38,660 nt of DNA from positions 1-38,660 of the IMG/VR virus record IMGVR_UViG_3300020202_000160; one strand, given 5' to 3'. Under the pieces are notes generated by a model. It made no database searches, was not told where the DNA came from, and was given only the letters and a program-made list of their open reading frames with translations. Position numbers and translations under genes: made by a program. This DNA comes from a virus. This document shows positions 1 through 38,660 of this stretch, in pieces. Position 1 is the first letter of the stretch; the number at the start of each line of letters is the position of its first letter.

Positions 1-58
1 TGTCCTGTGCGGCGCCCCCTCCAGTGATTCGACCCCCCCCTCCCCCTGCGCGCGGGAG

Positions 59-1357
59 TCAGCGGATGCCGAAGCCCAGCTCCTCGATCGCCAGCTCCTG
101 CTGGTGACGTGGTGAAGGCGAGAACCAGACACGACGTGCGTCACGTGCACCAGGCGCACGACCGTAGAGCACCATGGCCTCGCTGTTCTCAGGTACCACG
201 ACGAGGGGCGTCTCGCCGTGGCCCGACCTCTTCCACGCACCGAGCAGCAGCTCCTTGTCCTCGGTGTCGGCCACGGCCTCGAAGGGGAGCTTCAGGCCAC
301 GGATGGGCTCGCTGCCCAGGTTGCTGACGAACGACCCTCCACCAGGCGTGTCGTGCCGCACCTGCGGCATGCGGTGCGTGACCTGCCAGGGCGTGCTCTG
401 CGGGGCGATCGGGTACAGCGTCAGGACCTTGGCCTGGCCGAGCACGACGTCACCCACACCCGGTGCGGTGGGCGACCACGTGCCCGAGGGCGCGGTGCCT
501 CCGAACACCAGTTGCGGGACGCGCCAGTGCCGGGCGTACTGCATCGTGCCCAGGTACGCGTAGATCGAGGGGTGCTCGAGCAGGGGGGCGAGGGTGGCCT
601 GCAGGGTGTCCACGGTGGCGAACGCGTCCGTGCTCGAGCGCAGGGTGGGGGTCCAGAACGGCTGGATGGTGTGGCCGAACACCCCGCAGAAGTCGACCCC
701 GGGGAAGGACGTGATGTTGTCGACGAACCAGACCTGATTGACCGAGGACCTGAAGATGTGGCGCAGGATGACCGTGTCGGACCTGCAAGCCTCGTAGCTC
801 TCGACCTGGAAGTTGATCCCCTGGTAGACCCCAGCCGCCGCATATGGCCCGTTCTGGCCGGTGATGGCGGCGATGGCCCCTGACTGCCAGGCCCCGCCGC
901 TGGTGAGGTACTTCCCGGTGTTCATGTTGAAGATGCGCAGCGCGCCCGCGGCGTTGGACCCGTTCCCCGCGTCGCGGAACTGCGTCCTCCACCAGGCGCC
1001 CGCTGGAACCTCGATGTCCTGGATGGCGACCGCCTGACTGTTCCCGCCCACGAGCGAAATCGCGCCGCCGGTGCCCCCGTCGACCTCGGCCGCGGCCGTC
1101 GTCCTCGAGGCGACACCCGTGCCGGCCTGGGAGAACGTCCAGCCCGTGGAATCGGTGTCGAGCGTCGGGTTGACGATGATATTGAGGTCGGCGAGCCACC
1201 AGGAGGTCGCCGCGTAGGCGCTCAGCCGGCAGAGCGTCCCGGGGTCCTCGTCGACCATGAACGCCGCGCCGAACGACGCGTGCAGGCCGGGCGAGCCGGT
1301 GATGGTCGCGCGCTTGAGCGCGTTCATGAGCCGGCCGGACAGCAGCAGGGTGGCCAC
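59..1357 (-). CDS. Tail tip or receptor-binding protein with CBM-like domain
   Basis: This 432-residue protein has no transmembrane segment or signal peptide. Residues from about 35 to 185 are rich in Trp, Gly, Asn and Thr and look like a carbohydrate-binding beta-sandwich, opening with NPTLDTDSTGW. The same kind of NP/NY...GW opening occurs in the tail protein at 1770-3839. The C-terminal 90 residues form a second block ending in ELAIEELGFGIR. I chose the GTG at 1357, which starts two bases after the preceding stop; an ATG at 1327 is the alternative. It is the last complete gene of the tail module, so I infer a distal tail or host-recognition role. No specific family was recognised. The coding call is sure; the function is moderate. 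Confidence 0.6.
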   Translation of the reverse strand: MATLLLSGRLMNALKRATITGSPGLHASFGAAFMVDEDPGTLCRLSAYAATSWWLADLNIIVNPTLDTDSTGWTFSQAGTGVASRTTAAAEVDGGTGGAISLVGGNSQAVAIQDIEVPAGAWWRTQFRDAGNGSNAAGALRIFNMNTGKYLTSGGAWQSGAIAAITGQNGPYAAAGVYQGINFQVESYEACRSDTVILRHIFRSSVNQVWFVDNITSFPGVDFCGVFGHTIQPFWTPTLRSSTDAFATVDTLQATLAPLLEHPSIYAYLGTMQYARHWRVPQLVFGGTAPSGTWSPTAPGVGDVVLGQAKVLTLYPIAPQSTPWQVTHRMPQVRHDTPGGGSFVSNLGSEPIRGLKLPFEAVADTEDKELLLGAWKRSGHGETPLVVVPENSEAMVLYGRAPGARDARRVWFSPSPRHQQELAIEELGFGIR

Positions 1358-1359
1358 GT

Positions 1360-1755
1360 TCAGGCCCCGATCGCGATCAGCGCCGCGCGCGTGAGCGCGT
1401 CCTGGGCGGTGGCGGCCTCGAACAGCTCGATGTCGGCGCCGAGCTCGCGCGGGAAGCCGCCGGCCCAGCGCTCGGCGGGCGGCCCGCCCTCGACCTGCCG
1501 CAGCACCATGATGTGGCCGCGCCGGACCATGGCGTCGACCAGGATGTAGACCTGCGTCTTGTCGGTCGAGAACGCCGGCGTCTTCTCGACCTCGATGAGC
1601 TGGTGCGAGTCGTCTGACATGCGGATGAGCCACGCGTCGTCGATCGCGAGCCCGCCCGCGCGCACGTTGGCCAGGCGCTCCCAGCCGAGCACCTTCTCGG
1701 CCGCCAGCAGGTCGGCCGACCTCGCCGGCAGGCTGCGGATCTCGTCGAGCGTCAT
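1360..1755 (-). CDS. Phage ABA-sandwich domain protein
   Basis: This 131-residue protein resembles the phage ABA sandwich family, small cytoplasmic proteins of unknown role common in phages. The C-terminal TAQDALTRAALIAIGA matches the usual ending of the family (A.EAICRAAL.A). The N-terminal half carries the typical LLAAEKVLGW helix. The ATG at 1755 follows a strong GGGGAGG site seven bases upstream; a second ATG at 1770 forms a TGATG overlap with the gene before it. It sits between two tail-tip genes, which is unusual, because these proteins normally lie in early regions. Structural or accessory status cannot be told from sequence. Confidence 0.65.
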   Translation of the reverse strand: MTLDEIRSLPARSADLLAAEKVLGWERLANVRAGGLAIDDAWLIRMSDDSHQLIEVEKTPAFSTDKTQVYILVDAMVRRGHIMVLRQVEGGPPAERWAGGFPRELGADIELFEAATAQDALTRAALIAIGA

Positions 1756-1769
1756 GGCACCCTCCCCCA

Positions 1770-3839
1770 TCAGAGGCGCGCGATCTCGGCGTCCGTCAGC
1801 ACCTCGTGGGTCAGCTGGACGTCGTAGATGGCGCCATCGAACCAGTTGCTGAGGCCGCGCTCGCTGCCCCAATAGACCGGCGTGCCGGCGACGAACGTCG
1901 GGACGGCGCCGACGACGTCGGTGCCCTTCACGCCGGCCACGAACACGGATTGCGTGTGCGCGGCGAGGCCGCTCGCGCCGCCAGCAGGCACCCAGCGCGC
2001 CGCGAGCTTGATCTCGGTGTCCCGCGTGACTGAGGCGATGAGCGACGCGGTGTACGTGGTCGCCCCCACGCGCCGGATGAACTCCCAGGCGCCGGAGGCC
2101 TGCGAGTAGCGCACCAGCACGTAGTGCGTGGCCGAGTAGTAGACGATCTCGACCACGCGCACGGCGCCGGCGGGCAGGTCGGCCGAGTTCCACCACGTCA
2201 TCACGCGGCACGCGAACGTCCCGCCGTCGTTCGGCCAGGCCTCCTGGCCGGCCGGCTGGGCGTCGCTGAAGACGTCCGCCGCGCGAACGAAGGCGGCGCC
2301 GTTCGTGAGCATGCGCGACGTCGCGTAGGGCCCGCTCTCGAGCTGCAGGTCGAAGATGCGCGCCTCGTCCGTGGCCGTCGCCGTGTTCGTCAGGAACTCC
2401 CAGAGCAGCTGGTAGGACGCGCCCGGCGTGAAGACGTACCGGAAGCGCGTCGCGGTGGTCGACCCGGACAGCGACGCGATGTTGGCCGCGCCCGCCTGCC
2501 ATAGGCCGGTCCCGGGATTGAAGTAGAAGCCGTCCGTCGACCGCTTCAGGCGCGCGAGCAGCGTGCCGCTCACGTTGCGGTACGTGAACGAGGCGGCGAT
2601 CGGCGCCGACGGCAGCGCGTCACACTGCCCGGCCGCGGACACGAGGCTCCCGGCCACCGCGCCGTTCGCCTTCACGCGCACGTGGTTCGCGGTGAGCTGC
2701 GTGTCCCACACCGCCTCGTCGTTCATGATCGCGGTGTCGCCGGCCGACGATCCCCAGCCGGCCAGGCTGCCGCTCACGAAGCACGAGTCCTTGAAGTAGT
2801 TGGTGCGGGCCTCCTCGTGGAGCCGGCCGCGGCGGTCGTGCTTCTCGTAGTTGCGCTCGACCTGGACGACGCGGATGCCGCCGGCGTTGTGCGCCCCGGG
2901 GTCCTCGACGTACGCCAGCGAGTTGCGGGTCAGCGTCCGCGCGCCACCCGGCGACGCGACACCGATGCCCTCGCCGTAGTGGCTCGCGCTCAGGACGCTG
3001 CGGCCGATGTCCCAGAGCGTGAACACGCCGACGTTCCAGCGCAGGTCCTGGAACGTGAGCTCGACGCTCATCGAGGTCGGCATCTCGCGCACCTTCACGA
3101 GGCGGAAGAGGCGCGGGTCGTCGACCGGCCAGCCGGACGCGGCCGCCACCGGCGCCAGCGAGTGCGCGATGCGCGCCTCACTGCCCAGGTCAAGGTTCAC
3201 GTCCCAGACCGGCACGACGATGGTGAGAAACTTTCGACCCTTGCGGTAGGCGCGCAGGCGGCGTGTGAGCACGTCCCGGACGCGATCGTGCTCGCCCGGC
3301 AGCGGGTCATAGTCGACGTCGACCCACAGCTGCGTGTTCCAGAGCGGATCGCGTGGGAACCCGCCTGCGTCCGTCGTTCGCCAGCCGGCGATCGCGCCGT
3401 CCAGCTCCGTGGGCGTCCATCGCGCCGCCGTGACCGGGCTCAGCGCCCAGGCGTGGGTCTGGAACGAGGGGTAGCTGATGACGGCGCCGGCCGCCCTCGA
3501 GGTGCCGTCGTAGGGCGTCCCGCTGAACCAGAACGCCGGCGCCCACGTCCTCGGCCAGGTGCCCGGGTCCGGGATACCCGACGTGCCCGGCGGGTCCCAC
3601 GCCATCCAGAGGTTCATGGTCACGCTGTTGATGAGCACCGTGGCCGGCAGCAGCGTCGAGACGGGCCCGAGCGTGACCCGCATCTGGCAGTTGATCGTGA
3701 AGTCCGAGGTCGTGACGTACGTCAGGTGATTCGTCGCGTTGTAGACCTCGTTGATCGCCGAATAGAACGCGCCGCCGCCGCTCGCGGACACGCCCGTGCC
3801 ACCGTCGTCGCCGTCCGGGTAGATGCGCAGCCTGGCCAT
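1770..3839 (-). CDS. Large tail protein with C-terminal concanavalin/LamG-like domain
   Basis: This 689-residue tail protein probably contributes to host surface binding. Residues 1-330 form a beta-rich N-terminal part that presumably docks on the tail. A CBM-like segment starts near residue 343 (EARTNYFKDSC..., Gly/Ser/Thr/Trp rich). The last 190 residues look like a concanavalin/laminin-G jelly roll and end in the characteristic FDGAIYDVQLTHEVLTDAEIARL pattern of LamG-type phage proteins. The ATG at 3839 shares one base with the stop of the upstream gene (TGATG), so translation is probably coupled. I see no enzyme motif, so this is more likely a binding protein than a depolymerase. Family-level assignment is inference from composition and end motif. 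Confidence 0.65.
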   Translation of the reverse strand: MARLRIYPDGDDGGTGVSASGGGAFYSAINEVYNATNHLTYVTTSDFTINCQMRVTLGPVSTLLPATVLINSVTMNLWMAWDPPGTSGIPDPGTWPRTWAPAFWFSGTPYDGTSRAAGAVISYPSFQTHAWALSPVTAARWTPTELDGAIAGWRTTDAGGFPRDPLWNTQLWVDVDYDPLPGEHDRVRDVLTRRLRAYRKGRKFLTIVVPVWDVNLDLGSEARIAHSLAPVAAASGWPVDDPRLFRLVKVREMPTSMSVELTFQDLRWNVGVFTLWDIGRSVLSASHYGEGIGVASPGGARTLTRNSLAYVEDPGAHNAGGIRVVQVERNYEKHDRRGRLHEEARTNYFKDSCFVSGSLAGWGSSAGDTAIMNDEAVWDTQLTANHVRVKANGAVAGSLVSAAGQCDALPSAPIAASFTYRNVSGTLLARLKRSTDGFYFNPGTGLWQAGAANIASLSGSTTATRFRYVFTPGASYQLLWEFLTNTATATDEARIFDLQLESGPYATSRMLTNGAAFVRAADVFSDAQPAGQEAWPNDGGTFACRVMTWWNSADLPAGAVRVVEIVYYSATHYVLVRYSQASGAWEFIRRVGATTYTASLIASVTRDTEIKLAARWVPAGGASGLAAHTQSVFVAGVKGTDVVGAVPTFVAGTPVYWGSERGLSNWFDGAIYDVQLTHEVLTDAEIARL

Positions 3840-5164
3840 CAGTACACGTAGGCCGGGCTGACCGGCATGTCGATCGACGTCGCCGCGAGCGCGCCGATCG
3901 TGGGGTCCATCACGGTGAGCGTCTGGAGGCCTCCCGAGTAGGTGCCCGTAATCTGGTCGGTCACGGAGTCGTCCTCGTGCTCGTACCGCACATGCCCGCC
4001 GACGCTGCGCGCGTCGGCGATGAGGAGGGGCGCGGCTGCCGCCTGGGCGGCGGTCAGCAGGTGGTTGTCGAACCGGACGGCGAGCTCGCCGAGCTCGTTC
4101 CAGTACGCGCGCGCCTCGCGCGAGCGGCACCAGTTGTTGAGCAGCGCGCCGCCGGTGGCCGACGCGTCGAGCAGCCAGCTGTCCTTGTAGCCCTTCTTCG
4201 TGGCGAAGTCCTTCGCCGTCGTGAACGCGGCGGTGCTGATGGGCGCGGTGGAGTCGGAGAGGAACGCACCCGTCTTGTAGTCTCCGAACACGAAGTTGAC
4301 GAGCACGATGCGCAGCAGGTCGACGGGGTTCTCGGCCAGCGCGCCGGCGCCGGTACCGGTGAGGTCGAGGCCTCGGCCGTCGGCGTAGATCTGCGGGAGT
4401 GCTCCGCCGCCGGCGTCGGCCGGCGACGACGCGAACTTGATCAGGGTGTAGAGGCGGCCACCCCGGGTGACGTACTCGACCGTCCAGCCCGAGATCGGCA
4501 CCGTCCGGTCCTTCGAGCTAAAGACGCGATCGGCGTCGGGACCGAACGCCCACCCGCGTGACCACAGGAAGCGGAACGCCTGCGTATCGACGCATGGGCA
4601 CAGAACCGCGCCGCCGTCGCCCTGGCCGCGGCTGTTGCGCTTGCCGAGGACGATCTGCGCTGGTTTTCCGATGACGCCTTCGTCGGCCGCATGCGGCCAG
4701 TCGTGGCGGCCGAGGATGACGCGCAAGGCCTCGCGCCGCAGCGCCGTATCCCGGAACCCGAACCGGAGCGTAGCGAGACCCGGCTCCGGGAAGTCGGGCT
4801 TCGTGAGCGCGCCCACGAACCGCTTGCTCCACTTCGTCGGGTCCACCGAGGGCGCCCCCAGCCACGCGGTGATCGGCGAGCCCCGCAGGCTCGCGGTGGA
4901 CTCCACGAGGCCGGCCACGAGCTTGTCCTTGTCCACCAGCGTGACGGCGAACTCGCCGCTCTCGAGATCGTTGCTGCGGCTCATTGCGGAGCGCGTGATG
5001 TCCGACGTGCTCTTGACGCGGCCGCCGTACTGGACGCCGGCGCCCACGGTGGCGGCGAACGACGCCGGCGCCCAGCGGTAGGTGGTTCCGCCGACCACGA
5101 CGTCGTACCCGTAGCTCAGAGAGCCGCGCGGCGCCGCCTGCATCTCCGGGGTGAGGTACGGCAC
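3839..5164 (-). CDS. Baseplate or tail-tip hub-like structural protein
   Basis: This 441-residue soluble protein lies directly downstream of the tape measure. In siphoviruses this position holds the distal tail and hub proteins. The N-terminus is beta-rich (YDVVVGGTTYRW). The middle region has a cluster of Arg and Asp around 'RFGFRDTALRREALRVILG', and the C-terminal third reads like a repeated beta fold. Start is GTG at 5164, three bases after the tape-measure stop, with a weak ribosome site, so coupling is likely. No catalytic motif was recognised. The tail assignment rests on position and fold character, not on a firm family match. Confidence 0.6.
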   Translation of the reverse strand: MPYLTPEMQAAPRGSLSYGYDVVVGGTTYRWAPASFAATVGAGVQYGGRVKSTSDITRSAMSRSNDLESGEFAVTLVDKDKLVAGLVESTASLRGSPITAWLGAPSVDPTKWSKRFVGALTKPDFPEPGLATLRFGFRDTALRREALRVILGRHDWPHAADEGVIGKPAQIVLGKRNSRGQGDGGAVLCPCVDTQAFRFLWSRGWAFGPDADRVFSSKDRTVPISGWTVEYVTRGGRLYTLIKFASSPADAGGGALPQIYADGRGLDLTGTGAGALAENPVDLLRIVLVNFVFGDYKTGAFLSDSTAPISTAAFTTAKDFATKKGYKDSWLLDASATGGALLNNWCRSREARAYWNELGELAVRFDNHLLTAAQAAAAPLLIADARSVGGHVRYEHEDDSVTDQITGTYSGGLQTLTVMDPTIGALAATSIDMPVSPAYVY

Positions 5165-5166
5165 CG

Positions 5167-8061
5167 TCAGGCCCCGAGCTGCTTGAGACCGGCGGAGAGG
5201 TCCGCGAGGACGTTCCCGGTGTTGTTGCGGGCGACGTCCTTGAGCGTCTCGAGCACGTCCTGGCCAGCGCGCGACGGGTCGGGCGACATCACGTTCAGCT
5301 CGCCGATGTGGAACGTGACGCCGCCACCGCCGCCGATGCGCACGCCGCCCACCATCCCGCCGTCCCGCACGACCTGGGCGGGCACCGCGAGCTCGGGCCC
5401 GCGCTCCGCGAAGTCGTAGGCTCCGCGCTGGATCATCCAGCCGCCGCCGGCGCGGGCGCCGTACGGCTTCCGCTCCTCGCTGGGGTCGAACGTCCCACCC
5501 CCGCCGCTTCCATCGCCATGCTGCTGCTGACCATGGCTGCCGCTGCCCTGGCCCGGCGACGGCGATCCATTCGTGACGAAATTGGTGGTAACGGTGACGG
5601 TCCGGTCCGGAATCTTCAGTAGCGCATCCACGAGCCGGTTGATCGCGTCGACAGCGCGCGCGAGGCCGGCCGACAGGGACTCGGTGTAGGTGATCCCGGC
5701 CGCCTCCGCCTCGGTGTAGGCCTCTCCGTTCGCCTTCAGGAGCAGGCCTTGCTTGATCATCGAGTCGATGATTGGGCGCATGCTCTCGGGGATCGCCGTG
5801 CCGCTCGCGATCGCCTGCTGAACGTAGGCCGAGAAGTCGGCGGCCATCCGCTGCTGCACGAGCGTCACGTCGGCGCCGCCGGCGACGAGCAGCTGATAGT
5901 TCTTCAGCAGCGACGCGGCCATGTCGTCCATGGCCTTCTGCGCCATCTGGGGCACTTCAGCGGCAGTGAACCCGTACTTGTCCATCGCCTGCTGCAGGGC
6001 CTCGGTGGCCTCCTCGGCAGCCGCCAACGAGTCCTTGACCTGGTTGATCGCGTTCGCCAGCTCGGCCGCGTTGCGGGCCCGGAAGAACGCGTCGAGGGAA
6101 ACGCCGGCCTCCATGGCCTTCCACTCGAGCTCCTTGATGCCGCCGGCGGACCTGATGAACTCCGCCCGCATCTGCTGCAGCTCCTCGCGGACCTGCTTTC
6201 CGCGGCCGAGGAACCCGAGGAGCCCGCCGGCCACGGCGCCGATACCGGCGCCGATGGGGCCGAAGCTGGCGCCGAACGCAGCGCCCGCGGCGGCGCCGCC
6301 CAGCACCCCGGACTTGTATGCGGTCACCGCGGCGGTCAGGCCGGCGATCGCAGTCTTGCCCTTCTCGGCGTTCTCGAGGTCGACGAACTTGACGCCCTTG
6401 GTGACCTTCCCGTCCTTGTCGATGGAGTCCTTCAGGCGCGCCAGGACGGGGGCGATCGACTGCGCCGCGGCCTTGCCGGCCAGGAAACCGGCCACCATCC
6501 GGGACAGCACGTTGTCGGCCTTCACGCCCAGAGCGTCGAAGACGTTCGTCAGGGCGCCGAGCAGGCCCTGCCAGTCCATCGTCTTCTCGACCGCCTCCGA
6601 GAGCTTCGTGTTGACGCCCTCGATTTCCTTCCTGGTGGCCACGAACGGCTTCACCATCAGGTCGGTAAGGTGGCCGTCGCCGAACCGCTTCTGCATGGTG
6701 TCGACGACACGGATCAGCGCCGCCGGCGGGCCGGCCATCAGCGCTTCGTTAGCCTTCGCGCGGACCTCGGCGTCCCGGATCTCCTGCTCGGACTTCCTAA
6801 GGGCCTCGGTCGCCTCCTCGATCGCGCGCTTGTAGGTGACCGCGGCCTCGGCGCCGGCCTTCATGCCCTCGCCGTGCGCCTTCGCGGCGCCGGCGCCGGC
6901 GTGCTGCACGCCGGCCAGGCCCGCCACCTTGTCGCGCAGCCCCTCGACCACGCCCTTCACCTTCGTCGTCAGCCCCACGAAGCCGTCGAGCGACTTCTGG
7001 TGCTCCTGCAGGTCATCGGCCGCTTCGGCGGTGATGGAGTCGATCCCCCGCTTGTACTCCTCCCAGAACTGCGAGGCCTTCCACGGCTGCGTCATCACCT
7101 TGAACTGCAGCTTCAGGGTCTCGACGAGCATCAGCGCGCCCGTCTTCACGTACGTCCACGTGTCGAGGAGGGCCTTCCAGGCCGCCGCGAACACCTCGAT
7201 CACGGTGATGCCCTGGATGAGGGCCTGCAGCAGGAACACCACGCCGCCGTCGACGTACGCGCGGATGTCGGACTGGTTCTGCCGCACCCAGATCGACAGC
7301 TGACCCATGATGTCGGTCAGGCCCTCGATGAGGGCGTGCAGCGGCTCGCTGGTGACGATCGCGGCCGCGACGTTGTTCGACAGCCCGCCGAACGTCATGC
7401 CTAGCATGCCGACGGAGTCGCCCAGGTCGTCGGCCGCCTTGACGACGTCGCGGCTCATGATGATGCCGAGGTCCTCGGCGCGCTTCCGGATGGCCTCGAA
7501 GTCGGCGCCCAGGGGCACGAGCTTCGCGCCGCTCTTCCCGAGCAGCTCGACGGCGAGGGCGTTGCGCTTGGCCTCGTCCTCGATCTTCGAGAGGCCCTGC
7601 AGGATCGCCGACATCTGCTCGCCGGCGGTCATCTTGCGGACGTCCTCGAGGCCGAGTCCGATGTCCGAGAGGGCCTTCCTGGTGGCGGCAGACCCCTCCA
7701 CCATCTTCCGCTGCAGCTTCACCATGCTGTCGGCGATCGCCTCGGCGCCGACCCCGACCATGGAGCCGGCCACCTCGAAGGCCTGCAGGTCGGTGACCGC
7801 GATGCCGGTCACCTGGGAGAGGTCGGTCATCTTGCCGGCCATGTCGAGGAGGTGGTTCACGGACGCCAGGACGCCGGCGCCGACGGCGGCAGCCGCGGCC
7901 GCGGCGGCGACGAGGCCCGCCTTGATGCCCGCGCACGCCTTCGTGATCACGGCCTGGGCGCTGGCGGCCTTCTTCCCCGTGTCGTCGAAGTCCTTGCCGG
8001 TCTGGACGAGCTCGGCGCGTCCCTCGGAGTCGATCTTGAGCTTGACGTAGGCGACCGCCAT
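5167..8061 (-). CDS. Tail tape measure protein
   Basis: This 964-residue protein sets tail length and is ejected with the DNA. It has the features of the family: great length, Ala-rich helices, heptad-like stretches (for example residues 410-440 and 690-720), and hydrophobic segments near residues 275-300 and 590-625 that could enter a membrane. The segment around 'LLGKSGAKLVPLGADFEAI' is typical of lambda-type tape measures. A Gly/Ser/His-rich linker lies near residue 870. Using the usual 0.15 nm per residue, the tail would be about 145 nm long (inference). The ATG at 8061 overlaps the chaperone stop by one base. A longer frame upstream exists but is antisense-like and lacks a ribosome site. 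Confidence 0.93.
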   Translation of the reverse strand: MAVAYVKLKIDSEGRAELVQTGKDFDDTGKKAASAQAVITKACAGIKAGLVAAAAAAAAVGAGVLASVNHLLDMAGKMTDLSQVTGIAVTDLQAFEVAGSMVGVGAEAIADSMVKLQRKMVEGSAATRKALSDIGLGLEDVRKMTAGEQMSAILQGLSKIEDEAKRNALAVELLGKSGAKLVPLGADFEAIRKRAEDLGIIMSRDVVKAADDLGDSVGMLGMTFGGLSNNVAAAIVTSEPLHALIEGLTDIMGQLSIWVRQNQSDIRAYVDGGVVFLLQALIQGITVIEVFAAAWKALLDTWTYVKTGALMLVETLKLQFKVMTQPWKASQFWEEYKRGIDSITAEAADDLQEHQKSLDGFVGLTTKVKGVVEGLRDKVAGLAGVQHAGAGAAKAHGEGMKAGAEAAVTYKRAIEEATEALRKSEQEIRDAEVRAKANEALMAGPPAALIRVVDTMQKRFGDGHLTDLMVKPFVATRKEIEGVNTKLSEAVEKTMDWQGLLGALTNVFDALGVKADNVLSRMVAGFLAGKAAAQSIAPVLARLKDSIDKDGKVTKGVKFVDLENAEKGKTAIAGLTAAVTAYKSGVLGGAAAGAAFGASFGPIGAGIGAVAGGLLGFLGRGKQVREELQQMRAEFIRSAGGIKELEWKAMEAGVSLDAFFRARNAAELANAINQVKDSLAAAEEATEALQQAMDKYGFTAAEVPQMAQKAMDDMAASLLKNYQLLVAGGADVTLVQQRMAADFSAYVQQAIASGTAIPESMRPIIDSMIKQGLLLKANGEAYTEAEAAGITYTESLSAGLARAVDAINRLVDALLKIPDRTVTVTTNFVTNGSPSPGQGSGSHGQQQHGDGSGGGGTFDPSEERKPYGARAGGGWMIQRGAYDFAERGPELAVPAQVVRDGGMVGGVRIGGGGGVTFHIGELNVMSPDPSRAGQDVLETLKDVARNNTGNVLADLSAGLKQLGA

Positions 8062-8534
8062 CAGCGGCCGCCCTTCGACTGCGCGGCGACCTTCATCGCC
8101 TCGCGGCACGCCTTCATGACCCTCGTGACCTGGGGGCTACCGGCGGCGTCCTCGGCACGGCGGTAGATCTGGCGCGCGATCCGCCGTGGGTAGAGGCTCA
8201 GGAACGCGCCCAGCTGCGGCGAATCGCTGATCAGCATGAACGCGGCGTTGGCCGCGCTCTCGAGGTGGCTCGGCAGGTCGACCCGCGGGCACCGCCGGCC
8301 GGACAGCTGCCACGGCTGCTTCGGGTCGGCGAGCTGCTGCGGCGAGAGGCAGGGCTCGATCTTCACGTGGTCGCCCTCCTTCACGGGCCGCTCGCCGCCG
8401 ATCACCATCGCCACCTCCCGCGCCTGAGTCGCGGTGCGCACCTCGATGCCGCCGGTCATCTCGCAGGCGGCGCAGCGCAGCGGCTGCAGGTCCGTCTGCA
8501 GCCGCCACGCGATGAACTCGCTCAGGACCGCTCT
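8061..8534 (-). CDS. Tail assembly chaperone, frameshift-expressed C-terminal part (gpT-like)
   Basis: This frame encodes the second half of the tail chaperone pair that wraps the tape measure during assembly. It has no good ribosome site of its own. The first ATG (8459) lacks a Shine-Dalgarno sequence, but the frame is open and protein-like further upstream (LSEFIAWRLQTDLQPLRCAAC), up to a G-run at the end of the preceding gene. That suits expression as a -1 fusion of about 308 residues. Alternatives are a CTG start at 8525, which would give a CTGA overlap, or ATG at 8459 (132 residues). The coordinates given are those of the extension after the proposed slip. Confidence 0.6.
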   Translation of the reverse strand, partial: RAVLSEFIAWRLQTDLQPLRCAACEMTGGIEVRTATQAREVAMVIGGERPVKEGDHVKIEPCLSPQQLADPKQPWQLSGRRCPRVDLPSHLESAANAAFMLISDSPQLGAFLSLYPRRIARQIYRRAEDAAGSPQVTRVMKACREAMKVAAQSKGGR

Positions 8535-8986
8535 TCCCCCTCCTCCACCTCCGCCGCTCGGAGCCGCAGCTCCTTCTCCTTCTCGAGGATCCAGTCCGCG
8601 ACGTCGGGCTCCTCGGTCAGGAAGAATGCCTTCACCGCGTCGGTCAGCTCCTTGTCAAGGTCGACGAGATCGCCCGCGGTGACCGGGCGGCCGAGCGCAT
8701 CCGACAGGCCCTCGACCTGGTCCGCTGCGACGCGCAGCTGCAGCCCTTCGGTCGAGGTCCAGGCGTAGACGGCCATGTCCCGGGTGTACGCGGCCGCGTT
8801 CGACACCGAGACCTCGCTGACGTTGTCGCCGGCCCGCTTCACGCGGTTCAGCTTGTGCTTCACCGTCAGCTGGCGATCGACGCCGGGCGGGATGCGCCGC
8901 ACGCCGAACTTGATCGGCTCGTTCGTCTCCGGGTCCAGCCGGAAGACGAAGAACCGTTCCTTCTCCTTGCGCAACGTCAGGGCCAT
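8522..8986 (-). CDS. Tail assembly chaperone (gpG-like)
   Basis: This 154-residue protein sits between the tail tube and tape-measure genes, where siphoviruses encode the tail assembly chaperone. It is mostly helical after residue 80 and ends in a charged tail (EKEKELRLRAAEVEEGEERS). The ATG at 8986 follows AGGA at seven bases. Its 3' end holds a G-run suitable for ribosomal slippage into the next frame. There is no clear motif; the call rests on position, size and the overlapping -1 frame downstream. Confidence 0.75.
   Translation of the reverse strand: MALTLRKEKERFFVFRLDPETNEPIKFGVRRIPPGVDRQLTVKHKLNRVKRAGDNVSEVSVSNAAAYTRDMAVYAWTSTEGLQLRVAADQVEGLSDALGRPVTAGDLVDLDKELTDAVKAFFLTEEPDVADWILEKEKELRLRAAEVEEGEERS
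8534..8540 (-). promoter_or_regulatory. Candidate -1 ribosomal frameshift site
   Basis: The minus-strand heptamer GGGGGAA is positioned G|GGG|GAA in the chaperone frame, four codons before its stop. A -1 slip re-pairs GGG perfectly in the P site and imperfectly in the A site. The -1 frame downstream is open for 157 codons. Slippage here is inferred from the phage tail-chaperone paradigm, not shown. Confidence 0.5.
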
Positions 8987-9050
8987 GGTGCCGTCCTATC
9001 CAATCAAGCGGGGCAACGCGCTGCCTCCCGGCGCTCGCGCCCCTGAGCTG

Positions 9051-10112
9051 TTACGCCAGCGCGTCCGTCGTCTTCTGGCTGTAGATCTCGTACGTGCAGG
9101 CGTCGAGGTAGCCCGCGGTGAAGCCGGTCGGGATCGTCAGCACGTGGAAGGACTCCCACGGCTGCGACCACACGACGGCGCCGGCGTCGCTGATGTCGGG
9201 CTTGCCCTCGCCGAGCAGGATGTGCGGGAACCACAGCTTGTGCTGGAACTTCTGCGTGGCCGCGCCCGCCAGCGTCGTACCGGTGATGGTGCACGTGGCC
9301 TTCTTGGCGTTGCCCGCGATCTGGTCGGCCATCAGGGACGCGTTGCCGCCGGTGCCGTCCTCGAGGATCTCGAACTCCCACGTGCCCGAGACCTTCGCGA
9401 ACCCGTTCGGAACGGGCTCCGACGTCTTCGTGCCGAACCGCGTCGAGATGCGGCGGTCGAAGGCGCGCTCGACCGTCACCTCCCAGCCGACGGTGTAGAG
9501 CGGCGACGAGCCGAGGCCGGCGCCGCCCTGCGCGTTCATCTCCCACGCGCTGTGGCCGAACATGGCCACCTCGCGGTTCGACGGGTAGGTCACCGTGTCG
9601 ATGGTGGTCGTCGTGTTGATGACCGAGTCCGTGACGTAGTCGAACCCGATGCCCTGCATCTCGAGCTCGATCGCCTCTCCCGACTTGGCCCGCAGCGTGG
9701 CGCGGAACCACTTCACGGACGGGATCTCGACGACCTGCGTGTCCTTCAGCAGCTCGTAGGCAACGGTGCTGAAGATGCCGTCGAGGTCGTCCTTGAGCTT
9801 CAGCGGGTGAAGACGGGCCGAGGTGTCGACGACGGACGGCACGCCCGCGGTGCCCCACAGCAGTGCGAGCGTGGTCTCGAGTCCCTCGTACGTGAGCTCG
9901 ACCTTGAGCGTCACGTCGACGATGCGGTTGCCGAGCAGGCTCGGCCGCCGCGTGATCTTGCCCGTCAGGCTCTTCTGCTCGACGAGCTGGGTGTTGCCGG
10001 GCGTGGCGAGGGCCAGGCCGTAGACCCCGTGCCCGGCGCCGCCAGCGACCGCGGTGCCCCACGTGGCGCCCTTACGGTTGGCGATGGTCCCCTGGAACCC
10101 CTTCGCGCGCAT
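9051..10112 (-). CDS. Major tail tube protein
   Basis: This 353-residue beta-rich protein lies upstream of the chaperone pair and tape measure, the standard place for the siphovirus tail tube subunit. The N-terminus 'FQGTIANRKGATWGT' resembles other tube proteins that begin with a short strand and loop. Gly, Thr and Val content is high and cysteine is low, as in many virion proteins. The ATG at 10112 follows three bases after the preceding stop. At 353 residues it is longer than a minimal tube subunit (about 150-250), so an extra surface domain is possible. Role inferred from position and fold character. Confidence 0.75.
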   Translation of the reverse strand: MRAKGFQGTIANRKGATWGTAVAGGAGHGVYGLALATPGNTQLVEQKSLTGKITRRPSLLGNRIVDVTLKVELTYEGLETTLALLWGTAGVPSVVDTSARLHPLKLKDDLDGIFSTVAYELLKDTQVVEIPSVKWFRATLRAKSGEAIELEMQGIGFDYVTDSVINTTTTIDTVTYPSNREVAMFGHSAWEMNAQGGAGLGSSPLYTVGWEVTVERAFDRRISTRFGTKTSEPVPNGFAKVSGTWEFEILEDGTGGNASLMADQIAGNAKKATCTITGTTLAGAATQKFQHKLWFPHILLGEGKPDISDAGAVVWSQPWESFHVLTIPTGFTAGYLDACTYEIYSQKTTDALA

Positions 10113-10115
10113 CGG

Positions 10116-10469
10116 TTAGACCTCCTCGCCCGACCGGCCGGGCTCGACGTCGTCCTGGTCCTCGTCGTCGTCGATGGGGCCGAACTCGGGCGCGGTGGCG
10201 GCCGCGGTCTTGCGGCGCTCCTCGGCCTCCTTCTTCGCGGCGGCCTCGGCCTCCTGGCGCTTCTTCTTGGCCTCGCGCTCGACGGCCTCGCGGCGCGACA
10301 GCTCGGCCAGGACGAGGTCCTCGCCGGCGTCGTCGATGGGCTTCGCGGCGGGCGGGTCCTGCAGGCACCACTGCACGCCGAGCTCGTCGGGCACGTTGTA
10401 GCGCCGGCCGGTGCGCAGGTCCTTCAACACCGGATGGTGCTGGGAGTCGATGAGCCACTTGATCTTCAT
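10116..10469 (-). CDS. Small charged coiled-coil protein, head-tail region
   Basis: This 117-residue protein has a compact N-terminus (MKIKWLIDSQHH), a long Lys/Glu/Ala-rich helix (residues 58-90) and an acidic tail (DDDEDQDDVEPG). GGAGG lies six bases before the ATG at 10469, and the start overlaps the upstream stop as ATGA. It lies between the tail terminator group and the tail tube. Similar charged small proteins in this position are often unclassified. I do not recognise a family. Confidence 0.65.
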   Translation of the reverse strand: MKIKWLIDSQHHPVLKDLRTGRRYNVPDELGVQWCLQDPPAAKPIDDAGEDLVLAELSRREAVEREAKKKRQEAEAAAKKEAEERRKTAAATAPEFGPIDDDEDQDDVEPGRSGEEV

Positions 10470-10678
10470 GCGGTCCTCCGCGTGCTGAGCTCGCGCGCGC
10501 GGACGCGCTCGACGAGCTGAATGTGGTGCGCCTCAAGGACGCCGACCGTCGTCGGCCGTGGCGCCTCCCCGTCGACGTGAGCGGCCAGCGCGCCCATGGC
10601 CCGGACCAGCTCGCCCGCCGTCGCCTCGAGGGTGTCGACGCGAGCGCGAAGCTGCTGTAGCTCGAGCTCGGTGCTCAT
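10466..10678 (-). CDS. Small helical protein of unknown function
   Basis: This 70-residue protein (MSTELELQQLRARVDTLEAT...) is predicted to be one long amphipathic helix followed by a short basic end. It overlaps its neighbours by four bases on both sides (ATGA at 10678 and at 10469), which supports it as a genuine coupled gene. It belongs to the neck/tail block, but no function can be assigned. Confidence 0.6.
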   Translation of the reverse strand: MSTELELQQLRARVDTLEATAGELVRAMGALAAHVDGEAPRPTTVGVLEAHHIQLVERVRARELSTRRTA

Positions 10679-11223
10679 GGCGCGCCCGCCGGGCACCTGT
10701 ACGGGATCACGGTGCGGAAGAGGCAGACGACCCAGCCCTCGTGGTCGAAGGTCACGACCTCGATTCCGTCGGGGACTTTCATCACGTTGATGGACACCTG
10801 CTCGTTCCCCGAGACGAGCTGCGGCTCCGTCGCCAGGACGCGGATCACGTCCCGGGTGAGCCGGTCGGCGACGAGCTCGCGCCGCGGCGCCGCCTGGTTG
10901 CGGGGGTCGACGGTGGCCTCGACGTCGGCGCGGGCCGCGAGGATGAAGACCTCGAGCTCGCCGCGAAGCTGCTGGCCCGTGCTGTGCTCGATCCACCAGC
11001 CCTTGTCCGACCGGATCGCGTAGATGACGGCCGGCGCGTCGTCCGTGCCGAGGCTCCGGTCGAGGATGGCGTCGTCCCACTCCTGGTAGCAGCGGTAGAC
11101 GGCCTTCCGGCCCTGCGCGTCGACACTCGGCTGGTACCAGTAGGTCACCCCACCGTCGGCTGCGATCGACTCGAGGCGCGCCTTCAGCGCGGCCTTGATG
11201 AGCTCGGTGCGGGGCTCAGCCAT
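10675..11223 (-). CDS. Tail terminator / tail completion-like protein
   Basis: This 182-residue protein begins with a helix (MAEPRTELIKAALKARLESI) and continues with beta strands around residues 60-110. This order, together with its place between the HK97-gp10-like neck protein and the tail tube, suits the protein that caps the tail and joins it to the head. The ATG at 11223 lies four bases after the upstream stop. The motif evidence is thin, so the name rests mainly on synteny. Confidence 0.55.
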   Translation of the reverse strand: MAEPRTELIKAALKARLESIAADGGVTYWYQPSVDAQGRKAVYRCYQEWDDAILDRSLGTDDAPAVIYAIRSDKGWWIEHSTGQQLRGELEVFILAARADVEATVDPRNQAAPRRELVADRLTRDVIRVLATEPQLVSGNEQVSINVMKVPDGIEVVTFDHEGWVVCLFRTVIPYRCPAGAP

Positions 11224-11226
11224 CGC

Positions 11227-11826
11227 CTACAACCCCACCGCGCGCGCGGCCTCGGCGGCCTGCCGGTCGACCGACTGCGCCACCGCCGGCTCGATGCTCC
11301 GCAGGGTCGTGGCCGCGATGCCGTGGGCACGGATGGTCGAGCCGGGATGGTGGACCGGGAAGCGCCGGAAGCCGCCGTCCGGGAACCGCAGCGCCCTCGC
11401 GCCGAGTCCGAGCCGGGCCGCCTTCTTCTGCGAGGCCTTGCCGAGCTGCGACGTCCACGAGCTGCTCGGCGCGATCGTGTGATCCTTCGTGCGGCCGCCG
11501 AGCTCGATGAGCGCGGCCATGCCCCACATCCGCACCTCGAGCTCGGCCCGACCGGCGTATTCGTCTTTGGTGTAGACGCCGGCGTAGATCGCCCGGATCG
11601 GCGGCCGGGCCTTCAGGCGGCCGTTCTTCCCCTGGCCGTGCCGGCCGGTCAGCCCTCGGGCGATGTCGGTTCCCTGGACGTCCTCCTTGACCGCGCGCTC
11701 CACGCTGAGCACGTGCTCCTGGAGGGCCTTGGTGAGCACCGACACGCGGAGCTCCTCGGCGAACCGCTGCAGCGCGGCCGCGACCTGGTGGAGGCTCATG
11801 GTCGAACTGGACTGCGCCCACGCCAT
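11227..11826 (-). CDS. HK97 gp10-like neck protein
   Basis: This 199-residue protein starts with helices that include a long heptad region (residues 14-50). A central strand block, 'RMWGMAALIELGGRTKDHTIAP', resembles the 'vEfGT..ipp.PFl' core of HK97-gp10-type proteins. Its start ATG at 11826 shares a base with the connector stop. Position between the connector and the tail terminator supports a neck role. A virion morphogenesis family member is the main alternative. Confidence 0.6.
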   Translation of the reverse strand: MAWAQSSSTMSLHQVAAALQRFAEELRVSVLTKALQEHVLSVERAVKEDVQGTDIARGLTGRHGQGKNGRLKARPPIRAIYAGVYTKDEYAGRAELEVRMWGMAALIELGGRTKDHTIAPSSSWTSQLGKASQKKAARLGLGARALRFPDGGFRRFPVHHPGSTIRAHGIAATTLRSIEPAVAQSVDRQAAEAARAVGL

Positions 11827-12752
11827 CAGGCCGCCTCCAGGTCGAAGTCGCGCTCGCCGGTGATCGCGCCCCACGCGCGGTGGGGCGCCAGCTGCGCGCG
11901 CATCTGCTCGGTGAGCGAGGCGGGACCGAACCGGGTCACCGAGCCCCTGTCGTCGCTGACCGACGCGGCGTCCTGACGCTTCTGGTCGGCCTCGCGGTAG
12001 ATCCGGACCGCGAGCCGGAGGGCCACGTCCTTGATGTCGGCGGGCACGTTCGCCGCGGTGAAGCACCCGCCGGCGTAGATGAGCTTCATCGCCCGCCACG
12101 CGTCCATCCAGCACGCGGGGCTGGGCCCCGAGACCCGGCGTACGACATCGGCACCGGCGATGTACTGGTCGGCGGTGAGCAGGGTCGACGCGGCGTACTC
12201 GCGGGCGCTGTCTTCGTAGACCGCGAGGAGGCTGCGGATCGGGTACTCGAGCGGCCAGAGCTTCGAGGCGTCCGCGGCGGCGGCGGGGGTGTGGTACTCG
12301 ACGTACCCCTCCGAGGTGCCCACCTTGATGGAGCCGGCTCCCTGCAGCCCCGAGATGGTTGCCGCCGACACGGCGGTGAAGAAGTCCACGCCGTAGAGCT
12401 GAGACACCCCGAGCGACAGGTCGAACGTCTTCGTCGCGTTCGCGCCCGCCACGGTCCCCTGACACGACAGCGTGCCGCCGGTGATGCCCTGGCCGACGGT
12501 GACGACGAGGACGCGGCCGGGCGCGGGCGGGTTGGCAGCCACCGTGAGCGCGCCGTTGGCAGCGGGCGTCGACGCTACGATCCGGTCGTCGTCGTCGGTC
12601 GGCGCGCGGAACACGATCCGGCGGCGGAGGTACTCCTCCACGATGCGGCTCGCGCGCGCGAGTGAACGTTCCGCGAGATCGGTATTGGACCCGCCGATGA
12701 GACCCTCGGCCTTCAGTTCCGACAGCGACGCGAGGGCGTAGGCGGGCAACAC
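11826..12752 (-). CDS. Head-tail connector (gp6-like adaptor) with inserted domain
   Basis: This 308-residue protein has the split pattern of a head-tail adaptor. An N-terminal helix (TDLAERSLARASRIVEEYLRR) and a C-terminal part (RSLLAVYEDSAREY... then VPADIKDVALRLAVRIYREA) are typical. Residues of about 60-150 form a Gly/Thr/Val-rich beta insert that plain adaptors of 90-200 residues lack. The GTG at 12752 follows AAAGGGG about eight bases upstream. It would bind the portal ring and prepare the tail joint. Confidence 0.65.
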   Translation of the reverse strand: MLPAYALASLSELKAEGLIGGSNTDLAERSLARASRIVEEYLRRRIVFRAPTDDDDRIVASTPAANGALTVAANPPAPGRVLVVTVGQGITGGTLSCQGTVAGANATKTFDLSLGVSQLYGVDFFTAVSAATISGLQGAGSIKVGTSEGYVEYHTPAAAADASKLWPLEYPIRSLLAVYEDSAREYAASTLLTADQYIAGADVVRRVSGPSPACWMDAWRAMKLIYAGGCFTAANVPADIKDVALRLAVRIYREADQKRQDAASVSDDRGSVTRFGPASLTEQMRAQLAPHRAWGAITGERDFDLEAA

Positions 12753-12765
12753 GCTGGCCGCCCCT

Positions 12766-13092
12766 TTAGTCCGGCTCCGTGAAGCCGGCGATGTTGACCT
12801 TGCCGAGCACGCCGCCGGTTCCGCTCGCGGCGAGCACCGCCGACGCGGCCGCGCCGCGGGTCACCTTCAGCGGGCGATCGAACGGGATCACCTGGGCGTT
12901 GACGACGTAGCCCTCCCAGAGGACGGTGGAACCGTCCTTCACCTGGAGCAGCTTCGTGGCGGCCGCGGAGAACGAGGCCGCCACGTGGGTGATGTAGTGG
13001 GTCTGGCCGGTCACGCCAGCCTTCGACGCCGTGGCCTCGGCGTTGTCCTGGCTGGCGGTGACCGCCCACTCGGAGACGGCGCGGAGGGACAT
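12766..13092 (-). CDS. Small head-associated protein
   Basis: This 108-residue protein is Ala, Val, Thr and Gly rich and free of cysteine, in keeping with a virion beta-sandwich. It sits between the other small head proteins and the connector. Its ATG at 13092 follows the preceding stop by four bases. A decoration or head-fibre role is possible from position, but I recognise no family. Confidence 0.55.
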   Translation of the reverse strand: MSLRAVSEWAVTASQDNAEATASKAGVTGQTHYITHVAASFSAAATKLLQVKDGSTVLWEGYVVNAQVIPFDRPLKVTRGAAASAVLAASGTGGVLGKVNIAGFTEPD

Positions 13093-13096
13093 AGGG

Positions 13097-13540
13097 CTAC
13101 GTCCCGATCGCGATCCAGTTGACCTTCTTCGAGAAGGTCGTGGCCGCGGCCGGAGTCGGGTCCGTGCCGCCCGTGTTCTTCCAGGTCTTGATGAGGATCG
13201 ACCCGGCGGCGGGCGTGCCGGCCTGGTCGCCGATCAAGGCCGTGACCATGAAGGGGTCGTCGACCGGGTCGGAGTCGAGGCAAGCGACCACGGCCACGAC
13301 GGTGGCCAGGCCGGTGACCACCGTGTCGGAGGCGGCGACCGTGGTGTGCTGGCCGCGCGCCACCTTGTAGCCGGCGGCGACTGCCGCCGGCGCGGTCGAC
13401 AGCGCCGCCGTGCGGTCGGTGCCGGCGATCTTGAGCGCGCTGCCGCTCTCGAAGTCGACCTCACCGCCGCTCGCGATCGCGAGGGCGTCGCCGCCCTGAC
13501 GACGCTGGACCTTCGGCCCGTACGTGCTGTCCGCGGACAT
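13097..13540 (-). CDS. Small head-associated or decoration protein
   Basis: This 147-residue protein is beta-rich. Its central block (ARGQHTTVAASDTVVTGLATV) resembles structural proteins found near HK97-fold capsid genes. The ATG at 13540 follows GAGAGG at about five bases. It is the first gene after the intrinsic terminator at 13551-13592, so transcripts reaching it must pass that site. I infer a decoration role; it may equally be a head-fibre base. Confidence 0.55.
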   Translation of the reverse strand: MSADSTYGPKVQRRQGGDALAIASGGEVDFESGSALKIAGTDRTAALSTAPAAVAAGYKVARGQHTTVAASDTVVTGLATVVAVVACLDSDPVDDPFMVTALIGDQAGTPAAGSILIKTWKNTGGTDPTPAAATTFSKKVNWIAIGT

Positions 13541-13550
13541 GCTGACCTCT

Positions 13551-13592
13551 CAGGAAAAGGGCCCGGGGCTCCGGCTGCCTGGAACCCCGGGC
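13551..13592 (-). terminator. Intrinsic terminator inside the head gene cluster
   Basis: On the minus strand GCCCGGGGTTCC (13592-13581) pairs with GGAGCCCCGGGC (13572-13561) as a 12-bp stem with one G-U pair and an 8-base loop. It is followed at once by CCTTTTCC. It lies in the 83-base gap between two small head genes. The U-run is short, so partial read-through is plausible and would lower expression of the connector and tail genes relative to capsid genes. Confidence 0.8.
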
Positions 13593-13623
13593 ACGGGGTT
13601 CGATCAGTGGATGTCGGCGGGCG

Positions 13624-14082
13624 CTACGCCGTGCCCTCCTCGGGCGACGCGAAGACCTCGGCGGCCGCGCCGACGATCGTCGCGTCCTGCGTCACCGGCT
13701 GCTTCCGCCCGGAGTAGAGCTCCGCGATGACGAAATCGACCACCGCGTTCTGCGTGCCGCGGTCGATCACGGTGTTCACGTAGCGCTCCTGAGGGCGGTA
13801 GATGTCGATGATCACGACCTTGTTGTCGTCGGTGTCGGCAACCGACTGCGACGAGCCGGCCAGGTCCGACTGGCCCGAGCCGTCCGCCGTCGACTGCTGC
13901 GCCTTCACGGAGGTGACGGCGCCCGCCGTGATGGCGCCGAAGCCGACGAGGAACCGGACACCGTCGAAGCCGAGGGTGTCCACGGACTCGGAGGTCAGGT
14001 CGGTGGTGTTGGCGGCGCCGGCGTAATTCGTGCCGTCGACCTTCACCCGCTTCGTCACCACGCGTTCGGTGAGGCTGTGCAT
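13624..14082 (-). CDS. Capsid-adjacent structural protein
   Basis: This 152-residue beta-rich protein follows the major capsid gene directly. Its pattern 'FDGVRFLVGFGAITAGAVTSVKAQQS' recurs, as far as I recall, in small structural proteins next to HK97-fold capsids in many phages. There is no signal peptide. The ATG at 14082 has AGGAG four to five bases upstream. It is probably made at a high level, since it shares the capsid transcript upstream of the terminator. A decoration or cement protein is the best guess. Confidence 0.6.
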   Translation of the reverse strand: MHSLTERVVTKRVKVDGTNYAGAANTTDLTSESVDTLGFDGVRFLVGFGAITAGAVTSVKAQQSTADGSGQSDLAGSSQSVADTDDNKVVIIDIYRPQERYVNTVIDRGTQNAVVDFVIAELYSGRKQPVTQDATIVGAAAEVFASPEEGTA

Positions 14083-14110
14083 GTTCTCCTCGCTCCTCTT
14101 CTCGCTCGCC

Positions 14111-15370
14111 TTACGCGGCGAGCTTCATGCGGGCGAAGGCCTCGGCCAGGACGGGCATGCCGTCGAGCTCGGCGCGGCCGATGAAGCCCGTCTTGTTGGT
14201 CTCGGCGTACAGCTCGGCCAGCCGCTGGATGGTCATGTCCAGGGCCACGGCGAACGTGTAGCCGGCCTTGAAGTCGCCGAAGATGCCGACGTACTTGCTG
14301 GCGGTGAAGGTGTTCGGCGCGTACTCCGACACCTTGAAGGTCGTGTCGATGATGCGGTCCGGCTGGCCGGCCTGCAGGCCCGGCTGCCAGAGGTACTGGC
14401 CGTTGCCGTCCTTCAGCTTGCGGATCTGCTTCACCGCGTCGCGGTGGAAGATCGCCGTGAGCCGGGGCCAGTACGCTGCCTTGATCGAGTACTTCGCCTC
14501 GAACAGGTTGTCGGCGCCGATCGCCGTCGCGGTGTTCCCGGTGGTCACGTCGCGCGACGTCGGGATGCCGTCGTTCGACGCCGTGAAGACGCCGAGCGGC
14601 TTCTGCATGCCGTCGCCGGTGAGCGCGGCCTTCTCGATGGCGATGCCGAACTTGTAGGCGAGCCGCGCGTTGACCAGCGCCTCGGCGCCGCCCGCGGTGC
14701 GGCGCAGCAGTGTGTTGGACACGAGCACCCGCTTCGCCAGCGGATGCGGCCGCAGCTCGCGCTTGCCGACCGCCAGGTCGCCCTGGCTGCCGGTCTTGAG
14801 CTCGACCGTCCAGTCCGGGTCGTCGGGGTCGGTGTCGAGCGTGCCGATCCCGAGGCTCTCCGCCTGGGTCAGCCGCTCGACGTTCGCCAGGCTGAGCATG
14901 AACGTCTCGTCGTCCACGCTCTTGATGAGCCCCTGGGCCATCTGCTGCGGCATGACGAGGGCGCCGGCCTTGGCGAAAAGGCCGACCTGCAGCGTCTCCG
15001 CGCGCCGCTCGATCTGGGTCCGGACGTCCCGGACGTCCATCTCGCCGCGCAGGTAGGCGTCCACGGCGCTGCGGTACTCGTCGGTCACGAGCACGTTGCG
15101 CCGCTCGGTGCCGCCGCTGCCGGCCGGGGCGGGGCGGGCGCCGCTGTCCGTGGTCTGGGCCAGGGCGGCCTCGGCCGCGCGCAGGCGCTCGGACCGCTGC
15201 TCCTCGGCCTGGATCTCCTTGCCGAGCTTCTCCTGCTCCTCGGCGATCAGGTCGAACTTCGCGGACTCCTCGGCGGTCATGGACCGCTTCTCGGCATCCG
15301 CCGCGCGCTGCACCGCGCGCATCTGCTCGACCAGCTGGCCGCGCTTCTGTCGCTTCTCCGTGAGCGTCAT
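14111..15370 (-). CDS. Major capsid protein, HK97 fold
   Basis: This 419-residue protein is of the HK97 gp5 type. Residues 1-75 form a charged coiled coil (the delta domain that scaffolds assembly and is removed by the protease), followed by a flexible Gly/Pro/Thr segment and the HK97-fold core from about residue 100. The core includes 'LAYKFGIAIEKAALTGDG' and 'PLGVFTASNDG', typical of the family. GGAGGAG sits four bases before the ATG at 15370. The prohead protease gene lies immediately upstream. The leader (15371-15465) contains competing hairpins described separately. Confidence 0.93.
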   Translation of the reverse strand: MTLTEKRQKRGQLVEQMRAVQRAADAEKRSMTAEESAKFDLIAEEQEKLGKEIQAEEQRSERLRAAEAALAQTTDSGARPAPAGSGGTERRNVLVTDEYRSAVDAYLRGEMDVRDVRTQIERRAETLQVGLFAKAGALVMPQQMAQGLIKSVDDETFMLSLANVERLTQAESLGIGTLDTDPDDPDWTVELKTGSQGDLAVGKRELRPHPLAKRVLVSNTLLRRTAGGAEALVNARLAYKFGIAIEKAALTGDGMQKPLGVFTASNDGIPTSRDVTTGNTATAIGADNLFEAKYSIKAAYWPRLTAIFHRDAVKQIRKLKDGNGQYLWQPGLQAGQPDRIIDTTFKVSEYAPNTFTASKYVGIFGDFKAGYTFAVALDMTIQRLAELYAETNKTGFIGRAELDGMPVLAEAFARMKLAA

Positions 15371-15592
15371 GCCGCTCCTCCGTGTGCGGCGCCGGAGGAG
15401 GGCGGGCCTCTGAAAGGCCGAAGGCGCGCAGCCCCTCCGGCGCCAAGAAAATCGCTCTTGGCACCAGGGAGCCCGCGCGCCTTCATCGGAAGGTGCGGCC
15501 AGCTCGGGGGTGCTGCTACCGGATGCTCATCGGAGCCCAGCCGCCTTGCGGCGCAGCAGCACGACCGTTACGTGTCCAGTGTACGGGCGCCG
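15371..15592 (-). promoter_or_regulatory. Major capsid leader with competing RNA hairpins
   Basis: This 222-base gap contains mutually exclusive stems on the minus-strand RNA. Stem A pairs 15465-15456 with 15448-15439 (10 bp, one G-U). Stem B pairs 15444-15434 with 15398-15388 (11 bp, perfect) and encloses a small GGCCT/AGGCC hairpin. A and B share bases 15439-15444. If B does not form, CTCCTCC at 15400-15394 can pair with the Shine-Dalgarno GGAGGAG at 15381-15375. Structures are read from sequence; regulation is inference. No convincing promoter was seen. Confidence 0.6.
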
Positions 15593-16441
15593 TCAAGCCC
15601 CCAGCGGCCCACCACCGAGCGACACCTCGGCCTCGGCCACCTGCAGCCGGCGCCGGCGCTCGAGGTCTTGGCCGTGCTCGCTCCGGTAGACCTGCTCGAC
15701 GTCGGCCGGATCGCCCAGCGTCGGCTTGCCGTCCTTGCCCCAGGTCACCGGGTAGTTGCTGAACTTGTGCCCGCGCTGCACCACCACGGACGCGGCGAAC
15801 GTGGCCACGATCATCCACCCCGGGTCGTCCCACGGACTGCCGAGCAGCTCGCGCAGCGCCTGGCGCAGCGCGGCGTACATCTCCTCGAAGGACATCTCGC
15901 CGGCCGCGTTCTTGGCGCGCGTCTCCCACTCCTGGAGGGACCGGAGCGCGACCTCGGTGTCCGGGTACGCCGGCGCCGCCACCGGCGACACGTCGACCAG
16001 GCGCCGGACCTCGCGCAGCGTGCGCACGAGCTCGCCGCCCTCGCGGTGCCAGACGTCGCCGCCCGCCGCCGTGAGGAAGCCGAACGACATGCCGGTGATG
16101 TCCCGGCGCTCGATCAGCACCTGCAGGTCGCGCGCTGCCTGAGTGTCGGGGAGGTCCAGCTCGAAGGCGAGACCCTGCTCGTCCTCGTGCAGCCGCAGCG
16201 TGCCGCTCGAGCGCCGGCCGAGCACCGTCCGCATGTCGTGCTCGAGCAGGGCCAGCACGTCGTCACCGCTGGCGAGCGCGGACCGGAACGCGCCCGGCGC
16301 GATCCGCTCGCGGAACTTCCCCCCGATGAGGTTGCTCAGGCTGTTGAACCGGGCGGCGTAGCCGGCGAGCTTCGTCGGGGCGCCGCCCTCGCCCTTGCTG
16401 AGCCGGAACTCCACGACGGAGCGTCGCTCGGGCTTCTCCAT
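15593..16441 (-). CDS. Prohead maturation protease, HK97 family (U35)
   Basis: This 282-residue serine protease cleaves the capsid delta domain and itself during head maturation. The herpesvirus-assemblin-like residues are visible: His68 in 'LALLEHDMRTVLGR' and Ser119 in 'DITGMSFGF'. 'LAGYAARFNSLSNLI' near the N-terminus and 'APAYPDTEVALRS' after the Ser are also typical. I chose ATG 16441 because GGAGG lies seven bases upstream; the ATG at 16456, in a TGATG overlap with portal, lies before that site. The C-terminal 100 residues beyond the catalytic domain are an extension of unknown role. Confidence 0.93.
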   Translation of the reverse strand: MEKPERRSVVEFRLSKGEGGAPTKLAGYAARFNSLSNLIGGKFRERIAPGAFRSALASGDDVLALLEHDMRTVLGRRSSGTLRLHEDEQGLAFELDLPDTQAARDLQVLIERRDITGMSFGFLTAAGGDVWHREGGELVRTLREVRRLVDVSPVAAPAYPDTEVALRSLQEWETRAKNAAGEMSFEEMYAALRQALRELLGSPWDDPGWMIVATFAASVVVQRGHKFSNYPVTWGKDGKPTLGDPADVEQVYRSEHGQDLERRRRLQVAEAEVSLGGGPLGA

Positions 16442-16455
16442 GTCGGTCCTCCGCA

Positions 16456-18561
16456 TCAGGCGCGCGACGGCGCCAGGGTTTCGATGGCGTGCGCGACCTC
16501 GCGCTCGCCCAGGTCATGAGCCCGCTTCTCCATCCAGAGCCTGGTCAGCCGCTCCACCGCCTCGACCGGGCTCGTGGGTTCGGCCCGGACAGCGGCGGAC
16601 AGCTCCTGCAGGGAGCGACGCGTGTAGCGCGCGGCGGCCGTGTCGACGTAGGTGTCCGCGGCAGCGGCTCCGACGCCCAGCAGCCCGGCGAGCGCGCGCG
16701 CAGCGGGCCGGAGGGCCTCACGCACGGCGGCCGCGTGGCCCTCGTAGAACGTGGCCGCGGCCGCGTCCAGTGCCGCGAGGCCCTCACCCTTCTTGGCGGC
16801 CTTGCCGAGCGCCGTCGCCTCGCGGTTCACGACGGACCGGAAGGCCGCCTCGAACACGGGTCGCATGGCGGCGGCCACGAGGTGGCGGTCGGCACGCGCC
16901 GGCGGGTCCTCGTCCTCCTCGTCCGCCTCGTCCTCGTCGTCGGGCGCGGGCGCGCCGCCCGCAGCGCCGGGCTTTGCCGGAGCCGTCGGCTGGAAACCGT
17001 TGCCGACGCTGCCCATGATCTGCTCGGCCTGGTCCTTCGACAGGTTGAAGAGGACCATCAGCTGGCCGATGCCCGCATCGCGCGGAAGCTCGCCCACTGC
17101 GACCGACTTCACGATGGCGGTCGCGGCCACCACCTGAGCGCCGTTGAGCACGAGCTCCGGCAGGACCTCCGCGTCCTGCGCCGCGGCCGGAGGCGCGCCC
17201 GCATCAGGAGCGGCGGCGGGCTTCGACTCGCCGGACGCAGCCGGCTTCTCGGCGGCCGCCTTCTTCACGAGCACGTCGAGCTTGTCCGCCGGCCACATGT
17301 TCTGGGGGATGAGGTAGACCTTCCCCTGGCCGTCCGGCAGCGGGTTCATGTTGAGCTTCTCGCGCACGTCGTCGGTCGAGAGCCATCCCCACTGGCGGCC
17401 GATCGCGAAGGCCTCGAACTGCGTCTTCGTGTCGCCGCGCAGGAGGGCCTCGAGCTTGAACTCGGCGTAGTGCGTGCGCCGCTCCTCCGGCGTCAGCAGC
17501 TGGTGGCGGATCGCGCGCTCCCACCGGACGGCCCACGGCCGGATCGTCGAGACGACGTGGTCGATGCTCTCGTGCTCGATGTTCGAGAACGTCGCGTCCT
17601 CGAGGTCGCCGACCTTGTGTGGCTTGACGCGGTGGATCCGCGCGCCCTCCCGAAGCTGGAACTTCCGGCTCTCGAGGAACTGCGCGTGATCGTTCTGGAG
17701 GGTCGTCGCCTTCCAGGTCATCCCCTCCTCGAGGATCGCCACGCGGTGCGCGTTCTCGATCCCCTTGTGCCTCGCCTCCCATGCCGCCTTGAGCCGCGCG
17801 TACGCGACGTCGCCGAGCTTGTCGGGGTGCTCGATCACGCCACCGGGCGCGGCGCCGTTGCCGAAGAACTTCGCCCCGTGGCGCTCGAGCGCGATCGTCA
17901 GGCCGATCGCCTCGCGATACTGCTCGGCGGGGTTCAACCCGCTGACGCCGTCGAGGGAGATCCCGTTGAGCCGGAAGATCCGCTCGCGCGTGAGGAAGTA
18001 GAAGTCGCGCCCGTCGGCGGTGCGCTGGCCCGCGGGCAGCTTCACATGGAAGACGAGCTCGGCGGGCGCGTCACCCTCCTGCACCCGCATGGGCGTGACG
18101 CGCTCGGGCGGGACCTGCCAGAGAGCCGTCACCTTGCCCGCGCCGTTGCGGACGATCTCGGCGTACCCACGACCACGGCCGGCGGACCACGCCGTGACGG
18201 TCTCGATCAGCGCGCCTGCGTCCGTCTCGTCGTTCGCGACGTCGTGGAGGATCGGGTACAGGTGATGGTCGGGGTCCGGCTCGCGGCCGCCGTCGGCGAG
18301 CCGCCGGTAGATGAAGCAGGGCAGGCTGCCCAGGTCCTCCGCGATGACCCGCACGCCGGGCCCGAACGCCGTCGACTCCATCGCGATCGCCGGCGTGACC
18401 GTGACCCCGGCGCCGCTCGTGCCACCGCCGAAGAGCATCTGCAGCCATTCGGTCGGGTTCTCCAGGAACGCCCGCTCGAGGCCGCGGCTGCGCAGCTCCG
18501 GCGGGCGGCGCTCGCCCACGGCGGGCACGGGTCCGTCGAAGAGCGAGACGCTCATACCCAT
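16456..18561 (-). CDS. Portal protein with long C-terminal extension
   Basis: This protein forms the dodecameric ring through which DNA enters. The first 420 residues match HK97-type portals, including 'FGPGVRVIAEDLGSLPCFIYRR', 'GRGYAEIVRNGAGKV' and the stem/crown 'QFLESRKFQLREGARIHRV...HKVGDL'. Full length is 701, against about 400-500 for the family. The extra part holds 'VVAATAIVKSVAVGELPRDA', an acidic linker (DDEDEADEEDEDPP) and a helical domain of about 180 residues. GAGGAGG lies ten bases before ATG 18561; ATG 18555 (ATGA overlap with terminase) is the alternative. The extension could be a fused minor head protein. Confidence 0.93.
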   Translation of the reverse strand: MGMSVSLFDGPVPAVGERRPPELRSRGLERAFLENPTEWLQMLFGGGTSGAGVTVTPAIAMESTAFGPGVRVIAEDLGSLPCFIYRRLADGGREPDPDHHLYPILHDVANDETDAGALIETVTAWSAGRGRGYAEIVRNGAGKVTALWQVPPERVTPMRVQEGDAPAELVFHVKLPAGQRTADGRDFYFLTRERIFRLNGISLDGVSGLNPAEQYREAIGLTIALERHGAKFFGNGAAPGGVIEHPDKLGDVAYARLKAAWEARHKGIENAHRVAILEEGMTWKATTLQNDHAQFLESRKFQLREGARIHRVKPHKVGDLEDATFSNIEHESIDHVVSTIRPWAVRWERAIRHQLLTPEERRTHYAEFKLEALLRGDTKTQFEAFAIGRQWGWLSTDDVREKLNMNPLPDGQGKVYLIPQNMWPADKLDVLVKKAAAEKPAASGESKPAAAPDAGAPPAAAQDAEVLPELVLNGAQVVAATAIVKSVAVGELPRDAGIGQLMVLFNLSKDQAEQIMGSVGNGFQPTAPAKPGAAGGAPAPDDEDEADEEDEDPPARADRHLVAAAMRPVFEAAFRSVVNREATALGKAAKKGEGLAALDAAAATFYEGHAAAVREALRPAARALAGLLGVGAAAADTYVDTAAARYTRRSLQELSAAVRAEPTSPVEAVERLTRLWMEKRAHDLGEREVAHAIETLAPSRA

Positions 18562-20234
18562 CGCAGCACGTCCTCCTCGCCGGCTTCGGCGCGCTGGTTG
18601 TAGACGCTGTCCTGCGGACCGACCCCGAGCGCGAGCGCATCGCGCCGCGCCTGCCACGACAGCACTGCAGCCCACGCCCCGTTGATCGGCACGGGTGCGT
18701 CGGCGGACTCCTTCTGGATCGTCCACGCCGGGTCCTCGTCGTGGGCGACCTGCAGCGCGCGCTTGCACGCGGCGCCGATATGCCGCGCCAGCCGGGCGGA
18801 TCCGTCGTGCGTCACCTCGCGGTCGGCGATCGCCTGCGCGAAGGCCTGGCAGGCGCGCGCGGGGCGGAGCCACTGCCCGGTGTCGTGCCACGCCACCACG
18901 CGCGGTTTGTCGTCCTCGTCCCGGTACCGGCCCGCCCACTTGTCGATCGCGCCCTGCCAGCTGTGATCGCGCGCGTTCAGGCGCCAGACGTCCCACCGCT
19001 TGAACGCGTCCGCGACCGCGGCGTCGAGCTCGGCCTCCGAGACCTCCCAGCCGGGCTGGGCCGGCGTCGGCGCCTCCCAGCTGGCGAGCTCCCACTGGTA
19101 GCCGGTGGAGATCTCCGTGCCGACGAGGACCGTCGCGTTCTTCCGCCGCACACCGGAGAACCCGAGCGTGATGAGGGCGCCCGCCGGCACCTCGTAGTCG
19201 CGGCGGACGAGCTGCTCCCAGCGCGCTGCATCGAAGGCGCGGTTCGAGCCCTGTCGAATGCGGTTGAACCACACGCGGTCGAGGAAGACGACGTCGGCCG
19301 ACGGGTCATCGAACTGCGCGACGATCGCGTCGACGTTCGACCACGACGCGGCAGGCCCGCGCGCCTCGATCGCAGCGGCGCGTCGCCCCTCCACCGTCGT
19401 CACGTCGAGGTCGTTGCTGGCCTGGCGGTGGAAGTAGAAGAGTTTCGGGTCGTGGATGAGACCGGCGTGGACCTTCTCCGCGTAGGCCCGCGCCTTCTCG
19501 GCGACGCTGCCCTGGCCGGGCTCGTAGGCCGTCGTCGTCTCGAGGGCCCAGGCGTCGGCCTCCTTCCGCTTCGGGAGGTTCGCTGACATCGTGCGGTGGG
19601 CCTGCACCAGCCGCGGCGAGCGCCAGTGGTGCGTCTCGTCCGCGACCTGGAATGTGGTCAGCGCGCCGTCTCGGGCGTCGGGCGCGGCGGCCAGCAGCAC
19701 CGCCTTGCCGTGGCCGTTGCGCCGCATGACGCGCTCGAGGCCGGCGTCGAACTCCTCGCCGATCGAGCAGCGCTCGAGGATGGCGAGCAGCACGGCAAAG
19801 CCGAGGTCGGAGCTCTGCTCCTCGGTGAGCGCGACGACGGGAATGTACGGCGACGCGACCGGCCCGCCGACGGGCAGGCGCTCCCCGCGCTCCACCGTCC
19901 AGTCGATCGTGCGCACCGGCGCCGACGGCGACAGCTCGGCGGCGACGAAGAAGCTGAGCATCTCCGTCTTGCCGACGCCCTTCGGCTGGGACAGCACGAC
20001 GCGGTTGAACCGGCGCCGGCCGGCGTTCGGATGGTCGGGTGGATAGACCTCATACGCGCGGTAGATGAGCGCCTTCCGCTCGTCGTCGAGGACCAGCGGC
20101 TGGCCGAGCAGGTCGCCGGGACCGAAGCACAGCCCACCGCGGCCGCTCGGGCCGTTCTCCATCCAGTGCACGACCTGCCACCCGAGCGAGGGCCACGGCT
20201 CCTCCTCGAGCGGCGGGACCGAGAAGACGCTCAC
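18552..20234 (-). CDS. Terminase large subunit, nuclease residues altered
   Basis: This 560-residue packaging motor has an N-terminal ATPase: P-loop SQPKGVGKT (residues 82-90) and Walker B with catalytic Glu in 'FQVADETHHW' (Asp199-Glu200). The RuvC-like nuclease region is recognisable but its acidic residues are changed. The usual 'GFDGS' is 'GFSG' (Ser360), the nearby 'DAT' is 'NAT' (Asn366), and the usual 'KIDAAVA' is 'PINGAWA' (Asn518). Asp423 ('ARDHSW') remains. The start is GTG at 20234 in a GTGA overlap with the small subunit. The HNH gene two genes upstream may supply cleavage. Coding call and family are sure; inactivity is inference. Confidence 0.93.
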   Translation of the reverse strand: MSVFSVPPLEEEPWPSLGWQVVHWMENGPSGRGGLCFGPGDLLGQPLVLDDERKALIYRAYEVYPPDHPNAGRRRFNRVVLSQPKGVGKTEMLSFFVAAELSPSAPVRTIDWTVERGERLPVGGPVASPYIPVVALTEEQSSDLGFAVLLAILERCSIGEEFDAGLERVMRRNGHGKAVLLAAAPDARDGALTTFQVADETHHWRSPRLVQAHRTMSANLPKRKEADAWALETTTAYEPGQGSVAEKARAYAEKVHAGLIHDPKLFYFHRQASNDLDVTTVEGRRAAAIEARGPAASWSNVDAIVAQFDDPSADVVFLDRVWFNRIRQGSNRAFDAARWEQLVRRDYEVPAGALITLGFSGVRRKNATVLVGTEISTGYQWELASWEAPTPAQPGWEVSEAELDAAVADAFKRWDVWRLNARDHSWQGAIDKWAGRYRDEDDKPRVVAWHDTGQWLRPARACQAFAQAIADREVTHDGSARLARHIGAACKRALQVAHDEDPAWTIQKESADAPVPINGAWAAVLSWQARRDALALGVGPQDSVYNQRAEAGEEDVLRWV

Positions 20235-20785
20235 TTCGCGAACCTCAGGACGCCGCGCGGGTCCTGCGCGGGAGGCTTCGGCTTCGGCGCGTCCGGCCGC
20301 CGCGCCTCGGTCGCCGGCGAGCTCTCGACCTCCCACTGCAGACGTCTGCGGTCGAGCGGGGTGAGGCCGAAGCACTGCCGCTGGAGCCGCAGCTCCTTCG
20401 CCGTGTCGGCGTCGGGGTCGTACCAGAAGCGATCGACGAGCTCGGCCAGGACGTAGAGGCCGTGCCGGTCGGAGTCCAGGAACTCCCCGGCCATCTCCGA
20501 GCGCCAGACGTCACGCCACCACGCGAGCGTCATCGGGTGCCACGCCAGGCCGGGGCGGGTGGAGTACTCGCCCTCGCCGAGGACGTGGCCACCCACGGAG
20601 CACCGGAGCGCGCCGGCGGCGTCGGCCGTGGCCTCGCGCCCGTGGACGCTGCACACCTTGGCGGCCGGCCGCGGCGGCAGCGGCGGGACGCGCCGAGGGC
20701 GCGCGGTCCGCGAGATCGTGGACGCCGTCGAGGTCCGGTTACGGCGCTGGCGGAGCGCCGGGTTCTTCGGGGGCGGGCCCGGCAT
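20231..20785 (-). CDS. Terminase small subunit
   Basis: This 184-residue protein recognises phage DNA for packaging. It begins MPGPPPKNPALRQRRN, the common start of small terminase subunits next to large subunits of this type. It continues with a helical core ('WHPMTLAWWRDVWRSEM', 'SDRHGLYVLAELVDRFW') and a C-terminal 'LRLQRQCFGLTPLDRRRLQWE' segment, also typical. Residues 45-80 hold Cys-48-type and His residues of unknown role. The ATG at 20785 shares a base with the HNH stop. Gene order HNH, small, large terminase, portal is standard. Confidence 0.9.
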   Translation of the reverse strand: MPGPPPKNPALRQRRNRTSTASTISRTARPRRVPPLPPRPAAKVCSVHGREATADAAGALRCSVGGHVLGEGEYSTRPGLAWHPMTLAWWRDVWRSEMAGEFLDSDRHGLYVLAELVDRFWYDPDADTAKELRLQRQCFGLTPLDRRRLQWEVESSPATEARRPDAPKPKPPAQDPRGVLRFAK

Positions 20786-21138
20786 CAGCGCCCACCGGCG
20801 GCCGCGGCCCGCTGGCGGCCGAGCTCGGCGCCGCGGCGCAGGTTGCACGCGCCGTGGACGAGCCGCAGCTCGCCGGCGCCGCCGGCCACCGCCACGGGGT
20901 CGACGTGGTCGACCTGCAGCTGCTCGAGGCAGAGCATCGGCTCGTGGCAGATGCCGCACAGGTCCCCGGGCCGGAACCGCCGGCGGAGCTCGCGCGCCGC
21001 CGCGCGGTACGCGGGATCCCGGTAGACGGCCGCGTGGCGGTGGGCGCCCTCGAACGGCACGCGCGCGCCGTGCGCCGGGCAGGGCTGCAGCTGTGGGCAG
21101 CCGACGTGCCGGCACATCCGCGCGGCGGCTGGGCTCAC
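20785..21138 (-). CDS. HNH endonuclease next to terminase
   Basis: This 117-residue HNH nuclease has the catalytic pattern 'LQVDHVDP...LRLVHGACNLRRG' (His, His, Asn of the beta-beta-alpha-metal fold) and the zinc-type Cys pair 'CGICHEPMLC'. HNH genes next to terminase are known in HK97-like phages, where they aid specific cleavage during packaging. The GTG at 21138 is two bases after the previous stop; an internal ATG at 'MCRHVG' is possible. Given the altered nuclease of the large subunit, this enzyme may be the main cutter (inference). Confidence 0.9.
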   Translation of the reverse strand: MSPAAARMCRHVGCPQLQPCPAHGARVPFEGAHRHAAVYRDPAYRAAARELRRRFRPGDLCGICHEPMLCLEQLQVDHVDPVAVAGGAGELRLVHGACNLRRGAELGRQRAAAAGGR

Positions 21139-21140
21139 CG

Positions 21141-21485
21141 TCAGTCCCCGCGCCTCACCGCGTCGTCGATCCGCACGACCAATGCGTCCAGCCGCTTGCC
21201 GAGCTGGTCCTCCATGCGGTCGATGGCCTTGAGGATCTCGTCGCGATCCTTGTCGCGCAGCCGCTCCAGGGTCTCGACCCGCACCTCGAGGAGCGGCACC
21301 TGGCTGAGCAGGGGCTTCGCCTCTCGGATGTGCTCGCGCAACTCGCGCGCGAGCGGCTCGACGTCGGGCCGCCCGCCCTCGGTGCTCCGCTTCTTGGCGA
21401 GCGCGCCTCGGCCGAGGAGCGCGGCGATCGCGCTACCGATCGCCACGCCCAGCCCCTCCACCCACCCCATGCTCGGATCCGCCAT
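21141..21485 (-). CDS. Membrane-anchored coiled-coil protein, lysis region
   Basis: This 114-residue protein has one N-terminal membrane segment (about residues 8-25, 'VEGLGVAIGSAIAALLG'), a short basic region and a long helix (residues 45-110) with heptad character. This shape, next to a holin-like gene, would suit an inner-membrane lysis accessory protein such as an i-spanin-like factor. However, many unrelated phage proteins share it. The ATG at 21485 has only a weak GGGG site. Function is uncertain. Confidence 0.6.
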   Translation of the reverse strand: MADPSMGWVEGLGVAIGSAIAALLGRGALAKKRSTEGGRPDVEPLARELREHIREAKPLLSQVPLLEVRVETLERLRDKDRDEILKAIDRMEDQLGKRLDALVVRIDDAVRRGD

Positions 21486-21506
21486 CGCCCGGGTCCCCGT
21501 GGGTCC

Positions 21507-21851
21507 TCAGGTGAGGTCGCGGTCGAGGTTCTTCGCCGCGTTGCGGATGAACGCGCCGGCGGCGAGAACCAGCGGGACCACGGCCGCGACGAACGCGTCG
21601 GCGAAGCCGGCGTTCTTCAGCGCCGCGGTGATCGCGGGAGCGTCGCTCAGGTAGCCCACCGCGGCCGCGATGACCACCGACGCCAGGCCGGCGCCGAGCG
21701 CGCGCAGCGCCTTCCACAGCGTGATCCGAACGTCGTAGTAGCCCCTGCCGTCGTAGTACCCCATGCGCTTCGTCTCCTTCTCGAGCGCGTCGTCCGCGCG
21801 CTTCAACCGCCACCCGAGCCGAGCGAGCCCGGCCATCCTGCGAAGGCCCAT
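21507..21851 (-). CDS. Holin-like membrane protein
   Basis: This 114-residue protein has a basic N-terminus and two membrane segments (about residues 49-68 and 85-104), ending in a charged tail (NAAKNLDRDLT). Size and topology fit a class II-type holin, and the endolysin gene lies 3.5 kb upstream in the same operon. The ATG at 21851 forms a TGATG overlap; a shorter start at 'MGYYDGRGYY' is possible. The holin name is inferred from topology and context. Confidence 0.6.
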   Translation of the reverse strand: MGLRRMAGLARLGWRLKRADDALEKETKRMGYYDGRGYYDVRITLWKALRALGAGLASVVIAAAVGYLSDAPAITAALKNAGFADAFVAAVVPLVLAAGAFIRNAAKNLDRDLT

Positions 21852-22147
21852 CAGCCCTGCACCGCGGCGCGGAGCGCGCCAACGCGCAGGGCACCCAGGC
21901 GGGCCTCGACCGCGTGACGCAGCTTCCGCAGCGTCCCCACCGGCACGCCCGCGGCGGCGGCCTCCATGAGCACAGCCGAGGCCTCCGCCGGGTCCTTCGC
22001 CGCGGTGATCCGCTCGCGGAACGAGGGCTTCATCCCCACGCCGGCCATCCGCATCGCGGCGCGCTGTTGACGTTTCGTCAGCTCGGAGAACTCCTGCGCG
22101 CGGCCCTGCTCGAGCAGCGCCTGGTGGAAGTCCTGCTCGGTGATCAC
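21851..22147 (-). CDS. Small helical protein of unknown function
   Basis: This 98-residue protein (ITEQDFHQALLEQGRAQEFSEL...) is Ala/Arg/Glu rich and all helix by composition, with no signal peptide or membrane segment. The GTG at 22147 overlaps the stop of the metzincin gene as GTGA, so it is probably translated by coupling. It lies between a lipoprotein protease and the holin candidate. I recognise no family. Confidence 0.6.
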   Translation of the reverse strand: MITEQDFHQALLEQGRAQEFSELTKRQQRAAMRMAGVGMKPSFRERITAAKDPAEASAVLMEAAAAGVPVGTLRKLRHAVEARLGALRVGALRAAVQG

Positions 22148-22875
22148 GGCAGTAGCTCCCGGCAGACCACCGGGCCCGGCGCGGCCGCGGGGCGCACGTC
22201 GGCGCCGGCGCGGCGGGTGCCGGGCGCCTGCGCCGCGATCCACCGCCACGCCGCGCGCTCTCGCGCGTCGAACGCGTCCTGCTCGAGCGGCGCGCCCCCC
22301 ATGACGTAGGGCCCAGGCGCCTGGGTGTGGCCGAGGCCCAGCACGTGCCCGAGCTCGTGGAGCAGGACCTTCGGCGTGATCCACACCGGGTGCGCGACGA
22401 CGACGCGGCCGCCGACCATCACGCCGCCGCGCTGTTCCTGGTACGCCACCGCCGCCGCGACCAGCTGGCCGTCGCGGTAGAGCGCTGGGTCGGCGCCATC
22501 GAGGACCAACCGCACGTCCGGCACGGACCGCAGTCCGCGCGCGAAACCGACGTCGCCGCCCGTCGCCGCGGTGGCCTGCGCGAGCACGTGGTCGACGAGC
22601 TGCTCGTCGAACTCGGGGCCGGCCTCGACGCTGAACGCGTGCTGCAGCTGCGGCCGCCAGATCACGCCGCGGTCGAAGAACGCGAGCTCGTCGACGAACG
22701 GATCCGGCGCCGTGGCCACGAGCGGGGGGCCCGCCGACGGCGCCGGCGAGGGCGCGGCCGGCGGCCGCGGCGCGGGCCGGCCGCCACCGCACGCGACGAG
22801 CACGGCGAGGAGGATGGTTGCAGCTGCCGGGATCGAACCGGCCTTGCGCAGGTTATGAGCCTGCCGGGACACCAT
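22144..22875 (-). CDS. Lipoprotein metzincin zinc protease
   Basis: This is a probable membrane-anchored metalloprotease (243 residues). The zinc site HELGHVLGLGH (residues 173-183) followed by a Met-turn (VMGG, Met192) defines a metzincin of the matrixin/M10 type. The N-terminus carries positively charged residues, a hydrophobic run and the lipobox LVAC (Cys29), then a Pro/Ala linker. The signal peptide is encoded inside the tRNA gene at 22815-22889: the only start codons that include it are ATG 22875 and GTG 22872, and the next GTG removes it. No strong ribosome site exists apart from the tRNA G-run. Targets are unknown. Confidence 0.8.
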   Translation of the reverse strand: MVSRQAHNLRKAGSIPAAATILLAVLVACGGGRPAPRPPAAPSPAPSAGPPLVATAPDPFVDELAFFDRGVIWRPQLQHAFSVEAGPEFDEQLVDHVLAQATAATGGDVGFARGLRSVPDVRLVLDGADPALYRDGQLVAAAVAYQEQRGGVMVGGRVVVAHPVWITPKVLLHELGHVLGLGHTQAPGPYVMGGAPLEQDAFDARERAAWRWIAAQAPGTRRAGADVRPAAAPGPVVCRELLP

Positions 22876-22889
22876 GCCCCCCAGCTGCG
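22815..22889 (-). tRNA. Initiator-like tRNA-Met (CAU)
   Basis: This 75-base cloverleaf has a 7-bp acceptor whose first pair is a C1/A72 mismatch, a short D-arm, a perfect 5-bp anticodon stem with loop CTCATAA, a perfect 5-bp T-stem with TTCGATC, and an encoded CCA. C1/A72 and a purine11-pyrimidine24 pair in the D-stem are hallmarks of bacterial initiator tRNA. The anticodon stem lacks the third G-C pair of initiators. U8, A14 and A21 are not at their usual identities, so it may be degenerate. It begins at the base after the stop of the upstream gene. Confidence 0.8.
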
Positions 22890-23645
22890 TCACCGCGCGA
22901 GCTCCAGCGCGCGCCCGAGGTCGGCCTGCACACCGACCCGCAGCACGTCCCGCGCGCCGTCCTCGCGCCCCACCGACAGCACCGCGTCGCCCACCAGGTG
23001 GGCCACGCCCGCGGTGGCGGGCACCGGGACCCGCCCGCGGACGAGGACCTGGCCGAGCCCGAAGGCCTCCGCGGCGAGCTCGTCGCGCCCGAACAGCACC
23101 GCCAGCTCGGCGCCCGACCGTGCCTCGGCCAGGCGCACGCCGCCGGCGTACCGGCGGATCAGCCGGTCCACCGGGCCCGGCTCGGCCGACAGCCTGGTAC
23201 CGAAGCCGGCCAGCGCGACCACCGCGGTGGTGATCTCCTGGTCGCCGCTCGCGAGCCGGCCGACGATGCGCCGCAGGCTCACGTCGACCGTGGCGCCCCG
23301 GAACGTCTGCGGGTCGGCCAGGTCGATCGACTCCCCGGGGAGGGTCGTGAGCCGCAGCTCGACGCGCACGCGCAGCGGGGCGCCCTCGCCGATCGCCAGC
23401 GGGCCGTCGACGTCGATCGTCGCTGCCGGCGTGAGCGCGGTGTCCTCGCCGGTCAGGGTGACCAGGCCGCCGGCCTGCGCCGCGATCGTGAGCGGGCCGG
23501 CATTCGGCGCCTCGGCCGCGGTCGCGTGGCCCGCACCGACGGCGAGGAGGGCCAGGAGGAGCACCCCATGAACGAAGCGCAGCGCGATCCGCTTCGGGGT
23601 GTTGCGCTGGTCGAGATGCTCCGCCCGGCCGAGATGGGTCTTCAT
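22890..23645 (-). CDS. Exported protein of unknown function
   Basis: This 251-residue protein has a probable Sec signal peptide: a long n-region, then 'FVHGVLLLALLAVGAGHATAA' with cleavage near residue 44. The mature part is rich in Val, Leu, Gly and Asp with several strand-like stretches, suggesting a beta fold, possibly periplasmic or virion-free. GGAGG stands seven bases before the ATG at 23645. Its stop lies directly against the tRNA 5' end. I recognise no family; the role in lysis or host interaction is unknown. Confidence 0.7.
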   Translation of the reverse strand: MKTHLGRAEHLDQRNTPKRIALRFVHGVLLLALLAVGAGHATAAEAPNAGPLTIAAQAGGLVTLTGEDTALTPAATIDVDGPLAIGEGAPLRVRVELRLTTLPGESIDLADPQTFRGATVDVSLRRIVGRLASGDQEITTAVVALAGFGTRLSAEPGPVDRLIRRYAGGVRLAEARSGAELAVLFGRDELAAEAFGLGQVLVRGRVPVPATAGVAHLVGDAVLSVGREDGARDVLRVGVQADLGRALELAR

Positions 23646-23683
23646 TCGCAGCCTCCAATGCGGCGCCATCGCGCCGACGTCCG

Positions 23684-24067
23684 TCAGCACAGCCGCACCA
23701 GGAATGCGAGGTGATCGACGCTCTTGATTCCGGTGCGGTCAGGGTGCGGGTCATGGGCCAACTCGCCGCGCGAGTAGATGACCGAGTGCGCGAGGCCGCG
23801 TGGCGACTGGCCCCACGCCATGTAATAGGTGCCGGGGATCCGGACCGTCGTCCCCGTGAGTTCGCCACCGGATCGCACGGTCACGTACGCCAGACCGAGG
23901 CCCCGTGCGGCGAGCCACTCGTCGACGATCTCCCAGTACCGAGAGTCGTGGCCGCCGTTCGGGATGTCGAAGACCTCCTCGATCGGCAGCTCCAGGAGCG
24001 ACGCGATGCACGCGGCGAGGCAGTTCCCGGCGCCGGCGCCGAATCGCGTCTGGTCGACCGGCTTCAC
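23684..24067 (-). CDS. C39-like cysteine peptidase-fold protein
   Basis: This 127-residue protein has the pattern 'DQTRFGAGAGNCLAACIASLLELP' (oxyanion Gln followed by Cys) and a later 'LAHSVIYSRGELAHDPHP' (His and Asp region). This resembles the papain-like/C39 proteins common in phages, whose substrates are unknown. The GTG at 24067 overlaps the upstream stop (GTGA) and follows GGGAGG by four to five bases. There is no signal peptide, so it acts in the cytoplasm unless co-released. Family match is moderate. Confidence 0.65.
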   Translation of the reverse strand: MKPVDQTRFGAGAGNCLAACIASLLELPIEEVFDIPNGGHDSRYWEIVDEWLAARGLGLAYVTVRSGGELTGTTVRIPGTYYMAWGQSPRGLAHSVIYSRGELAHDPHPDRTGIKSVDHLAFLVRLC

Positions 24068-24561
24068 CGGACCTCCCGATCGGCGCCGAGGCGCAGCGTC
24101 ACGGGACGATTGCCGACCCGGCCGCGCACGTGCGCGACGACCTCCCAGCAGCCCTGCGGCAGCGGCCGCGGGGTCCACGATGGCACGTCGCACTCCTCGT
24201 CCGGATCGCGGTCCGACTCGCGAGACGAGCTGTCGATCAGCCGACCGTAGATCGGCACGTAGCCGAGCGGGCACAGCTCACCGCCACCGAGCCAGAGCGG
24301 CGCGCCCCACAACTCCCAGCGCACCAGCGGGCAGGGGTCGACGCCGGGCACCGCCGGGTTCGGCCGGACGCGTGCCGAAGTACGGGCATGGCTGAGCGCC
24401 ACGGACTCGCCGGTAAGGTGCAGGACGTAGGGCGATGGCGCGCAGGCCACCGCGGTGAGCGCCCACAGCGAGAGCGTCACCTGGCCGATGCCCTTCAGCC
24501 GCTCGCGGATCCGGCGCGCGCGCGTCGGCTCGCACCGGCAGCCGGGACAGTGGAGCAGCAT
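24064..24561 (-). CDS. Possible lipoprotein with N-terminal CxxC motif
   Basis: This 165-residue protein starts with a cysteine-rich, basic segment (HCPGCRCEPTRARRIRERLKG). A hydrophobic run follows and ends in AVAC (Cys40), which reads like a lipobox with an unusually long n-region. The rest is Trp, Cys and Pro rich. It may be an outer-membrane lipoprotein or o-spanin-like protein, but the long cysteine-bearing n-region is odd for that. The ATG at 24561 forms a TGATG overlap. The role is unclear. Confidence 0.6.
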   Translation of the reverse strand: MLLHCPGCRCEPTRARRIRERLKGIGQVTLSLWALTAVACAPSPYVLHLTGESVALSHARTSARVRPNPAVPGVDPCPLVRWELWGAPLWLGGGELCPLGYVPIYGRLIDSSSRESDRDPDEECDVPSWTPRPLPQGCWEVVAHVRGRVGNRPVTLRLGADREVR

Positions 24562-24887
24562 CAGTCCCACCCCGGCGAGGTGGCGCGGTCCTCGTCCTCG
24601 TCGGGGACGTCGCGGCCGCCGATGAGCGACGAGTCTTCCTTCGACCGGAGGAACGCGTCCCACCCCTCGAGCCGGGTCCATTCCGACCAGCCGCAGCCGC
24701 ACGACACCGCGGCCGCGACCGTCCCGTCGCCGTTGATCTCCCGGGCCGGGACGACGATCGCGCGCCGGCAGCGCGCGATGAGGCACGTGACCTCCGCGTC
24801 CCACGCGTGGCCGAGCCGCGTCGGCCGCCAGCCGGGCAGACCCGGGGCGGTGCGCGGCAACGGCAGCGGGTGGGCGAGCGAGGTCAC
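24561..24887 (-). CDS. Small protein with cysteine pairs
   Basis: This 108-residue protein has four cysteines (CLIARC and SCGCGW) that could bind zinc, followed by an acidic C-terminus (DEDEDRA). The start is GTG at 24887 with only a weak GGGG element upstream. It is translationally coupled to the lipoprotein-like gene after it. No family recognised. Confidence 0.5.
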   Translation of the reverse strand: MTSLAHPLPLPRTAPGLPGWRPTRLGHAWDAEVTCLIARCRRAIVVPAREINGDGTVAAAVSCGCGWSEWTRLEGWDAFLRSKEDSSLIGGRDVPDEDEDRATSPGWD

Positions 24888-24902
24888 GGCCGCGGCCCCG
24901 AG

Positions 24903-25403
24903 CTACGGAACGACCGTCAGGTCGAACTGCTCGGACTGCACGCCCTTCGCGATGCAGCGGAAGCTGATGACGCCCGGTGTCTTACCCTTCACGTCGCGGT
25001 TGAAGGGGTTGCTCGGGATCGTGACGTCGGCGTGCTGGCTGCCGGCTACGACCCCGAAGAAGTCGGGGGTGGGCCCGTGCACCGAGGGTGCCGCCTCCAC
25101 GCCGGGCGCCACGAACGGGGTGCAGGTCAGCCACTTCGTGCAGCCCACGCGGACCGATCGGTCCTCGCCGCTCGAAGCCGTACCGCTCGGGCAGTGCTCG
25201 CCGAACTGCGTCACCTTGACCGAGGTCACGACGCCCTGGCCGGTGCCATCCTGCTCGCCGTCCTTCCCCCCGCTGCCGCCGCCCTGCGTCTGCGTGACCA
25301 CCTGGGTGGGCGCGCCGATGTCGATGTACGTGTCCCCGCAGGCGGCGACGAACAGCGCGACGAGACAGACCGCGAGCGCGGCCAGGAACGAACGAGGCTT
25401 CAT
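24903..25403 (-). CDS. Phage-encoded lipoprotein
   Basis: This 166-residue protein has a textbook lipoprotein signal: Lys/Arg at residues 2-4, a hydrophobic run to residue 21, and a VAAC lipobox (Cys22). A Gly/Ser/Asp/Glu linker follows, then a cysteine-containing beta-like domain (three further Cys). GGGAG lies eight bases before the ATG at 25403. It sits directly downstream of the endolysin. An o-spanin or superinfection-exclusion lipoprotein is possible; the sequence alone does not decide. Confidence 0.65.
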   Translation of the reverse strand: MKPRSFLAALAVCLVALFVAACGDTYIDIGAPTQVVTQTQGGGSGGKDGEQDGTGQGVVTSVKVTQFGEHCPSGTASSGEDRSVRVGCTKWLTCTPFVAPGVEAAPSVHGPTPDFFGVVAGSQHADVTIPSNPFNRDVKGKTPGVISFRCIAKGVQSEQFDLTVVP

Positions 25404-25416
25404 GAGCGAGCTCCCT

Positions 25417-25881
25417 TCAAGCGAGCAGGCGGCGGACGCCCAGGACGTTCGCCGCCGGGTAGGGGGCGACGCTGACCTGGTCGCCCTGGTTGCCGCCGAG
25501 CACGAGAACGCGATCGCCCTCGAGGCCGGCGAAGAAGCCGACGTGACCCGGCGCGTTCGTGACCTCCGGGCCCGGCTGCGCGCCGCCGCCGCGCTTCAGC
25601 ACGACGACGTCGAAGCCGGCGCGCGCCTCCTCGAGGGGCACGGGCACGCCGACCTTCAGCCACGAGCGCGCGGCCAGGCTCTTCGACCGCGGCAGCCGCA
25701 GCAGCCACGCCACGTAGTTGGCGAACGCCGAGCACCACGGCACGTCGTCGCCGCTCGGCCACGCCGAGTCGAGCCGGAGCATCGCGAGGACCTGCGGGTT
25801 CGACGCAGCGCCCTCGGCCTCCTCGAGGCCGATGAACCGCTGCGCCAGCTCGTAGGCGGTGAGCTCGACCCGCGGCGTCAC
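25417..25881 (-). CDS. Endolysin, TIGR02594-type NlpC/CHAP-like
   Basis: This 154-residue peptidoglycan hydrolase has the family pattern: 'DVPWCSAFANYVAWLL' (catalytic Cys50), 'AARSWL..GVPV', 'GFDVVVLKRG', then 'PGHVGFFAG' (catalytic His113) and 'VLVLGGNQGDQVSVA'. TIGR02594 proteins are about 130 residues, so this is near full length. I use GTG 25881 (GTGA overlap with the small Cys-rich gene, GGAGCC eight bases upstream). There is no signal peptide, so it needs the holin or another exit route. Its likely cut is in the peptide stem, inferred from the family. Confidence 0.8.
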   Translation of the reverse strand: MTPRVELTAYELAQRFIGLEEAEGAASNPQVLAMLRLDSAWPSGDDVPWCSAFANYVAWLLRLPRSKSLAARSWLKVGVPVPLEEARAGFDVVVLKRGGGAQPGPEVTNAPGHVGFFAGLEGDRVLVLGGNQGDQVSVAPYPAANVLGVRRLLA

Positions 25882-26012
25882 GAGCGCGGCTCCGGGTGGG
25901 CCTTGCAGCCGCCGGCCGGCGCGCACGCGGCGCACAGCGGGCCCAGGCAGGACCAGCACCAGGGGCCCGCGTTGAGCGGCACCGTGGCCTCGCAGCTGGC
26001 GCAGGCGTCCAT
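25878..26012 (-). CDS. Micro-protein with three CxxC pairs
   Basis: This 44-residue protein (MDACASCEATVPLNAGPWCW...) has Cys pairs CASC, CWSC and CAAC plus one more Cys, which fits a two-zinc ribbon. Its ATG overlaps the upstream stop (TGATG) and its stop overlaps the endolysin GTG (GTGA). The fit on both sides strongly supports a real gene despite its size. Function unknown. Confidence 0.7.
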   Translation of the reverse strand: MDACASCEATVPLNAGPWCWSCLGPLCAACAPAGGCKAHPEPRS

Positions 26013-26290
26013 CACCAGGCGCCCTTGCCCTCGTGCAGAGCGCCCTCGACGGTCTCGGACCCGTCCGGGCTCACCAGCACGCGGAAGCGGACCGTGATCC
26101 CGTGGCCGGGCAGGCGCACGAGCTCGGCCGCGCCGCGCAGCCGGCGGTAGCTGTCGATCAGCTGGCGTTCTTCGCGCGAGAGCTCGTGGGTGGTGTCAGG
26201 GGCGGGGGCCGGCGGGGCCGGCTTCGGTGGCTTGGCGCCCAGCCGCGGGGGCTGTGCTGGTGCGCCGATCGCCGCCGTCATCGTCGCCAT
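26012..26290 (-). CDS. First gene of the putative late operon, unknown function
   Basis: This 92-residue protein has a Pro/Ala-rich N-terminus and a folded C-terminal half with strand-like 'GHGITVRFRVLVSPDGSETVEGAL'. AGGGGG lies four bases before the ATG at 26290. That Shine-Dalgarno site can be captured by the leader hairpin (26293-26356), so translation may be switched. It follows the promoter-like sequence at 26390-26419. No family recognised. Confidence 0.55.
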   Translation of the reverse strand: MATMTAAIGAPAQPPRLGAKPPKPAPPAPAPDTTHELSREERQLIDSYRRLRGAAELVRLPGHGITVRFRVLVSPDGSETVEGALHEGKGAW

Positions 26291-26359
26291 TCGGCCCCCT
26301 GAAGCGCCGAAGCCCCGCTCGGCCTTGCGGCCTGCGGGGCTCCTTTTCAGGAGGCCACC
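26291..26359 (-). promoter_or_regulatory. Leader hairpin that can sequester a ribosome site
   Basis: On the minus strand GGCCTCCTGAA (26356-26346) can pair with TTCAGGGGGCC (26303-26293) for 11 bp with one G-U. Inside lies an 8-bp AGCCCCGC/GCGGGGCT stem (26341-26334 with 26318-26311) capped by GGCC/GGCC. The outer stem covers the AGGGGG site of the next gene. The same inner stem reads as a terminator on the plus strand (CCTTTTC follows it). Confidence 0.6.
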
Positions 26360-26389
26360 CCGTTGTCACGGGGCTGCGACGTCGATCGG

Positions 26390-26419
26390 AGGGTAGCGCC
26401 GGGACGTCCCCGGCGTCAA
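26390..26419 (-). promoter_or_regulatory. Promoter-like sequence with palindrome in the spacer
   Basis: On the minus strand TTGACG (26419-26414) and TACCCT (26395-26390) are separated by 18 bases. The -10 fits the TANNNT form seen in high-GC hosts. The spacer holds an inverted repeat, CGCCGGG and CCCGGCG around five bases, a possible repressor site. The -35 overlaps the stop codon of the gene before it. Confidence 0.5.
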
Positions 26420-26778
26420 TACCGGCGGGGCGGACCGACGGGCCGCAGATCCACGTGGAGCCGGCCGGGGCCGCCCGGCACGTGAACGTCGACCAGGTAC
26501 GACAGCGTCGCCGCCTCGCCTTTGGCGCGCTGCTCTTCCGCCGCCCGGCCGATCTCGGCCGTGACCACCTGCAGGCGCGGATCCTGGGGTCCGAACATGG
26601 GAACCTTGGCGGTGAGAGCCACCGCGAACGGATCGGATCGCCGACAGAACACGATGTCGGCCAGCGTGACGCCGTAGTCGGCCAGGATGCGATCCACGTC
26701 GGCGCGCGCCTGCAACACCAGGCGCTCGCGCATGCTCTCCGGCGACAGCCGCGGCCGGCCGTTGCCGTGGTCGGACAT
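26416..26778 (-). CDS. Conserved-looking protein of unknown function
   Basis: This 120-residue soluble protein starts with a helix-rich part ('SPESMRERLVLQARADVDRILADYG') followed by strands ('LSYLVDVHVPGGPGRLHVDLRPV'). It has one Cys only and no motif I know. The ATG at 26778 has no strong Shine-Dalgarno site. It is the last gene before the promoter region at 26390-26419. It could act in DNA metabolism, as its upstream neighbours do. Confidence 0.55.
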   Translation of the reverse strand: MSDHGNGRPRLSPESMRERLVLQARADVDRILADYGVTLADIVFCRRSDPFAVALTAKVPMFGPQDPRLQVVTAEIGRAAEEQRAKGEAATLSYLVDVHVPGGPGRLHVDLRPVGPPRRY

Positions 26779-26781
26779 GCG

Positions 26782-27297
26782 CTATCGGCGGGACTCGGCG
26801 AGGAAGGTCCGGATCGTCCACGCCACCGCGACCCGGATACCCGACCCGGTGGTGCCGGGGTGCGCTCGCTCCACGTACTCGAGCGACTCCGCAGCGTCCG
26901 CGAGCAGCTTCTCGGCCCCGGCCAGTCTCGAGTTGAGCGGTTCGACACGCGGGCTGCGCTTCCACACCTCGTGCAGGACGAACGACGCGACCTCGCCGTA
27001 GGCGTCGACGGAGCGCCAGCCATCGATGAGCGACGGATCCTCCTGCGGGTCGCGCACGCCCTCGAAGCCACGCTCGGCTTCGCGGATCCAGACGCGGTCC
27101 TGTTGCCGCCGCGCCTCGATGAGCGCTGCGTCGATACGTCGCGCGAGGTTCTGAGCCGACACCGAGGCCCGGTTGAACACGTCCGGGACGAGGCTCCACG
27201 CGAGCTCGGACGCGACGCCCGGCGGGGGCGTCACCCACGTGCAGTGGTGGGCCTCGCCCTCAACGCCGTCGCCACACGGGCAGGGCTTCCGGGTCAC
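26782..27297 (-). CDS. Protein of unknown function with N-terminal Cys cluster
   Basis: This 171-residue protein begins with CPCGDG...HHC, a possible zinc site in the first 25 residues, and then is mostly helical (residues 45-165). GTG 27297 overlaps the RusA stop (GTGA). It has no signal peptide. No family recognised; the context is recombination genes. Confidence 0.55.
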   Translation of the reverse strand: MTRKPCPCGDGVEGEAHHCTWVTPPPGVASELAWSLVPDVFNRASVSAQNLARRIDAALIEARRQQDRVWIREAERGFEGVRDPQEDPSLIDGWRSVDAYGEVASFVLHEVWKRSPRVEPLNSRLAGAEKLLADAAESLEYVERAHPGTTGSGIRVAVAWTIRTFLAESRR

Positions 27298-27851
27298 AGC
27301 AGGCTCCGCTGCTCGGCCACCACCGGCGCGTACACCATCGGGCGAGGCGCCACGGGCGCCCACGGACGAACCCGCAGAACCACGTGCGCCGCCTCGCCCT
27401 GAGCACCGACCCAGCGCTCGACGACGAGCTTTCCCACCTGGCAGTCGTCGAGCCACAGCACCTCGTTCGCTGCGTCGAGATACGCCTTCGCGACGTTGTC
27501 GGGGTCGGGCTTCGTGACCTTCGGTCGGCGCGGCACCGGCGTCTTTCGCCAGGCGGACTGTGGCAGCCGGAAGACGGCCTCGATGTGGACCTCGATGGAC
27601 CCTGTTGCGAAGAGCGGGACGCCGAGGCCCTTCGCCTGCAGCGCGGTCTTGTAGTGCGTCTGGGCTGCGCCCTTCAGCTCCTTCGCCTCGGGTGGGTCGT
27701 AGTGGCTGGCGAACGCCTTGCCGTTTCGACCCTGGATCACGCGCGAGCGAGCACGCGGTTGCCCCTTCGGCTCGCCCGGGATGTAGACCTCGAGGAGCCA
27801 CTCCTTCGGCTCCTCGAGGCCCTGCTGCACCGTCACGGCAGCGGCGCTCAT
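27294..27851 (-). CDS. rusA: RusA-family Holliday junction resolvase
   Basis: This 185-residue nuclease cuts Holliday junctions made during phage recombination. The RusA signature is clear: 'KPDPDNVAKAYLDAANEVLWLDDCQVG' with Asp116, Asp118, Lys122 and the pair Asp135-Asp136. The N-terminal 'YIPGEPKGQPRARS' is the usual start strand. At 185 residues it is longer than the 120-140 norm, with an added C-terminal tail. The ATG at 27851 lacks a good ribosome site and lies four bases after the metallopeptidase stop, suggesting coupling. Confidence 0.9.
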   Translation of the reverse strand: MSAAAVTVQQGLEEPKEWLLEVYIPGEPKGQPRARSRVIQGRNGKAFASHYDPPEAKELKGAAQTHYKTALQAKGLGVPLFATGSIEVHIEAVFRLPQSAWRKTPVPRRPKVTKPDPDNVAKAYLDAANEVLWLDDCQVGKLVVERWVGAQGEAAHVVLRVRPWAPVAPRPMVYAPVVAEQRSLL

Positions 27852-27855
27852 GGGG

Positions 27856-28506
27856 TCAGTGCGCCTTCGCCGCGACGTCCTCGGGATCCGCCGGCCGCGG
27901 GCCCGGCTTACCGCGCCACGGCTTACCGGTCGCGGCCTGCTGCGCCGGCTGCTTCTCGTCGCGGAACAGCTCGGCCTGTTTCGTGCCGGTCTGCAGCGCG
28001 CGATAGAACGTCTCGAGCTCCCGCTTGTACGTCCCGTGGCGCGCGACGATCTCGTGGAACTCCTCGATCTCGTGCTTCCGGGTGCGCCACAGCTTCCGGC
28101 CGCGCTCGTCCTCGAGCTGCTCGCCGGTCCGCTGGTCGAGCTTCGCCTGGGCGTGGCACAGCTCGTGGTCGAGCAGGGCGCGGCGGTGCTCCTGCGGGAC
28201 GCCGGCGTTGTGCCACCACTCGGTGTCCAGCATGACCACGAAGTCCCACGCCGACTCCCCGCGCGCGAGCTCGCGGTCGAGGTCCGAGGCCTTCTTGCAC
28301 TGGCCGAGCTTGCGCACGCCGTCGGCGTCCGGCTTCCAGCCGAGGTGCCACGCGAGCGCGATCCGCGCCGGCTTCAGGTGCTCGTGGTGCTTGTCCACGA
28401 GCTCGCGCAGCAGCGCGTACATGACCCTTCCCTCGGCGTCGTCCTGCCGCACGAGCGTGAAGTTGACCTTCTTCCCGAGTTTCTGTTTCCGTCCCCGTCT
28501 CGCCAT
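27856..28506 (-). CDS. Putative phage metallopeptidase (PF18894 type)
   Basis: This 216-residue protein carries the pattern of phage metallopeptidases: 'HLKPARIALAWHLGWKPDADGVRKLGQCKKASDLDREL' with the zinc motif 'DHELCHA' (His114, Glu115, His118) and a charged C-terminal tail. GGAGG lies six bases before ATG 28506. Substrates of this family are unknown; it may clear host proteins or process phage ones. It follows the gap that holds the parS-like element. Confidence 0.8.
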   Translation of the reverse strand: MARRGRKQKLGKKVNFTLVRQDDAEGRVMYALLRELVDKHHEHLKPARIALAWHLGWKPDADGVRKLGQCKKASDLDRELARGESAWDFVVMLDTEWWHNAGVPQEHRRALLDHELCHAQAKLDQRTGEQLEDERGRKLWRTRKHEIEEFHEIVARHGTYKRELETFYRALQTGTKQAELFRDEKQPAQQAATGKPWRGKPGPRPADPEDVAAKAH

Positions 28507-28525
28507 CGAACCTCCTCCCGAGTTA

Positions 28526-28540
28526 GCTGCGTTACGCAGC
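28526..28540. repeat. Palindromic element
   Basis: GCTGCGT and ACGCAGC flank one base, making a 7+7 inverted repeat in the 51-base gap before the metallopeptidase gene. It is 12 bases upstream of the GGAGG site on the minus strand, so it could be an operator or an RNA hairpin. Confidence 0.5.
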
Positions 28541-28541
28541 G

Positions 28542-28557
28542 TGTTTCACGTGGCACA
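28542..28557. other. parS-like palindrome
   Basis: The 16-mer TGTTTCACGTGGCACA matches the ParB-binding consensus TGTTTCACGTGAAACA at 14 of 16 positions, with the CACGTG core intact. It lies in the gap between the DUF1376 gene stop and the metallopeptidase start. Host ParB binding is inference from the consensus. Confidence 0.5.
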
Positions 28558-29400
28558 TCACAGCGGCGGCCGGTAGCCGTCGGGCATGACACCGTCGCGG
28601 ACCTCGCGGAGCAGGAGGTCGACGGGCACGCCGGCGGACAGGCGCCGGTACCAGGACTCGCGGTGGTGAACCTGCGGCGTCTCGCCCTGCTGCTGGGCCT
28701 CGTCCACCACGCGCTGCAGGTCGGCCAGCAGCTGCAGCGAGAACCGTCGCCCGCACCCTCCGCGGTTCGTCCCGCAGAACCGGTGGTCGCCCTCCTGGCC
28801 GACGAACAGTGCTTGGCGCAGGCACACCGGGCAGGCGCTCGGCCGTCCTCCCGGCCGTGCCCGGTCGTCGTCGTCGTCCGCCGCTCCCGTGGTTCCCTCT
28901 GGGTGGACGACGACTAGAGTCTCTTGTTCAACTAACGGCGACGGCGACGGTGACGGTGACGGTGACGGTGACGGTGACGGAGGCGCGCACTTAGCGGCCG
29001 GTAACCGCTCGCTTACCGCGTCGCCCGGCGAGCCGCCGGCGCGTCGCTGGTTGACGAGCGCGGCGCCCTCCCGCTGGCGCTCCCGGCGAGCCACCGCCCG
29101 CTGGAACTCGTAGGTCAGGCGCTTGTTACGGCGACGGCCGTCCTCCCAGACCGGGAACCTGAGGAGGACCTCGTCGCGGACGCGCCGCCACTCCTTGCCG
29201 GTCAGCCCCGCCAGCGCTGCAAGTTCGTCGTCGTCATCAGGCAGCGACGCACCATCGAGCCACGCCGCGATCAGCAGCTCGAGGAACGCGAGGCGGCCGA
29301 GCTTCGATAGGACGGACCGCGACTTCGACGCCCGGTAGTCGCGGGGGTACAGGGGCATCATGGCGAGGCCGTCGTCGGCGTCGTGCTGGCGGCGCTTCAT
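28558..29400 (-). CDS. DUF1376 (YdaU-like) protein with zinc ribbon
   Basis: This 280-residue protein has an N-terminal DUF1376 domain ('MPLYPRDYRASKSRSVLS...FLELLIAAWLDGASLPDDDDELAALAGL'), found in phage replication modules. A (Ser-Pro)n linker is encoded by a hexamer repeat (28937-28978). A C-terminal part has four Cys (CPVC...CG..RGGCG) suiting a zinc ribbon. The ATG at 29400 overlaps the DndC-like stop as ATGA. The role is probably replication initiation or loading, inferred from the family's usual context. Confidence 0.8.
   Translation of the reverse strand: MKRRQHDADDGLAMMPLYPRDYRASKSRSVLSKLGRLAFLELLIAAWLDGASLPDDDDELAALAGLTGKEWRRVRDEVLLRFPVWEDGRRRNKRLTYEFQRAVARRERQREGAALVNQRRAGGSPGDAVSERLPAAKCAPPSPSPSPSPSPSPSPLVEQETLVVVHPEGTTGAADDDDDRARPGGRPSACPVCLRQALFVGQEGDHRFCGTNRGGCGRRFSLQLLADLQRVVDEAQQQGETPQVHHRESWYRRLSAGVPVDLLLREVRDGVMPDGYRPPL
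28937..28978. repeat. Hexamer tandem repeat
   Basis: Seven units of GGYGAC on the plus strand (two GGCGAC, then five GGTGAC). On the minus strand it encodes alternating Ser-Pro in the DUF1376 protein, so length changes keep the frame. Confidence 0.9.
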
Positions 29401-30602
29401 GGGGTCGTCGGCTCCTGGTGGAACAGAGCGCGCGTCGCGCCCGCCTCCTCGAACGGCTCGTCAGCGACCGGCTCGTCGCCGGTCCATTTCTGTGGCCAGG
29501 TGTTGAGGGCGATGAGCTCTCGGATCCGCTCTTCCTCCTCGGCGTTAAGGATGTCGACGCGCGGCCGGCCGAGCCGGTCGGCTTCGGCGTTGACCGAGGC
29601 CTGGATCGCGAGGACCTCGGCGAGCAGCCGCTGGCGGGCCTCGAGCGTGATCGGCCCCATGCGGTGCTGGTTCGTGACGAGGGTGCCGTCCTGCCGCGCC
29701 TCTCCTCCCGGCTTACGAAGGCGGTTCGACGGCAGACGCAGCTCCCGGAAGATCGGTCGGAGCCCGCGCAAGGGGGCGAGGTACGCCCACTGCGGCTTGC
29801 GCAGCACGGCGTCGAGCGCCGTGTCCTTGTTCGCGAGCGGGCAGCCGACGCACCCCGTGCGCGCGTTGATCTCCTCCGCCTCGTCGCCGCCGTACGCGTC
29901 CGCGAGGCTCGACGTCGACCAGCCGCCGTACTCCGGCGCCGGCGCGTGGAACTTCAGCCAGTCCCAGACGTGGCAGACGCGCCAGTGCAGGATGGGCGCG
30001 AGCGTGCTGCACAGGTCACCCGGCAACGCCTCCTGGTACCAGCCCTGGCCGCACTCGGCGCCGTTGCGGCTGCACGACATGACGATGCGCTGGTCGCGGA
30101 TCGCGCTCTCGCCTTGCCGGACGCCGGTGAGCATGAGCACCTTCCCGCCGGCGGCGGCCGCCACGCGGCGGAGCTCGGCGGTCATGGGGTCGACCTTGAT
30201 CTGGCGCGTGCACCAGCGGAAGGTGTTGTTGTTCGGCGGCGGGACGCCTCGCCCGAGGATGTAGACGAGGAACCGGCGGTCGAGCGGGGCCATCACGGTG
30301 CGGGCCTCGATGCCCCTCCGGCGCAGGCCCTCCATCGTGTCGGCCGCGCTCACCGCCAGCGGCAGGAGCTCCATCCTGGTGTCGGCGTAGAGGACGGTGA
30401 GCGAAGCCGGGCGCGGCACCTGGCCGGTCTCGATCAGGTGCACGAGGAGGGTGACCACCGTCGTGCTGTCCTTGCCGCCGGACCATGCGACCGCCCAGCG
30501 GGCGTGGCGCTCGCCGTACGCGTTGAGCGAGTCCACGGTCAGCGCGAGCGAGTCGGCCATCGTGAGCCGAGCGCCATCGAAGAGCGCGCGCTGGGCCCTC
30601 AC
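29397..30602 (-). CDS. DndC-like PP-loop ATPase (PAPS-reductase family)
   Basis: This 401-residue enzyme has the PP-loop SGGKDS (residues 41-46) of ATP-pyrophosphatases. Cysteines are placed as in DndC/PAPS-reductase-like proteins: Cys131 in 'FRWCTRQIKV', Cys177, Cys184 in 'NGAECGQGW' and the pair Cys251/Cys254 in 'GCVGCP', which could hold an iron-sulfur cluster. 'GVRQGESAIRDQR' is also typical of DndC. DndC acts in sulfur transfer to the DNA backbone. No dndA/B/D/E-like gene is nearby, so the product may differ. The GTG at 30602 overlaps the methyltransferase stop (GTGA), pairing both in one operon. Confidence 0.82.
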   Translation of the reverse strand: MRAQRALFDGARLTMADSLALTVDSLNAYGERHARWAVAWSGGKDSTTVVTLLVHLIETGQVPRPASLTVLYADTRMELLPLAVSAADTMEGLRRRGIEARTVMAPLDRRFLVYILGRGVPPPNNNTFRWCTRQIKVDPMTAELRRVAAAAGGKVLMLTGVRQGESAIRDQRIVMSCSRNGAECGQGWYQEALPGDLCSTLAPILHWRVCHVWDWLKFHAPAPEYGGWSTSSLADAYGGDEAEEINARTGCVGCPLANKDTALDAVLRKPQWAYLAPLRGLRPIFRELRLPSNRLRKPGGEARQDGTLVTNQHRMGPITLEARQRLLAEVLAIQASVNAEADRLGRPRVDILNAEEEERIRELIALNTWPQKWTGDEPVADEPFEEAGATRALFHQEPTTP

Positions 30603-31972
30603 GCCGCGACCTCCGCCGGCCTGCCTGGCGCGTTCGCGCGCACGACGGCCTCGGCTACCTCCGGGCAGACGCTGTTGCCGATCAGCCGTACCATCGCGCC
30701 CTTGTGCGGCAGCCCGCGGCGCGTGCGCGCCGCGCTCAGGTCATAGGCCTCGGCGAACCGGCCGAACTGCGCGCGCAGGAGCTCGTGCGGCTCGAGCATG
30801 CGCATGCCGATGTCGACGATCTGGTAATCGGTGCCCTCGACCGTGACGAGGCCGAGGCGGTGGCGCGCGGTGATCGTGCGTGCGGGGTCGCGGAGCGACT
30901 GCCCCTTCCCCGCCGATCCGTCCGACCCGTAGAACGCGGTGAGGAACGCGCGCACCTCGGCCACGTGCATGCCGCTCGCCGTGACCGTCGGCACCGGCTC
31001 GTCGACCGCCGCACCGTTGCAGTCGCCGCGGAGCTTGACCAGCGTCGCGGCCGCGAGGCTGTGGTGGTCGCGCGCGGTGATGGTGTGGATCGGCTGCGGC
31101 AGCTCGGCGCCGACGACGCCCCCGAAGTGCCGCGCGAGGAACGCGGCCACGAGCGCGTGCTTCTGCCCGTTGACCATCGTGCCGAGCGGCTTGTGCAGTC
31201 CCGGCACGCGGGCGGCCTGGCCCGGGCGCTCGCCGTAACCAGTCTGGATGAGCGTCGGCGCCACGAGGGCGTGCCCGCGCTGCGTCGCGGTGATCGTGGT
31301 GAGAGGCTCGTCTGCCGCCTCACCGCGGGCATCGCGCTTCCCGTGGTTGACCTTGACGATGCTCGGCGCGACGACCGCGTGGCCGTTGGCTGACGTGATC
31401 GTCCCGAGCGGATCCTCGATCGGGAACGCGTTAGTCGCGTGGCTCTGGTGGTGGTCGGTGCGGATGACGAACGGCGCCGGCGCCTCGAGCACGAACCGGC
31501 GAATGCCCTGCGCGATGCGCCAGAGCGTCTTCTCGGCGAGCGGCTTTCGCCGCTCGAAGATCGACGGGCACGGGAGGCTCCAGTCGACGAGCGGGCCCCA
31601 GCCCTGGAACTCCTGGACGTTCTCCAGGCAGATGACGCGCGGCCGCACCGCGGCCGCCCAACGGACCACGGCCCACGCGAGCGAGCGGATGTCCTGCCGG
31701 CGCGGCACGTCGCCCTTCGCCTGGGAGAAGTGCGTGCAGTCGGGGCTCGCCCACAGCAGGTCGACCGGGCGCCCACCGGTGGCCTCAACCGGGCGCACCT
31801 CCCAGATGTCGGCCTCGAGGTGCCGCGTCTCGGGATGGTTCGCGCGGTGTACGGCGATGGCGACGTCGTCGTGGTTGATCGCGATGTCGACCGGCCGGCC
31901 GAGGGCGGCCTCGATCCCGACCGAGGCGCCGCCGCCGCCGGCGAAGAGGTCCACGACCAAGCCGGCGGTCAC
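30599..31972 (-). CDS. C5-cytosine DNA methyltransferase with repeated recognition region
   Basis: This 457-residue enzyme shows motif I 'VVDLFAGGGGASVGIEAAL' (SAM binding), motif IV with catalytic Cys79 in 'SPDCTHFSQAKG', motif VI 'CLENVQEF' and motif X 'RLIGNSVCPEVAEAVV'. The Asp-Cys in place of Pro-Cys in motif IV is a known variant in phage enzymes. Between residues 185 and 377 about six units of the form P-x-x-T-[IV]-[TN]-x(3-4)-H-x-[LV]-[AV] repeat; this is the target-recognition region. The GTG at 31972 overlaps the small upstream gene. It would protect phage DNA from restriction. Confidence 0.93.
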   Translation of the reverse strand: MTAGLVVDLFAGGGGASVGIEAALGRPVDIAINHDDVAIAVHRANHPETRHLEADIWEVRPVEATGGRPVDLLWASPDCTHFSQAKGDVPRRQDIRSLAWAVVRWAAAVRPRVICLENVQEFQGWGPLVDWSLPCPSIFERRKPLAEKTLWRIAQGIRRFVLEAPAPFVIRTDHHQSHATNAFPIEDPLGTITSANGHAVVAPSIVKVNHGKRDARGEAADEPLTTITATQRGHALVAPTLIQTGYGERPGQAARVPGLHKPLGTMVNGQKHALVAAFLARHFGGVVGAELPQPIHTITARDHHSLAAATLVKLRGDCNGAAVDEPVPTVTASGMHVAEVRAFLTAFYGSDGSAGKGQSLRDPARTITARHRLGLVTVEGTDYQIVDIGMRMLEPHELLRAQFGRFAEAYDLSAARTRRGLPHKGAMVRLIGNSVCPEVAEAVVRANAPGRPAEVAA

Positions 31973-32067
31973 CGTTCGTCACCGGCCGGCAGCAGCGCAA
32001 GCGCCCGCGTCCCGCCAGTGTCGTAGACCGCGGTGCCCTCGGCGAACGGCCTGCTGCCGGGCTTCAC
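31969..32067 (-). CDS. Micro-ORF of 32 residues
   Basis: The sequence starts MKPGSRPFAEGTAVYDTGG. GTG 32067 has a strong GGAGG site five bases upstream and overlaps the gene before it as GTGA. Its stop overlaps the methyltransferase GTG the same way. Position suggests a coupling relay for methyltransferase translation, or a small regulator. No family. Confidence 0.55.
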   Translation of the reverse strand: MKPGSRPFAEGTAVYDTGGTRALALLPAGDER

Positions 32068-32279
32068 GAGGACCTCCGGCGCGTGCGCTCAGCCTTCGCC
32101 TTCGCGCGATCGCGGAGCGAGAGCTGATGGCCGAACGCGCGGCCCTGCGTGGCCTGCCAGTCGCCGGCGTTCTGGCGCTCGCGGTCCATGTAGCCGCGGG
32201 CCTGCCACTCCCACGCGAAGGCCGCGACGGTCAGGCCCTCGCACACGACGGCCCACCGCAGGTTGAGGCGCGTCTTCAT
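32064..32279 (-). CDS. Small basic protein of unknown function
   Basis: This 71-residue protein is Arg-rich at the C-terminus (DRAKAKAERTRRR) and contains several Trp residues ('FAWEWQARGYMD'). The ATG at 32279 overlaps the gene before it (ATGA). It could bind nucleic acid, but no family was recognised. Confidence 0.6.
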   Translation of the reverse strand: MKTRLNLRWAVVCEGLTVAAFAWEWQARGYMDRERQNAGDWQATQGRAFGHQLSLRDRAKAKAERTRRRSS

Positions 32280-32536
32280 GCGGTCCCCCGCGCCGGCGAG
32301 CGCGCCGCTTCAGGGTCGATCGCGATCGCCGTCCGCGCCGCGACGATCAGCTGCGCGGCCTCGACCATGAGCTTCTCGGCGTTGCCGAGCATCAGCTGCG
32401 CGACGTCGGGGTCTGCGACGAGCGCCGTCGACGCCAGCTGCATGGCGCGGTTCGCGCGCTCCGACGCCATGAGCAGGTTGCGCTGCACGGGGCTCACGCG
32501 GCCGGTTAGCACCGCGGCCATCTCCTCGGGAGTCAC
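32276..32536 (-). CDS. Small helical protein of unknown function
   Basis: This 86-residue, Ala/Met/Leu-rich protein is probably a helical bundle (residues 17-75). GTG 32536 and the stop both overlap the neighbours by four bases. It may be an assembly or inhibitor factor of a DNA enzyme; nothing in the sequence decides. Confidence 0.55.
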   Translation of the reverse strand: MTPEEMAAVLTGRVSPVQRNLLMASERANRAMQLASTALVADPDVAQLMLGNAEKLMVEAAQLIVAARTAIAIDPEAARSPARGTA

Positions 32537-32889
32537 TCGCCGCTCCCGTCGGCCTGCCCGACGGCCGCCGCGTCCTTCTCCGCGGTGCGGCGCTCAACGA
32601 GCTCCGCGAGCGGGACGTGCGCCGTGTAGCAGTCGAAGCAGAGCAGCAGCTCGGTCTGCAGCTGGCGGTCCTCGTCGCCCAGGACGAGCACGGCCTCTTC
32701 GGGCCGCGGCGCCATCGCCTCGGCGATCGCGAGCGATCCGCCGAGGATCATCGTCAGACCGAAAACCTCGCGCGCGGCCTTCGGCGAGACCATCGCCTGG
32801 GTGACTCGCACGACGTACCAGCAGCCGACGCCGCTGGCGCGCAGCGGGCCGCGGCAGCGGTCGCAGGGGCGGAGCTCGCTGAGCTTCAT
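32533..32889 (-). CDS. Small protein with zinc-type Cys pairs
   Basis: This 118-residue protein begins MKLSELRPCDRC and later has CFDC (near residue 87), a pattern of small phage zinc-ribbon proteins. A hydrophobic stretch (LTMILGGSLAIAEAMA) in the middle could pack in the core. ATG 32889 overlaps the exonuclease stop. Function unknown. Confidence 0.6.
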   Translation of the reverse strand: MKLSELRPCDRCRGPLRASGVGCWYVVRVTQAMVSPKAAREVFGLTMILGGSLAIAEAMAPRPEEAVLVLGDEDRQLQTELLLCFDCYTAHVPLAELVERRTAEKDAAAVGQADGSGE

Positions 32890-33563
32890 GCCGCGACCCC
32901 GACCGCGTCCGACCACCGCTTGTACAAATCGGCCGTGGCGCGCACGTCGCCCAGGCAGTAGTCGGCCAGGCGGCCGACGTCGCCGGCGGCCACGAGCTCG
33001 GCGACGTTCGACCCGCAGCCGTCGGCCTTCGGATCCGCGATCCCGTAGCCGACGCAGAACGAGCGGAGCGAGCCGCCGCGCACGGCGCCGAAGAACGTGA
33101 ACTGGTCCATGAGGTCGATGTGCAGGTTCGGCCGGTAGCGGTACTCGCGGGCCGCGTTCGCGAGCTTGCTGGCCACCTGGACGCCGAGCGCGACGGAGCG
33201 GTGGATCAGCACCGGCAGGTCGAAGCCGCGGCCGTTGAACGTCACGATCCGCGTGACGCCCGGCTTACCCAGGACCTCGTTCACCTTCGCGAGGAGCGCG
33301 GCCTCGGAGCCGTACGGCTCGATGCCGTCGCCGGCGAGCGGCGCGGCCTCGGGCGGGAACGCGCTTGCGTCGTAGAGCGCGCGCGACACGCCGCTCTCCA
33401 CGTGGAGCATGCCCACACAGACGACGTGCGCGAGCGGCGCCGACAGCGCCACGAAGTCGGCGGCCGCCATCTCCCGGGCGGCCGCCATCTCCTCGACTGC
33501 GGCCGCGTCCTCCTCGCGCCAGCGACCGAGGGTCTCGATGTCGAGCACGATCGTTCCGGGCAT
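32886..33563 (-). CDS. 3'-5' exonuclease, PolB-like (DEDDy type)
   Basis: This 225-residue exonuclease has the motifs of the predicted PolB-type 3'-5' exonuclease family (PF10108): 'IVLDIETLG' (Asp8, Glu10), 'VTFNGRGFDLPVL' (Asp114), 'HIDLMDQFTFFG' (Asp149), and 'LADYCLGDVRAT' (Tyr201, Asp205). It lacks a polymerase domain. It most likely processes DNA ends together with the nuclease and annealing genes upstream. The ATG at 33563 forms TGATG with the nuclease stop. Confidence 0.9.
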   Translation of the reverse strand: MPGTIVLDIETLGRWREEDAAAVEEMAAAREMAAADFVALSAPLAHVVCVGMLHVESGVSRALYDASAFPPEAAPLAGDGIEPYGSEAALLAKVNEVLGKPGVTRIVTFNGRGFDLPVLIHRSVALGVQVASKLANAAREYRYRPNLHIDLMDQFTFFGAVRGGSLRSFCVGYGIADPKADGCGSNVAELVAAGDVGRLADYCLGDVRATADLYKRWSDAVGVAA

Positions 33564-34660
33564 CAGGCCTCCTCGGCGGGCCCGGCCGCGCCCGCGCGCT
33601 CGATGTGGATCACGCGCCGCACGCCACCGGGCGTCGCCGGCTTCGGGGGCTGAGGCTTCAGGTTCTGGGTCTTCACCTCGATGACGAAGTCGCCGCAGAT
33701 CGCGCGCGTCAGGCCCGCCTCGGCGGCCGGCTTCAGCAGGTCCTTGACGCGCTTGTCCGCGGCCTCGTACTGACGGTGCGCGTCCTTCGACTCCTCCCGC
33801 AGCCGGAGGTCCGCTTCGAGCTGCGGGTCGGTGAGCAGGTCGGCGCCGAGCTCCACGAGCGGCGGGTTGCAGCCGCGGCCGAAGAACCCGCAGTGCCGAC
33901 ACTGCTCGCGGTCCTCGGTGAACGGCGGCAGCTCGGTGCCCGTCGAGCTCCGGCGCTCCGACTCGCGGTACGCACGCACCGCGTCGACGACGGCCTCGGC
34001 GTGGGCCCATACCGCCTCGGCGTGTTCGTAGTCGAGGGCCACCGGCAGGAAGGCCCACCGGCTCCCGTCCGTCACCAGGAAGACGCCCCACTCGAGGCCC
34101 TCACCGATGAGGTACGCCTGCATCTGCGAGAGGTACTTCCGGGTCCACCAGTAGTGCGTGAAGTCCGCGGCCGTGGTCAGCTTGTCCATGACCCACGGCC
34201 CCACCTTCTTGATCTCGAGCAGGGACCGCACGCGGCGGCCGTCGGCGCCGACCATCTCGACGATCCCGTCGAACTTGCCGCGGAGCACGAGCTCGCCCGT
34301 CTTGCGGTGGCGCAGCTCGAACATGTCCTGCTGGCGGATGACGCGGAGCCGCAGCTTCTCGGTGAGCAACGTCAGGCCGGCGCGCTCCGCCTCGTCGCCC
34401 CAGTCCATGCGCTCTTGCGCCTCGGGGCTGAACGGCTCCTTCGCCTGCCACGCCACGATCTCGAGGACCTGGCGCCGCAGGCACGACGTCGGCTCGATGT
34501 CCGACGCCACCGGCTGGGAGCGCGCCCAGCCCTTCGAGGCCAGGCGCGCGAAGTGCTCGCGCTTCCGCTGGTCGAGCGCGCGCGCGACGTCCTCGGCCGA
34601 CGCGAGGCCCGGTTCCGGGGCGGCCTGGTCCCCGGAACCGGCGGCCACCTCGGCGCTCAT
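33563..34660 (-). CDS. Cas4/RecB-like PD-(D/E)xK exonuclease with Fe-S cysteines
   Basis: This 365-residue nuclease shows the PD-(D/E)xK core: 'GKFDGIVEM' (Asp131) and 'LLEIKKVG' (Glu149-x-Lys151). The flanking cysteines Cys60 and Cys254, Cys257, Cys264 ('CRHCGFFGRGC') form the four-cysteine iron-sulfur pattern of AddB and Cas4-type nucleases. It is a typical phage exonuclease partner of an annealing protein, giving single-strand ends for recombination. ATG 34660 overlaps the annealing-protein stop (ATGA). The C-terminal 100 residues are an extra basic segment. Confidence 0.85.
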   Translation of the reverse strand: MSAEVAAGSGDQAAPEPGLASAEDVARALDQRKREHFARLASKGWARSQPVASDIEPTSCLRRQVLEIVAWQAKEPFSPEAQERMDWGDEAERAGLTLLTEKLRLRVIRQQDMFELRHRKTGELVLRGKFDGIVEMVGADGRRVRSLLEIKKVGPWVMDKLTTAADFTHYWWTRKYLSQMQAYLIGEGLEWGVFLVTDGSRWAFLPVALDYEHAEAVWAHAEAVVDAVRAYRESERRSSTGTELPPFTEDREQCRHCGFFGRGCNPPLVELGADLLTDPQLEADLRLREESKDAHRQYEAADKRVKDLLKPAAEAGLTRAICGDFVIEVKTQNLKPQPPKPATPGGVRRVIHIERAGAAGPAEEA

Positions 34661-35691
34661 CCCTCGGCCCCGGGCTCGCGGCCGGCGCCGCCCGCGGCCG
34701 CGTTGCCGATCGCCTTGTCCCCGAACGTGGGGTGAACCTTCAGCGCCTTCCACGCGTTCTCGACCTGGAACGCCTTGGTGAACTTCGAGACGGAGTCGAA
34801 GCCCTTGATGAGCCGGCCCTCGTTGTTCTTCCACGAGGAGATCTCGACGAGCAGCTGGCGGGCGGCGTCGACGTCGCCGCCGACGCGGCGGAGGATCTCG
34901 TCGCCGAGCGCCTTCGCCTGTTCGGCCACGCCGCCCTCGGCGACCTTCCCCGCGGCGCGGTCGGCGCCGGTACCGAAGCCGGGGCCGAGGTGCGCCTTCC
35001 GCCAGTCGAGCTGGTACTTCTCCAGCTCGGAGACGGGCACCTTGCGCAGGCCGCTCAGGATGCGGGTGATCTTGCCGTCGAGCGAGGTGCGGACGGACGC
35101 CTGCATGTCCTGCACGGTCGTCCAGTGCGAGCCGTCCTCGTTCTTCCGCTGGCGGCCGATGAAGTCGTCGTCGGAGCGAAGCGCGAGGTAGATGCCCTCG
35201 ATGCGCTCGCCGGTGCGGGCGCAGTAGCCGTCCGCCCACATCTCGAGGACGGTGACCGTCGGATCGTCCTCGGCCTTCGAGACGCGCGGGCCCGGGACCG
35301 CGTAGTCGTTCATCGCCCCGCGGTGACCGGTGATCGAGATCCCGAACCACTTCCGGATCTCGACGCACGCGGAGTCGCGCGGCACGCCCACCGGCTCGGT
35401 GTCGCCGCGACCCTTGTAGATCGTCCAGTCCCCGGGCTTCGTGCGGCGGATGGCGGTGGCCCTCAGCGTGTCGAGGGTCTTCTCCATGCCGGTGAGGTAG
35501 GCGAGGCGGTCGGCCTCGCTGAGCAGCGCCAGGTCGGCCATGGTCCGGGCGCGGGCCTGCTGCGCGATCGCCGTCTCCTCCTTGTCGCGCCGCTCCAGCT
35601 GCTCGAGGATCTTCTGCACCTGGCGGCGCAGGTCGGGGTTGTCGTCGACCACCGCGGTGGCGGTGGTGGTCACCGGCTCGCGTTCGCTCAT
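34657..35691 (-). CDS. Putative single-strand annealing recombinase
   Basis: This 344-residue protein lies directly upstream of the Cas4-like exonuclease, the usual place of a RecT/Erf-type annealing partner. It has a helical N-terminus, then a beta-rich block ('PVGVPRDSACVEIRKWFGISIT', 'LEMWADGYCARTGERIEG') and a helical segment 'QDMQASVRTSLDGKITRILSGLRKVPVSELE'. The last block resembles the 'RA.sR...GL' helix of annealing proteins. I did not find a fixed family motif. AGGA stands 11 bases before ATG 35691, and the start overlaps the HTH gene stop. The role is inferred from context. Confidence 0.55.
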   Translation of the reverse strand: MSEREPVTTTATAVVDDNPDLRRQVQKILEQLERRDKEETAIAQQARARTMADLALLSEADRLAYLTGMEKTLDTLRATAIRRTKPGDWTIYKGRGDTEPVGVPRDSACVEIRKWFGISITGHRGAMNDYAVPGPRVSKAEDDPTVTVLEMWADGYCARTGERIEGIYLALRSDDDFIGRQRKNEDGSHWTTVQDMQASVRTSLDGKITRILSGLRKVPVSELEKYQLDWRKAHLGPGFGTGADRAAGKVAEGGVAEQAKALGDEILRRVGGDVDAARQLLVEISSWKNNEGRLIKGFDSVSKFTKAFQVENAWKALKVHPTFGDKAIGNAAAGGAGREPGAEG

Positions 35692-36275
35692 GACGTCGTC
35701 GGTCCTTTCTCGCGCTGCTCTGCGCGGGTTGAAATGGCGTCGGGGTTCGCGTGGCCGGCTTGCGCGGTACGGATCTCCCCCCACTGGTGCTTGCCGCCCT
35801 CGGCGCACGGCCGGAGGCGGATGTATTCGTCTCGCGGGTAGTAGCGCTCGTAGCCATACAGGGGCAGGCCGGCGGCCTCGATCCCCGCGACCCCTCGGCA
35901 CACCACGACGAGCTCACCCTTCGTGCGGCCGCACATCCGACACCGAGGAGCGCTCGGGGAGGACGTGGGCCACCCACGCTCGAGCGCAACGCGCAATCGA
36001 CCGCGGTAGGCGCTTCGTGCGTAAGGCGACACGTCGACTCGGCCCGCCCTCAGGTCGATCTGGCGCACGCGCTCCCGCGTAACGCCCAACTCGGTCGCGA
36101 TCGCCTGCAACGTGCGGCCAAGTGCACGTTGGCTACGAACGTAGGAACCGCGACCGCACCACACCGGCATGAACGCGGAGATCGCTGCCTTCAAGCGGGC
36201 GCGCTCGACGTCGGGGTCGACAGCCCACGCGGGGGCGAGGTCCTCGGCCGATCGGTCGACGAGCGGGCTATGCAC
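35688..36275 (-). CDS. Sigma-region-4-like HTH protein with zinc motif
   Basis: This 195-residue protein has a helix-turn-helix of sigma-70 region-4 type: 'GRTLQAIATELGVTRERVRQI' (residues 53-73). A Cys cluster (CRMC...C at about 112-126) could bind zinc. A DNA-binding or transcription-switching role is likely. The start GTG 36275 follows AGGAGG at six bases and overlaps the preceding gene by eight bases. No other sigma region is seen, so it is not a full sigma factor. Confidence 0.7.
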   Translation of the reverse strand: MHSPLVDRSAEDLAPAWAVDPDVERARLKAAISAFMPVWCGRGSYVRSQRALGRTLQAIATELGVTRERVRQIDLRAGRVDVSPYARSAYRGRLRVALERGWPTSSPSAPRCRMCGRTKGELVVVCRGVAGIEAAGLPLYGYERYYPRDEYIRLRPCAEGGKHQWGEIRTAQAGHANPDAISTRAEQREKGPTTS

Positions 36276-36537
36276 CCTGCACCTCCTGGTGCGGGCGGCG
36301 CGCGCGGCGGCGCGCGCGGCGCCGCGCGTCGTAGGCCCGAAGGGTCGCGTCGTGGACGCACAGGTGGCGGCCTCCGTACGCGACGAACGAGCGGGCCACG
36401 TGCCCCGGCCGGTTGAAGCAGTCGAGGCAGAGGCCGAAGGCGCGGTCGGGCCCGATCGGGATCTCGCGCACGCCGAGGCCTGGGATCGCCTCCGGGAAGG
36501 GCGTGGTCCCGAGGCGCAGCTGCAGCCTCCCGCTCAT
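36268..36537 (-). CDS. Small Cys-containing protein of unknown function
   Basis: This 89-residue protein has a CxxC (CLDC) and histidines (VAYGGRHLCVHD) that may bind zinc, and an Arg-rich C-terminus (RRRARRRARR). The ATG at 36537 overlaps the radical-SAM gene stop. It is probably nucleic-acid-associated by charge, but no family was found. Confidence 0.55.
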   Translation of the reverse strand: MSGRLQLRLGTTPFPEAIPGLGVREIPIGPDRAFGLCLDCFNRPGHVARSFVAYGGRHLCVHDATLRAYDARRRARRRARRPHQEVQGA

Positions 36538-37646
36538 CGCGGCCACTCCCGGACGCGGAGGTCCTCGGGCCACTCGGAGGGGTCGCCGCCCTTCCTGCTC
36601 GCGAGCCGCAGCTGCGTCTCGGTGATCCGCGCGGTGATGACGCCGCGCCGACCGTGGCGCATCGGCGGGTCGAACTCCTCGCGCACGGAGCCGAGCAGCG
36701 GGCGGGCCCCGAGCTGCTTGCAGAAGACCGGCACGCCGGCCGCGCGACACGCGGCGATGGTCGAGCGCGCCCACTCGACCATGAACGGCCGCGCGCCGGG
36801 GCCGGACTCGCCCCCGATCACGAGCCAGTCCACCCGAGGGCCGAACCCCGGGGGGCAGTCCGGGACGTCCTCGGACCACGCAAGGCCGCACCGCACGCAG
36901 TCGCCGTCCTCGTCCGGTCCACCGATGTAGCGTCCAAAGTCAACCGGCCCGAGCGCCGGCTCGTAGCTCACCCACCGAACCGCGGCCGGCGTCCGCAGCA
37001 GGAGCGGGATCCGCTCGTCGGCGGTCGCTTGGTCCTCGACGGAGACACCGAGCCACACGTTCGGCAAGGGCCATGGCCAGCCCGCACCGTCCGCTCCGTC
37101 GAGGCGGTCGAGGCGGCCCACCCTCGCGTCCGGCCTCGCCGCTCGCATTGCTTGCTGCGCCATCGCGACGCAGAGGAAGGCGAGCGACGCAAGGTCCTGC
37201 GGCGCTCTCCGCCGCAGCCAGTCGAACCACGCGCGAGCTCGGCCCGGCCGCTTCGTGAGGATCTGGAACGTGTGCTGCGGCGCCAGCGCCATCGCGCCGA
37301 ACACCGCGGCGATCGCCTCGTCAGCGAGGGCCTCGTGGAAGAGGTCGGACATGCTGTTGACGAACACCTGGCGCGGCTTCCGCCAGCGCAGCGGCTCGTC
37401 CAGCTTCGACGGCACCAGCTCCACGCGGCCCGTCCAGCGCCATGTCCCGTTGGTGCGCGCGACGCCAGTGCCACCGTGGTAGTCACCGGCGAGCCCGCGC
37501 GCGAAGCCCTCGAACTTCTGGCCCGCGCCGCTGAACCGCCCGGCGATCCGTTCGGCGTAGCAGTGCCGGCAGCCCTCCGACACGCGCGAACAGCCGCGCA
37601 CCGGGTTCCACGTCACGTCGGTCCATTCGATCGACGTGGCCGTCAT
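36534..37646 (-). CDS. Gp37/Gp68 family radical-SAM-like protein
   Basis: This 370-residue protein belongs to the phage Gp37/Gp68 (DUF5131) family: 'TDVTWNPVRGCSRVSEGCRHCYAERIAGRF' carries three Cys (19, 26, 29; C-x6-C-x2-C) expected to hold a [4Fe-4S] cluster. 'VFVNSMSDLFHE', 'HTFQILTKRP' and 'VDWLVIGGESG' further match the family. The substrate is not known; nucleotide or tRNA modification has been suggested for related enzymes. GGGGG lies eight bases before the ATG at 37646, which overlaps the small membrane gene. Confidence 0.85.
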   Translation of the reverse strand: MTATSIEWTDVTWNPVRGCSRVSEGCRHCYAERIAGRFSGAGQKFEGFARGLAGDYHGGTGVARTNGTWRWTGRVELVPSKLDEPLRWRKPRQVFVNSMSDLFHEALADEAIAAVFGAMALAPQHTFQILTKRPGRARAWFDWLRRRAPQDLASLAFLCVAMAQQAMRAARPDARVGRLDRLDGADGAGWPWPLPNVWLGVSVEDQATADERIPLLLRTPAAVRWVSYEPALGPVDFGRYIGGPDEDGDCVRCGLAWSEDVPDCPPGFGPRVDWLVIGGESGPGARPFMVEWARSTIAACRAAGVPVFCKQLGARPLLGSVREEFDPPMRHGRRGVITARITETQLRLASRKGGDPSEWPEDLRVREWPR

Positions 37647-37804
37647 CGCCGGATCCCCCACCCGCGGCGGAGGTCGGCGATCCAGCCAGGCGACACGCGC
37701 TGGTCCCGCTCGATGCGGTGCAACACGAACGCGAACCAGAGGCAGCCCACGCCGACGGCCACGAGGGCGACGACGCCGGCGACGAGGAGGGCGACGGCGA
37801 TCAC
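37643..37804 (-). CDS. Small single-pass membrane protein
   Basis: This 53-residue protein has one hydrophobic segment (about residues 2-28, IAVALLVAGVVALVAVGVGC...) followed by a basic cytoplasm-facing or periplasmic tail with Arg and Trp. GTG 37804 and the stop both overlap neighbours by four bases. Such small proteins often block superinfection or are held in place only by coupling. Confidence 0.65.
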   Translation of the reverse strand: MIAVALLVAGVVALVAVGVGCLWFAFVLHRIERDQRVSPGWIADLRRGWGIRR

Positions 37805-38016
37805 GCGTGCCCCGCGCGGTGGTGGCAGACGGTGCCGTCAGGGTGGACCTCGATTGAAAGCAGCCGCTTGCGCTCCTCGAGGACGAGCTCCATCGCGCGA
37901 GCGATCCCGGCGAGGACACGCGGCGGCGCGCCGGCGAGCCGCCCGACTGTGAGCGCCTGGTCGAGCCGGCGGTAGACGTCCTCGTTCGCCCGGAGGGCGA
38001 GGTCGCTCGCGGTCAC
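37801..38016 (-). CDS. Small helical protein of unknown function
   Basis: This 71-residue protein is helical and Leu/Arg/Glu-rich, with a His/Cys-bearing end (TVCHHRAGHA). GTG 38016 overlaps the upstream gene and the stop overlaps the membrane gene (GTGA on both sides). No family recognised. Confidence 0.55.
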   Translation of the reverse strand: MTASDLALRANEDVYRRLDQALTVGRLAGAPPRVLAGIARAMELVLEERKRLLSIEVHPDGTVCHHRAGHA

Positions 38017-38306
38017 GACGCCGACCCCTTGCTCGACTGCGCGGCGTCCAGGACGGCGATCGCCTCGAGGTGCTTCGCGATCCGCGGGGCCGCGCGGCGA
38101 AGGGCGCCGAACATCTCGCCCTCGGCGGGGAAGCCGGGCCCAAACACCCGCCACGTGTCGGTGTCGTTGTAGCTGCCCTCCCACCGCTCGGCGGTCCACC
38201 GGCCGTCCTGGGTGCGCCAGCCGCTCGTGGTGCGCACCCAAATGACCGATCCGAACCTGCGGCGCTGGCCGACGGCGGGCGTGGCTGCGAGGCGGCGGGC
38301 GCTCAC
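38013..38306 (-). CDS. Small protein of unknown function
   Basis: This 97-residue protein is strand-rich in its middle ('RFGSVIWVRTTSGWRTQDGRWTAERW'), with a helical end. GTG 38306 overlaps the neighbour as GTGA. No family or motif was recognised. Confidence 0.55.
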   Translation of the reverse strand: MSARRLAATPAVGQRRRFGSVIWVRTTSGWRTQDGRWTAERWEGSYNDTDTWRVFGPGFPAEGEMFGALRRAAPRIAKHLEAIAVLDAAQSSKGSAS

Positions 38307-38485
38307 TTGCAGGCTCCGCTCGCGACGGCGGTCTCCTGGTGGATCTGCATCCAGACGAACGCCGCATCCCGGTCGAGGGCGCCGGAGTCCGCGCCGCAGC
38401 GGTTGCACCGGACGGAGTAGAGGCGCCCCGCGACCCCGATCGTCAGGTCGAAGCGCCGCTCGTCGTTGCTGACGTGGCCGGTCAT
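38303..38485 (-). CDS. Small zinc-type protein
   Basis: This 60-residue protein (MTGHVSNDERRFDLTIG...) has one CNRC pair and a third Cys at the end (SGACK), with a beta-strand pattern around it. The ATG at 38485 overlaps the gene before it. No family recognised. Confidence 0.55.
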   Translation of the reverse strand: MTGHVSNDERRFDLTIGVAGRLYSVRCNRCGADSGALDRDAAFVWMQIHQETAVASGACK

Positions 38486-38660
38486 CGAACGACGGTCCCG
38501 TCAGGGAGGACCACGAGCACGCGCCACGGGCCGCGGCGCCCGCAGAGGTCCGCCTCGTCCTCGGCCCACAGCGCGGCCGTCGACGGCGACCGGAACATGA
38601 GCGGCCGGCCAGGGCGGCCGACGATCCCGCGGAACGGGTTCGCCACCGTGTAGCGCAGCT
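38482..38660 (-). CDS. Partial protein, 5' end outside the window
   Basis: The minus-strand frame is open from the window edge for 59 codons and ends at 38482 with the pattern PWRVLVVLPDGTVVR. The stop overlaps the next ATG (ATGA). The start is probably beyond 38660, though an internal GTG is possible. No function can be given. Confidence 0.45.
   Translation of the reverse strand, partial: LRYTVANPFRGIVGRPGRPLMFRSPSTAALWAEDEADLCGRRGPWRVLVVLPDGTVVR

Follow-up and report, generated by a model that had tools for sequence, protein, structure and literature searches.

The window analysed here is the whole of an IMG/VR virus record (38,660 bases, 72% GC), whose minus strand carries most of the genes. 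Portal, protease, capsid and tape-measure genes are found in it together with a terminase, the nearest cultured relatives of which are actinophage enzymes at about 40% identity, while the tRNA described below instead resembles an initiator of the Planctomycetota type. The locus of interest, a tRNA and a metzincin-like protease gene, sits between a lysis-like group, to which a CHAP/tail-lysozyme-like protein (25417-25959) belongs, and the terminase genes. Three other regions of the minus strand deserve mention: 36534-37919 encodes a DUF5131 protein (strong Pfam match, PHROG of unknown function), 29397-31972 a PAPS-reductase-like protein and a DNA methyltransferase overlapping by 4 bases, perhaps a DNA-modification module, and 27856-28506 a protein with conflicting labels, transposase by PHROG and putative phage metallopeptidase (PF18894) by Pfam.

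All features of the locus lie on the minus strand. Upstream, an ORF of 266 amino acids (22890..23690, GC3 0.95) abuts the first base of the tRNA with its stop codon: the TGA occupies 22892-22890 and the tRNA starts at the next base, as the initial annotation had observed. This ORF gave no family match and no relatives in the collections searched. Downstream, the frame plot points to an ORF of 98 amino acids (21851..22147), without a Pfam match, whose start overlaps the protease stop as GTGA (at 22147). GTGA overlaps tie the protease gene closely to its neighbours at both ends, and they also occur elsewhere in this phage.

The gene in between, a putative metzincin-like lipoprotein CDS, was delimited from codon-position GC, translation and start candidates, and extends over 22144..22893 if it is read from GTG 22893 (the alternative start being ATG 22875). 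GC by codon position in its frame is 0.83/0.55/0.93; this frame takes over just downstream of the tRNA, where no other frame fits, while inside the tRNA the values are 0.60/0.70/0.65, which is not coding-like. The translation contains the zinc-protease motif HELGHVLGLGH (22327..22359), with HExxHxxGxxH intact and a Met-turn-like VM following. Pfam metzincin matches stayed below their cutoffs (Reprolysin_5, 20.7 vs 27 bits; Peptidase_M10, 19.3 vs 24), and a single-sequence AlphaFold model of the protease, at pLDDT 40, was too poor for a fold search. No homologue was found in phage records, IMG/VR or GTDB genomes, the only matches being weak, motif-level ones in Planctomycetota.

The same frame reads MVSRQAHNLRKAGSIPAAATILLAVLVAC through the tRNA and continues into the HELGHVLGLGH ORF ending at 22144. 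A lipobox LVAC (22789..22800) is preceded by the h-region AAATILLAVLVA, and the signal segment as a whole, AAATILLAVLVAC, is followed by GGG and a Pro-rich linker. The signal peptidase II pattern (positive n-region, uncharged h-region, then [LVI][ASTVI][GAS]C) is satisfied as MVSRQAHNLRKAGSIP AAATILLAVLVA C. In codon-shuffled sequence lipoprotein-like starts appeared at 1 in 44,992 start codons, and within the window they are confined to this locus and to 24903-25403. The latter (minus strand) is a second, classical lipoprotein (MKPRSFLAALAVCLVALFVAACGD), which adjoins the CHAP/tail-lysozyme-like gene and is possibly part of a lysis cassette. Translation, codon-position composition and shuffle control argue that the protease frame is a real coding sequence and that its lipoprotein signal is real as well.

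Concerning the tRNA, ARAGORN reported a single one in the window, a tRNA-Met(CAU) at 22815-22889 of 75 nt with encoded CCA and with the anticodon (22855..22857) in the loop CUCAUAA. On shuffled versions of the window the program gave 19 matches per 11.6 Mb in each of two shuffle schemes, and no Met was present among these 38 calls (600 shuffled windows, 23 Mb). Rfam called no tRNA at its gathering thresholds, and searching the record with RF00005 on its own gave nothing either; the best sub-threshold match at the locus was tRNA-Sec (RF01852), with 28.5 bits vs a gathering score of 47. An identity as tRNA-Sec was rejected on this score, on the anticodon, which is CAU and not UCA, and on the variable loop, which has 5 bases and is not a long arm. 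A 26-base core of the window tRNA, used as query, gathered matching tRNAs from 42 bacterial stretches, most of them of Planctomycetota or Gracilibacteria, as well as from some low-GC phages. We then built a covariance model from 21 bacterial initiator-type tRNAs of 75 nt whose D-loop has 7 bases and whose spacing agrees with that of the window tRNA, and this model matched the window only once, at the tRNA, scoring 66.6 bits (E 7.6e-17).

The 20 pairs of the stems are all standard (100% of stem cells), and the four-stem cloverleaf, the T-loop TTCGA, the anticodon loop and the CCA are all intact. Five pairs are changed on both sides in the window tRNA only (4:68 A-U, 6:66 C-G, 7:65 U-A, 11:23 G-C and 26:42 G-C, in alignment columns). 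The secondary structure has been kept by compensatory change, as is the case for a fold under selection, and the tRNA is real as a structure. Folding energy of the stretch is ordinary for its composition (z -1.1), and folding of the longer transcript was uninformative (z about 0). With the ARAGORN call and the covariance score, the tRNA-Met placed at these coordinates by the initial annotation stands on somewhat firmer ground than was claimed for it.

Marks of bacterial initiators include the CAU anticodon, a C1-A72 mismatch, A73, G2-C71, C3-G70 and R11:Y24, with the C1-A72 mismatch and A73 as main determinants of formylation (PMC9976931). The window tRNA possesses the C1-A72 mismatch and A73, and R11:Y24 is present as G11-C24 (alignment columns 11:23). 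Among the minor formylation determinants G2-C71 and C3-G70 are present, and the position of G4-C69 is occupied by A-U. In E. coli, initiators follow the rule of three G-C pairs at 29-31/39-41; here two of the three are G-C, and 29:41 is A-U, which is common to all the kin used. The anticodon, the C1-A72 mismatch, R11:Y24 and the encoded CCA point to an initiator-type tRNA by descent, and we make no claim from them about activity in translation.

Twenty positions of the window tRNA differ from all the kin, most of them in stems, in the variable loop or otherwise tolerable. At four positions invariant in the 21 kin, however, the core itself is altered: U8 is replaced by G, A14 by C, A21 by G and C48 by G, with the loss of near-universal tertiary contacts, and G15 has in addition become A, which finds no pyrimidine partner at 48 (A15:G48). 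The tertiary core formed by U8:A14, R15:Y48 and A21 is not present. Of 138 tRNAs in the fetched loci, 135 have U8 and 127 have A14; just one other tRNA lacks both. Because these near-invariant positions (U8, A14, A21, Y48) are changed, activity as a translating tRNA appears doubtful.

From this it is possible to hypothesize a retired tRNA: an initiator-type molecule which lost its tertiary core and no longer works in translation, whose fold is either kept or only recently free of selection, and whose bases have become the 5' end of the protease gene, where they may act as a structure for mRNA processing or translation control. The replacement of near-universal core bases by G8, C14, A15, G21 and G48, all outside the stems, is in agreement with this explanation. 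In isolation the minimum-energy fold lengthens the D-arm by C14-G21 and A15-U20; the D-arm of tRNA-Sec, the best Rfam match, is also longer. A relic which is purely coding, however, should lose pairs, and here none of the 20 stem pairs has been lost, several having changed on both sides, and the CCA and both the anticodon loop and the T-loop are intact. We consider retirement a serious possibility but a minority one.

It is also necessary to establish where the protease would start. The initial annotation had taken the ATG in the tRNA D-loop (22873..22875) as the start of the gene. This ATG does lie there, in a position where the kin have GTG or ATG, and it gives a tidier signal, of 29 residues, but its G-run is too near for a normal Shine-Dalgarno sequence; GTG 22872, within the tRNA, yields the same signal. 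A second candidate, GTG 22893 (22891..22893), overlaps the upstream TGA as GTGA, a junction resembling the other end of the gene, and is preceded at 8 nt by a Shine-Dalgarno-like GGAG (22902..22905). Shine-Dalgarno energies of GTG 22893 and ATG 22875 are -5.6 and -4.3 kcal/mol, both unremarkable compared with random positions, and so favour neither. GTG 22893 is as good a start candidate as the ATG and may be the best upstream one, and since it combines the overlap with the GGAG, the CDS may contain the tRNA in full, as codons 2 to 27, its length of 75 being a multiple of three. Beyond the tRNA, the in-frame starts GTG 22803 and GTG 22719 have no usable signal; an anchored product would thus have to begin in the tRNA or before it.

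How much of the signal is specific to this locus was evaluated on the kin. In the same frame they read MVSRQAHNL or VVSRQAHNL, without a known downstream protein. Since the ATG and MVSRQAHNL are the intrinsic translation of the tRNA family, the D-loop ATG, the open frame and this peptide are best taken as by-products of the family and not as evidence of design, and independent evidence for a signal is limited to its last part, ILLAVLVAC. The earlier claim that the tRNA encodes the n-region and part of the hydrophobic core holds in that the signal needs tRNA codons, while the n-terminal peptide is nothing particular to this gene. With ILLAVLVAC in place downstream, a signal-like start results in 35% of random tRNA variants that preserve the structure, so that there is no clear sign of a tRNA tuned to the protein; about 1% equal the signal of the window on the strictest criteria, which were chosen after the fact. 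With about 1 to 35% of random variants doing as well, tuning of the tRNA bases towards the signal is not significant. The overlap may be the recruitment of a ready-made open frame.

These observations bear on the opposite explanation, that the tRNA works and the protease reading across it is spurious, either because the true start of the gene lies downstream and gives no signal or because the gene lost its start when the tRNA landed and is now decaying. The composition within the tRNA, the fact that ATG and MVSRQAHNL come free with the family, and the moderate Shine-Dalgarno energy of GTG 22719 would all fit. On the other hand, it would leave the lipobox, hydrophobic stretch and Pro-rich linker that directly follow the tRNA without a purpose, neither the active-site motif nor the coding bias has been lost, and GTGA and GGAG mark a start ahead of the tRNA; we find this explanation improbable. 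A chance tRNA-like fold in GC-rich coding DNA, to which the silence of the Rfam tRNA model at its gathering threshold and the ordinary folding energy could be credited, is refuted by the initiator-model match, by identity with the nearest kin at 52 of 75 bases and by the lack of false Met calls in shuffles, and is scarcely credible.

We also searched for the arrangement outside this phage. About 80 loci of terminase relatives (784 kb) contained no ARAGORN tRNA, no credible initiator tRNA and no protease; one of them (L122:2422-2483, minus strand) gave a weak initiator-model match of 20.7 bits (E 0.016), probably by chance. A second contig (L006) shows no difference from the window between terminase and capsid, but does not extend to the tRNA. 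No homologue keeping the tRNA and protease together was found in the collections searched.

The most likely interpretation is a real in-frame overlap of tRNA and CDS with mutually exclusive products; the switch between them is something we infer. We estimate at about one half the probability that an initiator-type tRNA in a phage operon also provides, in frame, the opening codons of a metzincin-like lipoprotein gene, the two products excluding each other on each transcript. The altered core, the lack of a homologue with this arrangement and the lack of tuning were counted against it. Translation of the protease, from GTG 22893 or ATG 22875, would be coupled to termination of the upstream ORF. 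Cleavage by RNase P at 22889/22890 would end the upstream message exactly with its stop codon and free the tRNA, leaving a protease message without start or signal, while the protease could be translated in full only from an uncut transcript, and a transcript used for the lipoprotein could not give the tRNA. The proportion in which the two products arise would depend on the balance of folding and processing against ribosome occupancy. That tRNA processing and a full-length protease message exclude each other, as proposed initially, follows from the coordinates: the tRNA shares its bases with the start and signal of the protease, so one transcript cannot give both, and each RNA copy probably yields tRNA or protein, the exclusion being per molecule and not per cell. 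More modest than a regulated switch is the view that the overlap is merely tolerated, many transcripts being made. The stronger version, in which a working initiator tRNA and a lipoprotein start share one RNA, tRNA processing switching the protease off and protease initiation destroying the tRNA, we regard as rather unlikely; if true, the phage couples its supply of initiator to an enzyme anchored in the envelope. Overall the initial interpretation is partly supported, as tRNA, coding frame and shared signal DNA are borne out, and the mature tRNA and the lipoprotein are predicted products.

The closest known counterparts are bacterial tRNA-fMet genes of 75 nt with a 7-base D-loop (Planctomycetota, Gracilibacteria, a Phascolarctobacterium), which share with the window tRNA length, stem layout, the CTCATAA loop, the CAGG...CCTG stem, R11:Y24, a C1 mismatched with 72, A73 and encoded CCA. 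The window tRNA is identical to them at 47-52 of 75 bases and differs in the changed U8, A14, G15, A21 and C48 and in lying inside a CDS. Initiator-type tRNAs of the same family, with D-loop ATGG and the open reading MVSRQAHNL, are found on low-GC phage contigs of IMG/VR (L001-L005, L014, L017, L019); these phages are AT-rich, and L014, L015, L017 and L019 have no conserved downstream gene in the tRNA frame. Phage-encoded tRNAs in general, including those of tRNA-dependent lysogeny (PMC10865867), are comparable in that a full tRNA gene is carried by a phage, but overlap of tRNA and CDS is no part of that system. A role as integration site in such lysogeny, for which the phage should have a tyrosine integrase and attP, was rejected, no integrase being present among the window proteins scanned on a contig that may be incomplete. 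Same-strand ATGA/GTGA gene overlaps with coupled translation resemble this locus in the GTGA junctions that flank the protease gene, but here the second overlapping product is an RNA and not a protein. Searches of open-access papers turned up no tRNA nested in a phage CDS, which is no proof of its absence.

tRNA genes are usually assumed to be separate from coding bases, and annotators tend towards one or the other. A tRNA nested in frame on the sense strand, with its fold preserved, would demonstrate that genome compaction in phages can compel a tRNA and a signal peptide to use one set of bases, and the locus would be a clear case in which to test RNA fates that exclude each other. Rfam thresholds may be leaving many GC-rich phage tRNAs with altered cores unnoticed, the minus strand of 22811-22893 being an example, and the start codon and open frame that come ready-made in initiator tRNAs can be recruited by downstream genes.
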